In this document: positions 1 through 64,000 of the stretch, one piece after another
How the letters are laid out: each line of letters begins with the position of its first letter
Numbering within the stretch: position 1 is the stretch's first letter
DNA from: Propionivibrio soli
Lineage (GTDB): Bacteria; Pseudomonadota; Gammaproteobacteria; Burkholderiales; Rhodocyclaceae
DNA length: 64,000 bases
Assembly (NCBI RefSeq): GCF_025770765.1
Contig: NZ_JANZKY010000017.1
Coordinates: 1-64,000 of the forward strand
Direction of reading: 5' to 3'
Made by a program: the position numbers and the translations under genes
Notes under the pieces: model-generated
What the model was told of the DNA's origin: nothing
Seen by the model: the letters and a program-made list of their open reading frames with translations, nothing else
The model's database searches: none

Positions 1-205
1 GCCCTTGGACGATGGTGCCGGCGAATTCGTGGCCCATGATGAGCGGGGCTTGGGCGCGCGGGTGCACGCCTTGGTAGATGATCATGTCGGAACCGCATAC
101 GCCGACGTAGGCGACCTTGATCAGGACCTCGCCCGGCCCCACCTCCGGGATCGCCCGCTCACCCACCTTCACCGCTTGCACCCCTTGGTATTCGATGCTC
201 TTCAT
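1..205 (-). CDS. Zinc-dependent alcohol dehydrogenase, N-terminal part (cut by window edge)
   Basis: Only the first 68 residues are present; the gene runs off the left edge. It starts with ATG at 205 and reads MKSIEYQGVQAVKVGE, followed by the GroES-like N-terminal fold of medium-chain dehydrogenases. The catalytic-zinc cysteine lies in GVCGSD and the paired His-Glu in MGHEFAGTI, both in the usual order and spacing. The family oxidises alcohols or polyols with NAD(P). It lies 9 bases after the 2-hydroxyacid dehydrogenase gene on the same strand, so the two are probably co-transcribed and probably act on one carbon source. The substrate cannot be read from this fragment. Confidence 0.85.
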   Translation of the reverse strand, partial: MKSIEYQGVQAVKVGERAIPEVGPGEVLIKVAYVGVCGSDMIIYQGVHPRAQAPLIMGHEFAGTIVQG

Positions 206-214
206 CTTCGCCCC

Positions 215-1225
215 CTACCAGCGGTTAACCCAGTTGGTCGGTGTGCCAGTGGTAAGTATTTCCACCGCGGCCTGGGCGGCTTTTTCCTGAATCGAGCGCA
301 CGCTAGCTTCCGAATACCAGCCGGTATGGTCGGTCAGGATTACGTTTTCTAGCCCGGTCAGCGGACAGTCGGCCGCCACCGGCTCCTTGTCGAGCACGTC
401 GAGCGCAGCACCGAAGATCTTTCCCGCCTTCAGCGCCTCAGCCAGGGCCGCCGTGTCGATCAGCCCACCGCGAGAGGTATTGATGATGCATGTTTTCTCA
501 TTCATCAACCCGAGCGTCCGGGCATTGACCATATTCCGTGTTTCGGCGGTGGCCGGCGCATGCAGGGAAATGATGCTGGCCCGGCGGCAGATATTGTCGA
601 AATCGGTCCGTTGCGCACCGAATTGCGCCGCGTATTCGTCGGTGATATAGGGGTCGTACACGAGAACTTCGCCGACACCGAAACCGCGCATGCGCTCAAG
701 ATAGGAGCGCGCGATCTTGCCGAATCCGACCAAACCCAACGTGGACCCGTTGATCCGATAGATGGGCTCCTTCTGGGCAATATTCCATTGCCCCGCCTTC
801 ACCTTCTCGTCCCGGGTGACGACCCGCCTGACAAGTGCCAATGTGAGCGCGGCCGCATGATCCGCCACTTCGATGTCGGCGCCATAGTCCGGAACATTCG
901 CCACTTTGATGCCGCGTTCCCGCGCGGCATTTAGATCGATCGTATCAACTCCCACGCCATAGCGGACAATTCCGCTCCCTGCTTTTAAATGTCCAATAGC
1001 TTCCGCGTCGAGTACCGGGATATCGCGCACCATCACCACATCAAGTTCATCCAGCATTTCAAGCAGCTTGGCGCGGTCTCCTCCCCAGCGCAGCAGGCGC
1101 ACTTCGGCGCCAAGCGGGGAAAGGATATCGGCTTCCACACTATGGTCGGCATACCCGGGTTCCGTGATCCCGACAATGGCTTTCCGCTTGTCGCTTCCCC
1201 CGCAACGGCACTGTTCCGCATTCAT
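215..1225 (-). CDS. D-isomer-specific 2-hydroxyacid dehydrogenase (CtBP/phosphoglycerate dehydrogenase-like)
   Basis: This 336-residue protein has the two-domain layout of NAD-dependent D-2-hydroxyacid dehydrogenases. The Rossmann motif GLVGFGKIA is at about residues 164-172, followed by an acidic residue (YDPY, about 190-193) that suggests NAD preference. The catalytic triad is visible: Arg252 in INTSRG, Glu281 in DKEP and His300 in TDHTGW. The family reduces 2-ketoacids or oxidises 2-hydroxyacids. The N-terminus carries a small Cys-rich stretch (CRCGG), so the real start might be a little downstream. It is followed by an alcohol dehydrogenase gene and lies divergent to a LacI-type regulator across a large palindrome, which suggests an inducible catabolic operon. 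The substrate is unknown. Confidence 0.9.
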   Translation of the reverse strand: MNAEQCRCGGSDKRKAIVGITEPGYADHSVEADILSPLGAEVRLLRWGGDRAKLLEMLDELDVVMVRDIPVLDAEAIGHLKAGSGIVRYGVGVDTIDLNAARERGIKVANVPDYGADIEVADHAAALTLALVRRVVTRDEKVKAGQWNIAQKEPIYRINGSTLGLVGFGKIARSYLERMRGFGVGEVLVYDPYITDEYAAQFGAQRTDFDNICRRASIISLHAPATAETRNMVNARTLGLMNEKTCIINTSRGGLIDTAALAEALKAGKIFGAALDVLDKEPVAADCPLTGLENVILTDHTGWYSEASVRSIQEKAAQAAVEILTTGTPTNWVNRW

Positions 1226-1266
1226 TTTCTTAGGCGCTCCACTTACGATTAGATTAGGGTCCAGAG

Positions 1267-1304
1267 ATAAATAGATCGATCTAATTTTAGATCGATCTAT
1301 TTAT
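1267..1304. promoter_or_regulatory. Perfect 18-bp-arm palindrome, probable operator of the divergent LacI-type regulator
   Basis: Bases 1267-1284 are the exact reverse complement of 1287-1304, with a 2-base centre. Each arm also contains the self-palindromic 12-mer TAGATCGATCTA (1272-1283 and 1288-1299), so the element is two identical sites 16 bases apart with a central CG, as is usual for LacI-family operators. It lies midway between the dehydrogenase start (1225) and the regulator start (1451). The role as an operator is inferred from symmetry and position. Confidence 0.7.
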
Positions 1305-1325
1305 TAAATGCAACCCCATTTTCGC

Positions 1326-1331
1326 TATAAT
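1326..1331 (+). promoter_or_regulatory. Candidate -10 box of the LacI-type regulator gene
   Basis: A perfect TATAAT lies 22 bases after the palindrome and about 120 bases before the regulator start. No good -35 hexamer is visible, but its expected place (about 1302-1309) touches the right edge of the palindrome. A protein bound there would block the polymerase, which fits autoregulation. Confidence 0.45.
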
Positions 1332-1450
1332 TTGGTGCGTGCACTGATACGGTCTTGCGGCAGGAATGCGGACCGCAAACGAAGAATCCAGAGGGAACCA
1401 ACGCGTTTCAAGAAGAAACGGCAGGAAGTGGTTCTATTGCGAGGTGATTG

Positions 1451-2467
1451 GTGGTCACGCTCCTAGATGTCGCGAAGGTCGCCGGAGTATCCCGGGCGAC
1501 GGTATCGCTGGTTTGCCGGGACAGCCCCCTCGTCGCCGAAAAAACGCGCAAGAAGGTCGAGCGGGCAATGGCCGAGGTCGGCTATGTCTATAACCGCAGC
1601 GCCGCCAACTTGCGCTCGTCATTCACCAATACGGTCGGCCTTATCATTCCGGACATCGCCAACCCGGTGTATTCGGACCTGCTGACCGGCGTCGAAGACG
1701 TCCTCACCCCCTTGGGCAAGGCCGTCTTTATCGCGGACACCAACGAGTCGGAGGAACGCCAAGCGCATCTGCTGCAAAGAATGCTCGAAATGCGCGTTGA
1801 CGGACTCGTCATCAGTACGGTGGGCGGCACCACGGCCGAGGACCTGGCCCCTTACACGCGCATCGGCGTCCCGATCACGCAGGTGTTCCGGATGATCGAA
1901 GATGCGCCCTTCGATTACGCGGGGATCAACAATCGTCTCGGCTGCCGGCGTGCCGCCGAGCACCTGCTCGACCTCGGCCACCGGCATATCGGGTTCATCG
2001 GGAGCGCGGTATCGCCATCGGTGAACCAGGTACGCTACGGTGGATTCTGCGACGCCGTGAGAAGTCGCGATCTACCGGCGGAATCGATGCCGACGATTAC
2101 TTGCAAACACACTTTCGGCGATGCCGCCGTGGCCGCCAAGAAACTGATTTCCTCGGCGGCGGCACCCACGGCGCTCGTCTGCTTCAACGACATCATCGCG
2201 TTCGGGGCAACCCTGGGCGTTTACGAACTTGGCTTGACACCCGGACTCGACGTCTCGCTGGTTGGTTTCGACGACATCGAGTCCGCAGCCAACTGGCGGC
2301 CGCCGCTGACAACCATGTCGATCGAGGCAAGGCAGATCGGACGCCATGCAGGCACCCTGCTCGCAAACCGGATCAAGGACCTCGACTTGCCGGTATGCAG
2401 CATGGTCTCAGAGGCTGTCCTGAAGCAACGCGAAACGACGGCGCCGCCGCGCAGGGCTGCTGTCTAG
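1451..2467 (+). CDS. LacI-family transcriptional regulator
   Basis: This protein of about 338 residues opens with the LacI helix-turn-helix (VTLLDVAKVAGVSRATVSLV) and hinge helix, followed by a periplasmic-binding-protein-like sensor domain (GLIIPDIANPVYSDL, then VSLVGFDDIES near the C-terminus, both typical of the family). Start codon: TTG at 1448 is possible, but GTG at 1451 sits 6 bases after GAGG (1441-1444) and gives the usual family N-terminus. It is divergent from the dehydrogenase genes and very likely represses them, and perhaps itself, through the palindrome at 1267-1304. The inducer is unknown, probably a sugar or sugar-acid metabolite. Confidence 0.93.
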   Translation: MVTLLDVAKVAGVSRATVSLVCRDSPLVAEKTRKKVERAMAEVGYVYNRSAANLRSSFTNTVGLIIPDIANPVYSDLLTGVEDVLTPLGKAVFIADTNESEERQAHLLQRMLEMRVDGLVISTVGGTTAEDLAPYTRIGVPITQVFRMIEDAPFDYAGINNRLGCRRAAEHLLDLGHRHIGFIGSAVSPSVNQVRYGGFCDAVRSRDLPAESMPTITCKHTFGDAAVAAKKLISSAAAPTALVCFNDIIAFGATLGVYELGLTPGLDVSLVGFDDIESAANWRPPLTTMSIEARQIGRHAGTLLANRIKDLDLPVCSMVSEAVLKQRETTAPPRRAAV

Positions 2468-2707
2468 ACGGCTCCTCCGCCCTCTCCCCTTTTCGACAGG
2501 AGCGACAACCAAAGCCGTCGGCCGCATGAAACCTTCTACACCTCAATGGCAACCACGTTGCAAGTCAGAGAGAATGCGTCCGCTTCATTCGGAGGGAATG
2601 CACGCGCTCACCGACGTCAAGCCAAGACCCGAATTGTGAGGGCAATCTGTGAGAGCAGTCGCTTTCCGGCTCGAAGCCAGCGTCGGCAAACGCCCAGGTC
2701 TCACCCC

Positions 2708-3712
2708 TCAGGCCGGCAATGGTGCCGGAAGCAGCGGGAGACGACCGGTCAACAGGTAGCCCTCACAGCGCTCGATGTACTCCCGCGTGCTTTTCGGCAT
2801 CGGCGTGCGCGCACGCGCGATATAGAAGATCAGGTCGCGCCCGCTACGGATCAACTGCATTCCATCCGAGAGGTTGTAACGCGGGATGACGTGGCCGAGC
2901 ACCACGGGTAGCGGGTGAGGAACGAAGTTACCGAGCCGCTCCGCCGCGGTCGCAAGCGAGGCCCACACGTCAAAGATGTCGGGGTCCGTGCGCAAAGTCT
3001 CGGTTTTCACTTTCGCCGCTTCGACAAACTCCCGAATGGGCGCTTCGACGCGTTCAAAGGCCGGAATACCGGTGAAATTCACGATCATCGCCTCGCCAAT
3101 CCGGTCGATGTCGCGCATGGCCTGGCCGATCTTGATGTAGCGGCCTTCATAAAACTCCTCGATGGGAATCGAGAAGGCTCGGAAGGGTTCACCCCAGAGT
3201 TCGTCAATGCCCTCTTCGCCGCTTCGGTGGAGAACGCAGCGGCCAAGTTCCATGGCTTCCAGAAGGCAATGACCGCATTCGCGCATAAGCGGATCGTCGC
3301 TGCGGATTTCAATGCCGGCTGCCTGCAGCTCGACCAGCTTGCTAAAGATGTCGGTGGCACGGTTGAACAACGCACCAGCCAGCATGGCCGACTTGACGCG
3401 TTTGCGCGCCGGGTCTTTTTCTGCCGCGCAATTCTCGCGAGCCTCGGCGAGGCGACTACCCGGGATATTGAGGCCGTGCTCGGTGTGGTTGAAAAGACGC
3501 CGGGTGAGCGCTTCGATCAAGCGCCTCTTCGCTTCGAGCGAGTCAACCGGGACCGGGTAGGTCTTGATCCAATAACCATCGAAAAACACGCGTTCCCGGC
3601 CATCGATGATGCGCCGCGTGCCCTCAGCCAGCGGCTCATCATGCCGCGAGCATTTCTCAAGGTGGTGCACGTTCGTCATGGCAATTTGCCCGTCTTCGGT
3701 TTCGTCATTCAC
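2708..3712 (-). CDS. Unrecognised 334-residue soluble protein
   Basis: I do not recognise this family. The protein is soluble and appears largely alpha-helical, with no signal peptide or membrane segment. Visible stretches that look conserved rather than random are FFDGYWIKTYPVP near residues 43-56, RRLFNHTEHGLNIPG near 71-85, HRSGEEGIDELWGEPF near 162-177, KTETLRTDPDIFDVWASL near 236-253 and RARTPMPKSTREYIERCEGY near 300-320. Two clustered cysteines (RECGHCLLE is one motif) might bind a metal but are too few to argue from. Codon use matches the neighbours. An internal ATG at residue 12 (MTNVHH) could be the true start. It is downstream of and on the same strand as the LysR gene, 106 bases away. 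Confidence 0.75.
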   Translation of the reverse strand: MNDETEDGQIAMTNVHHLEKCSRHDEPLAEGTRRIIDGRERVFFDGYWIKTYPVPVDSLEAKRRLIEALTRRLFNHTEHGLNIPGSRLAEARENCAAEKDPARKRVKSAMLAGALFNRATDIFSKLVELQAAGIEIRSDDPLMRECGHCLLEAMELGRCVLHRSGEEGIDELWGEPFRAFSIPIEEFYEGRYIKIGQAMRDIDRIGEAMIVNFTGIPAFERVEAPIREFVEAAKVKTETLRTDPDIFDVWASLATAAERLGNFVPHPLPVVLGHVIPRYNLSDGMQLIRSGRDLIFYIARARTPMPKSTREYIERCEGYLLTGRLPLLPAPLPA

Positions 3713-3818
3713 GACCGACTACAAGCAAAAACCATGCGGTTCACGCGCCATCCGGCAACCCGATGAATAAACGGTAAAAACCCGTGTTACCCGCCAAGTG
3801 TTGGCACGGCGCGCCTTA

Positions 3819-4862
3819 TTATGGTGCAGCGCGCAACGCCCGTTCGCCCGCTTTAGGGGCGCGGCGTCGCAGCACCTTCGCACCTACGATGTTGGCGTCG
3901 TCCCCGCTCCGCTTTTCAACCGCTTCCTCAGCCAAACCGCCGAGCATCGGAAAAGCCGCCACGCGCTCCGCCATCCAAGCACGAAAGTCCGCTACCGCCG
4001 GTGTCTCGACCTTTTCCTTGCGGCAGACGAAGTAGTACGCGTTCTGCGACTCGACGTAAGCGCTGAAAGGCCGCACCAGGCGCCCAGCCACGATATCGTC
4101 GTACGCTAGGGACTGCCGGCCAAGACACAGCCCCTGGCCGGCCGCGGCCGCCTGCAACATCAGCGCCGAGTCGTTGAAGGTCACGCCGCGCTCGGGCTCG
4201 GCCGCGACGATGCCCGCGGCCGGAAACCACACGGACCATGGCTCGTTATCGGAGTGCAGCAACGGCGCGCCTTCGATTCCGGAACCGTCCCGCAACCCAT
4301 AGCGCTTGGCGAACTCCGGAGAACACACCGGGAACAGCCAGTCGCGCATCAGGCATTCGCTGAACAGGCCCGGATAGCGCCCGCTGCCGAAACGGATCGC
4401 CACATCCACCTCCCCGCCCTTGAGATCGGCCAAGCGACACGTCGAATGAACTTCGACGTCGGTTTCGGGCCAGGCCGAGATGAAATCGCCGAGTCGCGGC
4501 AGCAGCCAGCGTGCGGCAAATGACGGAATCGTGCTGACACGCAGGCGTTTGCGTTCGCCAGTCGTGAAGGCTAGCGTCGCCTCCTCGATCTCGCGAAACG
4601 CTCCCTCGATCCGCCTGGCGTACTCCGCAGCTTCTTCGGCAAGGCTCAACCCGCGCCCGTTGCGTTCGAACAACGTCATCCCGAGTTCTTCCTGCAGCGC
4701 ACGGATCTGGTGGCTGACGGCGCTATGGGTGAGGTGCAGCGCTTCCGCCGCCCGCGAGACGCCGCCGTAACGAGCGACGGCCATGAACGCGCGCAGCGCG
4801 CCCAACGACGGTGTGCGAGGAAAGTCGGGGGTGTCAGTATTCGTGGCCAGCAAGTTTGACAT
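3819..4862 (-). CDS. LysR-family transcriptional regulator (GcvA-like)
   Basis: The product is 347 residues when started at ATG 4862 (MSNLLATNTDTPDF). An in-frame upstream extension to 4970 lacks family similarity and would run into the divergent promoter. The N-terminal winged helix is typical of the GcvA/AmpR branch: LGALRAFMAVARYGGVSRAA, then LTHSAVSHQIRALQEELG. The rest is the LysR substrate-binding fold (VDVAIRFGSGRYPG, FNDSALMLQAAAAGQGL). It is divergent from a DUF2917 gene and a glutathione S-transferase gene, its likely targets. The inducer is unknown. The C-terminal tail is basic and alanine-rich, longer than usual. Confidence 0.93.
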   Translation of the reverse strand: MSNLLATNTDTPDFPRTPSLGALRAFMAVARYGGVSRAAEALHLTHSAVSHQIRALQEELGMTLFERNGRGLSLAEEAAEYARRIEGAFREIEEATLAFTTGERKRLRVSTIPSFAARWLLPRLGDFISAWPETDVEVHSTCRLADLKGGEVDVAIRFGSGRYPGLFSECLMRDWLFPVCSPEFAKRYGLRDGSGIEGAPLLHSDNEPWSVWFPAAGIVAAEPERGVTFNDSALMLQAAAAGQGLCLGRQSLAYDDIVAGRLVRPFSAYVESQNAYYFVCRKEKVETPAVADFRAWMAERVAAFPMLGGLAEEAVEKRSGDDANIVGAKVLRRRAPKAGERALRAAP

Positions 4863-4982
4863 GTGAACTAAACTAACATTATTTTGAAATAAATGTCGAT
4901 TGAAATCGCACGACTCCGACTGGACAATTGTTCCGTAGCAGCGTTTTCCATGCCTTTCCGGCCCACGCAAGGAGTATGCGAT

Positions 4983-5330
4983 ATGTTACGCAGATCGACC
5001 TACCTGCAGTTCAATCTGAATGACGCCGAGGTGATCGCCTTGAGCGGGAGCGCCGACGAATTGCATTGCCTGAGCGGCGAGATCTGGCTCACGGAAGAGA
5101 ACAACCGGCGCGACGTCGTTTTACGCGCAGGGCAATTCCGGCACCTCAGCCGGCAAGGAAAAACGGTTGTTCAGGCCATCGGTGCCGCCGGCAAAGCGGC
5201 CTTCCAGCTCCGGCAGAACGCCTTCCCGCCTTCGCTCCTCGAACGCTTGTTCTGCCGGGCACGAGCAATCATTGCGCGCGGTAAGGAATTTGCAACCACT
5301 TCCAGCGGTCGTACGAAACATTGCATTTAG
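4983..5330 (+). CDS. DUF2917 family protein
   Basis: This 115-residue protein resembles DUF2917: a small cupin-like beta protein with a conserved sequence around the LSGEIWLTEENNRRDVVLRAGQ stretch (residues 31-50; an ETD-like turn and WLT motif). The start at 4983 is supported by AAGGAG at 4969-4974; the frame is open further upstream, but that part lies in the promoter region. The family is widespread in Betaproteobacteria, commonly beside LysR regulators, and has no established function to my knowledge. It probably shares a transcript with the GST gene 41 bases downstream and is controlled by the divergent LysR protein. Confidence 0.82.
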   Translation: MLRRSTYLQFNLNDAEVIALSGSADELHCLSGEIWLTEENNRRDVVLRAGQFRHLSRQGKTVVQAIGAAGKAAFQLRQNAFPPSLLERLFCRARAIIARGKEFATTSSGRTKHCI

Positions 5331-5371
5331 TCGGTTTTCCCAACCCGTGAGTTTGGTACGAAAGGAACGCG

Positions 5372-6007
5372 ATGAACGACACCAAGAATCACTTCCTGCT
5401 CGGATTGTTCGATTCTCCTTATGTGCGGCGTGTGGCGATCGCCATGAGTTACTACGACATTGCGTTCGACCACCAATCGCTTTCCGTCTTTCGCCACGTG
5501 GAAGCGATGACGCCGGTGAATCCCCTGCTGCGCGTACCACTGCTCATTACGCCGGAAGGCGATCGTCTGCACGAAAGCGCGTTCATCCTCGATTACCTCG
5601 ACGACGTGGCTCTTGGGTTGGGCAAAACGACGCTGATTCCCGCCGCCGGGCGAGCGAGGATGCGCGTCTGGCAACATGCGGCGCACGGACAAGCGGCTGC
5701 CGACAAGGCAGCCGCGATCTACTATGAGCAGCGGCGGCCAGCGGACAAGCAGTGGCCGGACTGGCTCAACCGGCTGCGATCGCAGTTCAATACGGCAATG
5801 CAACTTTTGGAAGATGCGTTGCGGGGCGAACGTTTCGTCGAGGGCTTGCTTACTCATGCGGACATCATGGCTGCCGTGGCCGTATCGTTCGTACGCTACA
5901 CGATCCCAGACGAGTGGACGCCTGGGCGCTTCCCTAAACTGGAGGCTTTGACGCGCGAGCTCGAAGAAACGCCGGCGTTCCGCGCCGTTCCGATCGACAA
6001 GTCCTAA
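5372..6007 (+). CDS. Glutathione S-transferase family protein
   Basis: The 211-residue protein has the thioredoxin-like N-terminal domain of GSTs (LGLFDSPYVRRVAIAMSYYDI, then NPLLRVPLLITPEGDRLHESAFILDYLDD). The cis-proline is in RVPLL and the glutathione gamma-glutamyl-binding Glu-Ser is in HESAFI. An all-helical C-terminal domain follows, with the N-capping LLTHADIMAAV motif. The expected catalytic Ser is in FDSPYVRR. It probably conjugates or reduces electrophiles in the cytoplasm. It follows the DUF2917 gene closely and is likely part of the LysR-controlled unit. Confidence 0.9.
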   Translation: MNDTKNHFLLGLFDSPYVRRVAIAMSYYDIAFDHQSLSVFRHVEAMTPVNPLLRVPLLITPEGDRLHESAFILDYLDDVALGLGKTTLIPAAGRARMRVWQHAAHGQAAADKAAAIYYEQRRPADKQWPDWLNRLRSQFNTAMQLLEDALRGERFVEGLLTHADIMAAVAVSFVRYTIPDEWTPGRFPKLEALTRELEETPAFRAVPIDKS

Positions 6008-6339
6008 GCGCCCCCTGCCCGCCAAGCCGGGTCGGCGCCAGGATGTAATTCCGCGCACGGCCCGTCCCCACCTCGTGGCCCCGATTCTCTTCTCCGGGGA
6101 TCGGGCGTCGCCTTTTGCCAAGCCGCTAACCGAGGTGTCCCAGGCCCATTGCTCAGCCTTTACGCATTTTCCATTCCATCCCTGGAAACAAAAACGAGGC
6201 CTCGACTTCCTGGCGTTCATGGTGACCATCTGCTAGGTTGAGGGGACGCCGTTGTCATCATTCGGCGTTTGCCGCGTCGGTCGCACGCGCTTCGCCGGAA
6301 AAACCCCGTCGTTTGTTCCTTGCATTCGCGGAGGTCGCC
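6008..6339. other. Non-coding gap of about 330 bases
   Basis: No convincing gene is visible. Reverse-strand open frames here are out-of-frame shadows of the GST gene. An imperfect hairpin with arms around 6078-6085 and 6100-6106, followed by CCTTTT, may be a weak terminator for the GST gene. The rest should hold the promoter of the hydrolase gene, but no clear -35/-10 pair stands out. Confidence 0.5.
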
Positions 6340-7917
6340 ATGCCGGATACATCGCATCACCCGTTTCATCCGATCATCTACGTACGCGGCTTTGCCGGCA
6401 CACAGGGTGAGATCGAGGACACCGTGGCCGACCCGTACATGGGATTCAACATCGGCTCGACGAAATGTCGCCAAGCGTGGACGGGCGAGATCAAGCGCTA
6501 CTTTTTCGAATCGCCGCTCGTCCGCCTGATGCGCGACTATGACTACAACGACGTGTTCGTGGACGGCGTCGATCTCGTCGCCGTCGAACAGGCCCAGGAA
6601 GGCGTCGCCTACCGCAGCATCATCATCTTCCGCTATTACGACGAGGCCAGCGAGGACTTTGGGAGCGGCCAGACGCCGCCGATTGAACACTTCGCCCGCG
6701 GTCTCGACACGCTGATCCTCCGGCTGCGCGACAAGATTTGCGCTAACCCGAAGAACGGCGTGACGCCGGAGAGTTTTCGCGTCTATCTCGTCGCGCACTC
6801 GATGGGTGGCCTGATCTGCCGAGCCTTCCTGCAAAATCCGAAGCTCGGTAGCGCACAAGCGCGTGCCGCCGTGGACAAACTGTTCACCTACGCGACCCCG
6901 CACAACGGGATCGATATGCGCATCGTGCGTAACGTCCCGGGGTGGTTGTCGTTCGGTGACGCCAACAATTTCAACCGCGAACGCATGGCCAGCTATCTTG
7001 GTTTGCCGGCGGGGGACGACGTTTCAATCGTCCGTGGCTTTCCGCCTGAACGCATCTTCAACCTCGTCGGCACCAACCCGCGTGACTACACGGTATTCGG
7101 AGGAATCTCGGCTTGGGGCGCCGGTGACGCAAGCGATGGACTGGTGCGCATCGAGAACGCTACCACGCACGGCTCAGACGCGGACGGCGAGGACGTCCAA
7201 TCGCCCCGCGCTTTCGTGCATCGCAGCCATTCCGGGCACTATGGGATTGTCAATTCAGAGGAGGGGTACCAGAACCTGACACGCTTCCTGTTCGGCGTTT
7301 TGCGCGTCGACGGTATCCTCGATATCGACGACATCAGCCTGCCCGTCGAAGTGCAGAAGGAACTCGACGCCGGGCGCACCGTGCGCGCTTCCTATCAAAT
7401 CGAGCTGGCGGTAAGTATTCGCGGATTTCATTGGCATATCACGCGCCGTGAAGTCCGCGAACACTCGGCAATTTTCCGCACCTATGCCGAACTATTTCCC
7501 GGGGCCGACCGCACGCGGCGGCCGCCGGACCGATCACGCAGCCCGCACCTGTTCTCGGTGTTTCTCGATCCGAGACACAGCGTCAAGAACTCGGGGGCGG
7601 TCAGTTTCGCGCTCGACCTGAAGGTTCTCGTTCCCGACTACGAGGTCGACGGAAAGCTCTTTCTGACTCGTCACTACGAAGGCGGATACATCCTGCGCGA
7701 TCTCATCCTCGTCGAGGCGGTACCCGACGGCAAGGCGGTCAACGGCTGGCGCATCAAATACGGATTTCAGGGCGACAATCCCGGGAAACCGGGGCTTGAT
7801 GCACCGACACAGCCATTCGACGGGAATGAAGGCCTCGCCTTCGAGATTCCGATCACGCAGCGTACGCGGCCCGGCGTTCAAGGGAGACTGCGCATCGAAG
7901 CACGGCCTTGGCATTGA
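6340..7917 (+). CDS. Alpha/beta-hydrolase (lipase/esterase-like) with a C-terminal extra domain
   Basis: The product is 525 residues from ATG 6340, preceded by GGAGG at 6329-6333; the longer upstream frame lacks such a site. Residues about 8-330 look like a PGAP1/lipase-type hydrolase: HPIIYVRGFAG (oxyanion strand), the nucleophile elbow VAHSMGGL with Ser154, and a candidate His in the HRSHSGHYGIV segment near residue 295. Candidate Asp residues are in GDASDGLVRIE. Residues about 350-525 form a beta-rich region I cannot name. There is no signal peptide, so it is probably cytoplasmic unless exported by a non-classical route. The substrate is unknown; an acyl ester is the family expectation. 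Confidence 0.8.
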   Translation: MPDTSHHPFHPIIYVRGFAGTQGEIEDTVADPYMGFNIGSTKCRQAWTGEIKRYFFESPLVRLMRDYDYNDVFVDGVDLVAVEQAQEGVAYRSIIIFRYYDEASEDFGSGQTPPIEHFARGLDTLILRLRDKICANPKNGVTPESFRVYLVAHSMGGLICRAFLQNPKLGSAQARAAVDKLFTYATPHNGIDMRIVRNVPGWLSFGDANNFNRERMASYLGLPAGDDVSIVRGFPPERIFNLVGTNPRDYTVFGGISAWGAGDASDGLVRIENATTHGSDADGEDVQSPRAFVHRSHSGHYGIVNSEEGYQNLTRFLFGVLRVDGILDIDDISLPVEVQKELDAGRTVRASYQIELAVSIRGFHWHITRREVREHSAIFRTYAELFPGADRTRRPPDRSRSPHLFSVFLDPRHSVKNSGAVSFALDLKVLVPDYEVDGKLFLTRHYEGGYILRDLILVEAVPDGKAVNGWRIKYGFQGDNPGKPGLDAPTQPFDGNEGLAFEIPITQRTRPGVQGRLRIEARPWH

Positions 7918-7938
7918 ATTTCGCCCCGTGCCAAGCCG

Positions 7939-8352
7939 TCAGTATTCGCTTACGCGCGCCCGCTGTACCTTGACCAGTCCGCGCTTGACCTTCGCATCGA
8001 CACGCTTCTTTCGGGCTGTTGAGGAAGGGCGCGTCGGCCGGCGAACGGCGGGAACCTCCGCGGCGCGGGCAATCAGTTCGCGTAGGCGGGTCAGCGCGTC
8101 GGTCCGGTTACGCTCGAGACTGCGGTGCTGCTGAGCCTTGATCACGACCACGCCGTCCTCGGTAATACGCTGGTCGCGCAGCAATAGCAATCTCGATTTC
8201 AGATCATCGGGCAACGACGAAGCACGCACGTCGAACCGCAGATGGACGGCATTCGAAACCTTGTTGACGTTCTGGCCACCGGCGCCCTGTGCTCGGATTG
8301 CCGAAATTTCGACTTCGTCTTCGCACAACGCGATTCGAGGAAACTGACTCAC
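7939..8352 (-). CDS. arfB: Alternative ribosome-rescue factor ArfB (peptidyl-tRNA hydrolase)
   Basis: This 137-residue protein carries the class I release-factor GGQ motif at residues 25-27 (RAQGAGGQNVNKVSNAV), followed by a basic, Arg/Lys-rich C-terminal tail (STARKKRVDAKVKRGLVKVQ). This is the layout of ArfB/YaeJ, which enters the A site of ribosomes stalled on truncated mRNA and hydrolyses the peptidyl-tRNA. The length matches the E. coli protein (about 140). It lies 38 bases after the diguanylate cyclase gene on the same strand and may be co-transcribed, although the functions look unrelated. Confidence 0.93.
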   Translation of the reverse strand: MSQFPRIALCEDEVEISAIRAQGAGGQNVNKVSNAVHLRFDVRASSLPDDLKSRLLLLRDQRITEDGVVVIKAQQHRSLERNRTDALTRLRELIARAAEVPAVRRPTRPSSTARKKRVDAKVKRGLVKVQRARVSEY

Positions 8353-8390
8353 GGAACGGCTTCCGGCAAGGGCTATTGGAAATGTGGTAA

Positions 8391-9419
8391 TCAGCCGAAC
8401 AGGGCGTCGATGTCGAAATCGTCGGTAGCCGGCGTCTCCGCGACCGACGGCTTGACGATCGCACCTTCGGCCACCAGCCGCTCGTAACAGCGCACCTGAT
8501 TGCGACCGTTCTCCTTGGCGTAATACAGCGCCTCGTCAGCCCGTCCAACCACGTCCGTTGGCACATCCCGGTTCGTCACGGCGGTAAAACCGATCGAGCA
8601 CGTTACCTTTCCGACCTGGGGAAACTCGTGATTTTCGACGGAAATGCGAAAACGGTTGAAACTCGTTGCCGCCAGAGCCTCGTCCTGTGCGTTGAGGATG
8701 ACAACAAATTCCTCGCCACCGAAACGGAAAAGTCGATCCCCGCCGCGGAAGGTCTTGCGCATCAGATCGCCCATGCGCAACAGCACTTCGTCGCCGAACA
8801 GGTGGCCGAACGAGTCATTGACGCGCTTGAAATGGTCGACGTCGATCACGCACAACCAGGCCGGCGAACCGGCTTCGAGATGATCGCGCCGGTCTTCGAA
8901 ATCATCGTCCGGCGTTTCGATCGACGACGACGTCAGCAGACGGTCGAAGGTTTCGTCGAAGGTCTTGCGGTTGAGCAGGCGCGTCAGCGTATCGAGTTCG
9001 CTGTAATCGAGAAGCTTGATCTGACTACCGTAGATGCGCGCCAGGCTGGCAATTTCTTCGGCATACTCGTCGCTGTCCGCCTGGTCGACGTCGTAAGCCA
9101 AGATCAGTTGTTCGCCGCTCAGTTCCGATGGCTGCAACATAATCGCACCGCAATTACGTCCGCTCAGGCAACGCGTCACCAGCCGCCCGTCGTTGCGTAC
9201 TTCCTCAAGGAACGACGGCCACAGGGAAACGGCCGACCGCATGATCGTCGGCCCGGAAAAAAGACGAAGAACGGGTTCGCCCTGCGGCTCTCGCCAGAAA
9301 ATGCCAACATCCGCATCTCCCCGGAGCAGCGAAACAACGGCCTTTAGCAAGGCACGTGGCAGCTTGTCCCGATCTCTGCAGGCGGAAATCGCTTCAATGT
9401 TCTGCAGCAGAGGCAACAC
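8391..9419 (-). CDS. Diguanylate cyclase (GGDEF domain)
   Basis: The protein is 342 residues. Residues 1-140 form an undefined, possibly GAF-like sensory region with two cysteines (CLSGRNC). Residues about 140-310 are a GGDEF domain: it opens with LDTLTRLLNRKTF, has the active-site motif GGEEF at 234-238, and an inhibitory site RGGD at 225-228, exactly five residues before it. It should therefore make cyclic di-GMP and be product-inhibited. There is no membrane segment, so it is probably cytosolic. The GGDEF domain is typical in length, apart from an acidic insertion (TPDDDFEDRRDHLE) after the first helix. The targets are not evident from context; fimV elsewhere in the window is one c-di-GMP-related surface protein, but the link is speculative. 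Confidence 0.93.
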   Translation of the reverse strand: MLPLLQNIEAISACRDRDKLPRALLKAVVSLLRGDADVGIFWREPQGEPVLRLFSGPTIMRSAVSLWPSFLEEVRNDGRLVTRCLSGRNCGAIMLQPSELSGEQLILAYDVDQADSDEYAEEIASLARIYGSQIKLLDYSELDTLTRLLNRKTFDETFDRLLTSSSIETPDDDFEDRRDHLEAGSPAWLCVIDVDHFKRVNDSFGHLFGDEVLLRMGDLMRKTFRGGDRLFRFGGEEFVVILNAQDEALAATSFNRFRISVENHEFPQVGKVTCSIGFTAVTNRDVPTDVVGRADEALYYAKENGRNQVRCYERLVAEGAIVKPSVAETPATDDFDIDALFG

Positions 9420-9531
9420 GGTCTTGTGCTTTCAGAAACACCCGAAGGACAACCAACTGTGACAATCGCGCAATTCTATGTGTGTATGATGCACAGGACA
9501 ACTCCCAAGATCATCATTTTTTGGAACTATT

Positions 9532-9966
9532 TTGCGCCTGATTCTGGACACGAACGTCGTCTTGGACATTCTGTTCTTCGCCGATCCCCGATCGGCCCCC
9601 CTATACGACGCGCTGCTCAGCCGCCGTTCGATTTGCTTCACCGACGCCCCCTGCTTCGCCGAACTCGAACGCGTGACGACGTACCCCGAATTTGCGCTCG
9701 ATGCGGCCGCCCGCACCGATCTTCTCCAGCGCTACCGGTGCCTTGCCAGCGCCTGCGAACCGGTTTCCGGCGAGACCTTCATCATACCGACGTGCCGCGA
9801 CCCCGACGATCAGAAATTCTTGGTCCTTGCCGCCCGTAGCCAAGGCGATCTGCTGATCACGCGCGACAAGCATCTACTCAAGCTGTCCCGTCATCGGCGC
9901 ATTCCGCCGCCCTGCCCGATCGTCACGCCGGAAATTGCCTGCCGCCACCCGACGCTCTGCAACTAA
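9532..9966 (+). CDS. PIN-domain protein, putative toxin-type ribonuclease (solitary)
   Basis: This 144-residue protein is of the COG1569-like PIN type. Metal-binding acidic residues are in place: Asp6 (LILDTNVVLD), Glu44 (CFAELERV), Asp90-Asp93 (CRDPDDQKF) and Asp112 (LLITRDKHL). The start is TTG at 9532; no ATG lies in frame before the conserved strand. PIN proteins of this kind cleave RNA and usually pair with an antitoxin. No antitoxin frame is visible in the 112 bases upstream or downstream before yaaA, so it is either a solitary PIN or its partner lies elsewhere. It is divergent from the diguanylate cyclase gene. Confidence 0.85.
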   Translation: MRLILDTNVVLDILFFADPRSAPLYDALLSRRSICFTDAPCFAELERVTTYPEFALDAAARTDLLQRYRCLASACEPVSGETFIIPTCRDPDDQKFLVLAARSQGDLLITRDKHLLKLSRHRRIPPPCPIVTPEIACRHPTLCN

Positions 9967-10109
9967 AGACGACTCGCGAGGAACTCGATAGACGGCTGCG
10001 GCGTTTCTCTTTTTTCTATGCCTTTGTACCGGCGATAGCGCGCCGAGCACGGAGCAGGACTGAGAAACAGCTATCGTCGCCATGCCATCACGCCTTGGCT
10101 GCGTATGTT

Positions 10110-10883
10110 CTATTTCGACCGCCGCCGGAAGACCCAACGCAAATCATCCGAGGCCTCGGCGACGAACGCGTATCCGTCTTCGGAAAATTCACGCAATCCG
10201 AGCGCCTCTTCGAGACGGCGGGTAATCGCAAAGCGCGCCATCTTGCCGCGCGCTCGTTTCGCAAACAATCCGAGGACCTTGTACTTGCCGCCGCTCCAGT
10301 CCTCAAACACAGGCTGAATCGGTGGCACGGCCAACTTGTCGGCCCTCACCGCCCGGAAATACTCCTCTGACGCAAGATTGACCACTGCCTCAGCCGAAAT
10401 ATCACGCGCCGCTTCATTCAGAGTTTTGGTAAGGCGTTCACCCCAGAACTCGTACAAGTCCTTGTGACCCGGGGTGGGAAGCTTGATGCTCATCTCGAGG
10501 CGATACGCCTGAATGAGGTCGAGAGGCCGCAGCACGCCATACAAACCCGAAAGGATGCGCAAATGCGACTGCGCATATTCCAGATCTCCCTCACCGAATG
10601 TTCGTGCGGCGAGCCCGTCGTAAACGTCGCCGTTAAAAGCGAGCATCGCTTGTTTGGCGTTTGAGGGCGAGAACGGCGGCTTCCATGCGGCAAACCGCTC
10701 TGCGTTGAGAACAGCCAGCCGATCGCTGATGCCCATCAGTGTCCCTATCTCCGCTGGCGAGAGCTTGCGCAGACGCGCCATCAACTTACGGGACTGTTCG
10801 AGCAGCACCGGCTGTGAAAAAGCGGAGGTGCCCGAAGGCGTTTCGAAATCGAGTGATTTGGCAGGAGAGAGGAGAATTAGCAT
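10110..10883 (-). CDS. yaaA: Peroxide stress protein YaaA (DUF328/UPF0246)
   Basis: The 257-residue protein matches YaaA from start to end in length and hallmark segments: MLILLSPAKSLDFETP, FNGDVYDGLAA, LRILSGLYGVLRPLDLI and LASEEYFRAV. YaaA binds DNA and lowers intracellular free iron during peroxide stress in E. coli. It is a single gene, convergent with the PIN gene, with about 140 bases of spacing and no clear terminator. Confidence 0.95.
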   Translation of the reverse strand: MLILLSPAKSLDFETPSGTSAFSQPVLLEQSRKLMARLRKLSPAEIGTLMGISDRLAVLNAERFAAWKPPFSPSNAKQAMLAFNGDVYDGLAARTFGEGDLEYAQSHLRILSGLYGVLRPLDLIQAYRLEMSIKLPTPGHKDLYEFWGERLTKTLNEAARDISAEAVVNLASEEYFRAVRADKLAVPPIQPVFEDWSGGKYKVLGLFAKRARGKMARFAITRRLEEALGLREFSEDGYAFVAEASDDLRWVFRRRSK

Positions 10884-11086
10884 GTTTTGGAGTTTTTTTG
10901 CTTACGGTCGGAAACGAACATCGCTGGGAAAAAAGCACGCCGCCTGCATTGTAGCTAAGGGCAGCCCCCGCGTTCCGCGATGGCGAGAGCCAAGACTCCG
11001 TCTGTTTCTCCTTTGGAATGTCATGCCCCTCGCACCCGGAACTCCCGAGCCACAGGCCTGGCGAGCGCGGAGGCGCCCCCGTCTTG

Positions 11087-11092
11087 TACAAT
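11087..11092 (+). promoter_or_regulatory. Candidate -10 box upstream of the DUF2863/biotin genes
   Basis: TACAAT lies 31 bases before the DUF2863 start in a GC-rich stretch, a plausible -10 for the DUF2863-bioA transcript. No convincing -35 is visible at the expected place (about 11064-11069). Confidence 0.3.
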
Positions 11093-11122
11093 AGTGGATT
11101 GCTTCTTCGTCCAACGGCCACT

Positions 11123-12298
11123 ATGAAACGTAATCGCCTCTCTTCCCGCAAACGCATCTCGGCCGACGCCAACGAACTCAGCCGCCTGGCGACCGGCTTG
11201 GCCGAATCCGGCGGACGACTCGAGGACGCCTTTTGGGAAAAACAGCTTTCGGAATTGGTCACGTCGCTGCTGCGCACAGGGGCCGAGGACGACCTGAATG
11301 CGTCGCTCGATCGTCTGTTCGATTCACACGCGGAAGCGCACGACGACCTGGCGGACATCATTGAAGCTTGCGCCGAGTCCTGCGTCATGTCGCACCAAGG
11401 AGAGGATTTCGACGTGCTGTTGTTCAACGTCCCCTTGCTCGCCTGGTCGCGTTTCTCGATTCCCGCCGGGACGATACCCAAGGCGACGCTGCAGACGCTG
11501 AAGGTGCAACTCGGCGCGCACGTCTTTTCGGCGCAGGCGCGCATTGCGCTCGCCGACTACCTGTACAGCCCTGACCAACTGCCGCGTACGTTCGTCGACA
11601 CCTGGCAGCTGATGCGCGACCTCGGTGCGGCGGCGCTCGCCAACGCGTCGTTGAAGCTCGATGTTTCCACCCTGCCCGAAACGAATCAGTTCCTTTCCGA
11701 TACCCGCTACCTTCTGGGCGCTATTGCCGTGCCGCGGGGTACGGCGATTTTTCGCTGGAACGAATCGGACGAGAGCACGCGCGAATCGGCACTCAAGGAA
11801 TGGGTCAAGCAGGGCAGTCCCAGCTTGGAGCCGCTGCTCACCGGGTGTGCTTTCCAGCCCTTGCTGGCCGATGCCTATCACGCCGCCTGCCGCGCCGCCG
11901 ACATGGCCTCCCGCCCGTATTCGCTTCGGGCGTCGGTCGCTTTCCTGCAAACGACGCTCGGCAAACCGGCCGAATCGCTGCGCGCCGTAGTCGGCGCGTT
12001 CCACGATAAACGCCTGGAGGAATACCGGATCGGCTTCGGCCCGCGCGATGGCGACGCGATTTACCACGGCGTTGTGTGGCCGCTGCTCGGTGCGGAAGAC
12101 GAAAGCACGGATGTCGTCGGCGAAGTCGAAAGCCTGCTGCGCGAGTCGGGCATCAAGGAAGTAGTTATTCACACCCAGCGCTTCCCGTTCGAATTCTGCG
12201 ACGACTGCGGCGCACCGCTCTACCCGAACATGGATGGCGAAAGCGTCCACGCCGAGATGCCGGAACAGAACAACGCGCCTTCACAGACTTTGCATTGA
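11123..12298 (+). CDS. DUF2863 family protein
   Basis: The protein is 391 residues from ATG 11123 (MKRNRLSSRKRISADANELSR); the open frame extends upstream but without a start that fits the family. It is soluble and appears helical. The C-terminus holds a short CDDCGAPLYPN zinc-ribbon-like motif (two cysteines, residues about 356-363) that is typical of DUF2863 as I recall it. DUF2863 proteins are found mainly in Betaproteobacteria, and no function is known to me. It lies 9 bases before bioA, so it is probably transcribed with the biotin genes, although a biotin role should not be assumed. Confidence 0.85.
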   Translation: MKRNRLSSRKRISADANELSRLATGLAESGGRLEDAFWEKQLSELVTSLLRTGAEDDLNASLDRLFDSHAEAHDDLADIIEACAESCVMSHQGEDFDVLLFNVPLLAWSRFSIPAGTIPKATLQTLKVQLGAHVFSAQARIALADYLYSPDQLPRTFVDTWQLMRDLGAAALANASLKLDVSTLPETNQFLSDTRYLLGAIAVPRGTAIFRWNESDESTRESALKEWVKQGSPSLEPLLTGCAFQPLLADAYHAACRAADMASRPYSLRASVAFLQTTLGKPAESLRAVVGAFHDKRLEEYRIGFGPRDGDAIYHGVVWPLLGAEDESTDVVGEVESLLRESGIKEVVIHTQRFPFEFCDDCGAPLYPNMDGESVHAEMPEQNNAPSQTLH

Positions 12299-12307
12299 GT
12301 CGATCCG

Positions 12308-13633
12308 ATGAAAAATTCCGAGTTGCTGCGTCGAAGCCTGGCTGCCGTATGGCATCCATGCACTCAGATGAAGCAGCACGCTGGCGGCGAACTGCCGATG
12401 ATTCCCGTCGCGCGCGGCGAGGGCGCGTGGTTGTACGATTTTGACGGCCGACGTTACCTTGACGCCATCAGCTCGTGGTGGGTGAATCTCTTCGGTCACG
12501 CCAACCCGCGTATCAACGCGGCGTTACGCGAGCAACTCGACGAACTCGAACATGTCATCCTCGCCGGTTTCACACACCGGCCAGTGGTCGAGTTGTCTGA
12601 ACGATTATCGGCATTGGCCGGCGGGACGCTCGGTCATTGTTTCTTCGCCTCTGACGGCGCCTCGGCCACCGAAATCGCGCTGAAGATGTCCTTTCATAGC
12701 TGGCGCAACCGCGGTCTCGAAAAGAAGCAGGGCTTTTTGTGCCTCGAAGGCGGCTACCACGGCGAAACGGTCGGCGCTCTCGCCGTCACCGATGTCGCGA
12801 TCTTCAAGGACGCCTACGCACCGCTGGTGAGGGCGGCGGCCACCGTTCCATCCCCGGACGCGCGAAAAGCGCGCGATGGCGAAACGCCAGCCGACGTGGC
12901 GCGCCGGACGGCTGCCGAACTCGAACGATACTTGGCTGAACACCATGAGACGCTCGCCGCCTTCATCGTCGAGCCGCTGATCCAATGCGCCAGCGGCATG
13001 GTGATGTACGACCCCGAATACCTGCGTCTGGCACGCGCGCTCTGCGACCGCTATCAGGTGCATCTGATCTGCGATGAGATTGCTGTCGGCTGCGGGCGCA
13101 CCGGAAGCTTTTTTGCACACGAACAAGCGGGCATCCGGCCGGACTTCCTCTGCCTTTCGAAAGGCATCTCCGGCGGCTACTTGCCGCTCTCGATCGTGCT
13201 CACCACAGATGCGATCTACGAGGCGTTCTACGATGACGCGACGGCGCGTGGTTTTCTCCACTCGCATTCCTATACCGGTAACGCGCTCGCCTGCTGCGCG
13301 GCGCTCGCTACGCTGGACATCTTCGCCGCCGACCGAGTGCTCGTCGAAAACCAGGCACGCGCCGTGAAGCTCGCCGCCATGCTGGCGCCACTGGCCGAAC
13401 GTCCGTACGTGCGTAACATTCGCCAACGCGGGATGATTGCCGCCTTCGATGTCGACACCGCGGATGCCGGCTTTTCCCGGCGTTTCTATCGTGCCGCACT
13501 GGATCGCGAAACCCTGCTGCGGCCGATCGGCACAACGGTTTACGTGATGCCGCCCTACATCGTGGACGACGAAGAAATCGCGCACCTCGGGCGAAGCATC
13601 GCCGGTGCCTTGGAGGACGCGTTACCCGCATGA
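12308..13633 (+). CDS. bioA: Adenosylmethionine-8-amino-7-oxononanoate aminotransferase
   Basis: This 441-residue class III aminotransferase makes 7,8-diaminopelargonate from 7-keto-8-aminopelargonate, using S-adenosylmethionine as amino donor, with PLP bound to Lys285 in [14 protein letters not shown]. BioA-specific segments are visible: WHPCTQM near the N-terminus, [12 protein letters not shown], and [16 protein letters not shown]. It is the first biotin gene of the cluster and overlaps bioF by 4 bases (ATGA), so translation is probably coupled. Confidence 0.97.
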
Positions 13634-14784
13634 TCTGGGAAGAACTGCAGCAGCAGATCGATGCACGGGAGCGTGACGGCCTGCAGCGTCGCCGGCGAAC
13701 CCTCGAAGCGCCCTGCGGACCGCTAGCGCGTGTGGATGGGCGCGACCTGATCAGCTTTTGCAGCAACGACTATCTCGGTCTGGCCAACGATCCGGCCCTG
13801 ATCGAAGCGGTTTGTGTCGGAGCACGCACCTGGGGCGTGGGTAGCGGCGCTTCTCACCTCGTGAGCGGCCACCTCGCTGCTCACGAACAACTGGAATGCG
13901 AACTCGCTGCATTCACCGGTTTCCCGCGCGCCCTGCTGTTCTCGACCGGCTACATGGCGAACCTCGGCATCGTTCCCGCACTGGTCGGGCGCGGGGATGC
14001 CGTCTTCGCCGACCGGCTCAACCACGCCTCCCTGATCGACGCGGTCCAGCTTTCGCGAGCCGAGCACCGCCGTTATCCGCATGCAGACGTACCTGCTCTC
14101 GTACGGCTGCTTGAGGCGAGTACCGCCAAACGCAAGCTGATCCTCACCGACGCCGTATTCAGCATGGATGGGGACATTGCCCCCCTGGCCGAACTGCTGG
14201 AGATCGCCGAGCGCTTCGATGCTTGGCTGGTCGTCGACGACGCACACGGCTTCGGCGTCCTCGGCCCACAGGGGAGAGGCAGCGTAGCGCATTGCGGACT
14301 GCCGATCAGCGAACGTCTCATCTACATGGGAACGCTGGGCAAGGCGGCAGGCGCTTCCGGTGCCTTCGTCGCCGCATCGGAACTCGCGGTCGCGTGGCTG
14401 CTGCAGACGGCCCGCACCTACATCTTCACCACTGGCGCCAGTCCGCTGATTGCCTGCGCGCTTTCCGCGAGCCTCCGGCTCATCGAACACGGCGATGCGC
14501 GTCGGTCGCAACTTGTTCGCCTCGCCGCGCAATTGCGCGCAGGGCTCGCCGGCACGCGCTGGCGGCTCCTCGATTCACCCACCGCCATTCAACCGGTGAT
14601 CATCGGCGACAACCACGAAGCCCTGCGCGTCGCCGCGTCGCTCTACGACCGCGGCCTTTGGGTGCCGGCGATCCGCCCGCCAACAGTGGCGAAGGGAACG
14701 GCCCGGTTGCGCGTATCGCTCAGCGCCGCCCATACCGAGGCGCACGTCGCGAAACTCGTCGACGCCTTGCGGGATCTGGCATGA
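13630..14784 (+). CDS. bioF: 8-amino-7-oxononanoate synthase
   Basis: The 384-residue PLP enzyme condenses pimeloyl-ACP (or -CoA) with alanine. Family motifs are present: [32 protein letters not shown], and the PLP lysine Lys238 in [12 protein letters not shown]. The length is normal for BioF. It is overlapped by 4 bases by bioA upstream and by bioH downstream (both ATGA), marking a tightly coupled operon. Confidence 0.97.
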
Positions 14785-15596
14785 CTCGAACCGCTTCCCT
14801 GTTGCGGATCACATCCGTCGGAACTTCCGAGACGACATCGCCAACAGCCGGCGACCTCGTCCTGATCCACGGCTGGGGGGTCAACCGCAGGGCGTGGAAC
14901 AGCGTGCTCCCGAACCTGGCCGACCACTTCCGGGTGCACCTCGTCGATCTGCCGGGCTATGAACCGGCCACCGAACACGACGCTCACGCCTCTACCGCGC
15001 CTTCATTCGCGGACACGGCGGATGCACTCGCGGCCGCCGTACCGGACGGTTGCATCGTCTGCGGCTGGTCGCTTGGCGCCCTGCTCGCGCTGCAAGCCGC
15101 CGCGTTGATGCCCTCGCGTATCGCCAAGCTTGTCCTCGTCGGCGGTACCCCACGCTTCACACAGGACACCGACTGGCCGGCCGCCCAACCGGAGACCGTT
15201 CTGAAAGCCTTCCAAGATGCCCTAGGCGGTGATCCGGATGGCGTACGGCAACGTTTCGTCGCGCTGTTCAACCAAGGCGATTCGCGGGCTCGAAGCATTG
15301 CACGCGACCTCAACCGCTTGCTGGCGGAAAGCCCAACGCCGGAGCCGAGGTTCCTGCTCGCCGGTCTCGATTGGCTGCGCGATACGGACCTACGGCCGCT
15401 CGTCCGCTCAGTGCAGCAACCGGTGCTGCTCGTTCATGGTGAGCGCGATCCGTTGATGCCTCCGTCGGCAGCGCGCTGGCTCCACGACACCCTTCCGCAA
15501 GCGAAACTCGAGGTCTTCCCCGACGCAGCGCACGCGCCCTTCCTCCATGACCCGGAACGTTTCGGCCGTTCAGTGCGGAATTTCTGCCATGCCTGA
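14781..15596 (+). CDS. bioH: Pimeloyl-ACP methyl ester esterase
   Basis: The 271-residue alpha/beta hydrolase removes the methyl ester from pimeloyl-ACP methyl ester, ending the BioC-BioH pathway to pimelate. Catalytic residues can be seen: Ser97 in CGWSLGALL, an Asp in HGERDPLMP and a His in [10 protein letters not shown]. The N-terminal [14 protein letters not shown] matches the E. coli BioH oxyanion region. It is about 15 residues longer at the N-terminus than E. coli BioH. It overlaps bioF by 4 bases and bioC by 8. Confidence 0.95.
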
Positions 15597-16374
15597 TCCT
15601 TCACTGAAACAGCGCGTTCGAGAATCCTTCGACCGGGCGGCGGAAACCTACGACGGCGCCGCCGTGGTGCAGCGCCGGGTCTGCGATCGCCTCCTGGAGG
15701 AACTCGTTGGCTTTCACGCCGCCATTCCCGGAACCATTCTCGATGCAGGATGCGGCACGGGTTATGGCGCCGGAATACTGGGCGCGCGCTGGCCGAACGC
15801 TCAAATCGTCGTCGCCGATTTCGCCCCGGCCATGGTCCGGCAGGCACGCCGCGGACACACGTTCTGCTGTGCAGCCGACATCGAGCACTTGCCATTCCGC
15901 GCGCAAGCCTTCGATGTGTGGTGGTCGAGCCTGACGGTTCAGTGGTGCGACCTGGCCACCACATTTACCGAGGCGGCAAGGGTACTCCGGGCAGGCGGCG
16001 CACTAGCCGTGAGCACGCTGGGGCCGGCAACGTTCCACGAACTGCGCGATGCGTTCTCCGGGGTAGACCAATACCGCCATACCTTGCCGTTCAGCGAGCC
16101 GGATCGCATCGCCGCGGTGCTGGAGACGGCTGGGTTGCAAAAGGTGATGCTGAAACGCGAAACGCACACCGTGTTCTACCCCGATTTGAAGGCGCTGCTT
16201 CGCGCCGTCAAGGATATCGGCGCAAACAATGTGGGCGACAACGGACGTAGCGGCATGTTCGGGCGCCGCGCTTGGCAACAGGTGCAGACCGCTTACGAGC
16301 GGCATCGTACGGCGGAGGGACTGCCGGCAAGTTACGACGTCGTCCTCGCCTGCGCCGAAAAAGCCGGCAACTAG
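15589..16374 (+). CDS. bioC: Malonyl-ACP O-methyltransferase
   Basis: The 261-residue SAM-dependent methyltransferase starts pimelate synthesis by methylating malonyl-ACP. SAM motif I is ILDAGCGTGYGAGIL (residues about 45-59), followed by VVADFAPAMVRQAR and the BioC-typical SSLTVQWC and TFHELRDAF segments. ATG 15589 is chosen over an upstream in-frame start because it gives the normal length and an 8-base overlap with bioH. Confidence 0.95.
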   Translation: MPDPSLKQRVRESFDRAAETYDGAAVVQRRVCDRLLEELVGFHAAIPGTILDAGCGTGYGAGILGARWPNAQIVVADFAPAMVRQARRGHTFCCAADIEHLPFRAQAFDVWWSSLTVQWCDLATTFTEAARVLRAGGALAVSTLGPATFHELRDAFSGVDQYRHTLPFSEPDRIAAVLETAGLQKVMLKRETHTVFYPDLKALLRAVKDIGANNVGDNGRSGMFGRRAWQQVQTAYERHRTAEGLPASYDVVLACAEKAGN

Positions 16375-16527
16375 AAGACGATCGGAACCCAGGTATCGGA
16401 TGCCCAACTAGCGCCAAGATAACATGGGCCAACAATGCCGAGGCCAGCGACTACAATGTGGGGCGGAACATAAGATCGTTTTCCTGCTGGTCAATTCAGA
16501 CCCCGTGCCCACCGTACGGAAACCAAA

Positions 16528-17196
16528 ATGAATTCAACAACGCCACGCGCCTGGTTCATCACCGGTACCGACACGGAAGTCGGCAAGACCTTCACCACCT
16601 GCGCTTTGCTGCGCAATCTATGCGGCAGAGGTGTGCGCGCCGTCGGCATGAAGCCCGTCGCCGCCGGCACGGATGCCGCCGGACGCAACGAGGACGTTGA
16701 ATCCCTGATGGCCGCGTCGTGCTTCAAGGCGCCGCATGAGCTCGTCAATCCCTACCTCTTCTCGCCGCCGATCGCGCCGCACATCGCGGCCGAAGAGGCC
16801 GGCCGCCCGATCGAACTCGACAGCATCGTCGTCGCCTTCAAGGAATTGCGTCGCATGGCCGACGCCGTGCTGGTTGAGGGCGTGGGCGGATTCTGCGTCC
16901 CACTCGGTCCGCACATCGACGCTGGAGATTTGGCCGAACGACTCGATTTGCCCGTCATTCTGGTGGTCGGCATGCGGCTCGGCTGTATCAATCACGCGCT
17001 GCTCACGCAGGAAGCGATTGCCGCCCGCGGTCTCGAACTTGCCGGCTGGGTCGCCAACCGCATTGACCCGCACATGAGTCGGTTCGAGGAGAATCTCGAA
17101 GCCCTGTGCGCGCGTATGAGCGCGCCACTGCTGGGGACGATACCGGCCAACACGACGCCCGAAGAGGCTGCCTCCCGACTGGAGTTCCCGCTTTAG
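16528..17196 (+). CDS. bioD: Dethiobiotin synthetase
   Basis: The 222-residue ATP-dependent carboxylase-like enzyme closes the ureido ring of dethiobiotin. The P-loop is GTDTEVGKTF (residues 13-22), and other family stretches are GMKPVAAG and EGVGGFCVPL. It is 153 bases after bioC with a weak ribosome site, so it may have its own promoter (a TACAAT at 16452-16457 is one candidate). Its stop codon overlaps the stop of the convergent Hpt gene. bioB is not in the window. Confidence 0.96.
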   Translation: MNSTTPRAWFITGTDTEVGKTFTTCALLRNLCGRGVRAVGMKPVAAGTDAAGRNEDVESLMAASCFKAPHELVNPYLFSPPIAPHIAAEEAGRPIELDSIVVAFKELRRMADAVLVEGVGGFCVPLGPHIDAGDLAERLDLPVILVVGMRLGCINHALLTQEAIAARGLELAGWVANRIDPHMSRFEENLEALCARMSAPLLGTIPANTTPEEAASRLEFPL

Positions 17197-17579
17197 TTAG
17201 CGCCCGCCGCTCGTCGCGCATCTTCTGTGAGAGCCGCCGCCAGCGACCGCACAGACCGACACAGTTCGTCCGCCAGCGCCTGCGCGCCTTCAAGCATTCC
17301 GGATGTAGCGGATGATTCGAGACGTTGAGCGAGTTGCCGCCCGGCCTCGTGAGAAAAAGTGGCCAACATACTCTTCACCGTATGCGCCTCGCGCCGCACG
17401 GCGGTCGCATCACCGGAAGCAACCGCGTCGGTCAGCGCCCGGCAGTAGTTCTCGCTTTCCGCGGCGAACAACGTGGCGGCATTGGCGAAGAGCTCTTCGT
17501 CACCGCCCAGGCGTTCCAGAGCGTCGCGGCGGTCGTAAATTTCGGTTTCCTTCACGTTTCCCTCGTCCTCGTCAAACAA
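17193..17579 (-). CDS. Hpt-domain phosphotransfer protein (orphan)
   Basis: This 128-residue protein is a single histidine phosphotransfer domain: a four-helix bundle with the phospho-accepting His in REAHTVKSMLATF near residue 65 and an N-terminal LERLGGDEELFANAATLF helix typical of Hpt. It carries phosphate between response regulators or from a hybrid kinase. No kinase or regulator gene is adjacent, so its partners are elsewhere. Its 3' end overlaps the bioD stop by 3-4 bases in convergent orientation. Confidence 0.88.
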   Translation of the reverse strand: MFDEDEGNVKETEIYDRRDALERLGGDEELFANAATLFAAESENYCRALTDAVASGDATAVRREAHTVKSMLATFSHEAGRQLAQRLESSATSGMLEGAQALADELCRSVRSLAAALTEDARRAAGAN

Positions 17580-17664
17580 GCGTCGTCGATTTTCAGTCAG
17601 ACCTCAATCGTGGACGCCCCTCGCCCGTTCGGACATAATCCGCAAAATTCTACCCGGTTGCCCC

Positions 17665-18204
17665 ATGAAATTTCTTTTCGACCTCTTCCCCATCATTCTC
17701 TTCTTCGCCGCCTTCAAGCTGGGCGGCATTTACGTAGCCACTGTTGTTGCGATCGTCGCCACTTTCCTGCAAATCGCCTGGGTGTGGCTGAAACACCGCA
17801 AGGTGGACGCGATGCTGTGGGTCAGTCTGGTCGTCATTACCGTGTTCGGTGGAATGACCCTTTATTTCGGCAACGAGACGTTCATCAAGTGGAAACCGAC
17901 CGTCCTTTATTGGACGTTCGCATGCGCCCTCGCCGGAAGCGCAGTGATTCTTAAAAAGAACCTCATCCGTGCGCTGCTGTCGGAGCAGTTTGAAGCCCCC
18001 GAGAACGTTTGGAACCGCCTCAACTGGTCTTGGGTGGGCTTTTTTGCCTTCATGGGATTTGCAAATCTCGCCGTCGCCTTCTTCCTCAACGTATCGACGG
18101 AAATCTGGGTAGATTTCAAGGTTTTCGGCGGGATCGGATTCACGCTCTTGTTCGCGCTCGCGCAGGGGCTCGTACTGTCGAAATACATCGAGGAAAAAGA
18201 ATAG
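17665..18204 (+). CDS. yciB: Intracellular septation protein A homologue (YciB/IspZ)
   Basis: The 179-residue integral membrane protein has five or so transmembrane segments, with the family start [18 protein letters not shown] and internal [15 protein letters not shown]. coli YciB contributes to envelope synthesis and septation; the exact activity is unsettled. Its stop overlaps the GTG start of yciI by one base, and yciB-yciI-bolA forms a compact unit commonly seen in Betaproteobacteria. Confidence 0.95.
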
Positions 18205-18506
18205 TGCTTTACGCGATCATTGGAGAAGATCTTTCTGACGCATTGCCGCGCCGCCTGGCGGCGCGTCCGGCGCACCTTGAACGTCTGCGTGCCCTGCAGA
18301 TTGAGGGACGCTTGATTGTCGCCGGCCCTTGCCCGGCCATCGATGCTCCCGACCCCGGCCCGGCCGGTTTCTCGGGTAGCGTCGTGATCGCCGAGTTTCC
18401 ATCTCTTGCCGACGCACGTGCCTGGGCCGACGCCGACCCCTATGTCGCCGCCAACGTCTACGCCAAGGTAACCGTCAAGCCATTCAACAAGGCGCTGCCC
18501 GCGTAA
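18204..18506 (+). CDS. YciI family protein
   Basis: The 100-residue protein starts with GTG at 18204 ([28 protein letters not shown]), whose first base is the last base of the yciB stop. It is a dimeric ferredoxin-like fold protein of the YCII family, with the conserved AGPCPA stretch and the C-terminal [20 protein letters not shown]. The family has unclear enzymatic roles. It overlaps bolA by one base (TAATG). Confidence 0.92.
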
Positions 18507-18817
18507 TGGCCGTAATGTCGGGAATGTCTGAGCAGCCTCCGGGGAAAAGTCCCGAGGACGTCGAACACCTGCTTCGTCAGCGCCTGGAGTTTCTCCACCC
18601 GGTGGCATTCGAGTTGATCGATGATTCGGCCCACCATGCCGGACACGCGGGTGCGCGCGGTGGAGGCCATTACCGCCTGCGCATCGTTTCCGCGGCCTTT
18701 GCCGGTCATTCAAAGATTGCCAGGCACCGGCTGATTTATGGTGCCCTGGACGAATTGATGCGTAGTAGAATCCATGCGTTAAGCATCGAGTCTTTGACGC
18801 CTGAAGAGGCGATATGA
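18506..18817 (+). CDS. bolA: BolA family protein
   Basis: The 103-residue protein has the BolA fold, with the invariant FAGHSKIARHRLIYGAL segment near residues 64-81 and the HHAGHAG...GGHYRLRIVS region. The His residues are those that coordinate a [2Fe-2S] cluster with monothiol glutaredoxins. BolA proteins act in iron-sulfur handling and in transcription during stress. It is translationally linked to yciI. Confidence 0.93.
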   Translation: MAVMSGMSEQPPGKSPEDVEHLLRQRLEFLHPVAFELIDDSAHHAGHAGARGGGHYRLRIVSAAFAGHSKIARHRLIYGALDELMRSRIHALSIESLTPEEAI

Positions 18818-18895
18818 ACTTTCAAGTTTCAGCTTTATCTCAATAACGGGGGCCTGATGATGCTCCGGTCCCGTACAACACAAGGAATGCCACAC

Positions 18896-19681
18896 ATGTA
18901 TAAGCTCTCGAAACTCGCGGTTGCGCTGCTCGCTGGCGCCACGATCTCGGCGCCTTTGCTGGCCGCCGGAAACGCTTTCGTGACCGTGAACGGAGTCCCC
19001 GTCTCGCAAAGCATGGCTAACGTGTTCATCAACGAGCAGAAGGCGCAGGGCGCGCCCGACACGCCGGAACTGAAGAACGCCGTGCGCGAAGAACTGATCC
19101 GTCGCGAGCTTCTCGTGCAGGAAGCCAAGAAAGCCGGCCTCGACAAGAAGCCCGAGATCGCCGCGCAAGCCGAAGCCGCTCGCCAAGCCTTCTTCGTGCG
19201 CGCCTACGTCCAGGAATACCTGAAGAAGAACCCGATCAGCGAGGCGCAGTTGCGCGCGCAATACGAAACGATCAAGACGCAGATGGGCGCGACCGAATAC
19301 AAGGCGAGCCACATCCTGGTCGCCAGCGAAGACGAAGCGAAGTCGATCATCGAGGATTTGAAAAAAGGCACCAAGTTCGATGAACTGGCTAAGAAATCGA
19401 TCGACCCGGGCTCCAAGGACAACGGCGGCGATCTCGGTTGGGCTAGCGCCGGCAATTTCGTCAAGCCGTTCAGCGATGCGCTGACGACGTTGGAAAAGGG
19501 TAAGTACACCGAAACGCCGGTGAAGTCGGAGTTCGGCTACCACGTGATTCAGCTTGAAGATACGCGTCCGCTGAGCGCCCCTGCATTCGAAGAAGTGCAG
19601 CCTCGCCTGATGCAGCAGGCGCAGTCGCAACAGATCAACAAGATGATCGAAGACCTGCGCGCCAAAGCCAAGGTTCAGTAA
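18896..19681 (+). CDS. Peptidylprolyl isomerase, parvulin type (PpiC/SurA-like), periplasmic
   Basis: The product is 261 residues from ATG 18896, preceded by AAGGA at 18882-18886; upstream in-frame ATGs lack a signal-peptide start. The N-terminus is a Sec signal peptide (LSKLAVALLAGATISAPLLAAG). A SurA-like N-terminal helical region follows, then a parvulin domain at about residues 125-220 (YKASHILVAS, DNGGDLGWASAGNFVKPF, VKSEFGYHVIQLED). It should catalyse prolyl isomerisation and chaperone outer-membrane proteins in the periplasm. It lies 78 bases after bolA and ends just before a strong terminator. Confidence 0.95.
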   Translation: MYKLSKLAVALLAGATISAPLLAAGNAFVTVNGVPVSQSMANVFINEQKAQGAPDTPELKNAVREELIRRELLVQEAKKAGLDKKPEIAAQAEAARQAFFVRAYVQEYLKKNPISEAQLRAQYETIKTQMGATEYKASHILVASEDEAKSIIEDLKKGTKFDELAKKSIDPGSKDNGGDLGWASAGNFVKPFSDALTTLEKGKYTETPVKSEFGYHVIQLEDTRPLSAPAFEEVQPRLMQQAQSQQINKMIEDLRAKAKVQ

Positions 19682-19706
19682 TCCGCCGTACGACTGTCTG
19701 AACAAG

Positions 19707-19738
19707 AAAACGCCGGGAGAATTCCCGGCGTTTTTGTT
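19707..19738. terminator. Intrinsic terminator after the parvulin gene, possibly serving purL too
   Basis: The arms CGCCGGGA (19711-19718) and TCCCGGCG (19723-19730) have a 4-base loop and are flanked by AAAA and TTTTT, which pair to extend the stem. The T run serves the plus strand. Read on the minus strand the T run is shorter, so it may also weakly stop purL transcripts. Confidence 0.88.
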
Positions 19739-19872
19739 TGCGTTGCTCCGTTGCTCTCTTGCACTACCCACCGCTCAGGAGGGGCAAGAAACCGAAGCGC
19801 TCCGTCCGATGGTTTTCTTCGCCCCCGGTCGCGGCCCTTGGTTGCCTTTCACTCGCCAAGGGCCACCCGCCC

Positions 19873-22800
19873 TCACCCCACCCAGCGGCGCGCATTGCGG
19901 AACATGCGCATCCACGGCGAGTCCTCGCCGTGCTCATCAGGGTGCCATGACATCTGCACGGTACGGAACACGCGTTCCGGGTGCGGCATCATGATCGTGA
20001 AACGGCCATCGGCCGTCGTCACACCGGTAATACCGGCTGGCGAACCATTCGGGTTGTACGGGTACACCTCGGTGGGATTACCCGCATTGTCGAGATAGCG
20101 CATCGCCACCAGCACTTTCGCCTGTTGCTCGGCCGAGTCGAACTCGGCGCGGCCTTCGCCGTGCGACACGACGATCGGCATGCGGCTGCCCACCATGCCT
20201 GCGAAGAACAGCGACGGTGATTCGGGAAGTTCGGCCATCGTAAAGCGCGCCTCGAACTGCTCCACCTTGTTGCGCTCGAACCGCGGCCAAGCGTCGGCTC
20301 CGGGAATCAATTCCTTCAATGCGCTCATCATCTGACAACCGTTGCATACGCCCAACGCAAAGGTATCGCTGCGTCCAAAAAACGCCGAGAACTCGTCGCG
20401 CGCGCGGGGGTTGAAGAGGATTGTGCGCGCCCAGCCCTTGCCAGCCCCGAGCACATCGCCGTAAGAAAAGCCGCCGCAAGCGACGGCGCCCTTAAAACCC
20501 GCTAGCGAGACGCGCCCGGCGAGGATGTCGCTCATATGCACATCGACGGAAGCGAAACCGGCGCGGTCGAACGCGGCCGCCATTTCGATCTGGCTATTAA
20601 CGCCCTGCTCGCGCAGGATCGCCATTTTCGGGCGGGCACCCGTGGCGATGAACGGCGCCGCGATATCCTCCTGCGGTTGGTAGGTCAGCTCGACCGAAAG
20701 CCCCTTGTCGCCCCCATCCAGCAGGCGGTCGTACTCCTGCTGCGCGCACTCCGGATTGTCGCGTAGCGACTGCATGCGGTAGCTCGTTTCCGACCAGGCG
20801 CGGTGCAGATCGACGCGTTTTTCCGACAAGACGGCGTCGGCCTTGCATATCACACGCAGCTCATCGCCCTGATCCGGAGCGCCAATGACGCGTGCCGCGA
20901 GTCCGGCCATCTGCAATGTCGACAGCACCGTATTGCGTACCGACCGGCGCACCTGCACGACAGCGCCAAGCTCCTCGCTGAACAACGCCCTCAACTGGCC
21001 ATCGTGCGACCCGTCGCATAAGCCGTTGAGGTCGAGCGTCATGCCTCCGCGTGAAGCGAAGGCCATCTCGGCGGCGCAGGCGAACAGTCCGCCGTCCGAG
21101 CGGTCATGGTACGCCAGCAGCAAGCCGTCATTGGCCAGCTTCTGCACCGTGGTGAAAAACGCGGCTAGCTTTTCTGGCGTATCGACATCCGGACCGTCCG
21201 TTCCGGTCGCGTTGAAAACTTGCGCCAATGCCGAACCACCGATGCGATTCCGCCCCTCGCCCAGATCGATCAGGATGAGGTCGGTGTCGCCGATGTCGAG
21301 TTGAAGCTGCGGTGTCAGCGTGCGCCGAGCATCCTGTACCGGAGCGAACGAACTGACGATCAGCGACAGCGGCGCCACGACCTGCTTCGCTTCGCCGTTG
21401 TCATCCCATGCCGTCCGCATCGACAGCGAATCCTTGCCGACAGGAATCGACACCCCGATCTTCTGGCACAGGTCGGACACTGAGCGCACCGTGTCGAACA
21501 GCCGTGCGTCTTCGCCCGGCACACCGGCCGGCGCCATCCAGTTGGCCGAGAGTTTGACGTCGCCGAGCTTGGCGATGCGGGCTGCGGCGATATTGGTTAG
21601 CGCTTCGCCCACCGCCATCCGGCCCGACGCCGGCGCGTCGAGGATCGCTATCGGGGTGCGTTCGCCCATGGCGAACGCTTCACCGCGCAAGGTATGGAAG
21701 CCCATCGTCGTCACCGCCACGTCGGCTACCGGTACCTGCCAGGGACCAACCATCTGGTCGCGCGCCGTCATGCCGCCGACCGAACGGTCACCGATCGAGA
21801 TGAGGAACGTCTTGTCGGCCACGGCCGGCAAGCGCAATACGCGGTACGCGGCGTCCTTGATATCGATGGAAGACGAATCCAAGGCCTCGGCGACATTCGG
21901 CAGACGCGTCACGTCGCGCGTCATTCGGGGCGGCTTGCCGAGCAAGGCGTCCATGTCCATATCCACTGGCTTGTTGCCGAAGTGGCGGTCGGCCACCACC
22001 AACCGGTTGTCGTCGGACGCCGTGCCGACGACGGCGAACGGACAGCGCTCACGCTCGCACATCGCTTCGAATTCGGCCAAGCGGCTCGGGGGGATCGCCA
22101 GAACGTACCGCTCCTGCGACTCGTTGCTCCAGATTTCCGCCGGCGACATACCCGGTTCTTCAATATGCACGTCGCGCAATTCAAAGCAGGCACCGGCACC
22201 ACCGCCGTGCGCCAGTTCCGGGAAGGCGTTGGAAAGGCCGCCTGCGCCGACGTCGTGGATCGACAGGATGGGGTTGCCGTCTCCCGGCTGGGCGATGTCC
22301 TTCTTCGGTGCGCCGAGCTGCCAGCAACGGTCAATGACTTCCTGTGCCCGCCGCTGCATCTCGGGGTTGCCGCGCTGTACGGAAGCAAAATCGAGGTCTT
22401 CGGCATTGGCGCCCGTACTCATCGAGCTCGCAGCACCGCCGCCAAGGCCGATCAACATGCCGGGGCCGCCAAGCTGGATGAAGAACGTGCCGGGCGCGAA
22501 CTTCGGCTCCTTGTGCGCCTGGCTGTCGGAAATGTTGCCGACGCCGCCGGCGACCATGATCGGCTTGTGATAACCGCGTACGACGGCACCGGAGCCCTCG
22601 CCGACACGCTGCTCGTAGGTGCGGAAATAGCCGGCGAGGTTCGGGCGACCGAACTCGTTGTTGAATGCTGCCGCACCGATCGGCCCGTCGAGCATGATCG
22701 ATAACGCGGAAGCAATGCGCGACGGCCGCCCGTACGGCGCCATTTCCGCTTCCCACGCCTGAATGGCTTCCGGGAGGTATAGATTGGAGACCGAGAACCC

Positions 22801-23790
22801 GCACAGGCCGGCTTTTGGCCTGGACCCACGCCCTGTCGAGCCTTCGTCACGAATTTCGCCACCGGAACCCGTGGCGGCACCGGGGAACGGTGAAATCGCC
22901 GTCGGGTGGTTGTGGGTCTCGACCTTCGCAAGAATATGCGTGAGGTCCTTATGGTAAGCATAACTACCGTCTGCCCCGGGATAGAAACGCTCGACTTCCG
23001 TTCCTTCGAACACCGACGAGTTGTCCGAATAAACGACGACATTGCCTTCCGGATGCGCCGCATGCGTCTCACGGATCATGCCGAATAACGTTTCCTTCTT
23101 GGCCTCGCCGTCGATGATCCACGACGCGTTGAAGATCTTGTGCCGGCAGTGCTCGGAGTTGGCCTGGGCGAACATCATGAGTTCGACGTCGGTCGGGTTG
23201 CGTCCCGTCTTGGCCGCAAAGAGGTCGACGAGGTAGTCGATTTCATCCTCAGACAAGGCCAGCCCTAACCGCGTATTCGCTTCGACCAGAGCGCTGCGAC
23301 CGCCGCCCACGACGTCAACGGTGCTCATCGGTTTCGGCGTGAAGTGACGGAACAGTTCGGCGGTGTCGTCGAAGCGGCTCAGCACCGCCTCGGTCATACG
23401 GTCATGCAGCAACGCCGCAATCGCCGCGCGTTGCGCGTCGCCCCCTCCTTCAATGCGAAAAGCGATGCCGCGCTCGATGCGCTCGATCGCAGCAAGGCCG
23501 CAATTCCACGCAATGTCCGTCGCTTTCGACGACCACGGCGAGATCGTGCCGACGCGCGGCGTGATGAGGAATAGAACGCCTTTTTGTTCCGCAACTGGCC
23601 TCTCTTCGAGCAACGCCGCAAGTTGCTGCCGACCTTCGCCTGCCAACGCCGCTTTCAGCTTCACGAAATGCCAGTACTCGGCACTGACCACCCTGGCGGT
23701 CGGCGCCAACGCCTGGATGCGTTGCTGCAAGCCCTGCAGTCTGAAGATCGAATAAGCGGGAGCCCCGCGCAAGAAAAGGATGTCGGCCAT
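19873..23790 (-). CDS. purL: Phosphoribosylformylglycinamidine synthase
   Basis: This 1305-residue, single-chain enzyme converts FGAR to FGAM with glutamine and ATP. In order it has: an N-terminal PurS-like region, a linker, two AIRS-like domains ([44 protein letters not shown]) and a C-terminal class I glutaminase domain. The nucleophile Cys is in [12 protein letters not shown], and the His-Glu pair is near PHPER. The length matches E. coli PurL (about 1295). It stands alone, with the downstream end facing the parvulin terminator. Confidence 0.97.
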
Positions 23791-23859
23791 GGTCTGCTAG
23801 GGAAAGCGTTGAGGAAGAGGAGAACCGCAAAAACTGCTTGAAAACAACAGCAAGGCGGC

Positions 23860-23865
23860 ATTATA
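23860..23865 (-). promoter_or_regulatory. Candidate -10 box of purL
   Basis: Reading the minus strand, TATAAT lies about 70 bases before the purL start. No good -35 hexamer is seen 16-18 bases upstream. I see no recognisable PurR-type palindrome. Confidence 0.4.
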
Positions 23866-24020
23866 GCCGACCCGGGCATTTCCCGGCCCGCAAGGGATAG
23901 TTCGAACTGCGCTCACCTGCCATCCAGCGCAGGAAACAGATGGCAGGGTTCAAGACGTAACCGAAATGCAATATGCAATGACTAGCGTATGGGTTTTCTC
24001 TCACCAAGGAACCACAGCCC

Positions 24021-25796
24021 ATGCGTCTCACCCTTTCGCCGTTGGCGGTGCTCGTTGCCGCCGTCTTCTCGCTACCTGCCGCCGCGCAAACCATCTATCC
24101 GATCGACCGCGCCGACATCCTTTCCGGCAGCCGCTTCGACCTCAAGGTGGAGTTTCCCGGCATCGTCGACCCGGCCAAGGTATCGGTGACGATCAATGGA
24201 CAGGATCATGCCAAGGTGTTCGGCAAGCCCGCCGAACTGGTCGCCCGCGAAGACGGCAAGGACGTTTCCAGCCTGCTGTTGCGTGACGCATCGATCTCCA
24301 AGCCCGGAAACTACACGGTCACCGCCAGCGACGGGACGACGACGAAGTCGGTTGAATGGACCGTATACGGAACGCCCGCCAAGCGGGCGGCGAAGAACGT
24401 CATCCTTTTCATCGGCGATGGTTTCTCGATCGGCCACCGCACGGCGGCCAGGCTTCTTTCGAAAGGAGTCGAGAACGGCAAGATCAAGGGCAAGCTGGCG
24501 ATGGACGACATGCCGTATATGGCGCTGTTGACGACCCAAGGTACCGATTCGATCATCACCGACTCGGCGAACGCGGCGCACGCCTACACCACCGGCCACA
24601 AATCCTGCGTGAATGCACTCGGCGTCTATTGCTCGCGCGCGGCCAGCACGCTGGACCACCCGAAGGTCGAGACGCTCACGTCGATCGCCAAGCGCAAGGG
24701 GATGGCCGTCGGCGCCGTGACCAACTCTGAAATCGAGGACGCCACGCCCGCCGCGATGGTCGCCCATACCCGCCGCCGTTCGGACTTCAACGACATCGTC
24801 AAGATGTTCTACGACAGCAAGATCGACGTCATGATGGGCGGCGGCTCGCCGAACTTCCTGCCCAAATCGACCGCGGGCTCGAAGCGAAGCGACGAGGTTG
24901 ACTACATCGGCCTGTTCAAACAAGCCGGCTACGCGTTGGCGACGACCAAGACCGAAATGCTCGCCGCCGCCGACGGTGCTAAGACAACGAGACTCCTCGG
25001 CCTTTACAACACGAGCAACGTCGACGGCGCCCTGGATCTCAAATTCCTCAAAAAGGGTTCGGTCGCCAAATTCCCGGACCAGCCTGACGTGGTCGAAGAA
25101 ATGGACGCGGCGATCAAGATCCTTTCGCGCAACAAGAACGGCTTCGTGCTGATGGTCGAGTCGGCGCGCATCGACAAGTATTCGCACTCGATGGACCCGG
25201 AGCGCGCGATCTTCGACACGATCATGCTCGACAACGCGGTGAAGAAGGCGAAGGACTGGGCCAAGGCCAACGGCAACAATACGTTGATCCTGGTCACTGC
25301 CGATCACAGCCACCCCGTGAGCGTAATCGGCACGGTCGACGACAACTCGCCGGAAGCCGAAATGCGTAACAAGGTCGGTATCTACGAGGGCGCCGGCATC
25401 CCCGACTACCAACCGAACGACGAAGGTTATCCGGTTAGCGTGGACGTACCGCGCCGGTTGCGCTTCGTCTTCGGCGCCACGCCTGACTATTACGATACCT
25501 TCCGCCCGTTCCTCGACGGCGAGTTCGTTCCGGCGATCAAGAACGCCGACGGCGTCATGGTCGCTAACGAGAAGTACAAGGACATCCCGGGCGCCGTCCT
25601 GCGCGTCGGCAACCTGCCGAACAAAGGGTCGCGCGCCGCGAACCAGGGGATCCACTCAGGCGACGACGTAATTCTGACGGCCATGGGACCGGGCGCCGAG
25701 CGGGTGCGCGGCCAGATGGAGAACAGCGACCTCTTCCGCGTCATTGCCGAGGCGCTGTCGTTCGCGCCGCAAGGCAAGGCGGCCGGGAAACAATGA
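24021..25796 (+). CDS. Alkaline phosphatase family protein (secreted, PhoA-like)
   Basis: The 591-residue protein begins with a signal peptide (MRLTLSPLAVLVAAVFSLPAAAQ). Residues about 25-118 form an Ig-like or beta domain not found in E. coli PhoA. The catalytic domain begins near residue 125: metal Asp133 in FIGDGFS, nucleophile Ser182 in TDSANAAH, a Glu and Asp/His set in VESARIDKYSH, Asp-His in TADHSH, and a His in HSGDDVILTAMGPGAE. The metal-ligand set therefore appears complete. The helix KYSHSM replaces the usual HGHHAG variant. It should hydrolyse phosphomonoesters in the periplasm. Its stop overlaps the next gene by 4 bases. No clear Pho box is seen upstream. Confidence 0.92.
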   Translation: MRLTLSPLAVLVAAVFSLPAAAQTIYPIDRADILSGSRFDLKVEFPGIVDPAKVSVTINGQDHAKVFGKPAELVAREDGKDVSSLLLRDASISKPGNYTVTASDGTTTKSVEWTVYGTPAKRAAKNVILFIGDGFSIGHRTAARLLSKGVENGKIKGKLAMDDMPYMALLTTQGTDSIITDSANAAHAYTTGHKSCVNALGVYCSRAASTLDHPKVETLTSIAKRKGMAVGAVTNSEIEDATPAAMVAHTRRRSDFNDIVKMFYDSKIDVMMGGGSPNFLPKSTAGSKRSDEVDYIGLFKQAGYALATTKTEMLAAADGAKTTRLLGLYNTSNVDGALDLKFLKKGSVAKFPDQPDVVEEMDAAIKILSRNKNGFVLMVESARIDKYSHSMDPERAIFDTIMLDNAVKKAKDWAKANGNNTLILVTADHSHPVSVIGTVDDNSPEAEMRNKVGIYEGAGIPDYQPNDEGYPVSVDVPRRLRFVFGATPDYYDTFRPFLDGEFVPAIKNADGVMVANEKYKDIPGAVLRVGNLPNKGSRAANQGIHSGDDVILTAMGPGAERVRGQMENSDLFRVIAEALSFAPQGKAAGKQ

Positions 25797-26263
25797 CGGA
25801 GACTGCAACAAGCGAGCCCGCCGCCGAGGCCTTCGCGCTCTCGCGGCGGACATTTCTTTCCTTGGCCTTGCTTGCCGTCCCGACGTTGGCACACGCCGCC
25901 GAAGTCCTGACCTTCGATGGTCTGTACAAGTCGATCGGCGTGCTCGGCATCAAGTACTCGGACCGTGCCCTGTCACTTAAGGGCCAGGCGGTGCGCCTAC
26001 GCGGTTTCATGGCGCCGCCGCTGAAACCCGAGAGCAAATTTTTCGTGCTCACGCGCGAGCCGGTCGCCGTCTGCCCGTTCTGCGCCTCGGATGCCGAATG
26101 GCCCGTTGACATCGTCGTCGTTTATCTGCGGAAAACGCTGGTCCCGGTCGATTTCCAGCAACGCATCGCGGTCGAAGGGCGGCTGGAAATCGGTTCCTGG
26201 ACCGACCCGCAAAGCGGGTTTGTCAGCCAGGTGCGCATCGTCGACGCCGACATCATCGGGTAG
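25793..26263 (+). CDS. Small exported protein with a CPFC motif (unrecognised)
   Basis: The protein is 156 residues. A twin-arginine-like signal (SRRTFLSLALLAVPTLAHA, residues about 17-35) suggests export by Tat or Sec. The mature part looks like a beta-barrel/OB-like domain: GQAVRLRGFMAPPLKPESKF, then VAVCPFCASDAEWPVDIVVVYL and QRIAVEGRLEIG. The CPFC pair could be redox-active or bind a metal. The layout is reminiscent of DUF3299 proteins that accompany MacB-like ABC transporters, but the family signature is not exact, so I give it no name. It sits between a phosphatase (4-base overlap) and an ABC ATPase (2 bases apart) and is surely co-transcribed. Confidence 0.8.
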   Translation: MTETATSEPAAEAFALSRRTFLSLALLAVPTLAHAAEVLTFDGLYKSIGVLGIKYSDRALSLKGQAVRLRGFMAPPLKPESKFFVLTREPVAVCPFCASDAEWPVDIVVVYLRKTLVPVDFQQRIAVEGRLEIGSWTDPQSGFVSQVRIVDADIIG

Positions 26264-26265
26264 CT

Positions 26266-26931
26266 ATGGGCAAGACACTTCATGCACAAGACGTGCTCTG
26301 GCGCTTTCCCGGCCAGCAGCGCGCATTGTTTGGATTCGCCGACCTTGCCGTGCCGGCCGGGGGCAGCTTGGGTATCCGCGGCCCTTCCGGCGCTGGAAAA
26401 ACGACGCTATTCCACTGCCTGACCGGAATCGCCGTACCGGGGTCCGGCCGCATCCGCTGGGACGACACCGATCTCTGCGCATTGCGCGCCGACGAGCGCG
26501 ACGCGTGGCGTCACAGGAACCTCGGCCTGATCTTCCAGGACTTCCATTTAGTCGATGGACTCTCGGCGCTCGACAACGTGCTCCTTCCTGTCCACTTCGA
26601 CCGCTGGCGTCCCGACGGCACCATGCGCCAGCGCGCCGCCGGACTACTCGATGCAACGGGTATCGACTGTCCAAAACGTGACGTCGCCCTGCTCTCGCGC
26701 GGAGAACGGCAGCGCGTCGCTTTTGCCCGCGCCCTGCTGTTCGAACCCGGAGTCGTAATCGCCGACGAGCCCACCGCCAGCCTCGACCCCGACCACCGCG
26801 CGCGCATCGGCGACCTGCTTGTCGACCTCGCGCGGACACGTGGCACGACACTGATCGTCGTCTCACACGACCACGAACTGCTCGATCGGCTGGATCGTTG
26901 CATGACGCTCGAAGATGGAACGCTGCAATGA
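26266..26931 (+). CDS. ABC transporter ATP-binding protein (MacB/LolD-like)
   Basis: The 221-residue ATPase has Walker A GPSGAGKTTLF (residues 40-50), a Q-loop in LGLIFQDFHLVDGL, a modified signature LSRGERQRVAFARAL in place of LSGGQ, Walker B VVIADEPTASLD and a switch His in VVSHDHEL. The second signature Gly is replaced by Arg, which is rare but tolerated in the MacB/LolD group. It overlaps the permease gene by 4 bases and powers it. Such type VII ABC systems often work by mechanotransmission on periplasmic partners rather than by transport across the inner membrane. Confidence 0.93.
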   Translation: MGKTLHAQDVLWRFPGQQRALFGFADLAVPAGGSLGIRGPSGAGKTTLFHCLTGIAVPGSGRIRWDDTDLCALRADERDAWRHRNLGLIFQDFHLVDGLSALDNVLLPVHFDRWRPDGTMRQRAAGLLDATGIDCPKRDVALLSRGERQRVAFARALLFEPGVVIADEPTASLDPDHRARIGDLLVDLARTRGTTLIVVSHDHELLDRLDRCMTLEDGTLQ

Positions 26932-28160
26932 ATCCCTTTCCGATCGTCTTTGCCGACCTGCGCCGCAACCGACTGCTGGCGCTCGTCACCGTTCTGCTCG
27001 TTGCGCTGGCGTTGGCCACCGGAATTGCCGTGATCTCGCAGGAACGTGCCCTGCGTCAAGGCAGCGCGCGCGCCGCCGACGACTTCGATCTGCTGATCGG
27101 CGCGCCCGGCAGCCCGACCCAGCTCGTTTTGTCCACGGTCTATCTGCAACCGCAGGCCATCCCACTCGTTGACGGTGCCACGCTCATCAAGGCGAGTCTC
27201 GCCCCCGGGGTCGGTTATGCGGCACCGATCGCGTTCGGCGACAACTGGCACGGGCACGCGATCGTCGGTACCACAACCGATTTCGCGCTGCGCGGAGGGC
27301 GGCTTACGCCGCGCGAAGGTCGCGTATTCGCCGCCCGCGGCGAAGCGGTGATCGGCGCCGCAGTGCCGCTCGCCATTGGCGCCACGATCAGCCCGCAGCA
27401 CGGCCAGCACCATGACGATGATGATGACGATGGCGAAGATCATCATGACGGCACGCACGCCGCAATGCACTACACCGTCGTCGGCCGCCTGCCCGCGAGA
27501 AACACGATCTGGGACACGGCGGTTCTGGTGCCGATCGAAGACGTCTGGGCCGTGCATGGGCTGCCGGACGGACACGCCTCGGACGACGAACACATTGGGC
27601 CGCCTTGGGCGGCTTCGCGGCTACCCGGTGTGCCGGCGATCACGGTCAAGCCACAGTCGGTGGCCGCAGCCTACGGGCTACGCGGCCTTTTCCGCACTGC
27701 AAACAGCACAGCCTTGTTTCCCGCCGAAGTCCTCAACGAGCTGTATGTCGCCTTAGGTAACGTGCGCGATCTCATGTCGTTGCTGGCCGTTGCCACGCAA
27801 GCGCTGGTCGTTGCCGCCGTACTGATGGCGTTGTTCGTCGGCTTCCTCGCCCGTCGGCGCCAGTTTGCTGTGCTGCGCGCGATCGGTGCAAGCCGCGGTT
27901 ATGTCTTCTGCACCGTTTGGATAGAAGTGGCGCTGCTCATCGGCGCCGGTGCCGTCCTCGGCCTGCTGCTCGGCTACGGTGCCGCGGCAGCGCTTTCTCT
28001 CTGGCTGCAAGGCAGGACGGGTTTTGCAATGCAGCCGAGCCTCGGTGCTGAAGAGATAATCCTGCTCGGGGGGTTGGTGTTGGCCGGCGCGTTTTTCGCC
28101 GTACTGCCGGCATGGCACGCGTTCCGTCGCCCGGTTGCCGCAGGACTCGCCGGGCAATAG
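26928..28160 (+). CDS. FtsX/MacB-like ABC transporter permease with a His/Asp-rich periplasmic loop
   Basis: The product is 410 residues from ATG 26928. One N-terminal membrane segment is followed by a large periplasmic domain, then three C-terminal membrane segments (about residues 280-400), the FtsX/MacB layout. The periplasmic domain carries an insert rich in His and Asp at about residues 156-183 (QHGQHHDDDDDDGEDHHDG), a likely zinc, nickel or copper binding stretch. The gene is 4-base overlapped with the ATPase. It is the last gene of the alkaline phosphatase/CPFC/ABC unit. A link to metal handling is inferred from the His/Asp loop and the zinc-dependent phosphatase, not shown. Confidence 0.9.
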   Translation: MNPFPIVFADLRRNRLLALVTVLLVALALATGIAVISQERALRQGSARAADDFDLLIGAPGSPTQLVLSTVYLQPQAIPLVDGATLIKASLAPGVGYAAPIAFGDNWHGHAIVGTTTDFALRGGRLTPREGRVFAARGEAVIGAAVPLAIGATISPQHGQHHDDDDDDGEDHHDGTHAAMHYTVVGRLPARNTIWDTAVLVPIEDVWAVHGLPDGHASDDEHIGPPWAASRLPGVPAITVKPQSVAAAYGLRGLFRTANSTALFPAEVLNELYVALGNVRDLMSLLAVATQALVVAAVLMALFVGFLARRRQFAVLRAIGASRGYVFCTVWIEVALLIGAGAVLGLLLGYGAAAALSLWLQGRTGFAMQPSLGAEEIILLGGLVLAGAFFAVLPAWHAFRRPVAAGLAGQ

Positions 28161-28306
28161 GCGGCCATTACACGCAAAACAGTCGGCGCACCAACGAGGA
28201 ACTGCGAGAACAAACGGGAAAGTGCAGCAACGGGTACGGGTGGCGTTTGTGAGCTTCAGCCACTTTTCCCGCTCTGATGTTCGCCATCGAATGTTCGTTG
28301 ACAAAC

Positions 28307-28354
28307 ACAAAACCGCGACATAACTTTCATTTGGCTACCATTATGTCGTTTTGT
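28307..28354. promoter_or_regulatory. Long inverted repeat upstream of the beta-propeller gene
   Basis: CGACATAA at 28316-28323 is mirrored by TTATGTCG at 28341-28348 with a 17-base gap, and the outer ACAAAAC/GTTTTGT (28307-28313 and 28348-28354) extends the symmetry with a small offset. It lies 62 bases before the gene at 28416. It could be a regulator-binding site or an mRNA structure. No regulator family is implied. Confidence 0.45.
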
Positions 28355-28415
28355 GAAAATTCTTGTTTCGTATTCGTGCAATAACAACCACAATCATTCA
28401 ACCAAGGAGGTCGTC

Positions 28416-29333
28416 ATGCTCAAACGTTGCCGTCTGCTTGCCCTGCCTTTGCTTTGCGGAGCGCTATTCAGCGCAAGTATCTTCGCGGCCGAACCTCGGC
28501 TGTCCAATCCACAGCCGAAATACGACTACAAGCTCATCGACACGCTTGAAGTCAAAGGACGCCAGGGCGTCGCCAGCGATGGCACCTATTACTATGTGAG
28601 CGGCAGTAAGGCCCTGTACAAGTACGACAAGAAAGGCAATTTGCTTCTTTCGAACGAGACTCCATTCGACGGATACCCGATCGCGTCCAACCACATCGGC
28701 GGCATCGACGTCTACAACGGCGAAGTCTTCGTGAGCGCCGAATACTTCATGGACGGTGTGGGCAAGGACATCCAGATCGCGATCCACGACGCCGAGACGC
28801 TCAAGTTGAAACGCGCCTTCAGTTTCGAACCGTCGAGCGGCCAGCAGGAGGTATCCGCCATCTGCGTCGACCCCGACAAACGCAGCGTCTGGATGGTCTC
28901 GTGGGTTGGAGAAGAAAGCGGTCGTTACATCTACGAGTACAGTCTCGATTCCGGCAAATACTTGCGTAAGGTCCACCTTCAGCCCGTGCCTCAGTGGATT
29001 CAGGGTATCCACTATTGGAAGGGCAACCTCTTCGTGACCGCCGACGACGGCACAGCGGACGATGATGAGGCAGACAACCTGTACCGCGTCGAAGTCACCG
29101 ACAAGTCCTACGCGAACGTCGTGCGCGAGAAGGTCTTCACGGAGGTCAAGCGGCAAGGCGAAATCGAAGGCAGCGCGGTCGATCCGAAGACCGGTGAATT
29201 GCTCGTTCTGTTCAACCGTGGATCGCGTATCGTTCTCGGCATGGTCAAGGGTTTCTACCCGGGTTACGACCGCGAGATCTCGGAAATCTATCGCTTCAAG
29301 ATGACCCCACGCGGCGTTCAAAACAAGAAATAG
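28416..29333 (+). CDS. Exported beta-propeller-like protein of unknown function
   Basis: This 305-residue protein starts at ATG 28416 behind AAGGAGG (28404-28410), an unusually strong ribosome site. It has a Sec signal peptide (MLKRCRLLALPLLCGALF, cleaved near AAE). The rest contains repeated blades (VASDGTYYYVSGSKALYKYDK, IHYWKGNLFVTADDG, IEGSAVDPKTGELLVLFNRG) that suggest a six-bladed propeller of the SMP-30/YjiK type. It is acidic where repeats turn (DDGTADDDEAD), possibly calcium-binding. There is no adjacent enzyme to suggest a substrate. A long inverted repeat precedes it, suggesting regulation. Its function is unknown. Confidence 0.8.
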   Translation: MLKRCRLLALPLLCGALFSASIFAAEPRLSNPQPKYDYKLIDTLEVKGRQGVASDGTYYYVSGSKALYKYDKKGNLLLSNETPFDGYPIASNHIGGIDVYNGEVFVSAEYFMDGVGKDIQIAIHDAETLKLKRAFSFEPSSGQQEVSAICVDPDKRSVWMVSWVGEESGRYIYEYSLDSGKYLRKVHLQPVPQWIQGIHYWKGNLFVTADDGTADDDEADNLYRVEVTDKSYANVVREKVFTEVKRQGEIEGSAVDPKTGELLVLFNRGSRIVLGMVKGFYPGYDREISEIYRFKMTPRGVQNKK

Positions 29334-29346
29334 GAAAACCGCTAAT

Positions 29347-29375
29347 CCGGCTCGAGGACCTTGCCCCCGAGCCGG
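29347..29375 (+). terminator. Possible terminator hairpin after the beta-propeller gene
   Basis: The arms CCGGCTCG (29347-29354) and CGAGCCGG (29368-29375) pair perfectly across a 13-base loop right after the stop codon. No T run follows, so it may act as an mRNA-end stabiliser rather than a Rho-independent terminator. Confidence 0.4.
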
Positions 29376-29520
29376 GTATTGGTATCTCCTCCCTCTCACG
29401 CCCGGATTACGCCCCCTGTCTCGCAAGCTAGGCGGAGAGGGGCTGTCCCGGCGCGCCGAAGGCGGCGCACGCGGCAAGGTGACGCGGTAGAATGCCTTTC
29501 CCGCATTCTTCCGCCTCGCC

Positions 29521-30996
29521 ATGACGCTGCTCTATCGGACCGACGACATCCGCCGCATCGAAGCCGCGGCGTCCCATCTCCCGCTCATGCAGCGGGCGGG
29601 GCGAGCCGCCGCCGATCTGGCGATCCAGTTGTCCAGCGGCGGTGCCGTACTCGTGCTTACCGGTCCCGGGAACAACGGGGGTGATGCGTTCGAAGCGGCG
29701 CGCCTGCTCCGCGAGCGCTTCTTTGACACCTATCTCGTCTTTGCCGGTAAGGCCGATGCGCTACCGAAGGATGCCAAGGCCGCTTACGATCGTTTCAGCG
29801 TGGCAGGCGGCACCGTCTTGCCCGAGATCCCTGACGCGATTCGTTGGTCGCTGATCATCGACGGATTGTTCGGCATCGGCTTGAAGCGCGACATCGTGAC
29901 TCCCTACTCGGATCTGATCGAGAGCGCGAACACCTTGGCCGAGCGTGACTGCTGCCCGCTGCTGGCTCTTGATTGTCCGAGCGGCCTCGATAGCGATACG
30001 GGGAAGCGCCACGGTGCAACAATACGCGCCAGCCATACGATTACCTTCATCGGCGCAAAGCCCGGCCTGTTTACCGGCGATGGGCCGGATCATGCGGGCG
30101 CCGTCTCGGTCGCAACACTGGACCTTGAGCCCTCCGATTCGCAAAACGCCGGTAGCCTGATCGATCGCACCCACTTCGCATCGCGGCTGCGGCCGCGGCC
30201 CCGCAATAGTCATAAGGGCACGTACGGCGAGGCCGGAATACTCGGCGGTGCGCCGAGCATGGTCGGCGCCGCCCTGCTTGCCGCGCGGGCCGCCCTGCGC
30301 ATCGGCGCCGGGCGGGTATACCTTGGGCTGCTTGATGAGCATGGCCCGGCTATCGATTTCGGACAGCCGGAACTCATGGTACGCAAAGTTGATGGCCTTT
30401 TCGCGGCGCAACTGACGGCACTCGCCTGCGGTCCAGGGATGGGACGCAGCGCGGAAGCACAGGCCGTGTTGGCAAAAGCCCTTGCGAGCACCGTCCCGTT
30501 GGTGCTCGACGCCGACGCGCTCAACCTGCTGGCCGAGGATGACACGGCGCGCAAACAAGTAAACATGCGCGGCGCACCTACTTTCTTGACTCCGCACCCG
30601 GCGGAAGCCGCGCGGCTGCTGAAGACGACGACTGCAGAGGTACAACAAGACCGCGTTCGAGCCGCGCAGACCATCGCATCGGGGTTCCACGCTTACGTGG
30701 CCCTGAAGGGCTGCGGCACCATCGTCGCGGCGCCGGATGGCCAGTGGTTCATCAACCCGTCTGGCAACCCAGGGCTCGCCACGGCCGGAAGCGGCGACGT
30801 GTTGACCGGCATCGTCGTCTCCCTGCTCGCACAAGGCTGGGATCCGCTTGCCGCTTTGCTGGGTTCCGTTCACCTGCACGGCGCCTCGGCCGACCGCTTG
30901 GTGGCGCAAGGCCTCGGCCCCGTCGGCCTTACGGCCGGAGAACTGATCGACAGCGCCCGTTCTTGCCTCAATTCCTGGATTTCCCGTGCCGACTAG
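29521..30996 (+). CDS. nnr: Bifunctional NAD(P)H-hydrate epimerase / ADP-dependent NAD(P)H-hydrate dehydratase
   Basis: The 491-residue fusion repairs hydrated NAD(P)H. The N-terminal epimerase (YjeF_N) domain, about residues 1-210, has LVLTGPGNNGGDAFEAARLL and LDCPSGLDSDTG. The C-terminal dehydratase (carbohydrate-kinase fold), about 225-490, shows GTYGEAGILGGAPSMVGAA, FLTPHPAEAARLL and NPGLATAGSGDVLTGIV. Both domains look complete. It overlaps the EamA transporter gene by 11 bases. Confidence 0.96.
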   Translation: MTLLYRTDDIRRIEAAASHLPLMQRAGRAAADLAIQLSSGGAVLVLTGPGNNGGDAFEAARLLRERFFDTYLVFAGKADALPKDAKAAYDRFSVAGGTVLPEIPDAIRWSLIIDGLFGIGLKRDIVTPYSDLIESANTLAERDCCPLLALDCPSGLDSDTGKRHGATIRASHTITFIGAKPGLFTGDGPDHAGAVSVATLDLEPSDSQNAGSLIDRTHFASRLRPRPRNSHKGTYGEAGILGGAPSMVGAALLAARAALRIGAGRVYLGLLDEHGPAIDFGQPELMVRKVDGLFAAQLTALACGPGMGRSAEAQAVLAKALASTVPLVLDADALNLLAEDDTARKQVNMRGAPTFLTPHPAEAARLLKTTTAEVQQDRVRAAQTIASGFHAYVALKGCGTIVAAPDGQWFINPSGNPGLATAGSGDVLTGIVVSLLAQGWDPLAALLGSVHLHGASADRLVAQGLGPVGLTAGELIDSARSCLNSWISRAD

Positions 30997-31864
30997 ACAC
31001 CGTGGTGCCCTGCTCATCCTAATTACCACCTTCGTTTTTGCGCTCCACGATGCATCGGCGAAATACCTGACCTTGTTTTACGCCGTTCCACTGGTCATCT
31101 GGGCGCGTTACTCGGTGCATTTGCTGATCATGCTTGTCACCGTTGCGCCGAAGGCCGGATGGTCGCTGATCGCCACCAAGCGGCCCGGATTGATGGTCTT
31201 CCGCGCCTTGATGCTGCTCGGCGTCTCGCTCCTCTTTCAAACTGCGCTGAAGAACCTGCCGATCGCCGAGACGTCGGCGCTGATGTTCGTCGCGCCCTTT
31301 TTTGTCTCCCTGCTTTCAGGACCCGTATTGAACGAAAAGGTCGGCTACGTCGGGTGGCTCGCGACCATCGCGGGCTTTGTCGGCGTTGTCCTGATTGCCC
31401 GGCCGGGCGGCGCCTTGTCCGGCATCGGCGTCGCCTATGCGCTCGGTTCGGCGCTCTGCTATGCCGCCTATCAGATGCTCACGCGCAAGCTCGCATCCAC
31501 CGAGCCAGCCATGCGTCAGCTTTTCTACACGGCCCTGATCGGAACCATCGCCACTTCGCTCGTGGTTCCCCAATACTGGGAAGGCGCACAGCCAACGCTC
31601 GCGCAGATCACCCTATTCGCGTCGCTCGGGCTAACCGCCGGCGTGGGGCACTTCATGTTCACCTGGGCGGCGAAGGAGACGCCGGCATCCACGCTAGCCA
31701 CTCTGCTCTACATGCAGCTTGTTTGGGTCACGCTTCTCGGGTGGATCGTCTTCGGCCACTTGCCCGATCTGCCCGGAGCCGTTGGCATGGCGATCATCTG
31801 CGCCTCGGGGCTCGCGCTCGCCTTGCGTCGTGCGTCGACGGCGAAGCCCTCTACCCGCAATTAG
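30986..31864 (+). CDS. EamA/DMT-family transporter
   Basis: This 292-residue membrane protein has about ten transmembrane helices in two EamA repeats, starting with GTG at 30986 (MPTRHRGALLILITTFVFALHDASAKYL). Family features include SALMFVAPFFVSLLSGPVLNEKVG at the end of the first repeat and a matching segment in the second. Substrates of such transporters are often amino acids, nucleosides or other metabolites, and none can be read here. It begins inside the end of nnr and is probably co-transcribed. Confidence 0.9.
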   Translation: MPTRHRGALLILITTFVFALHDASAKYLTLFYAVPLVIWARYSVHLLIMLVTVAPKAGWSLIATKRPGLMVFRALMLLGVSLLFQTALKNLPIAETSALMFVAPFFVSLLSGPVLNEKVGYVGWLATIAGFVGVVLIARPGGALSGIGVAYALGSALCYAAYQMLTRKLASTEPAMRQLFYTALIGTIATSLVVPQYWEGAQPTLAQITLFASLGLTAGVGHFMFTWAAKETPASTLATLLYMQLVWVTLLGWIVFGHLPDLPGAVGMAIICASGLALALRRASTAKPSTRN

Positions 31865-31880
31865 TCGGCGAGCCTGCTTC

Positions 31881-31930
31881 TGTTCGGAATACCGAACAAC
31901 ACGACACCAGGACGTCCGGCAACCCGGACG
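31881..31930 (+). terminator. Two tandem short hairpins after the EamA gene
   Basis: TGTTCGG/CCGAACA (31881-31887 and 31892-31898, 4-base loop) is followed by CGTCCGG/CCGGACG (31913-31919 and 31924-31930, 4-base loop). They begin about 16 bases after the stop. Neither is followed by a T run, so their role as terminators or stabilisers is uncertain. Confidence 0.35.
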
Positions 31931-32044
31931 AGGCGAAAAATAAACCCATAGAAATCCGCCGCTTGCAACCTTCGTGGCGTGGCACGGTCTATGCAAATGG
32001 ATTTCCGCCGGTTGGCTGACATAAGCCGACGATGGCCGAACTGA

Positions 32045-33187
<1,143 letters not shown>

Positions 33188-33207
33188 TCCTTCTTGACCT
33201 GAAGTCT

Positions 33208-33304
33208 GGCAGAATGGTCGATGGCCGTTCTGCCGCGCAACCAACGCGGTCTTGACCGGTCGCCGGGTGGGTTCCGGCCCCGAGTTAACGACCGCGTTTT
33301 CGTT
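33208..33304 (+). terminator. Hairpins and likely terminator after the asparaginase gene
   Basis: A GGCAGAA/TTCTGCC hairpin with a wobble-paired inner stem spans 33208-33234. A larger one pairs AACGCGGTC (33243-33251) with GACCGCGTT (33290-33298), followed by TTCGTT. The second resembles an intrinsic terminator with a long loop. The asparaginase and binding-protein genes may thus be separate transcripts. Confidence 0.5.
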
Positions 33305-33412
33305 ATCAGGAACTCACTGCAGGAGAAAACAAGAGCGCCCGCCCAAGAGCGGCGCGCCGCACAAAAAAGGAACCTTACTTCAGCCACCAAGATTTCCACA
33401 GGGAGGAAAACA

Positions 33413-34342
33413 ATGTCGGCAACACGAGTAATGCTCAGGTGCAAGAACAAAACTGGTCTCAATCCGGCGCGCCTGTTCTGCCTGGGGGTCCTGCTTCTCT
33501 CATCGGCCATCGCATCCGCCGGGCCCACACTTGACCGGATCGCGAAAACCGGTGCGGTGACCATCGGTTATCGGGACTCGTCGCCTCCCTTCTCCTACCT
33601 GGACGAAAACAACCGGCCGATCGGCTATTCGATCGATATCTGCCTGAAGGTCGTTGACGCCATGAAGCGCGAGTTGAAGCGCTCGGACCTCACGGTGAAA
33701 TACGTACCCGTATCGTCATCGAGCCGCATGAAGGCGGTCGCTTCCGGAGAAGCGGATATCGAGTGCGGCTCGACCACAAGTTCGGCCGAACGACGCAAGG
33801 AGGTCGCCTTCACGATCCCCACCTTCCTCGCCGTGACGCGTTTCCTCACGCGGGCCGACAGCGGTATCAAGTCGATGTTCGACCTCAATGGCAAGACGGT
33901 GGTCACAACCAAGGGCACGAGCAGCGAAAAACTCTTCAACGATTTGAATGAGGGACGGGGCTTGGGGGCCAAACTCGTTCTCGCCAAGGACCACAACGAG
34001 TCGTTCTCATTCGTCGAAGGCGGCAAGGCCGATGCATTCATCATGGACGACGTACTGCTGTATAGTCTGCGCGCCGCATCGAAGAACCCGAACAACTACT
34101 CGATTACGCGGGACACCCTGACCGTCGAACCCCTCGCCATGATGATGAGCAAGGATGATCCGGCATTCAAGAAGGTCGTCGATACCGAAGTGGCGCGGAT
34201 TATTACCCAAGGCGAAATCAACGCAATCTACCGAAAATGGTTCGAGTCACCGATTCCGCCCAAACAAATCAATCTTCAGTTGCAGATGGGCCATTTGTTG
34301 CGCGACTCGTTCAAAGCGCCAACCGATTGGGTACCCAACTGA
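33413..34342 (+). CDS. GltI-like amino-acid (glutamate/aspartate) periplasmic binding protein
   Basis: The product is 309 residues from ATG 33413, preceded by GGGAGG (33401-33406). The signal peptide ends near ASAGPTL. The mature region follows E. coli GltI closely: KTGAVTIGYRDSSPPFSYLDE, ASGEADIECGSTTSSAERR, TKGTSSEKLFNDLNE, AKDHNESFSFVEGGKADAFIMDD, and the C-terminal RKWFESPIPPKQINLQLQM. It should bind glutamate or aspartate in the periplasm. No permease or ATPase gene is adjacent. Upstream is a periplasmic asparaginase and downstream a Cache-domain chemoreceptor. Confidence 0.92.
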   Translation: MSATRVMLRCKNKTGLNPARLFCLGVLLLSSAIASAGPTLDRIAKTGAVTIGYRDSSPPFSYLDENNRPIGYSIDICLKVVDAMKRELKRSDLTVKYVPVSSSSRMKAVASGEADIECGSTTSSAERRKEVAFTIPTFLAVTRFLTRADSGIKSMFDLNGKTVVTTKGTSSEKLFNDLNEGRGLGAKLVLAKDHNESFSFVEGGKADAFIMDDVLLYSLRAASKNPNNYSITRDTLTVEPLAMMMSKDDPAFKKVVDTEVARIITQGEINAIYRKWFESPIPPKQINLQLQMGHLLRDSFKAPTDWVPN

Positions 34343-34381
34343 TCAACGTCCTTCAACCCGGTTAACCCACAGGAGAACCGC

Positions 34382-36259
34382 ATGTCGCTCAAACAACGTT
34401 TGCTGGTTTTCGTCGCCACCATGCTGGCCGTGGTCATCGCAACGCTCTCAGGTATCGCGTATTGGCAGATGCGCGCCGAGATCATTGACGGCGTCAACAA
34501 AGAGATCGAGGCCGCCATCAAAGGGAACCGGGAGGCTCTCACCCGCTGGATGGGTCAGCGCCGTGGCGCCATTGACGCCACGGCGTCGCGCCTTTCGGCG
34601 GGCGGCGAGGTCATCCCGTTCCTGCTGGCGGGCAAAGAGGCGGGGCGTTTCGACCAGACGTTCGCCGGCTTCGCCGATAAACGGATGGTCTACAACCTTG
34701 AAGAGAAGAAGCCACCTGAAGGTTACGATCCCACCGCTCGTCCTTGGTACAAGCTAGCCAACGAAGTGAAGGGTACGGTAGCCACGGCGCCGTATATCTT
34801 TGCGAGCACCAAGAAGCCAGGGATTACGGTCGCCAGGCCCTTCGACCATGCTGGGCAAGCCGGCGTCGTGGGGGGCGACATTTCCCTTGAAGAAATCATC
34901 GGCATCGTCAACTCGATCGAATTGCGCGGCAACGGCTACGCTTTCCTCGCCACGCGCGACGCCAAGATCGTCGCGCACACCAAGCCGGACTCCGCGCTTA
35001 AGCCGGTGGGCGAGGTCATCTCCGGCTTCGACGCCTCCGTACTGAAAACGGAAGGCGACCGGATCGTTCTGCGCGAGCTTGCTCTCGACGGCGCAGGCAA
35101 ATACGTTGCGATCGCGCCGATCACGGGCGAGGATTGGGTACTCTGCGCCGTTGTCGATAAAGCGGCGATCCTGGCACCACTGAATTCCCTGCTTGGGGTG
35201 CTCGTGTCGGCGGGGCTAGCGATCGTCGTCCTCGGCGCGCTGCTGGCGAGCGCCGCTCTGGGCCGCCTTCTGAAAGGTCTGTTCGGTCTGCGCGACGCAC
35301 TCGCCGAAATATCGACCGGCCAGGGGGATCTGACCCGCAAGTTGCCCGTTGGCGCCGACGACGAGATCGGCCATACCGCCACGGCGTTCAACAACTTCAC
35401 CGGAAGCCTGCGCAGCATGTTCATCGATGTGCGCGACAAGGTGGATTCCCTGTTTGCGGGTATCGACTCGCTGAGCCAGGTAACACACTCGATGGCCGAC
35501 GAATCCAAACGTCAGGCAGAAACCTTGAGTTCAACGGCGGCGACGATCGAGCAGATCACCGTGAGCATCGACCATATCGCCGACAATGCGAAGCAGGCCG
35601 AGCAGACGGCCACGCGGACCGGCGAGGTATCGCTGCACTCCGTCGACGCTGTCAACGATCTCGCCAAAGGCATCGAGAAGATCTCTGACGAAGTGGGCCG
35701 CTTGGCGACCACTTTGGGCTCACTCGGCGAACGTTCGACCGAAATGAACGCGATCATCGGCGCCATCCGCGAAATCGCCGATCAGACAAACCTGCTAGCA
35801 CTGAACGCGGCCATCGAAGCGGCGCGCGCCGGCGAATCCGGGCGCGGGTTCGCGGTCGTCGCCGACGAAGTGCGCAAGCTCGCTGAACGAACCGCGAAGT
35901 CGACCGTAGAGATCGGCCGGCTGATCGATTCGACCCACGGCGACATCCAGTCGGCGCTGGCCGACATGGGCGAAACGCAACGCTCGGTGGCCACCGGACT
36001 CTCCGCTTCGCAATCCGTCGCCACCGAAATTGCCAGCATTCAGGGCGAAATCGCCGTGGTGGTCGGCGCGATACGCGATATCGCAGGAGCCACGCGGGAG
36101 CAATCCGTGGCCACCAACGAGATGGCGCGCGCTGCCGAAGAGGTCAACCGGATGACGCTAGAGACGGACCATGCGGTCCAGAGCGCGACGCGAACCGTCG
36201 GCGAACTGCGCGCCTTGTCCAACGGTCTGCACGAGTTGGTCGGCCGTTTCCGGATATAA
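34382..36259 (+). CDS. Methyl-accepting chemotaxis protein with a periplasmic Cache domain
   Basis: The 625-residue receptor has a membrane anchor (about residues 7-28), a double-Cache-like periplasmic domain (about 30-270), a second membrane segment (about 275-300), a HAMP region ([20 protein letters not shown]) and a signalling domain (about 380-600) with the kinase-contact hairpin [22 protein letters not shown]. The Cache domain has the [12 protein letters not shown] and GGDIS elements of amino-acid dCache sensors; in the family motif the residue after WYK is normally Asp, here Leu. No NWETF-type CheR tether is seen. It starts 39 bases after the binding-protein stop and may be co-transcribed. 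Confidence 0.93.
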
Positions 36260-36276
36260 GTCGTACTCAAAACGCC

Positions 36277-36315
36277 TCCGTATCCGACCTACCAGTAAGC
36301 CGGATACGGACTTTG
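36277..36315 (+). terminator. Probable terminator after the chemoreceptor gene
   Basis: TCCGTATCCG (36277-36286) and CGGATACGGA (36301-36310) form a perfect 10-bp stem with a 14-base loop, followed by CTTTGCTCT. The T run is weak but the position, 17 bases after the stop, fits. Confidence 0.6.
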
Positions 36316-36475
36316 CTCTAGCTGCGGTTAGGAGAACGTGCGCCCAACGCGCTCAGTCTGCCTTCCCTTGGTGAGGTAGCCTTTCGGCATTAGGAACCAG
36401 ATAACCGAAAGCTGACTCGAAGCCTTACCGAGCCGCGATTACGTGACGGCCTCACTTAGGAACGGGGGATATCAC

Positions 36476-36760
36476 ATGAAGCACGTCATCTGGATACTCT
36501 GGCCGGCGTTCATTGCCGCCGGCATCGCCGAAGTCGTGTTCTTCACCGTCATCGATCCAAAGCAGCTTTTCCTTCTTGGGCAACCGGTCGCGCTTTCAGC
36601 GATTGCCACCTATTCCATCGGATTTCTGCTTTTCTGGCTGCTGTGCGTTGCATCCACACTGCTCAGCTGGTTCATGCTTCCCGCATCGATCAAGCGTGCA
36701 CTCGGGGATTCCGTCGATGCGCTGGACGAGCATGCGCCGCCGAAGCATGCCTTAGGCTGA
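36476..36760 (+). CDS. Small two-helix membrane protein of unknown function
   Basis: This 94-residue protein starts at ATG 36476, preceded by GGGGGA at 36464-36469. It has two strongly hydrophobic segments, about residues 3-25 (HVIWILWPAFIAAGIAEVVF) and 40-67 (ALSAIATYSIGFLLFWLLCV), with a charged C-terminal tail (DSVDALDEHAPPKH). I do not recognise a named family, but similar short membrane proteins are common in Betaproteobacteria. It lies between the chemoreceptor and metZ, convergent with metZ. Confidence 0.78.
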   Translation: MKHVIWILWPAFIAAGIAEVVFFTVIDPKQLFLLGQPVALSAIATYSIGFLLFWLLCVASTLLSWFMLPASIKRALGDSVDALDEHAPPKHALG

Positions 36761-36790
36761 AGCGCCCACCAAGGGCGGAGAGGACCTAGA

Positions 36791-37966
36791 TCAGATCAGT
36801 TGCAGACCCGAATCCAGATCGTCCTGCAGATCCACCGGTGCTTCCAAGCCAACGGCGATGCGCAATAGCCCTTCGGTAATGCCCGCTGCCGCTCGTTGTT
36901 CCGGCGTAATTCGACCGTGGGTCGTGGTCGCGGGATGGGTCAAAGTCGTCTTCGTGTCGCCCAAATTGGCCGTGATCGACAATAACCGGCAGCTATCCAC
37001 GACTTTCCACGCCTCGGCGCGAGCCCCTTTCACCTCGAATGCGACGATCGCGCCACCGCTCTTCTGTTGCCGCTGCGCCAGTTCGAACTGAGGATGCGAC
37101 TCGAGACCGGGGTAATAAACCCGGGCTACTTTCGGGTGCGCCTCAAGCCAGCGCGCCAATTCCAGCGCATTCGCCGATTGCGCCTCGAGGCGAATCTTCA
37201 ATGTCTCCAGGCCTTTGAGCAGTACCCAGGCGTTGAACGCCGAGAGCGTGGGCCCTGCCGTGCGCAGGAATTTGAAAACCTCGTCGGTGAGCTTGCGTGC
37301 GCCGACCACGGCACCGCCGAGCACGCGGCCCTGGCCGTCGAGAAACTTAGTCGCCGAATGGACAACGAGGTCGGTGCCAAAATCGAGCGGGCGCTGCAAG
37401 ATCGGCGTGCAGAAACAGTTGTCGACGACGACTCGCACACCCGCCGCACGTCCTACCTCAACCAGAGCAGCAATATCGGCAACTTCTGTCAGCGGATTCG
37501 ATGGCGTCTCGAGGAAAAAAAGTTTGGTTTGCGGCCGCACGGCCGCTTCCCAGGCTCTCACGTCGGTTGCCGCAACAAACGTCGTTTCGACACCGAAGCG
37601 CGACATGATATTGCCAAGAAGCTGCTGCGTGGCACCGAACAAGCCGCTCGAAGCAACGATGTGATCTCCGGCGCTACAAAGCGCCATGACTAGCGAGAGA
37701 ATCGCCGACATGCCCGACGCCGTCGCCACGCACGCCTCGCCTCCCTCAAGGGCGGCCAGACGTTCCTGAAAAGCGGTCACCGTTGGGTTCGTAAAACGCG
37801 AGTAGACGTTCCCCTCTTCCTCACCGGAAAACCGCGCCGCGGCCTGCGCCGCCGAGTCGAATACGAAACTCGATGTGAGGTAAAGCGCTTCCGCGTGCTC
37901 GTTGAACTGGCTACGCGCCTGCCCGGCTCGCACCGCAAGAGTTTCAGGCGCGTACTTCTTGTCCAT
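36791..37966 (-). CDS. metZ: O-succinylhomoserine sulfhydrylase
   Basis: The product is 391 residues from ATG 37966 (MDKKYAPETLAVRAGQARS); a TTG six bases upstream in frame is less likely. It is a Cys/Met metabolism PLP enzyme, with GGEACVATASGMSAI (PLP phosphate region), LETPSNPLTEVADI and the PLP lysine in HSATKFLDGQGR. It makes homocysteine directly from O-succinylhomoserine and sulfide, the usual MetZ route. It overlaps the end of purF by 23 bases, so it probably shares the transcript. Confidence 0.94.
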   Translation of the reverse strand: MDKKYAPETLAVRAGQARSQFNEHAEALYLTSSFVFDSAAQAAARFSGEEEGNVYSRFTNPTVTAFQERLAALEGGEACVATASGMSAILSLVMALCSAGDHIVASSGLFGATQQLLGNIMSRFGVETTFVAATDVRAWEAAVRPQTKLFFLETPSNPLTEVADIAALVEVGRAAGVRVVVDNCFCTPILQRPLDFGTDLVVHSATKFLDGQGRVLGGAVVGARKLTDEVFKFLRTAGPTLSAFNAWVLLKGLETLKIRLEAQSANALELARWLEAHPKVARVYYPGLESHPQFELAQRQQKSGGAIVAFEVKGARAEAWKVVDSCRLLSITANLGDTKTTLTHPATTTHGRITPEQRAAAGITEGLLRIAVGLEAPVDLQDDLDSGLQLI

Positions 37967-39497
37967 CTGCAATGCCCGCCGTTTTAAGGTTCAAGTTCAA
38001 TTGACGCGAATCACCACCGTCGACGTTTCCGGACATCGCCTTGCCGCCACGAGACTCCTCGACCGCGTCGAGGTATTCGGGCGTCACGTCCCCGGTCACA
38101 TACAATCCATCGAAACACGAGCAGTCGAAGCTCGCCAACGACGGCTTGAGCCCGCGAACCGAGGCCTTCAGTGCGTCGAGATCCTGATAGACCAGCGCAT
38201 CGGCGCCAATCTCGCGCGCAATCTCGTCGTCGGTGCGTCCAGTGGCAATCAACTCGCCGCGCGTCGGCATGTCGATGCCATAAACGTTCGGGTAGCGGAC
38301 GGGTGGCGCGGCCGAGGCAAAGTAGACCTTCAGCGCGCCAGCGGCTCGCGCCATCTCGACAATTTCCCGGCTCGTCGTTCCGCGGACGATCGAATCGTCG
38401 ACGAGCAGAACGCGCTTACCCTTGAATTCTTGCGCCACCGTATTGAGCTTCTGGCGCACCGATTTCTTCCGGGTCGCCTGTCCAGGCATGATGAACGTGC
38501 GACCGATATAGCGATTCTTCACATAGCCTTCGCGATACGGCAGTCCGAGACGCTGCGCAAGTTGCATCGCCGACGGACGGCTCGAATCCGGAATCGGGAT
38601 GACGACGTCGATCTCGCTCACCGGAATGCGCTCCGCCACTTTATCCGCCAGATGTTCGCCCATGCGCAGGCGGGTTTCGTAAACCGAAACACCGTCGATC
38701 ACGGAGTCGGGACGCGCCAGGTAAACGTACTCGAAGATACAAGGAGAAAGCACCGGACTCTCGGCACATTGCCGGAAGTGGATGTTGCGCGCCATATCGA
38801 TGAAGACGGCTTCCCCGGGCGCGACGTCGCGCAGCACCCTGAACCCCAGCGTGTCGAGTGCGACGGATTCTGATGCCACGAGGTAATCGTTACCTTCGGG
38901 CGTCTCGTTAACGCCGATGACGAGCGGTCGGATACCGTGCGGGTCACGGAACGCCAGCATACCGTAGCCGGCGATCAGCACGACGACGGCGTACGCACCT
39001 CGGCAGCGCCGGTGCACACCGGAAACGGCGGCAAAGATGGTATCCAGGTCGAGTCGGAATCCCTTGGCCGATTCCTGCAACTCGTGGGCGAGTACATTCA
39101 GCAGGACTTCGGAATCCGAATTTGTGTTGATGTGGCGCAGATCCTGGCGGAACATCTCCTCCTGCAATTGCTGCGTATTCGTGAGGTTGCCGTTATGGGC
39201 CAGCACCAAACCGAACGGCGAGTTCACGTAGAAAGGCTGCGACTCGGCAGAGTCGGACGACGAGCCCGCTGTCGGGTAGCGGCAATGCGCAATACCCATG
39301 TTTCCGGGCAGCGCACGCATGTTGCGCGTACGGAAAACGTCGCGCACCAAGCCAGACCCTTTATGCATATGGAATGCGTCACCATTTCCGGTGGCAATGC
39401 CCGCCGCATCCTGCCCCCGGTGCTGGAGCACCATAAGTCCGTCGTAGAGCAGCTGGTTGACTGGTGTGGTAGCGACAACCCCGAGAATACCGCACAT
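37944..39497 (-). CDS. purF: Amidophosphoribosyltransferase
   Basis: The enzyme transfers the glutamine amide to PRPP, the first step of purine synthesis. The start at 39497 puts the N-terminal nucleophile at residue 2 (MCGILGVVATTPVNQ), as required after Met removal; the longer frame is ignored. The glutaminase domain (LQHRGQDAAGIAT) is followed by the phosphoribosyltransferase domain with the PRPP motif VLLVDDSIVRGTTS. The length is 517 residues. It lies 10 bases after cvpA and overlaps metZ. Confidence 0.97.
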   Translation of the reverse strand: MCGILGVVATTPVNQLLYDGLMVLQHRGQDAAGIATGNGDAFHMHKGSGLVRDVFRTRNMRALPGNMGIAHCRYPTAGSSSDSAESQPFYVNSPFGLVLAHNGNLTNTQQLQEEMFRQDLRHINTNSDSEVLLNVLAHELQESAKGFRLDLDTIFAAVSGVHRRCRGAYAVVVLIAGYGMLAFRDPHGIRPLVIGVNETPEGNDYLVASESVALDTLGFRVLRDVAPGEAVFIDMARNIHFRQCAESPVLSPCIFEYVYLARPDSVIDGVSVYETRLRMGEHLADKVAERIPVSEIDVVIPIPDSSRPSAMQLAQRLGLPYREGYVKNRYIGRTFIMPGQATRKKSVRQKLNTVAQEFKGKRVLLVDDSIVRGTTSREIVEMARAAGALKVYFASAAPPVRYPNVYGIDMPTRGELIATGRTDDEIAREIGADALVYQDLDALKASVRGLKPSLASFDCSCFDGLYVTGDVTPEYLDAVEESRGGKAMSGNVDGGDSRQLNLNLKTAGIADGQEVRA

Positions 39498-39507
39498 AGC
39501 TTTTTTC

Positions 39508-39996
39508 CTACCTGAATCGAATACGTTTGGAGACTTCCGGAGGCAGCCACGGCTTCGCCGCAATTACCGCCGTTTCAAGCGGAGCCAGGAAATACGCTTC
39601 GCTCCACCACTTTTCCTTCGGCAACCCCACCATCGCACCGATGGCCACCAGCGCCAGCACCACCAACAGGCCGCGCGCAACCCCGAAGATAATGCCGAGA
39701 AAACGGTCTGCCAGGCTGAGGCCGAGGGCTGCGAGCAATCCGCGCACGGCCAGCCGGATCAGCGCCATGACGATCAGGATCACCATAAAAATGGCGACCC
39801 ACGCGGCAACGACACGCATCCCGGGATCGGCTATGAAGGTGAAAAGGTTCGCCACCTCGGCCGCCCACCACTTCGCAGCGAAGAAAGCCAAGACCCATGC
39901 GCCCAAGGCGATCACTTCGCCGACAACGCCTCGCCAGAGTCCAAGCAAGGCCGAGGCGGCTACGATGACGATAACGGCGTAATCAAGCCCCGTCAT
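39508..39996 (-). CDS. cvpA: CvpA family membrane protein
   Basis: This 162-residue protein has four predicted membrane segments and the CvpA start MTGLDYAVIVIVAASALLG. E. coli CvpA is needed for colicin V export and envelope stress tolerance; its molecular role is unsettled. Its place directly before purF is highly conserved in Proteobacteria. It overlaps the stop of the SPOR gene by one base (TAATG). Confidence 0.95.
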   Translation of the reverse strand: MTGLDYAVIVIVAASALLGLWRGVVGEVIALGAWVLAFFAAKWWAAEVANLFTFIADPGMRVVAAWVAIFMVILIVMALIRLAVRGLLAALGLSLADRFLGIIFGVARGLLVVLALVAIGAMVGLPKEKWWSEAYFLAPLETAVIAAKPWLPPEVSKRIRFR

Positions 39997-40769
39997 TACT
40001 TGGCCGCAATGACGCCGTTGACACCAATCTTCTTCATTCGCGACAAGGCCTTGTCGGCCGCGTCACGATTCGGGAAGGGGCCGGCTCGTACCCGCGTTTT
40101 GCGCCCTTCCGGCGTATCGAGAGGCTCGGTATACACCTTAACGCCGAGTTCCGAAATCTTCGTCTGCAATTGCTTAACGTTGGCCTGGTTCGAGAAGGCG
40201 CCGATCAGGATCACGAACTGGCCGCTCCCGCCTGCCGACGCGGCACTGGCGGCTTCCGGGGATTTTCCTGCCAGAATCGCAGCGGCGCGTTGAGCCTCGC
40301 TTTCGCTCGCCTTGGTGGGTTTCTCAGTGGGTTTTTCGGCGGGTTTTTCGGCGGATTTGACGGTCTTCTCAGGCGTCTTCTCGGCCGGCTTCGGTGCTGG
40401 CTTCTCGGTAACCTTTTCCGCGGGCTTCTCAATGGTTTTTTCGGGGGGCCGCACCGGCGGTTTGGGCGTCGCAACATCGGCCGTTTTACCGGAGTGCGCT
40501 TCGGAGCCGGAATCTTTTGCCGTCCCAGAAGCCTCGTTATCCGTCCGAGTATGCGCCGCCTGCTCGGGTTTACTTGCGGAGGGATTGAACGGCGGTGCCT
40601 TGTCGCGCTCCGGGATGCGGATCTGGACGTCCTGAACTTGCTGCTTCGGCTCCTCGTCCATCACCATCGGCAGAATAACGGCAGCCAAGCCTGCGAAAGC
40701 GACAGCCCCCACGAGGCGGCGCCGGGCTCGCTTTTTCAACTGCAAGTTGGCATCAGATGAATCGGCCAT
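39996..40769 (-). CDS. SPOR-domain cell-division protein (DedD-like)
   Basis: The 257-residue bitopic protein has a short cytoplasmic tail, one membrane segment (about residues 20-37), a long periplasmic linker of Pro-Glu-Lys repeats (KPAEKVTEKPAPKPAEKTPE), and a C-terminal SPOR domain (about 183-257, FVILIGAFSNQANVKQLQTK). SPOR domains bind denuded peptidoglycan at the septum. It sits between folC and cvpA, the standard position for the DedD relative. Confidence 0.92.
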   Translation of the reverse strand: MADSSDANLQLKKRARRRLVGAVAFAGLAAVILPMVMDEEPKQQVQDVQIRIPERDKAPPFNPSASKPEQAAHTRTDNEASGTAKDSGSEAHSGKTADVATPKPPVRPPEKTIEKPAEKVTEKPAPKPAEKTPEKTVKSAEKPAEKPTEKPTKASESEAQRAAAILAGKSPEAASAASAGGSGQFVILIGAFSNQANVKQLQTKISELGVKVYTEPLDTPEGRKTRVRAGPFPNRDAADKALSRMKKIGVNGVIAAK

Positions 40770-40837
40770 TCGTTTATCGTCGGGGTCGTGAGGTCACGGC
40801 GGATTTGTAACGAGAGCAAAACCGGTAAACGAACCGA

Positions 40838-42130
40838 TCAGCCGTGGTTCTGGACCGCTCGCAGCACGGCCGCCACCGTGTAGAAGGATCCAAAAACAAT
40901 AATTCTATCATTTTCGCTCGCCACCCTACCCGCGTACGCAAATGCGGCGGCCGGCGACTCGAACCGTTCGACCAAGCCGCCCAGCCGATTGGTTTCAATG
41001 ACCGACACCAGGGCTTCAGCCACCGCACCGCGAGGGACGTCCAAACCAGCGACCAGCCACCGATCCACACGCCCGGCCAGTGGCGCGAGCGCTCCCGCCA
41101 TATCCTTGTCGCGCAGCATACCGACGACCGCAATCGTCTGGGCGAACCCTTCCATGGCATCGAGGTTGGCGGCAAAGGCCCCCGTCGCCTGCGGATTATG
41201 GGCGACGTCGAGCACAATGGTCGGACGACCGGGCAACCTCTGGAACCGGCCTTTCAAATCGGGTTCAAGCAAGCCACGGCGCACGTTTTCCGGAGTCACC
41301 ACCAGCTGGCCACCGAGTACGTCGATCGCCATGAGCGCGGCGGTGGCATTGCGCAGCTGATAGTCGCCAATCAGGGCCGGGCACGGAAGGTTTTCGAGAC
41401 GGACCGCGCCCGTAACAAGAAACGTCCAGCCCTCTCTTTCGGAAGAAAAGCCGAAATCGCGGCCGAACAAGCGCAGATCGGCGCCGATACGGGCCGCATG
41501 GCCCAGCAATGACTGCGGGGGTTGCGGATCCGCACAAATGGCTACGCGGCCTCCGGCCGCGGGACGAAAGATTCCGGCTTTTTCAAAACCGATCGTTTCG
41601 CGTGTCGGGCCCAGCCAATCCGTATGGTCAATCGCGATTCCCGTCACAATGGCGCAGTCGGCATCATAGACATTCACCGCGTCGAGCCGACCGCCAAGTC
41701 CGACTTCGAGAATCGTCACGTCGACGCCTCGCCTTGCAAAGACTTCCCATGCCGCCAGCGTTCCGAACTCGAAATAGGTGAGCGCCACGTTACCAGCCGC
41801 TTGTCTGGCGGCTTCCACACGCGAGAAAGCTTCACACAATGCGTCATCGTCAATCGGGCCGCGATCGACGCGCACGCGCTCGTTGTAGTCCACGAGATGA
41901 GGCGAGGTATAGCAACCGACCCGGTAGCCGGCGGCCGCATAGATCGCTTCGAGATAGGCACAGGTCGACCCTTTGCCATTTGTTCCCCCGACCACGATGA
42001 CAGGACCACTCGCCTTCTGCTGCAGGGCGGCCTTCACGCAAGCCACACGGTCGAGGCCAAGCTCGATCCCGCCTTGCCCTTTTGGATGCAGACGCTCGAG
42101 ATGATCAAGCCATTCGAGAAGAGTTTTCAC
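40838..42130 (-). CDS. folC: Folylpolyglutamate / dihydrofolate synthase
   Basis: The product is 430 residues from GTG at 42130 (MKTLLEWLDHLERLHPKG); the open frame continues upstream to 42229 but that part lacks family similarity. It adds glutamate to dihydropteroate or folate. It has P-loop VVGGTNGKGSTCAYLE, an omega-loop region (YTSPHLVDYNERV), VGLGGRLDAVN and the C-terminal LDVAHNPQATGAF. It follows accD by about 100 bases and precedes the SPOR gene. Confidence 0.94.
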   Translation of the reverse strand: MKTLLEWLDHLERLHPKGQGGIELGLDRVACVKAALQQKASGPVIVVGGTNGKGSTCAYLEAIYAAAGYRVGCYTSPHLVDYNERVRVDRGPIDDDALCEAFSRVEAARQAAGNVALTYFEFGTLAAWEVFARRGVDVTILEVGLGGRLDAVNVYDADCAIVTGIAIDHTDWLGPTRETIGFEKAGIFRPAAGGRVAICADPQPPQSLLGHAARIGADLRLFGRDFGFSSEREGWTFLVTGAVRLENLPCPALIGDYQLRNATAALMAIDVLGGQLVVTPENVRRGLLEPDLKGRFQRLPGRPTIVLDVAHNPQATGAFAANLDAMEGFAQTIAVVGMLRDKDMAGALAPLAGRVDRWLVAGLDVPRGAVAEALVSVIETNRLGGLVERFESPAAAFAYAGRVASENDRIIVFGSFYTVAAVLRAVQNHG

Positions 42131-42231
42131 GGCAACGAAACAAGGTCTTTGGAACAAGCACCGGACATACTGCAGGCAAGGGGAACTACCGGCCGCCCGG
42201 CGAAAGCGGCCAGTAGTTTTTTCGCCCAACC

Positions 42232-43104
42232 TTACGCAGCGGCCGGTAGCTTCTGCAGCAAGGTCAGCAACTGCGCGAGCTTGGCCTTCAGTTCGCGCCT
42301 GTCAACAATCATGTCGATGGCCCCCTTTTCGAGCAGGAACTCAGCGCGTTGAAACCCCTCTGGAAGTTTCTGCCGCACCGTCTGCTCGATTACGCGAGGA
42401 CCTGCAAAACCGATCAGGGCCCCGGGTTCGGCGATCACCACGTCGCCCATGAAGGCAAACGAGGCGGAAACGCCGCCCATCGTGGGATCGGTCAAAACCG
42501 AGATGAACGGCAGTTTTTCTGCCGTTAAGCGAGTGAGCGCCGCACAGGTCTTACCCATCTGCATCAGCGAGAACAGCCCTTCCTGCATGCGCGCCCCGCC
42601 CGATGCCGTCACGCAAATAAACGGCAAGCCATGCTCGCATGCCGCCTGAACCCCTCGCACGAAACGCTCGCCAAGCACCGCGCCCATCGACCCGCCCATG
42701 AACTCGAACTCGAATGCCGCGACAACGACGGGAATTGTATGCAACGATCCCTGCATGACAACCAGCGCGTCCGTCTCGCCTGTGCTCTCGGATGCATCGA
42801 GCAGACGCTCGGTATAGCGACGGCTATCTTTGAACTTCAATGCATCTACAGGCAAAACCTCGGCGCCGATTTCGAAACGTCCTTCTGCATCGAGCAGCAA
42901 ATCCACACGTGCCCGCGCGTTGATCCTTTTATGAAAATCGCATTTCGGGCAAACGTTGCAGTTCTTCTCTAGATCGGTGGCGTAAAGGACTGTTTCGCAC
43001 GAAGGGCATTTGGTCCACAAGCCTTCCGGCAACGACGACTTGCGCGCCGTTCCCGGTTCGTTGCGTTTGATCTTCGGTGGCAGGAGCTTGTTGAGCCAGC
43101 TCAT
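42232..43104 (-). CDS. accD: Acetyl-CoA carboxylase carboxyltransferase, beta subunit
   Basis: The product is 290 residues from ATG 43104 ([17 protein letters not shown]), one base overlapping the trpA stop. A four-Cys zinc ribbon at about residues 33-55 ([14 protein letters not shown], then CNVCPKC) precedes the crotonase-fold carboxyltransferase ([35 protein letters not shown]). It makes malonyl-CoA with AccA, which is not in this window. The trpF-B-A-accD-folC arrangement is typical of Betaproteobacteria. Confidence 0.96.
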
Positions 43105-43931
43105 CAGCACTCTCCTGCGCAGGCTGGCATCATCGCGTCGTCAATGCCTTCACGCAGCTCGATCACCAGGTCGCGCACACGAGCACACACGTCCTCCGCT
43201 GTCGAGGATTCGATCTCCTCGATGATCCGGCTACCGACGACCACGGCGTCCGCCGCCCGCGCCACAGCGCCGGCGGTCTTAGCGTCGCGAATGCCGAAAC
43301 CAACGCCAACCGGAACGCCGAGCGCGGCGCGCAGTTCGGGAATACGTGCCGTCACCGCCTTCACGTCGAGCGCCGACGACCCGGTAACGCCTTTGAGCGA
43401 CACATAATAGACGTACCCGCTGGCGAGTGCCGCGACTTCGGCCACGCGTTCCGGCGTCGAAGTCGGGGCAAGCAGGAAAATCGGATCGAGCGCATTGGCT
43501 TGCATCGCCTTGGCGAATTCGCCGCTTTCCTGCGGCGAATAGTCGACGACAAGCACGCCATCGACACCGGCGTCGAACGCCGCCGCGGCGAATTCCTCGA
43601 CGCCCATCGCCTCGATGGGATTGGCATATCCCATCAATACAACCGGCGTCTCGTTGTTGTCGGCACGAAAGTTGGCAACCATACCGAGGACCTTGCGCAG
43701 ACTCACCCCTTTGGCAAGCGCGCGCTCCGATGCGCGCTGAACGGTCGGGCCATCGGCCATCGGGTCCGAAAAGGGGACGCCCAGTTCGATGATGTCCGAT
43801 CCGGCTTCGACCAGCGCGTGCATCAAGGGCACGGTCAAGGCCGGGTCCGGGTCACCCGCCGTAATGAAGGGAATGAGGACTTTGCGCCGCTGCGCCCGGA
43901 GGCGCTCAAATGTGGCTTGAATTTTGGACAT
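43104..43931 (-). CDS. trpA: Tryptophan synthase, alpha chain
   Basis: The 275-residue TIM-barrel subunit cleaves indole-3-glycerol phosphate. Key residues lie in [15 protein letters not shown], the catalytic Glu in [16 protein letters not shown], and the Asp in [11 protein letters not shown]. The length and order are normal. Its start overlaps the trpB stop by one base (TAATG), so translation is probably coupled. Confidence 0.97.
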
Positions 43932-45136
43932 TAGAATTTAATCCCCGACTTTTCGGCGACGGTGTGGATGTCTTTGTCACCCCGACCCGAGAGATTAACG
44001 AGCAGCACCTTGTCTTTCGGCAACGTCGGCGCCAACTTCGCCGCATACGCCAGCGCATGGCTGGACTCGAGAGCCGGAATGATTCCCTCCATCCGGCACA
44101 GCGTATGAAAAGCCGCCAGAGCCTCCATATCGGTGATCGTCGCGTACTCCGCGCGCCCCGAATCCTTGAGCCAGGAGTGCTCGGGGCCGACCCCCGGGTA
44201 ATCGAGCCCAGCCGAGATCGAATGCGTTTCGATGATCTGGCCGTTTTCATCCTGCAGCAAGTACGTGCGGTTACCATGCAGAACACCGGGCCGGCCGGCA
44301 TTCAGCGAGGCCGCATGACGTCCCGTTTCCAGTCCGTCACCCGCCGCCTCGACACCAATCAGCCGCACGCTTTCCACCGGAATGTACGGGTGAAATATGC
44401 CCATGGCGTTCGAGCCGCCGCCGACGCAAGCGATAACGGCGTCAGGGTGACGCCCGCAATGTTCTTGCATCTGTCCGATGGCTTCTTTGCCAACCACCGC
44501 CTGGAAGTTGCGCACCATCATGGGGTAGGGATGTGGCCCGGCGACGGTGCCGATGATGTAGAAGGTTTCGGAAACGTTCGTCACCCAGTCGCGCATCGCC
44601 TCGTTCATCGCGTCCTTGAGCGTTTTCGAGCCGCTCTCGACCGGCACGACGGTGGCACCGAGAAGTTTCATGCGATAGACGTTGGCAGCCTGGCGCCGAA
44701 TGTCCTCGGACCCCATGTACACCACGCATTCCATGCCGTAACGCGCCGCCACCGTGGCCGTCGCCACGCCGTGCTGGCCGGCGCCGGTTTCCGCGATAAC
44801 GCGCTTCTTGCCCATACGCCGGGCCAGAATCGCCTGGCCGATGCAATTGTTCACCTTGTGGGCACCGGTGTGGTTCAAATCCTCGCGCTTGAGATAGATC
44901 TGCGCGCCGCCGAGTTGCTCGGACCACCGCTTAGCGTGGTACACGGGACTTGGTCGCCCGACGTAGTGCTTGAGGTCGTATTCAAACTCGGCGATAAACG
45001 CCGGATCCTTCAGCGCTTCGGCATATGCCGCGCGCAGTTCTTCGAGAGCCGGGATCAGCGTCTCGGCAACAAAAATGCCGCCATACGGACCGAAATGGCC
45101 GCGGGCGTCCGGTAAATCGTAACTTGGAGCAACCAT
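43931..45136 (-). CDS. trpB: Tryptophan synthase, beta chain
   Basis: The product is 401 residues from ATG 45136 ([16 protein letters not shown]) with AGGAGA upstream; the extra 32-residue upstream frame is rejected. This PLP subunit joins indole and serine: PLP lysine in [44 protein letters not shown]. It is followed directly by trpA. Confidence 0.97.
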
Positions 45137-45304
45137 GATTTCTCCTGAGGCAGATGCAATGGAAAAAAAAGACAACGACCGGCTAGCAGTCGGCTGCCTC
45201 AAGCATGGTCGGCGTAGAAGCGTCGCCAGCAAGTGCGGGTAATCCCGCCAGGAGTCTTGCGCATCGATAATCCCGTTTGGGCCAACAGCTCCCGCAACGG
45301 CCGA

Positions 45305-45937
45305 TCAGTCGATCGGCATCAGTCCGGCCGCACGCACGGCCGCGACAAACGAACGAATCTTGTCCGCATCCTTGATTCCCTTCGCACTTTCGACGCCGGA
45401 CGATACGTCGACCGCCTCCGGTCTAGCTAGTGCGATTGCCTCACCCACGTTCGCAGCGTTCAAGCCCCCGGACAAAACAAGCGGCTTGCCGAGTTCCAAC
45501 GGAATCAAATTCCAGTCGAACGTCTTTCCGCCACCACCGAAGCCATCCACGAATGCATCGAGAACAATTGCCTGCGCGGAAGGAAATCCTGCAACGTATT
45601 GTAGCAAATCCATTCCCGGCTTCACCCGAGCGACCTTGATGTACGGCCGGTCGAATTGGCGGCAGTACGCTTCGTCTTCGTCGCCATGGAACTGCAACAG
45701 ATGAACCGGCACGACAGCCAGCGTTTCCCGGACCTCGGCAGGCGCAGCATTAACGAAAAGGCCAGTCACGGTAATGAAGGGCGGCACGGCGCGCGCCAGA
45801 ACAGCGGCCGTCTCGCGTTCCACGTATCGTGGGCTTGGCGGATAGAAGACGAGCCCGATAGCATCCGAGCCAGCCGCGACAGCGGCCCGAACGTCCTCAA
45901 GGCGGGTCAAGCCGCAGATCTTGATGCGCGTTTTCAT
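45305..45937 (-). CDS. trpF: Phosphoribosylanthranilate isomerase
   Basis: The 210-residue TIM-barrel enzyme has the catalytic Cys-Gly segment MKTRIKICGLTRLEDV and the catalytic Asp in IVLDAFVDG(F/G)GGGGKTFDW. It rearranges PRA to CdRP. It is 168 bases before trpB and 21 bases after truA. trpD, trpC and trpE are not in this window, so the pathway is split, as usual in this group. Confidence 0.96.
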   Translation of the reverse strand: MKTRIKICGLTRLEDVRAAVAAGSDAIGLVFYPPSPRYVERETAAVLARAVPPFITVTGLFVNAAPAEVRETLAVVPVHLLQFHGDEDEAYCRQFDRPYIKVARVKPGMDLLQYVAGFPSAQAIVLDAFVDGFGGGGKTFDWNLIPLELGKPLVLSGGLNAANVGEAIALARPEAVDVSSGVESAKGIKDADKIRSFVAAVRAAGLMPID

Positions 45938-45958
45938 TCGAGATCGTCCGTTCCGATG

Positions 45959-46741
45959 TCAGAAAAGCGTTTCAACCGCTCCCTCGTTGCTGGGAAGCCC
46001 CCAATGAGGCTCGTAATGCACACCGACAAGATACAACCCTGCCGGGGAAAAGGTCGGAGCCGCCAGCCGCCTGTCCGCTTTGAGGAGCAATTCCGCGACC
46101 CAACCCGGAGGTTGCTTTCCTTGACCAACATAGACCAGGCTACCGACCAGATTGCGCACCATATGATGCAGAAACGCGCCGGCCTCGAAATCGAAGACCA
46201 CGAGGTCGCCCAAACGTTTCACCTCGGCCCGTCGCATGAGCTTGACCGGCGACTTGGCCTGACAGTCCGCCGCGCGAAACGCCGAGAAATCGTGCTCACC
46301 GAGCAGTAAGCCCGCGGCTTCCCGCATACGAGAAACATCGAGCGGATGGTGATACCAGCCAGCCCGGCCATTCCACACACCGGGACGCTGCGGCCGGTTG
46401 ATCAGCAGGTAGCGGTAGGAACGACCGAACGCGGAAAACCGTGCATGAAAGGCATCGGGCACCACGCGCGCCCAGCGTATCGCGATGTCCGGTGGAAGGA
46501 AGGTATTCACGCCGCGCACCCACGCGGTCATCGGACGTCTCGCTTCGGTATCAAAGTGAACAACCTGGCCAGTCGCATGCACTCCGGCGTCGGTCCGTCC
46601 CGCGCAGACTACGTTGACCGGCGTAGCGGCGATCTTCGCGAGCGCCCGCTGCAGTTCATCCTGGATCGTCTGCCCGCCCGGTTGTTCCTGGTAGCCCCTG
46701 TAGGATGAGCCATCATATTCGATGCCTAATGCAACACGCAT
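45959..46741 (-). CDS. truA: tRNA pseudouridine(38-40) synthase
   Basis: The product is 260 residues from ATG 46741 (MRVALGIEYDGSSYRGYQEQ). The catalytic Asp is in CAGRTDAGVHATGQV, and the family stretch FSAFRAADCQAKSP and HHMVRNLVGSLV follow. It modifies U38-U40 in the tRNA anticodon stem. The upstream frame to 46810 lies inside the neighbouring gene and is rejected. Confidence 0.97.
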   Translation of the reverse strand: MRVALGIEYDGSSYRGYQEQPGGQTIQDELQRALAKIAATPVNVVCAGRTDAGVHATGQVVHFDTEARRPMTAWVRGVNTFLPPDIAIRWARVVPDAFHARFSAFGRSYRYLLINRPQRPGVWNGRAGWYHHPLDVSRMREAAGLLLGEHDFSAFRAADCQAKSPVKLMRRAEVKRLGDLVVFDFEAGAFLHHMVRNLVGSLVYVGQGKQPPGWVAELLLKADRRLAAPTFSPAGLYLVGVHYEPHWGLPSNEGAVETLF

Positions 46742-46746
46742 TTCTT

Positions 46747-47355
46747 CTACCCCAGATAGATGGTCACCATTCCCAACACGACCAAGAACAGGACCACATA
46801 ATCCACCCAACCGCGGTCGTAATGGGGGACCTCAACCAGCTCGGTTGTTCCTGTGGCCGGCATGTCGAGCAACGTCCTCCAGCCTCGGGGTCTAGGCAAG
46901 CTCTCCATGTAACGCAAAACAAGCATCAGTCGAACGACTCCGCGGTCGCAATCGACACCCAAGCGACCCAGCGGGCTAAGCAAGCCACGGGTAGCGGCCA
47001 GCAAGTCAGGGACAGGCATCGTTTCGAGAAACGCGCCGACCGCCATCAACACCAATATCAAGCGCCCAAGATGGGTCAGCGCGACCACCAACCCTTCACG
47101 CGTGGGTGCCAACGGCCCGTCCCAAACCGGCTCGCCAGCAACACCCCACGCGAACACAGCGACGAGCGAGACCAGCAGATAACGCGTACGCCAGATAAGC
47201 CGACTACTGCGGCGGAGTGCGCGCAGCCCAAGCATCGGCACGACAAGGAAAGCAGATGCAAGCACGACCCCGCTCATCGCCTGCACTCCGATCATCAATG
47301 CGAGCCAGACAACCAGACGGGTCGTCGGATGAAGATGAGATGCTAATTGAGGCAA
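46747..47355 (-). CDS. CbiQ/EcfT-like membrane protein
   Basis: The 202-residue protein has about five hydrophobic segments (RLVVWLALMIGVQAMSGVVLAS, YLLVSLVAVFAWGVAG, RLILVLMAVGAFLE, VVLFLVVLGMVTIYLG). It resembles the CbiQ/EcfT energy-coupling transmembrane family, with a region like PRPRGWRTLLD in the coupling area, but no ATPase or S component is adjacent. In this group a gene like this often sits between fimV and truA. It begins 18 bases after the fimV terminator and ends 5 bases before truA. Confidence 0.72.
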   Translation of the reverse strand: MPQLASHLHPTTRLVVWLALMIGVQAMSGVVLASAFLVVPMLGLRALRRSSRLIWRTRYLLVSLVAVFAWGVAGEPVWDGPLAPTREGLVVALTHLGRLILVLMAVGAFLETMPVPDLLAATRGLLSPLGRLGVDCDRGVVRLMLVLRYMESLPRPRGWRTLLDMPATGTTELVEVPHYDRGWVDYVVLFLVVLGMVTIYLG

Positions 47356-47372
47356 GAAAGATGCTCAAGAAA

Positions 47373-47407
47373 TAAAAAGGCCGCGGACCCGTACCGGACC
47401 GCGGCCT
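47373..47407 (-). terminator. Intrinsic terminator after fimV
   Basis: On the minus strand, AGGCCGCGG and CCGCGGCCT (arms at 47399-47407 and 47378-47386) pair around a 12-base loop, followed by TTTTTATTT. It sits between the fimV stop (47430) and the CbiQ-like start (47355). Confidence 0.85.
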
Positions 47408-47429
47408 CGATTCAAGTTCGCAACCGGGA

Positions 47430-50400
47430 CTATTCGCCAATCTTGGCGAGGATCGCCTGCGCTTTCTCGCGTTGCGTCCCGTCGCCCTCTTTCATGACTT
47501 CCTGCAAAAGTTCGCGTGCACCTTCAAGGTCGCCCATCTCTTCATAAGCTTTCGCCAAATCGAGTTTGGTGGCCACCTCCTCGTTCGCGCTGATTTCGAA
47601 CTCAGGCAGCATCTCCTCCTGCGCGGTAGCCGGCTCAGGAGCCTTCGTCTGAGACGACGACGACACGGAAAAGTCCTGTGGCGGCAGCAGGTCTTCCGGT
47701 TCGGCCGCAAACTGCGGGTTGAACACCGTTTCTGCCTGCTCGGTCATGAAGTCAGGGTTCACCGCTGTCGATACCTGCGCCTCGTCAAAAGGCTGCTCCG
47801 CCCGATCGACGACCGGTTTGGCCGCCGGCACTACAGCCGGCTCGGGCTGTTTGTCCACCGGTTTCTGAGGAGCCGATTCGCCGAGGTCCAGGTCGATCAT
47901 CGACATGTCATAGGGCGTGCTCCCCGGTTCGGACCGGCCGAGGAATGTCGATTCCGTCAGGCTGACATCGAACTCTACGCCCTCCTCATCCGCCGGCACA
48001 GCCGGAGCAACAGAAGAAGGCTCTGCCTTGGCCGTCTCCGCCCCGAGTCCCAGCGGATGGGTCGCGACGGCGCCGAGATGAGGCTCGTTACCGAGATCGA
48101 AATCGAGAGCCGACGACGTTCCCACTGGCCCGGGCTGGCTTGTCGTTGCGGCTTGCAAATCAGGCAGCTTGAAATCGAAATCAGTCGTTGTTTGATCCTT
48201 CTTCGCGGCCGAAGCCGCCGGTTCCGCCTTTGCAGGCGCTGGCGGTGCCGCATTAAGGCCGAGATCGAAATCGAGAGGTGCCGGCTCGGCGGCTTTCACC
48301 GGTTCCTCGCGCAATTGCTGTTGCGGAGCCGGCTTGGCGGCCGGCGTGGAAACCGTCCCCTCATTAGGACCAAGATCGAAATCCAGGGTATTGAGATCGG
48401 GAACTTCAGCAGCTGGTGCTGCAGCCGCAGCAACCGGCGCAGGGACCGGGCTGGGCTCGGCGGCAGAAACAGCCGCGGCAACACCCGCCGCCCCGGCGAG
48501 CCGCGATAGTTCACCCGGCATTGTCACCGTATTCTTCATGGACTGCGGTGAAACAACGACGGTGGCATCTGCGTCGAACGCGTCAGCGCCGATTTTAGCA
48601 CCCTTGAACAGCGGGTTGCCCGGGTCAAGCTTCGCGCCCATGGCAGCGGCTTTTTCCCAATCTGCTCCAACGCCCGCGGTTTCTCCATAGAGTTCTGTCG
48701 CCAGAGCCTCGAATTGTTTTACGTCTTTACGGCCCGCGTAGATCTCCAGCAGTTTCAAATGAATCGCATAACGCTTCGGATCTTTCTGGCGCGCTTCAAC
48801 GAGAATCTCCTCGGCCTGCGCGTCCCTGCCATAGGCCATATAAACGTCGGCTTCGGCGACCGGGTCGACTTCGTCCGTATCAATACTGCCCGGACCGGCT
48901 TGGCTGAAGTCAGTCTGCACTGGCGTATGGGACGAGGTATCAACGCTCTGCCCGCCCGTACTGCGGAAAACCGAGTTGGCAGCAAGGCTCGCACTCTGCG
49001 GCGCTAACGTGCTGCTCAGATCGATAGGGGCCTCTTCCTTTCCAGCCCGCCGACGACGGGCGACGACGAGAGCGCCGCCGAGCGCGAGAACCACGGCAGC
49101 GCCGCCAAGTAACAGCGGGTTGTCCAGCAGGTCGTCAACGATACTAGGCTCGGGCGGAGGCGGCGGTGGAGGTGCCGCGGGTTTGGGCTTCGCCGGTACA
49201 GGAGGGGCGGCCGGCATTTCGGTGGCCGCCGCGGGTGCCGGAGCAGGCGCCTCCGGTTTTACTTCGGGCTTCGATTCGGGGGTGGCCGGCTCGCTCGGCT
49301 TTTCCGCTGCTGGCGGAGGCGTCGGAGCGGGTGCCGGGACGGCCGGAGCCTCTGCTTTCGCCGCAGGTTGAGGTGCAACTTCCGGTTTAGGGGGGGGGGG
49401 GGCGACGGGGGCCGCTTGTTGCGCAGCTGCCTGCTTCTGCAACTCAGCAAGGTTCTGGTTCTTCAGTTCAAGCAGTTTCTGCAAATCGGCAACGTTCTTT
49501 TCCAGAGCCGCCACACGCTCGTTCGCTTCCTTGATTGCCTTGTCACGCGCGACGATATCCTCTTCACTCGCTTTCGCCGCCGCTCCGCCCTTGCCGCCAG
49601 CGGTGATGGTTTTTGAGACTTTTAACTGATCCTTGGGTTCGGTCGTCGGAGCCGCCTTGTCATCCACTTTGGCGGTGATCTTGCCAGCCGATTCCTGACC
49701 GGCCGGAGTTTCCTGGACCGGCGTTTGAGCCGCAGTCGCCGCCAATTTTCGCCGATAGTTGTTCCAGTCCGAGGACTGTGCGACGACGACGCTACGGGCC
49801 TCGGCTTCGGGGAGAGACTCGACCGTTGGCTTGGGCGGTACCGAAAGAATTTTCCCGGACTTCAGCCGGTTCATGTTTCCGCCATCGAAGGCGTCCTCAT
49901 TTGCCCGCAACAGGCCGACGAGCATCTGATCGAGGGAAACACCTTCCGGCTTCGTCTGAGTTGCGATTTTGCGCAGCGTGTCACCACTCTTGACCGTCCA
50001 CGTATCGTGGCTCTCGGCGGACGACTCAGCCGCTTTCGGAGTGGGTTGCGCCGGTGCGGCCGGTTGTGCAGCTTGCGGCGCGGGCGCCGATTCCCGGCTC
50101 CGCAACCTGGCCAGCGCTTTCTCGCGTACCTCATCGTCGATGCCAGAGCTTCGAGCGCTTGGCACCGGGGCTTTACCTGTCGCTCCGGTGGGCGCGGTGG
50201 GCGCAACAGTGGCTGAGGCCACGGGCGCAGCGTTCTTGGCGGCCACTTCCGGCGGATCGAGGAGGAATGTGTACTCGCGCACCAACCGTCCGGTTGACCA
50301 GTTCAACTCCATTAGCATGTCTACAAACGGATCGTTGATTGGGCGATCGGAGCTGAGTTTGAGCACCGGTTGGCCGTTCGGACGCTTTTCGAGGTTGAAT

Positions 50401-50678
50401 TTGATTCCCAGGAGGGTGGTGGCGTAATCGAGCCCGGCCTGCTTGAACGCCTCCGGCGGCGCCAGCTTTGCCGTCATACCGGATAATTCTTCCCGCGTCG
50501 CGGTTACTTCGATTTCCGCTCGTAAAGGCTGCCCGAGCGCCGAAAATACGACGATTCTCCCCAAACCAGCTGCGTTTGCGGCCGAGGGCATCCCTGTCAG
50601 TGCGAGACAGGAAGCCACGGCCATAACCGAGGTACGTAAGCGAAGGAATTTTTGTGCTTGATATGTTTTATTAGCCAC
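47430..50678 (-). CDS. fimV: FimV-family pilus/polarity protein
   Basis: The product is about 1082 residues from GTG 50678 (MANKTYQAQKFLRLRTSV); a TTG at 50699 is an alternative. In order: signal peptide (ending near AANAAGL), the FimV N-terminal domain (LGRIVVFSALGQPLRAEIEV), a LysM peptidoglycan-binding motif (TWTVKSGDTLRKIATQT, about residues 225-245), a coiled coil, a long Pro/Ala/Glu linker, one membrane segment (LLLGGAAVVLALGGALVV), a large acidic cytoplasmic region with TPR-like repeats, and the C-terminal FimV domain (LDLAKAYEEMGDLEGARELL). It is a hub for type IV pili, twitching and cyclic AMP. A 13-C run (bases 49390-49402) encodes prolines in the linker. A terminator follows. Confidence 0.95.
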   Translation of the reverse strand: MANKTYQAQKFLRLRTSVMAVASCLALTGMPSAANAAGLGRIVVFSALGQPLRAEIEVTATREELSGMTAKLAPPEAFKQAGLDYATTLLGIKFNLEKRPNGQPVLKLSSDRPINDPFVDMLMELNWSTGRLVREYTFLLDPPEVAAKNAAPVASATVAPTAPTGATGKAPVPSARSSGIDDEVREKALARLRSRESAPAPQAAQPAAPAQPTPKAAESSAESHDTWTVKSGDTLRKIATQTKPEGVSLDQMLVGLLRANEDAFDGGNMNRLKSGKILSVPPKPTVESLPEAEARSVVVAQSSDWNNYRRKLAATAAQTPVQETPAGQESAGKITAKVDDKAAPTTEPKDQLKVSKTITAGGKGGAAAKASEEDIVARDKAIKEANERVAALEKNVADLQKLLELKNQNLAELQKQAAAQQAAPVAPPPPKPEVAPQPAAKAEAPAVPAPAPTPPPAAEKPSEPATPESKPEVKPEAPAPAPAAATEMPAAPPVPAKPKPAAPPPPPPPEPSIVDDLLDNPLLLGGAAVVLALGGALVVARRRRAGKEEAPIDLSSTLAPQSASLAANSVFRSTGGQSVDTSSHTPVQTDFSQAGPGSIDTDEVDPVAEADVYMAYGRDAQAEEILVEARQKDPKRYAIHLKLLEIYAGRKDVKQFEALATELYGETAGVGADWEKAAAMGAKLDPGNPLFKGAKIGADAFDADATVVVSPQSMKNTVTMPGELSRLAGAAGVAAAVSAAEPSPVPAPVAAAAAPAAEVPDLNTLDFDLGPNEGTVSTPAAKPAPQQQLREEPVKAAEPAPLDFDLGLNAAPPAPAKAEPAASAAKKDQTTTDFDFKLPDLQAATTSQPGPVGTSSALDFDLGNEPHLGAVATHPLGLGAETAKAEPSSVAPAVPADEEGVEFDVSLTESTFLGRSEPGSTPYDMSMIDLDLGESAPQKPVDKQPEPAVVPAAKPVVDRAEQPFDEAQVSTAVNPDFMTEQAETVFNPQFAAEPEDLLPPQDFSVSSSSQTKAPEPATAQEEMLPEFEISANEEVATKLDLAKAYEEMGDLEGARELLQEVMKEGDGTQREKAQAILAKIGE
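49390..49402 (-). repeat. Homopolymer of 13 G (C on the coding strand) inside fimV
   Basis: Thirteen consecutive G bases on the plus strand lie in the proline-rich linker of fimV. The frame is open through it as written. A one-base slip would frameshift the protein just before the C-terminal two-thirds, which is the hallmark of a contingency tract, but also of base-calling error. Confidence 0.9.
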
Positions 50679-50763
50679 GGCGCCACCCTGAGCGTCCAAA
50701 CCGGAATTATTAAAATAACATCATGGAGTTAGCCATGCAAGCTAAACTTGCTTGTGATGTGGG

Positions 50764-50795
50764 GTATCGAAACAACAAATGTGGTGTTTCGATAC
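50764..50795. promoter_or_regulatory. 11-bp inverted repeat between fimV and the asd terminator
   Basis: GTATCGAAACA (50764-50774) is mirrored exactly by TGTTTCGATAC (50785-50795) with a 10-base loop. It lies about 65-115 bases before the fimV start and directly after the asd terminator. It may be a fimV operator or an extra transcript-end structure. Confidence 0.5.
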
Positions 50796-50798
50796 AAC

Positions 50799-50828
50799 AA
50801 AAAGCCGGGGCCAAAACCCCGGCTTTTT
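50799..50828 (-). terminator. Intrinsic terminator after asd
   Basis: AAAAAGCCGGGG (50799-50810) pairs perfectly with CCCCGGCTTTTT (50817-50828), with a 6-base loop. It follows the asd stop by 16 bases on the minus strand and ends in a T run on both strands, so it separates asd from fimV. Confidence 0.9.
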
Positions 50829-50843
50829 GTTCATAAAACACAA

Positions 50844-51971
50844 TCACTTATCGATGAGTATGCGCAACATACGACGCAGAGGCTCGGCGGCACCCCACAA
50901 TAGTTGGTCGCCCACCGTAAAGGCTCCGAGGTATTCAGGTCCCATAGCAAGCTTGTGCAAGCGACCAACCGGCACGGTCAGCGTTCCGGTAACCGCCGCC
51001 GGCGTAAGTTCGCGTTCGGTGATTTCACGCTGATTCGGAACAACTTTGACCCATTGATTGCCTTGGGCAAGGATGTCGGACACTTCATCGATGGGAACGT
51101 CCTTCTTCAGTTTGATGGTCAAACCTTGCGAATGACAGCGCATGGCACCGATACGCACACAAATGCCGTCGATCGGAATACTGCCCGGCGTACGGAATGC
51201 CGGCCGCCCAAGAATCTTGTTGCACTCGGCACCGCCCTTCCACTCCTCTTTCGATTGCCCTCCCTCAACGGGAACGTCAATCCAGGGAATCAGGCTGCCA
51301 GCCAGCGCCGTGTTGCGAAAGTTCTTGGTCGGAAATGACGGAGCTCGCATCGTTTCCGATACCTTCCGGTCGATTTCAAGAATGGCCGAGGCGGGGTCAG
51401 CAAGATCGGTCTTCACCGCATCGTGCAACGCACCCATCTGGGCGATCAATTCCCGCATGTTTTGCGCGCCGGCGCCGGAGGCCGCTTGGTAGGTCATGGC
51501 CGAAACCCACTCGACCAGATCCTTATGGAACAGCCCGCCGAGGCCCATGAGCATCAGCGAAACGGTGCAGTTGCCGCCAATCCAGTTCTTACCGCCCTTG
51601 ACCAGCGCGTTCTTGATTACGTCGAGGTTGACGGGATCGAGAACGATCACCGCGTCTTTCTCCATGCGCAGCGAAGACGCGGCATCGATCCAGTGGCCAT
51701 TCCAGCCCGTAGCGCGCAGTTTCGGGAAGACCTCTTTGGTGTAGTCGCCGCCTTGGCACGTCACGACGACATCCATTTGTTTCAGAAGGTCGACGGACAT
51801 GGCGTCCTGAAGCACGCCACCGTCTTTGCCGCCCAGAGCCGGGCCAGTGCCGCCAATGGCGGAGGTCGAAAAGTAGACGGGATCGATATGATCGAAATCC
51901 CGTTCTTCCACCATGCGCTGCATGAGCACCGAACCGACCATGCCGCGCCATCCAACAAAACCGACCTTCAT
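50844..51971 (-). CDS. asd: Aspartate-semialdehyde dehydrogenase
   Basis: The product is 375 residues starting [20 protein letters not shown]; one ATG directly upstream and a TTG at 51989 are alternatives. The catalytic Cys is in [15 protein letters not shown], and the [19 protein letters not shown] region follows the gram-negative form. It makes aspartate semialdehyde for Lys, Met and Thr. It lies 43 bases after leuB and ends at a strong terminator. Confidence 0.96.
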
Positions 51972-52014
51972 CATTTCAAGATTTCCCAATCAAGGAGTAA
52001 AAAACCTTGCCGCC

Positions 52015-53079
52015 TTACAAGGCGGCCAGCACCGCGTCGCCCATTTCACGCGTGCCCACTTTCTTCGTTCCCGGCTCGAAAATGTCGCCGGTACGGTAAC
52101 CCTCAGCGAGAACCTTCTTCACGGCGTTCTCGATACGTTGCGCCATATCTTCACGCGCAAACGTGTAACGCAGCATCATCGCCGCCGAAAGAATCGTCGC
52201 CAGCGGGTTAGCCAGCCCTTTCCCGGCGATGTCTGGCGCGGAGCCGTGGCAAGGCTCGTACATGCCTTTGTTGTTCTCGTCCAGCGAGGCCGACGGCAAC
52301 ATGCCGATCGAGCCTGTAAGCATTGATGCCTCGTCCGACAGGATGTCGCCAAACATGTTGCCGGTCACCATAACGTCGAATTGTTTCGGCGCCCGCACTA
52401 ACTGCATCGCCGCGTTATCGACCAGCATGTGCGTCAATTCGACGTCCGGATACTCCGGCGCCAGTTCGTTCATCACGTCACGCCAAAGTTGCGTCGTTTC
52501 GAGCACATTCATCTTGTCGACCGAACACACCTTGCGCTGACGCTTGCGCGCAGCTTCAAAAGCAACACGCCCGATGCGCCGGATTTCACTTTCCGAGTAG
52601 TGCATCGTATTGACGCCGACACGTTGCGATCTCCCGTCTACCAAACGCGTTTCAATACCTCTCGGTTGACCGAAATAGATATCGCCGGTGAGTTCACGCA
52701 CGATCAGGATGTCGAGACCCGCTACCACTTCGGGCTTAAGCGTCGAAGCGTTGGCCAGCTCTGGGTAGAGAACGGCCGGCCGCAGGTTGGCGAACAAGCC
52801 GAGCAGCTTACGGATGCCGAGCAGCCCACGTTCCGGGCGTTGTTCCCGCGGCAGCACGTCCCATTTCGGCCCGCCCACCGCGCCGAGCAGAACAGCATCG
52901 GCCTGTTGGGCGAGCTTTTGCGTCGCTTCCGGAAATGGGCTGCCCGTGGCATCAACGGCGCAACCGCCGAGGAGCGCTTCTTCCATTTCGAACTTGAGAT
53001 CAAGCGCTTTCAGCACACGCACCGCTTCGGCCATGATTTCCGGCCCGATCCCATCACCCGGCAAAACGCAAATCTTCAT
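52015..53079 (-). CDS. leuB: 3-isopropylmalate dehydrogenase
   Basis: The 354-residue NAD enzyme oxidises 3-isopropylmalate. Visible features are [20 protein letters not shown], the substrate-binding Arg set around [16 protein letters not shown] and [15 protein letters not shown], and the metal-binding Asp in [19 protein letters not shown]. leuC and leuD, which usually sit just upstream in this group, are absent here; an entericidin gene is 100 bases upstream. Confidence 0.97.
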
Positions 53080-53179
53080 TGTGGTTCCTTTGTGTTGTTC
53101 GGTACTTGTTGCAACTCGTTCAGGACGGACAGCCCGGACAAAAGGCCCCGACCGTCTTCCTCAATACGCACTTCCTCGC

Positions 53180-53311
53180 TTACTTGTTCGCCGCCCGCTC
53201 GATCGCCTGGCCGCCGCGCTCGATGTCACGCCCGACCCCCTGAATCGTGTTGCACGCAGCCAATGATGCGAGGCACAACATGACGCAAATAAAGGAAACG
53301 CCTTTTCTCAT
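53180..53311 (-). CDS. Entericidin A/B-family small lipoprotein
   Basis: This 43-residue protein starts at ATG 53311 (MRKGVSFICVMLCLASLAAC). The lipobox LAAC puts the lipidated Cys at residue 20, and the short mature peptide NTIQGVGRDIERGGQAIERAANK is typical of entericidin (ecnA/ecnB). In E. coli EcnA/B act as an antidote/toxin pair; single copies in Betaproteobacteria are usually found in the leuC-leuD interval. Here it is next to leuB, with no leuC or leuD. Confidence 0.88.
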   Translation of the reverse strand: MRKGVSFICVMLCLASLAACNTIQGVGRDIERGGQAIERAANK

Positions 53312-53501
53312 GTTTTTCGGTCTCCGCTGAAAAATGGAGTATTTGCATTGGCAGATCGGACCGCGATCGCTCACCCTTCATTACCGGCAGCATACCGCCG
53401 CCATGCCCCCCTAAACCGAAGGCATTCTCGGTACTGCCGGGCGACCGATTATCGCATGGTGCAGAAGGGCTGTCAGCTTGGACAAGCCTATGAAGAACAA
53501 G

Positions 53502-54341
53502 TCAATTGTTTCGTTGCGCCGCCTTGTACAGCGGATCGACGCGGTCGGCATAGACGCGCAGGTCGGCGATTCGCGACTCGTGAGATGGATGTGTCGAGAG
53601 CCATTGCGGAACACCATTACCGGAAGCGCGGGCCATCTTTTCCCAGAGCGAGATCGAAGCGTGCGGGTTATAACCAGCGCGTGCCACCAGTTCGATACCG
53701 ACGCGGTCCGCCTCTTGTTCCATAGCCCGCGAGTTCGGTCGCATGAACGCCAGATCACCCACCGTCCCGAGAACGTTCTGTCCAAGGCTCGGGTCGACGC
53801 CATAGTAAGAGCCGATCAGCACGCCACCAATGGCGGCCGCCACGTCCATTCCCGCTGCCTGGCCAGCCTTTTCACGTCCGTGCTCGCGCAGCGCATGCGC
53901 TATCTCGTGGCCCATCACAGCGGCCAACTCGTCGTCGCTGAGGCCCAACTGTTCCATGAGTGCCGTATACACGGCGATCTTGCCTCCCGGCATACACCAC
54001 GCGTTGAGTTCCTTCGACGTAATGACGTGGGTTTCCCAACGCCAGCTCGGCGCATCGGGACGGAAGACACCCGTCGTCGGAATCAACCGGCCCGCGATCG
54101 TCCGCACGCGCTGCACCTGAGCCGGATTGCGGTCGAGGAGCCCTTTCGCCCGCGCTTCGCCGATCGTCTGCGTATACGCCTTCTCCGCTGCCCGATTAAC
54201 TTCAGCAGCGGACACAAGCATGGTCTGTTGCCGATCGACACCGACCGCGCCTCCCGTCGTGGTGGTTGTGGTCGCGCATCCGGTAAGAAAGAGCGTCACA
54301 ATCAGCGCCAAGGCGCCATTTTTCATCGTTGGAGTTTTCAT
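53502..54341 (-). CDS. M48-family metalloprotease, lipoprotein
   Basis: The product is 279 residues from ATG 54341 (MKTPTMKNGALALIV), preceded by GAGGG; the much longer frame upstream is out of register with the MFS gene and rejected. The lipobox is LTGC, followed by a Thr-rich linker (ATTTTTTGGAV). The catalytic HEIAH is in VMGHEIAHALREHG near residue 156, with the third zinc ligand Glu in MEQEADRVGIEL. It is a periplasmic BepA/LoiP-type protease, probably acting in outer-membrane quality control. It lies 8 bases after the MFS gene. Confidence 0.92.
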   Translation of the reverse strand: MKTPTMKNGALALIVTLFLTGCATTTTTTGGAVGVDRQQTMLVSAAEVNRAAEKAYTQTIGEARAKGLLDRNPAQVQRVRTIAGRLIPTTGVFRPDAPSWRWETHVITSKELNAWCMPGGKIAVYTALMEQLGLSDDELAAVMGHEIAHALREHGREKAGQAAGMDVAAAIGGVLIGSYYGVDPSLGQNVLGTVGDLAFMRPNSRAMEQEADRVGIELVARAGYNPHASISLWEKMARASGNGVPQWLSTHPSHESRIADLRVYADRVDPLYKAAQRNN

Positions 54342-54349
54342 GGCATCCC

Positions 54350-55540
54350 TCATCGATTGGGTGTTGCATGGACAACGCCGGTTGCCGGCTGTTCGCTGAC
54401 ATCGCTCTTCTTGACGTAGCGAGCGACCAATAGAAACCCTATCAAAGCATAGACCGAGCTGAGCGCGAACGTCGCTTCGCCGCCGAGGCTTCCCCAAGTC
54501 CAGCCGCTCACGAGCCCACCCACCAGTCCTCCGGCCCCGAAGGACAGGCTCGAGTACAAGGCCTGCCCACGCGAACGGGTACTGTCCGGAAACCAGCGAT
54601 TGACGGCAGCGATGGCGGCGGCATGAAACGAACCGAAGGTCAGACCATGCAGGAGTTGCGCGAACACCAATATGGCGGGCAAATCCACCGCAGCACCGAT
54701 CATCACGAAGCGGACGACTGCCGCGCCGAGGCTGGCCAGCAGAATCACGCGCAGGTTGAATCGACGCATCAGGCGCGGCATGAAAAAGAACACGCCTATT
54801 TCGACGATGACGCCAATCGTCCACAACATGCCGACGGCCGATTTGCTGTACCCATGGTCGGACAGCAGGATCGAGTAAAAGATGTTCAGCGCCGCATGCG
54901 CCGCGTAGGCCGCGAAACACGCGACGAACAAAGCGAGAACTCTCGGTTGCCTGAGTATCTGCCCAACTGGCCGCCGCTCCGTTCCCGATACGTGGCCTTC
55001 GGCATCCGGGACGACAGCCGCGGAAGCGAAAATACACAACAACGAGCCGAGACCGATCCAGACGAGGCTGGCTATCGCCACCCGATCGAGCAAAGCGCCC
55101 GTCCCCAGGACGGCAACGACAAAGCCGATCGAGCCCCATACACGGATTCGGCTATAACGCGCAGGATTCTCGCGCAGATGGTCGAACGTCAATGTTTCGA
55201 CTAGCGGTAAAGCCGCGGCCCAACAGAACGAAAAAACGGACATCGCCGTCAGCACAGTCAGGAACGTATTGCTAAACAGGAAAGCGAAGAAAACGACAAG
55301 CGCCGCGGCGCTACTCGTTCGGACGATGAGAATCCGCTTCTGCAAGCGATCCGACAGACCGCCAGCAAGATAAGGCGCGAACAGACGCATCAATTGCATC
55401 TGCGACATCACCACACCGATGTCCCACGCCGATAAGGATAACGACTGGAGGTATAGCCCGAAATACGGGGAGAAGACGCCGATGAAGGCGAAATAGGAAA
55501 AGTAGTAGGCGGAAAGTCGCCAGTATGGGAGACGGTGCAT
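54350..55540 (-). CDS. MFS transporter (HcaT/PPP-like)
   Basis: The 396-residue protein has about 12 membrane helices and the MFS_1-like start MHRLPYWRLSAYYFSYFAFIGVFSPYFGLYL, with the loop motif GGLSDRLQKRILIV between helices 2 and 3. The overall pattern resembles the 3-phenylpropionate (HcaT) group, but the substrate is not predictable. It precedes the M48 gene by 8 bases and may be co-transcribed. Confidence 0.9.
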   Translation of the reverse strand: MHRLPYWRLSAYYFSYFAFIGVFSPYFGLYLQSLSLSAWDIGVVMSQMQLMRLFAPYLAGGLSDRLQKRILIVRTSSAAALVVFFAFLFSNTFLTVLTAMSVFSFCWAAALPLVETLTFDHLRENPARYSRIRVWGSIGFVVAVLGTGALLDRVAIASLVWIGLGSLLCIFASAAVVPDAEGHVSGTERRPVGQILRQPRVLALFVACFAAYAAHAALNIFYSILLSDHGYSKSAVGMLWTIGVIVEIGVFFFMPRLMRRFNLRVILLASLGAAVVRFVMIGAAVDLPAILVFAQLLHGLTFGSFHAAAIAAVNRWFPDSTRSRGQALYSSLSFGAGGLVGGLVSGWTWGSLGGEATFALSSVYALIGFLLVARYVKKSDVSEQPATGVVHATPNR

Positions 55541-55585
55541 CCGGAGATTCTACCGAATGCCCCCGCCCCGCCGAACAGAGAAGCG

Positions 55586-55837
55586 TCAGTTGCTGGTTCT
55601 ATGGGCTACCAGAATCCGATACATCTTGTCCTTGAGTTTCACGCGCATCTTCTTCATGTCTTCGATCGTGAAATCGTCGACCGGGATGTCTTCTTCTTCG
55701 AGGCGTTCCACTTGGTTGGTCAGGTTGTGATACTCGTCAAACATTTGACTGAACGTACTATCCGATGTTCTCAACGCTTGCATTACATCCAGAAATTCAG
55801 GGAACTCGCGGTGAAGCTCGTGATGCTCAATCTGCAT
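55586..55837 (-). CDS. DUF465 family protein (YdcH-like)
   Basis: This 83-residue protein is a short helical hairpin of the DUF465 type (MFDEYHNLTNQVERLEEEDIPVD, then EDMKKMRVKLKDKMYRIL). The family is widespread in Proteobacteria with no settled function. It is likely a separate transcript from the MFS gene, which starts 46 bases away. Confidence 0.88.
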   Translation of the reverse strand: MQIEHHELHREFPEFLDVMQALRTSDSTFSQMFDEYHNLTNQVERLEEEDIPVDDFTIEDMKKMRVKLKDKMYRILVAHRTSN

Positions 55838-56101
55838 GATCGTACCCTCACTCTGTAAATCTGGCCGGGCCGATGCACAGCCAGCGCGGTTGAAAAACGG
55901 CAGGCTAGATGAACGTCTGCGCGATTAATTTACCACCGCGCCGGGAAAGTGTTGACCCCCGTGATACTGCAATTTTGGTCAGTAAACAGGACAGCCGATA
56001 ACGGTTCTCAATGCCGCATGTGCAGGTTGGCAAACAGCACCAGACGAAGCCTCGGCCGACGCGGGTCGGCGCCGCGCGCAAAGCGCAGCGGCTCTTGGAA
56101 A

Positions 56102-57199
56102 TTAGCGCTGAGGCCGAAGGCGCGGCGTCGCGCACTCGACGTCGCCGCACTGCGCGCGATGCCGTAGTGCGTGATCGACAAGAACAAGCGCCAGCATGGC
56201 TTCGGCAATCGGAGTGGCGCGAATGCCGACGCAAGGATCGTGGCGTCCGTGGGTTTCGACGGTGATCGCATCGCCGGCCAGGTTTATTGAGCGGCGCGGC
56301 AGACGGATGCTCGATGTGGGCTTGATAGCCAAATCGACCACGATCTCCTGTCCGGTCGATATTCCACCGAGGACCCCGCCCGCGTTGTTCGAAAGGAAGC
56401 CGTCGGGTGTCATCTCGTCGCCATGCTCGCTACCCTTCTGCTCCACACTCGCGAAGCCCGCCCCGATCTCCACGCCTTTGACGGCATTGATGCCCATCAT
56501 GGCGTAAGCGATCTCGGCGTCCAGCCGATCATAAACGGGTTCTCCCCAACCGGGCGGCACTCCAGTGGCGGTTACGCGAATACGCGCACCGATCGAGTCA
56601 CCCGATTTGCGTAGCGCATCCATGTAGGCTTCAAGCTCGGGGACTACCGCGGCGTTCGGGGCAAAGAACGGGTTGGCAGAAATGGCGTCGGCGTCGACAA
56701 ACGGGATGGCGATCGGGCCGAGCTGGCTCATCCAACCGCGGATCGCCACACCGTAGCGCTCCTTCAACCATTTGCGGGCGATCGCACCCGCCGCGACGCG
56801 GACAGCCGTCTCGCGCGCCGACGACCGCCCGCCGCCACGGTAATCGCGAAATCCGTATTTTTGTGTATAGGCATAATCCGCATGCCCAGGCCTGAACGTC
56901 TCGGCGATATTGCCGTAATCCTTGCTGCGCTGATCCTGGTTACGGATGAGCAACGCGATCGGGGTTCCCGTGGTTCGCCCATCGAAAACGCCAGAGAGAA
57001 TCTCAACCGTATCCGGTTCACGGCGTTGCGTGACATGGCGGGACGTGCCGGGCTTGCGGCGATCGAGTTCGGCCTGAATATCGGCGGCATCGAGCTCGAG
57101 ACCGGGAGGACAGCCGTCGACGACGCACCCGATGGCCGGGCCGTGGGACTCGCCGAACGACGTAACGGCGAAAAGAGTTCCGAAGGTATTGCCAGACAT
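56102..57199 (-). CDS. aroC: Chorismate synthase
   Basis: The 365-residue enzyme eliminates phosphate from EPSP using reduced FMN. It starts [20 protein letters not shown] and has the family motifs [20 protein letters not shown] and [18 protein letters not shown], plus [19 protein letters not shown] at the end. The length is normal. It lies downstream of, and divergent from, the small basic gene at 57267. The 264 bases between its end and the DUF465 gene hold nothing recognisable. Confidence 0.97.
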
Positions 57200-57266
57200 G
57201 GGTTTCCCGGGGCGTTAGAATCGGGCGAAAAGTCTACCATAGGCATTTTCGCCGCTTTTCGCGCCA

Positions 57267-57437
57267 TGAACGATCGCCCCAGAAAACCAGCCAAGCCCGG
57301 CCGACCGCAACCGAAGCAGGTCGGCACGTCCACTGCCCCGACGGCCTCGAACGCGCTGTTGCAGGCGGGGAGCCGCTGGCAGCGAGCGGTGCGCTATGGC
57401 TGGGACAAGGGCGGCTCGCACGGAGGTCGAAAGTAGC
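57267..57437 (+). CDS. Small basic protein, uncertain
   Basis: A 56-residue frame starts at ATG 57267 (MNDRPRKPAKPGRPQPKQVG) and ends at a strong terminator. It is basic (PKPGRPQPK, GGSHGGRK) and has GC-rich third codon positions like real genes here. It is divergent from aroC. No family is recognised and no clear ribosome-binding site is seen, so it may be spurious. Confidence 0.45.
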
Positions 57438-57461
57438 TACCCGCACCCTGCACCACAAAAG

Positions 57462-57486
57462 AAACGGCCGCTCAGCGCGGCCGTTT
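57462..57486. terminator. Bidirectional terminator between the small gene and the DegP-like gene
   Basis: AAACGGCCGC (57462-57471) and GCGGCCGTTT (57477-57486) form a perfect 10-bp stem with a 5-base loop. It lies 25 bases after the small plus-strand frame and 20 bases after the protease stop on the minus strand. The T run is short. Confidence 0.7.
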
Positions 57487-57505
57487 GTACTGGTCGATCC
57501 GCAAG

Positions 57506-59014
57506 TTAACCGACGTCCACCGGAACGAAGAGTTGGGCGTCGTCGCGTTGGATCAGCAACGCCACGCGCTTGTTCGCCTTGCTGATCAGAGCCCGCAACT
57601 GTTCGACGCTCGTTACCGGTTCCCCGTTCACCGAGAGGATGATGTCCCCCGGACGGATACCAGCGCGCGCCGCCGAACCCGACGCGTTCTGCACCAACAG
57701 GCCGGACCGCAAATCCGCCTGACGACGCTCCTGGGCAGTCAGCGGACGTACGGCGAGACCAAGGCGCCCCTGGTCGGCGCTGTTGCTTCCTTCCGTGGCC
57801 GAGGCCGTCGTTTCCTTCTGCGCACCGACCTTCACCTCGACATCGCGCGTATTGCCCTTGCGCCAGACCTGCAGTTTCACCGATTCGCCAGGGCGAACGT
57901 CACCGATCAACGGCGGGAGTTCTGAAGAACTGGTCACTTCCTTGCCGTCCACACCGAGGATGACGTCGCCTGGTTGCAACCCGGCCTTCGCCGCCGGACT
58001 ACCTTCTTCCACGGACGAAATCAGCGCCCCGCCCGCCTTCTTGATGCCAAACGATTCGGCGAGCGACTGGTTCAATTCCTGAATCGCCACGCCAAGGCGG
58101 CCGCGCTGGACCTTGCCGAATTTGACGATCTGTTGCTCCACCTTGACCGCGATCTCGATCGGAATCGCGAACGACAGGCCCTGATAGCCGCCGGTACGAC
58201 TATAAATCTGCGAGTTGATACCGATCACCTCACCCGCCATGTTAAACAGCGGGCCGCCGGAATTCCCTGGGTTCACGGCCACGTCGGTCTGGATGAACGA
58301 CACGTAGTTGTCGTCCGGCAGCGAGCGCGATTTCGCCGAAACGATGCCGGCAGTGGCGCTGTTCTCGAAGCCGAACGGCGAGCCGATCGCCAATACCCAT
58401 TCGCCGACGCGCGTGTTCGCCGTACTGCCGATCTTCAACGTCGGCAGATTACGTGCGTCGATCTTGAGCACCGCGACGTCGGTGGCTTTATCGGAGCCGA
58501 GCACCTTGGCTTTGAACTCGCGCTTATCGACGAGCTTGACCATCACCTCGTCGGCACCTTCCACGACGTGCGCGTTGGTCAGGATGACGCCGTCTTCACG
58601 CAGGATGAAGCCGGACCCTTGCCCACGAATACGGCGTTCTCCGCCACCTTGGCCCTGTTGCGGAATGCCGAAATGGCGGAAGAACTCATAAAAGGGGTCG
58701 CTCGGATCCAATTGCGGGAAATCAGGAGAACCTTGGTTTTTCGCCGTACCCGATACGCTGATGTTGACCACGGCCGGGCCATTGCGGGCAACAATCGCGC
58801 TCATGTCGGGCAAGGGAGCCGGCGCGCCCGTACTTGCCGCCGCGGACGCGGGGGGAGCCGGCACGGCCGGTTGCGGCGCTGAAGCTGTGGGTTGCAACGC
58901 GGCGGCGCGAGCCGACCAGTGCTGCGCATACTCGTCGCTGAACGAATAGGCGCCGGCGATGGCCGCCGTAACGACGGCGGCAATAACGCTTCGTTTGAGT
59001 GTCTTTGAAGTCAT
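57506..59014 (-). CDS. DegP/HtrA-type periplasmic serine protease
   Basis: The product is 502 residues from ATG 59014 with AAGGAG upstream (MTSKTLKRSVIAAVVTAAI). A membrane anchor or uncleaved signal (residues about 9-25) precedes an Ala/Pro-rich linker and a trypsin domain with His149 (TNAHVV), Asp179 (ATDVAVL) and Ser252 (NPGNSGGPLF). Two PDZ domains follow (about residues 310-400 and 430-500). It degrades or refolds misfolded envelope proteins. The neighbouring two-component pair downstream may or may not control it. Confidence 0.95.
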   Translation of the reverse strand: MTSKTLKRSVIAAVVTAAIAGAYSFSDEYAQHWSARAAALQPTASAPQPAVPAPPASAAASTGAPAPLPDMSAIVARNGPAVVNISVSGTAKNQGSPDFPQLDPSDPFYEFFRHFGIPQQGQGGGERRIRGQGSGFILREDGVILTNAHVVEGADEVMVKLVDKREFKAKVLGSDKATDVAVLKIDARNLPTLKIGSTANTRVGEWVLAIGSPFGFENSATAGIVSAKSRSLPDDNYVSFIQTDVAVNPGNSGGPLFNMAGEVIGINSQIYSRTGGYQGLSFAIPIEIAVKVEQQIVKFGKVQRGRLGVAIQELNQSLAESFGIKKAGGALISSVEEGSPAAKAGLQPGDVILGVDGKEVTSSSELPPLIGDVRPGESVKLQVWRKGNTRDVEVKVGAQKETTASATEGSNSADQGRLGLAVRPLTAQERRQADLRSGLLVQNASGSAARAGIRPGDIILSVNGEPVTSVEQLRALISKANKRVALLIQRDDAQLFVPVDVG

Positions 59015-59189
59015 TGTCGCTCTCCTTTTGGTCAAATAATGCAGCGATATCGCTTGCGATGAGGCAGATCGTACGACGCCGACACTTAAAATCGACTTAA
59101 GAAACGCTGGCAAGTTGCGCTCCGGCCCCAACCTTTTTCGAAGAGCAAGCATCGGCTTCGCAACCGATGCCTGGAGACGAGCAAACGAC

Positions 59190-59729
59190 ATGAGACTTTT
59201 CTTTGCGCTGTGGCCCGACACGGCGGCGGCCGCCGAACTCGAGAGGATCGCGCAACGGTGTCACGAGTTCTATAGAGGCAAGCCGACGCGAACGCAGACA
59301 ATCCACATAACGCTGGCTTTTCTCGGCGATGTCGACGACGACCGAGTCGATGATGCGATCACCGCGGGTAACGGCGTGGGGCGGCAAGCGTTCGAGCTTG
59401 TTGTAGACCGGATCGGTTACTGGCGCCACAACCGTTTGCTGTGGGCGGGTGTAGCGCCCTCCGACGCGTTGGCCGATTTGGTTGATCGGCTGCGCGGAGC
59501 GTTGAAAACGGCCGGATTCACCATCGATGACGAGGGACGCCGTTTTGTCCCGCACATCACCCTGATCCGCAAGGTCGCGGGCACCGAACACCGCTCCGCT
59601 CTGCCGTCGATCGAACCGATCCGGTGGCCGTGTACGCGCTTTGTGCTCGTTCGCTCTCGATTATCAACGGCCGGACCAGACTACGAAGTTATGGCCGAGT
59701 ATCCTTTGCCGGCACCGACTCCGGAATAA
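59190..59729 (+). CDS. thpR: RNA 2',3'-cyclic phosphodiesterase (LigT/ThpR)
   Basis: This 179-residue 2H phosphoesterase has its two catalytic motifs, HITL at residues 39-42 and HITL at 122-125, with the opening MRLFFALWPD. It opens 2',3'-cyclic phosphates and ligates tRNA halves in vitro in E. coli. It starts at ATG 59190 and is divergent from the protease gene and convergent with the histidine kinase gene. Confidence 0.94.
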   Translation: MRLFFALWPDTAAAAELERIAQRCHEFYRGKPTRTQTIHITLAFLGDVDDDRVDDAITAGNGVGRQAFELVVDRIGYWRHNRLLWAGVAPSDALADLVDRLRGALKTAGFTIDDEGRRFVPHITLIRKVAGTEHRSALPSIEPIRWPCTRFVLVRSRLSTAGPDYEVMAEYPLPAPTPE

Positions 59730-59751
59730 TCGGCGGTTCCATAGGTCGCGG

Positions 59752-61080
59752 CTATTCCGATGCGGTGCGAGGCGGGAATACAACGCGTACGCGCAACCCG
59801 CCAGAAGGTACATCTCCCAGAACCACCCGGGCTTGGTGACGATCCGCGATGGTGCGCACGATCGCCAGACCCAGACCGCTTCCCGTCTCGCTTTCGCCAC
59901 CGCGACGATAAAAGCGGTCGAAAACGCGCTCACGCTCCTCGACAGGGATTCCCGACCCCGTGTCGCTGACTTCGAGGAAGGCAGCGCTTCCCTCATCCTT
60001 CACATCTTCCAAGCCGCACCGCACGTCCACTCGGCCGCCGGTCGGCGTATACCGAAGCGCGTTGCCGATCAGGTTGGCGAACACGACGCGCAGGGCATCG
60101 GCGTCCGCGAGAACCGTCGCGGACTCATCCGTCTCTGCAACACCGAGATCGATATCTCTCGCATCCGCAAGCAAGGCGTGGTCGACGACCGATTGCCGGG
60201 CGAGATCAGCCAGCTTCACCGGCAACTTGCGGTATTCCGCGGCACCCGGCTCGTGGCGCGCCAAGGTTAGTAGTTGCTGTACCGCATGCGTCGCCCGCTG
60301 CAGCCCTTCTTTGAGTTCAGCAAGCGCGGCCGTCCGCGCCGCCTCGGTGGGCGCGCGCTCGACAAGCTGTGTTTGCAGTTGCAGCGCAGTCAATGGCGTA
60401 CGCAACTCGTGCGCGGCATCCGCGATGAAGGCGCGCTGCGCATCGAGCGCCGACTTCAGCCGGGCGAGGAGATCGTTCAGGGACGAGACGAGAGGCTGCG
60501 CTTCATCGGGGACATTATCGTCGGGCAAGGGGCTGAGCGAATCGGGCGTGCGCTCATGAAGCGAGTGCGCCAGGCGCGCCAATGGCCGCAGGCCGCGTCC
60601 GACGAGCACCCAGATCAGCACCCCAAGTACGGGCAGCAGCACGAAGAACGGCCTGAGGGTGCTCCACGCCGCATTCGCCGCCAGCTGATTGCGCACGCGC
60701 ATCGGCTGGGCCACAGCGATCGTCAGCCCGTGGTACTGGATCGCAAACAGCCGCCATTCGCCTTCCGGCGACTCCGCGGTCGAGTAACCGAGTCGGGTCA
60801 GTTCGGGCAAAGCTTCGTGCGGCTTCGAGTAATAGACCGTGAGCCCATTGCGGTCCCAGACGCGAATGACATAATCGAGGCTCTCGTCGCTGGCCAGCGC
60901 TTCCGCAGGGCCGAGAAAGGTCTGGTCGCGCAGCGAGAGCGCGATCTGCTTCAGGTGGTAGTCGAAAAGCATGCCGGCTTCCTCGCGCGCCGCCCGGTAG
61001 GTTGCCCACCCGCCGAGCAGCATCGCGGCGCAGAGTGTGCCGAGCAGCGCGATCAGCAGATGGCGGCGGATCGATCTCAC
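59752..61080 (-). CDS. Sensor histidine kinase (QseC/TctE-like)
   Basis: The 442-residue kinase has an N-terminal membrane segment (about residues 8-28), a periplasmic sensory region of about 110 residues, a second membrane segment (about 145-162), and HAMP-less linker sequence. The phospho-accepting His224 is in ADAAHELRTPLTALQ. The ATPase domain has NLIGNALRYTPTGG and GSGLGLAIVRTIAD. It overlaps the response regulator gene by 4 bases. The signal is unknown. Confidence 0.94.
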   Translation of the reverse strand: MRSIRRHLLIALLGTLCAAMLLGGWATYRAAREEAGMLFDYHLKQIALSLRDQTFLGPAEALASDESLDYVIRVWDRNGLTVYYSKPHEALPELTRLGYSTAESPEGEWRLFAIQYHGLTIAVAQPMRVRNQLAANAAWSTLRPFFVLLPVLGVLIWVLVGRGLRPLARLAHSLHERTPDSLSPLPDDNVPDEAQPLVSSLNDLLARLKSALDAQRAFIADAAHELRTPLTALQLQTQLVERAPTEAARTAALAELKEGLQRATHAVQQLLTLARHEPGAAEYRKLPVKLADLARQSVVDHALLADARDIDLGVAETDESATVLADADALRVVFANLIGNALRYTPTGGRVDVRCGLEDVKDEGSAAFLEVSDTGSGIPVEERERVFDRFYRRGGESETGSGLGLAIVRTIADRHQARVVLGDVPSGGLRVRVVFPPRTASE

Positions 61081-61739
61081 GGACGCCTCGGTACCAGGTA
61101 ACCGACACCGCGTACATTACGTATCCACTCGGTCCCGAGCTTGCGACGCAGCGAATGAATATAGACCTCGACCGCGTTACTCTCGATCTCTTCGTCCCAG
61201 CCGTACAGGCGCTCTTCGATCTGCGTCCTTGAAAGAGGGACACCGGGCTTTTCGAGAAGCGCGTGCAGCAGGGCGAACTCGCGACCGGAAAGGGCCACCG
61301 GTACGCCTTTGAGCGTCACCTCGTGCGTCGCCGGGTTGAGCGAAAGTGCCCCGTGCTCGATAACCGGCGAGGCGCGCCCGCTCTTGCGCCTCAGGAGCGC
61401 GCGTACGCGTGCGGAGAGTTCGTCGAGGTCGAACGGTTTCACGAGATAGTCGTCCGCCCCCGCATCGAGGCCTTTGACGCGGTCGACCACCGAATCGCGG
61501 GCGGTGATGACAAGGACCGGCACGTCGAGCCCCTTGCGCCGCATCCCAGCCAATAACTCCAACCCCGTCTTTCTCGGCAAACCGAGATCGAGCAGGACCA
61601 ACGCATAAACGCCGTTGGCAAGTGCAAGTTCCGCCGCGGAACCATCGCGCACCCAATCGACCGTATAGCCTTCCTGGCGCAGTCCGTTCTGCACACTGGC
61701 ACCGATCATCGGGTCGTCTTCAACAAGCAACAGGCGCAT
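61077..61739 (-). CDS. OmpR-family response regulator (QseB-like)
   Basis: The 220-residue regulator has a receiver domain with Asp51 (LLDLGLP), Thr and Lys (PVLVITA, YLVKPFDLDEL), and a C-terminal winged helix (LSGREFALLHALLEKPG, ESNAVEVYIHSLRRKLG). The gene is the first of the pair with the kinase and overlaps it by 4 bases. The target genes are unknown, the adjacent DegP-type gene being one possibility. Confidence 0.95.
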   Translation of the reverse strand: MRLLLVEDDPMIGASVQNGLRQEGYTVDWVRDGSAAELALANGVYALVLLDLGLPRKTGLELLAGMRRKGLDVPVLVITARDSVVDRVKGLDAGADDYLVKPFDLDELSARVRALLRRKSGRASPVIEHGALSLNPATHEVTLKGVPVALSGREFALLHALLEKPGVPLSRTQIEERLYGWDEEIESNAVEVYIHSLRRKLGTEWIRNVRGVGYLVPRRP

Positions 61740-61856
61740 GGCTCCTCCGTCGCCGGCCTGTTCGTTCTCCGGCGCGTCAGGAGCGCATGTTATAGCGATT
61801 CTCGGCGGCGGCCAAAACCGCCGGGGCTTGGGATCGGGTTGTGCCCCGGCTTCTGG

Positions 61857-62165
61857 CTAGCGGAAGAACTCCTCCAGCCGCTCGAACACTTCATGCTCGG
61901 TGCCATGGCGGCGCACGGCTAGTACGTCTTCGAGTTTCTCGAGTTGCTTCACCATTTGGTCAAGGCGGCCATCCTCGTTCACCATGAGCCAAATGCGGCT
62001 CGTGCTGCCCATGCCGACCGGCATGCACAGAATGCCTTCGACGTTGTAGGCACGACGCGAGAAGAGTCCGCAGACGTGCGACATCACGCCCGCATGGTTA
62101 TTGACGTCGAGTTCGAGAACGGTACGAGCCAGCGCGCGGGTTTCGTTTCGGGTCAGGGAATTCAT
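61857..62165 (-). CDS. ilvN: Acetolactate synthase small (regulatory) subunit, short IlvN type
   Basis: This 102-residue ACT-domain protein is close in length and sequence to E. coli IlvN (about 96), not the longer IlvH/IlvM forms (VLELDVNNHAGVMSHVCGLF, AYNVEGILCMPVG). It gives valine feedback control to IlvB. It is 1 base after ilvB on the same strand. Confidence 0.92.
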   Translation of the reverse strand: MNSLTRNETRALARTVLELDVNNHAGVMSHVCGLFSRRAYNVEGILCMPVGMGSTSRIWLMVNEDGRLDQMVKQLEKLEDVLAVRRHGTEHEVFERLEEFFR

Positions 62166-62166
62166 T

Positions 62167-63849
62167 TTAGCCTCCGATCATGTCTTTGTTCGATGCGCCG
62201 GGCGCGACCATCGGCAACACTTGCTCGCGCATGTCGATGCTGGCATGGATCAGCGTCGGACCTCGGTGGCTCATGGCGTCGCGCAACGCGGCGCGGGCAT
62301 CGGGCGCTGCATCGAGATCGACCGTCTCCCAGCCGAAACCCTTCGCCACCGTCAGGAAATCCGGAACGCCCTTATATTTCGAGGCGTAGATGCGTTCGCC
62401 ATAAAAAAGCGTCTGCTGCTGGAACACCAGGCCGAGCGACGCGTTGTTCATCAGCACCACCTTGACGTTTGCGCCTTCCTCCGCCGCCGTCGCGAACTCC
62501 TGGATGTTCATCAGAATGCTGCCGTCGCCGGAGAAGCAGACCACCGTGCGCTCCGGTTCGGCCAAGGCGGCGCCGATCGCGGCCGGTAGGCCAAAGCCCA
62601 TCGTACCGAGCCCGCCAGACGTGAGCCATTGGCGCTCCCTGCGCAATGGATACGCCTGGGCCACCCACATCTGGTGTTGCCCGACGTCCGTACAGATTGT
62701 CGCTTCGTCGTCGACACTCTCGGCCACGGCACGGATCAATCCATAAGGAGTGCGCGGGTCATCGACCCCCGGCATGCGTAATGGATGATCGGCTTTCACT
62801 TCCGCCACGCGGGTAAGCCAATCCTTGCGCAGGCAGGCGAACGTCTTCGGCGCCAGTTGCTTGAGTACGGTCTTGACGTCGCCCTGCACGCCAACGTGCG
62901 CCGCCTTGATCTTGCCGAGTTCGGACGGATCGATGTCGATGTGTACGATCTTCGCCTGCGGACAGAAGGCCGCCACTTTCCCCGTGGCACGGTCATCGAA
63001 GCGCGCACCGATCGCGATCAAGAGATCGCATTCGTCGAGCAGGAGGTTGGTGCACCGCGCACCATGCATGCCTAGCATGCCAAGCGAAAGCGGATGGTCA
63101 ACCGGCATCGTGCCGAGCGCCATGAGGGTCATCACGGTCGGCAGGCTGAGTTTCTCGGCGAAGGCTACCGCCTCAGCCGAGGCGCCCGAATGCACGACGC
63201 CGCCGCCCAGATAGAGAAGCGGTCGATCAGCAGCGTTGATCATCTCGGCCGCACGCGCGATCAGATCGGCATCCGGCGCCGCAGTCGGTTCGGCTTTGCC
63301 CGGCTCCGGCCACTCCGTGACGGAGACCACTTCATTCTGCACATCCTTCGGGATATCGATCAGCACCGGTCCCGGCCGGCCGGAGGCGGCCAGGCGGAAA
63401 GCGCGCGGAATGACTTCGAGCAGTTCCTCGGCCGAGCCAACGAGGAAGTTGTGCTTGGTGATGGGGATCGACAGGCTGTAGGTGTCGACTTCCTGGAATG
63501 CGTCGGTCCCGATCATCGGTCGGGGAACCTGCCCGGTGATCGCGATCAAGGGGATGGAGTCGAGTTTGGCATCCGCAATCGCGGTCAGCAGATTCGTTGC
63601 CCCCGGGCCCGAAGAGGCCATGCAAACACCGACCTCGCCGCTGGCGCGTGCGATACCCTGTGCAATGAAGCCGGCGCCCTGTTCGTGCCGTGCCAGTACG
63701 TGCTCGATCTTCGACGACTTCGACATCGCGTCGTACAAGGGCAGAATCGCACCACCCGGAATGCCGGAAACACGGCGCACACCTTGTCGTTCCAGCAAGC
63801 GCACGACAATCTGCGCACCGGTGAGGTTTTCGGTTGGGGTACTCGGCAT
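62167..63849 (-). CDS. ilvB: Acetolactate synthase large subunit
   Basis: The product is 560 residues. ATG 63849 is preferred over ATG 63855 because AAGGAG lies 6 bases upstream of it but touches 63855. ThDP-enzyme motifs are visible: ARHEQGAGFIAQGIAR with the catalytic Glu, the FAD-related GGGVVHSGASAEAVAFA region and the ThDP-Mg motif GDGSILMNIQEFATAAEEGANVKVVLMNN. Sequence and length match E. coli IlvB rather than the IlvI/G forms, so with IlvN it forms a type I enzyme. It makes acetolactate for Val and Leu. A hairpin lies in its leader. Confidence 0.96.
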   Translation of the reverse strand: MPSTPTENLTGAQIVVRLLERQGVRRVSGIPGGAILPLYDAMSKSSKIEHVLARHEQGAGFIAQGIARASGEVGVCMASSGPGATNLLTAIADAKLDSIPLIAITGQVPRPMIGTDAFQEVDTYSLSIPITKHNFLVGSAEELLEVIPRAFRLAASGRPGPVLIDIPKDVQNEVVSVTEWPEPGKAEPTAAPDADLIARAAEMINAADRPLLYLGGGVVHSGASAEAVAFAEKLSLPTVMTLMALGTMPVDHPLSLGMLGMHGARCTNLLLDECDLLIAIGARFDDRATGKVAAFCPQAKIVHIDIDPSELGKIKAAHVGVQGDVKTVLKQLAPKTFACLRKDWLTRVAEVKADHPLRMPGVDDPRTPYGLIRAVAESVDDEATICTDVGQHQMWVAQAYPLRRERQWLTSGGLGTMGFGLPAAIGAALAEPERTVVCFSGDGSILMNIQEFATAAEEGANVKVVLMNNASLGLVFQQQTLFYGERIYASKYKGVPDFLTVAKGFGWETVDLDAAPDARAALRDAMSHRGPTLIHASIDMREQVLPMVAPGASNKDMIGG

Positions 63850-63905
63850 GGACATCTCCTTTCTACGGCTGGGTTAGCGGCTTGGCCGGTCGGGAGTCCA
63901 GAAAG

Positions 63906-63942
63906 CGAAACCCCCGCCCGGTTTGCACCGGCGGGGGTTTCG
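63906..63942 (-). promoter_or_regulatory. Leader hairpin upstream of ilvB, possible attenuator
   Basis: CGAAACCCCCGCC (63906-63918) and GGCGGGGGTTTCG (63930-63942) are perfect 13-bp arms around an 11-base loop, 56 bases before the ilvB start. On the minus strand the hairpin is followed by CTTTC, only a weak T run. It could be a Rho-independent attenuator of ilvBN or the terminator of a gene beyond the window edge. No leader peptide with branched-chain codons is seen inside the window. Confidence 0.6.
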
Positions 63943-64000
63943 GAATTTCGGTCGTTTTGTTTTCGACTTATCTTCGGCGAGCCCTCGACGGTGCGTTGGG

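Follow-up and report, generated by a model that had tools for sequence, protein, structure and literature searches.

To our knowledge, how periplasmic zinc enzymes acquire their metal is largely unexplained. In the stretch of Propionivibrio soli DNA analyzed here (64,000 nucleotides, the window), the gene for an alkaline phosphatase is followed by genes for a small exported protein, an ABC ATPase, and an FtsX/MacB-type permease (Table 1). What joins a phosphatase to an ABC transporter at this locus? The gene coordinates confirm the tight four-gene unit of a preliminary description, down to its junctions: a 4-base overlap (ATGA), a 2-base gap, and a second 4-base overlap. We found no description of such a unit in the open-licence PMC literature.

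Table 1. Features of the P. soli locus, in window coordinates
Feature	Position	Strand	Remarks
Pho-box-like degenerate direct repeat ACGTAACCGAAATGCAAT	23955..23972	+	66 bases ahead of the phosphatase start codon
Phosphatase gene	24021..25796	+	PhoA-type alkaline phosphatase; PF00245, E 1.4e-73
Small-protein gene	25793..26263	+	Predicted exported OB-fold protein with CPFC, remote DUF3299/ZrgE relative
Twin arginine of SRRTFL signal	25844..25849	+	RR enriched among relatives
CPFC codons (residues 94-97)	26072..26083	+	Invariant in alignment A2
ATPase gene	26266..26931	+	ABC ATPase, LolD/FtsE-like, LSRGE signature; PF00005, E 1e-26
Permease gene	26928..28160	+	FtsX/MacB-type permease; PF02687, E 7e-13
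Periplasmic stretch H158 to H216	27399..27575	+	Variable His/Asp run; conserved H158, H177, D196, H210

Conservation of the four-gene unit

The order phosphatase, small protein, ATPase, permease recurs in 78/80 loci (the best 80 of 562 matches), 5 of these 78 having a phosphatase truncated at a contig end, and stricter gene calling leaves it in 73/80 of the same best 80 of 562. It was also present in 10/10 strong matches of a phylum sample. Order and adjacency are kept across Pseudomonadota and Deinococcota, including Thermus and Deinococcus radiodurans (in strain R1, DR_RS15690–DR_RS15700 are the small-protein, ATPase, and permease genes), and the four genes stand in this order on annotated plasmids of Ensifer, Roseomonas, Paracoccus, and Rhizobium. 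Where the small protein accompanies the ABC pair, the phosphatase is present as well, in 78/78 checkable loci of the best 80 of 562 (at L067, the contig ends ahead of the phosphatase position) and in 10/10 of the phylum sample. The adjacency on which the preliminary description had rested its proposal is strongly conserved among relatives.

A chance neighborhood is rejected by the counts for gene order (78/80 of the best 80 of 562 and 10/10 of the phylum sample). None of the 30 largest neighbor clusters represents a further conserved gene. Locus L089 contains an insertion as well as a further small-protein gene, and in L114, a decayed locus, the phosphatase and permease genes are broken. Copper-related genes lie near the operon in Ensifer, a point against regarding the zinc identity in our main explanation, given below, as settled.

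The phosphatase

The P. soli phosphatase scores 248.7 bits against PF00245 (gathering score 24.4) and has equivalents of D51, S102, D153, T155, E322, D327, K328, H331, D369, H370, and H412, in what we take to be E. coli PhoA numbering, the equivalents being assigned by reading alignments. Metal ligands, catalytic Ser, and the other PhoA active-site equivalents are invariant in 74/74 sequences (73 of the best 80 of 562 loci plus P. soli), which bears out the complete set of metal ligands noted earlier. Judged by these marks, the enzyme is a PF00245 alkaline phosphatase of the zinc type. It shares family, metal ligands, and active-site residues with E. coli PhoA but differs in sitting in an operon with an ABC triad and in the ∼120 residues that precede its phosphatase domain. 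We read a signal peptide at the N terminus, and the N-terminal part includes an Ig-like stretch whose Pfam match is below threshold.

Close phosphatases (48–60% identity) occur without an adjoining small protein or ABC pair in 9/18 other sampled genomes. Members of the same subfamily thus exist without adjoining ABC genes, so the phosphatase has no general need of these genes, and its strict dependence on the triad was not upheld.

The small CPFC protein

The CPFC pair already recognized in the small protein was confirmed at residues 94–97. Its invariance in alignment A2 (76 of the best 80 of 562 loci plus P. soli; left out were L092 and L095, whose starts are uncertain, L088 because of its length, and the decayed L114) arises partly by selection, CPFC being one of two search patterns, and its presence in 80/80 loci is likewise partly due to the choice of the best 80 of 562. 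CPFC was also present in 10/10 of the phylum sample. From its twin-arginine signal, SRRTFL, we predict the small protein to be a Tat substrate. An RR pair within the first 35 residues occurs in 71/78 relatives (from the best 80 of 562) vs. 7/73 phosphatases, with a shuffle mean of 24.4/78; the pair is absent from 3/10 small proteins of the phylum sample and from those of five gammaproteobacterial records and one betaproteobacterial record.

In profile and fold, the small protein is similar to DUF3299 (PF11736). The PF11736 model matched none of 77 small-protein members at E up to 1 and nothing in the P. soli genome and control genomes alike; the same model matches 11/14 relatives. Because the model is not reached, we regard the protein as a remote relative of DUF3299, ZrgE, and PA4066 rather than as a filed DUF3299 member. 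Weak matches were seen to SSB (best E 0.005), TIGR03943 (0.014), and DUF1980_C (0.045).

Related proteins occur in other settings. In two sister-type cases (G013 and G048), a Cys-less relative precedes a 34–35% identical phosphatase, with ABC genes absent alongside (the G048 contig ends ∼430 bases ahead of the small-protein start), and a weak match in G449 adjoins a 33% identical phosphatase, again with no ABC genes alongside. In Deinococcus aetherius, a CPYC form accompanies a phosphatase but ABC genes do not adjoin it, and at locus L077, the CPFC protein is present and the ABC pair absent; CPFC and ABC are therefore not strictly coupled. A plasmid match in Bosea sp. AS-1 has neither a phosphatase nor an ABC pair among its annotated neighbors.

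The ATPase and permease

The LSRGE signature, described earlier as a variant, was confirmed and is a family trait rather than an oddity, since it is common to 62/79 homologous ATPases. The best NCBIfam scores of the ATPase are to LolD and FtsE, both under cut-off. An FtsX-type permease with a LolD/FtsE-like ATPase resembles MacB, LolCDE, and FtsEX of the Type VII ABC family. However, ATPase and permease are encoded by separate genes rather than as the single chain of MacB, the permease matches solved MacB-type structures weakly (E 0.008–0.4), and unlike the MacB, LolCDE, and FtsEX permeases, it has a putative His/Asp site.

The preliminary description had pointed to a His/Asp-rich loop in the permease. 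That run, HGQHHDDDDDDGEDHHDGTHAAMHY, does begin at residue 158 in P. soli, but it is not conserved among relatives: its length and composition vary, and it is absent from the Deinococcus permease. We rejected the run as a functional signature on these grounds. As far as alignments can tell, the conserved feature of the periplasmic domain is instead D105, H158, D196, and H210, with H177. All five residues are present in 33/33 permeases across three operon types (22 loci hand-picked for diversity, P. soli, and 10 other permeases). Among 64 phosphatase-type permeases (alignment A3; 63 loci of the best 80 of 562 plus P. soli, near-duplicates and incomplete loci excluded), D105, H158, D196, and H210 occur in 64/64, H177 in 61/64, and H216 in 58/64. 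Position H177 is E in 3/64 rows of one alignment, which counts against a metal-site model.

Relationship to Zrg systems

The permease resembles Zrg-type relatives at about 27–36% identity. Related ABC pairs adjoin ZrgA, which was found in 7/15 searched genomes, or follow a Fur-type regulator and a CobW/COG0523-like GTPase (at two loci, named by reading sequences). These neighborhoods are zinc contexts, and placement of the P. soli pair in a zinc-associated group is supported by these comparisons. The G039 and G047 operon consists of regulator, GTPase, ATPase, permease, and then a Cys-containing DUF3299 protein. It shares with P. soli the ABC pair and a DUF3299 protein that has a Cys-x-Phe/Tyr-Cys motif and is intermediate between ZrgE and the P. 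soli protein, but regulator and GTPase genes lead, and the gene run has no phosphatase.

The earlier naming of the Zur-linked MacB-like unit of Pseudomonas as zrmABCD was wrong: in the excerpts of PMC11481552, PMC9817125, and PMC9820375, zrmABCD of Pseudomonas aeruginosa is the pseudopaline operon (cntOLMI), and the Zur-linked unit is PA4063–PA4066, the counterpart of Vibrio ZrgABCDE. With ZrgABCDE and PA4063–PA4066, the P. soli unit shares a DUF3299-type exported OB-fold protein, a zinc link, and a separate ATPase and FtsX/MacB-type permease with conserved His/Asp (33/33; 61–64/64); for these residues, the comparison is with seven ZrgA-type loci other than those of Vibrio and Pseudomonas, all of which have them. 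In contrast, P. soli has a phosphatase in place of ZrgA (PF10986 had no match in its genome), its small protein carries CPFC and falls below the Pfam DUF3299 model, unlike ZrgE and PA4066, Pho-type sites dominate ahead of phosphatase operons, and the permeases of these operons fall into a group separate from the Zrg type.

Upstream sites

The repeat ahead of the P. soli operon (Table 1) scores highest within 300 bases of upstream sequence when the matrix is trained on loci from other genera, and the top Pho-like site lies at −64 to −69 in 8/8 same-genus upstream regions. Taken singly, the P. soli site is weak (p about 0.08), and it has 7 mismatches to the plain Pho consensus, which is chance level; the best match to that consensus lies elsewhere in the region and has 6. 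For the wider set (74 loci of the best 80 of 562 plus P. soli, similarity-reduced to 70), Pho-box-like sites precede the operon in 34/70 regions vs. 34/683 controls, taken from ahead of other long open reading frames, a part of which may not be genes. Twenty-five of the 34 training sites begin 61–80 bases before the start codon. Zur-type boxes (≤1 mismatch) are found in 11/70 regions, mainly of Bosea, vs. 0/683 controls. The Zur consensus gave no site before the P. soli operon, and it is uninformative for this taxonomic order because it finds none at 10/10 related Zrg-type loci either. The Zur or Pho site suggested earlier is thus borne out among relatives, by enriched Pho-like sites and, in a subset, Zur-like ones, but in P. 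soli, the Pho site is weak, and no Zur-like site was found. A Fur consensus scan found no site for the P. soli operon, and Fur sites are unenriched upstream (3/75 vs. 4.2 in shuffles). A sigma-70 scan of 23700–28500 gave no promoter-like site before the operon and a single one at 24528–24556, within the phosphatase gene (shuffles gave 0.9).

A putative role in phosphatase metallation

Metal delivery or phosphatase maturation, as first proposed, remains the best reading because adjacency is conserved, Pho-like and in a subset Zur-like sites lie upstream, and the ABC pair is zinc associated; a general requirement for the ABC genes did not stand. We tentatively suggest, with a little under even confidence, that the four genes make up a unit complete in itself, a periplasmic PhoA-type zinc phosphatase with a Zrg-like ABC triad (ATPase, FtsX-type permease, and OB-fold DUF3299-like protein), that may keep newly made phosphatase metal loaded under zinc scarcity. 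Phosphate starvation, and in some lineages zinc starvation too, would switch the operon on. ATP binding and hydrolysis would shift the permease's periplasmic domain, as with other MacB-type machines, its conserved His/Asp site would bind or release Zn2+, and the CPFC protein would act between permease and phosphatase, so that fresh phosphatase stays metal loaded while zinc is scarce. Against this model stand the 9/18 other genomes with a close phosphatase and no triad alongside and, in the excerpts of PMC11481552, the report of PA4064/PA4065, the nearest relative to have been studied, as a MacB-type exporter of pyochelin-cobalt and the statement that PA4066 shows no evident zinc-binding ability. 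A dedicated ATP-driven metallation machine, in which the Zrg-like permease, with its conserved His/Asp residues, and the CPFC protein would insert zinc into the co-encoded phosphatase of PhoA type, phosphate and zinc jointly controlling the unit, seems to us rather unlikely; the CPFC protein, mostly twin-arginine-exported, may in that case acquire metal in the cytoplasm.

Metal uptake is improbable. In this reading, the triad would be a zinc importer, the role proposed for ZrgABC, and the phosphatase would replace ZrgA, either as a periplasmic zinc holder or by releasing zinc from organic phosphates. The resemblance to the Zrg-operon triad and the Zur-type boxes, mainly in Bosea, argue for it, as does the failure to find ZrgA and Pfam-level DUF3299 in the P. 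soli genome (for DUF3299, control genomes are also unmatched), but Pho-type sites are commoner than Zur sites, and we know of no FtsX/MacB-type permease established as an importer. The literature excerpts point both ways, with ZrgABC treated as a zinc importer in Vibrio cholerae work (PMC9820375) and the P. aeruginosa Zrg relative reported to export (PMC11481552). That report would favor an even less probable alternative, in which the ABC pair exports a small molecule, phosphorylated or metal-binding, that serves as a periplasmic substrate of the phosphatase; against it, the 30 largest neighbor clusters include no further conserved gene, be it for biosynthesis, MacA, or an outer-membrane channel.

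Two further readings give the triad no direct metal role or no contact with the phosphatase. The top scores of the ATPase on LolD and FtsE models (under their cut-offs), proteins with envelope substrates, are consistent with work on lipids, lipoproteins, or phosphatase placement in phosphate starvation, but the His/Asp residues conserved across zinc-linked operons and the Zur-type boxes in a subset of loci make this a poor prospect, less probable again than export. Mere co-regulation, a shared promoter for products both useful in phosphate starvation, with no physical or functional contact, fits the two lineages that have close phosphatases without the triad. We give it the lowest probability, given that the phosphatase always stands with the small protein and ABC pair where checkable (78/78 of the best 80 of 562; 10/10) and that gene order is preserved in two phyla.

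The excerpted literature disputes whether ZrgABC/PA4063–4066 imports or exports (PMC11481552, PMC9820375). Kept from Accumulibacter relatives to Deinococcus, the present unit pairs such a triad with a single enzyme that can be assayed, and phosphatase activity and zinc content would give a direct read-out of the role of this ABC group. The comparison suggests a module with a constant triad and an exchangeable partner: ZrgA, GTPase, or phosphatase.

A Compact Four-Gene Operon

The phosphatase, the small exported protein, the ABC ATPase, and the FtsX-type permease are arranged head to tail in that order, and their coordinates agree with the junctions of 4, 2, and 4 bases given in the preliminary description; the CPFC pair of the small protein, the LSRGE signature of the ATPase, and the His/Asp run of the permease are likewise present as it stated. 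In the 4.76-Mb genome carrying the window, the phosphatase of the unit was the sole gene found with PF00245. A secreted-looking protein of 305 residues, encoded ∼255 bases past the unit, had no match in the relative loci searched (same-genus set).

Coordinates of the unit, its neighbors, and related loci
Feature	Location	Strand	Remarks
Pho-box–like site	window, 23955-23972	+	window's best matrix site; weak alone, p ∼0.08
Phosphatase	window, 24021-25796	+	PF00245 (Pfam)
Small exported protein, CPFC	window, 25793-26263	+	no Pfam family above cut-off
ABC ATPase, LSRGE signature	window, 26266-26931	+	PF00005 (Pfam)
FtsX-type permease	window, 26928-28160	+	PF02687 (Pfam)
305-residue protein	window, 28416-29333		PF13449 (Phytase-like) subthreshold only, E 0.091
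Unit and its flanking genes in Ensifer plasmid p-3	L031, 3711-15182		phosphatase 29% identical
Fur-type regulator, GTPase, ATPase, FtsX-type permease in one run	L046, 2864-6381; L050, 3027-6698		Cys-containing DUF3299-like protein downstream
Region with an IS630-like transposase after one phosphatase–small protein pair	L089, 1012-3251		transposase named by sequence reading
Small-protein relative directly upstream of phosphatase	L153 (genome G013), 5093-7888; L154 (genome G048), 11593-14261		no Cys pair; PF00245-type phosphatase, 34–35% identical

Conservation of the Unit

The grouping of the four genes is real. The preliminary description had made its reading depend on conserved adjacency of the four families, and this was found within the genus, among wider relatives, across a phylum sample, and in a second phylum. 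Eight of 27 other same-genus genomes gave a small-protein match (seven close, at 67–84% identity, and one weak, at 30%), and all seven close ones hold the phosphatase, small protein, ATPase, and permease, the last being divided between two contigs in one genome (G012). A genome-collection scan for the small protein returned at least 562 relatives; among the best 80, which record titles place in beta-, alpha-, and gammaproteobacteria, all four genes follow the same order in 78, the exceptions being a locus cut by a contig end and one (L077) without the ABC pair. An evenly drawn phylum sample of 398 genomes yielded 11 matches besides the window's genome: the 10 strong ones all keep the four-gene order, although the phosphatase of one (G333) is just 28% identical, and the weak one is adjoined only by a phosphatase, 33% identical. 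Plasmid annotations show the identical order in Ensifer, Roseomonas, Paracoccus, and Rhizobium, and Deinococcus radiodurans and Thermus thermophilus, of the second phylum, keep it as well. Open-frame clustering of 90 loci (30 largest clusters) revealed no other neighbor conserved in more than nine loci, once antisense or out-of-frame readings of the four genes, recognized by their coordinates, and further ATPases clustering with the third gene had been set aside.

Beyond the transposase in locus L089 lie a second small protein, with RAFC in place of CPFC, and then the ABC pair. Loci L153 and L154 have no ABC genes and carry a PEP-CTERM–like protein downstream. A few of the aligned small proteins gave subthreshold matches to DUF1980_C (3/77) and to TIGR03943 (7/77), a permease-subunit family that presumably includes zinc-related YcgQ-type proteins.

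Relation to Known Systems

ZrgABCDE, PA4063-PA4066, and alkaline phosphatases are already known; in the open-licence PMC literature, we found no publication joining Zrg/DUF3299 systems with alkaline phosphatase. The unit gave neither a DUF3299 match in Pfam nor a ZrgA match, and we therefore regard it as a new form of this ABC module rather than a Zrg system. Other genomes contain related permeases (∼27–36% identity) in two further settings. In one, the permease stands next to ZrgA and mostly also DUF3299. In the other (L046 and L050), the third setting known here for this ABC pair, the pair is preceded by a regulator of Fur type and a GTPase resembling CobW/COG0523, both identified by reading sequences, and followed by a Cys-containing DUF3299 protein. 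An additional locus, L051, carries DUF3299 with no match to ZrgA. In a tree, phosphatase-type permeases group apart from those of the other settings.

D105, H158, H177, D196, and H210 of the permease are identical in 33 of 33 sequences (23 phosphatase-type and 10 other). Among 64 aligned phosphatase-type permeases, D105, H158, D196, and H210 are invariant and H216 is kept in 58; H177 is kept in 61, its placing being alignment-dependent because two of the three permeases with E there have H in the other alignment. From H158 to H177, the acidic/His run is frequently rich in His (a median of 4 among the 47 permeases, out of 76, in which its limits could be set), but the idea of a conserved His/Asp run did not hold: it is not kept across relatives, and Deinococcus is without any such run. 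The His-rich stretch of ZrgA, too, is reported as not essential (PMC9820375).

Candidate Upstream Control Sites

We scanned 70 nonredundant upstream regions with the Pho-box and Zur consensus sequences; 683 regions preceding different long open frames of the same loci served as controls. Pho-box–like sites (up to three mismatches) precede 34/70 units vs. 34/683 controls, and Zur-type boxes (up to one mismatch) 11/70 vs. 0/683. Candidate Pho or Zur sites, which the preliminary description proposed to look for, occur among relatives; the window itself has no Zur box and a weak Pho-like site. The missing Zur box says little, because the consensus likewise finds no box ahead of the operon when applied to 10 Zrg-type loci from this order. 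The 12 Zur-box records before thinning are, by title, Bosea (eight), Boseaceae, Methylobacterium, Aureimonas, and Rhizobium (one each); in 8 of the first 10, a Pho-like site lies just downstream of the box. Of the 34 Pho training sites, 25 begin 61–80 bases upstream of the start codon. The matrix, whose training loci do not belong to the genus, judging by titles and matched contigs, placed the best site at −64 to −69 in all eight same-genus regions (single p 0.002–0.11).

Phosphatases With and Without the Triad

The PhoA metal ligands and catalytic serine are invariant in 74/74 phosphatases. In the phylum sample, another 18 genomes encode close phosphatases (48–60% identity), nine inside the unit and nine without the small protein or ABC pair nearby. 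In a midpoint-rooted tree, six free-standing ones, of one family, group with a pair of unit members (support 0.998), and the remaining three fall within a larger unit-member clade (0.972), a pattern that hints that the triad may have been lost twice. None of the columns conserved in ≥95% of the unit's phosphatases was altered in all nine free-standing ones.

Proposed Mechanism

Building on the observed composition, conservation, homology, and upstream sites, we propose that the operon would respond to phosphate starvation, that ATP would drive movement of the ABC pair's periplasmic domain by analogy with MacB-type machines, that the conserved His/Asp site of the permease may handle zinc, and that the CPFC protein may connect this site with the phosphatase. 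Against this mechanism stand the phosphatases free of the triad, and so do two statements in PMC11481552: PA4064/PA4065 are reported in an export role, and PA4066 as having "no evident" zinc-binding ability. The unit's copper-related neighbors in Ensifer also count against it: on plasmid p-3, it has a PCu(A)C copper chaperone on one side and a group for RND efflux with a multicopper oxidase on the other, which hints at metals other than zinc.
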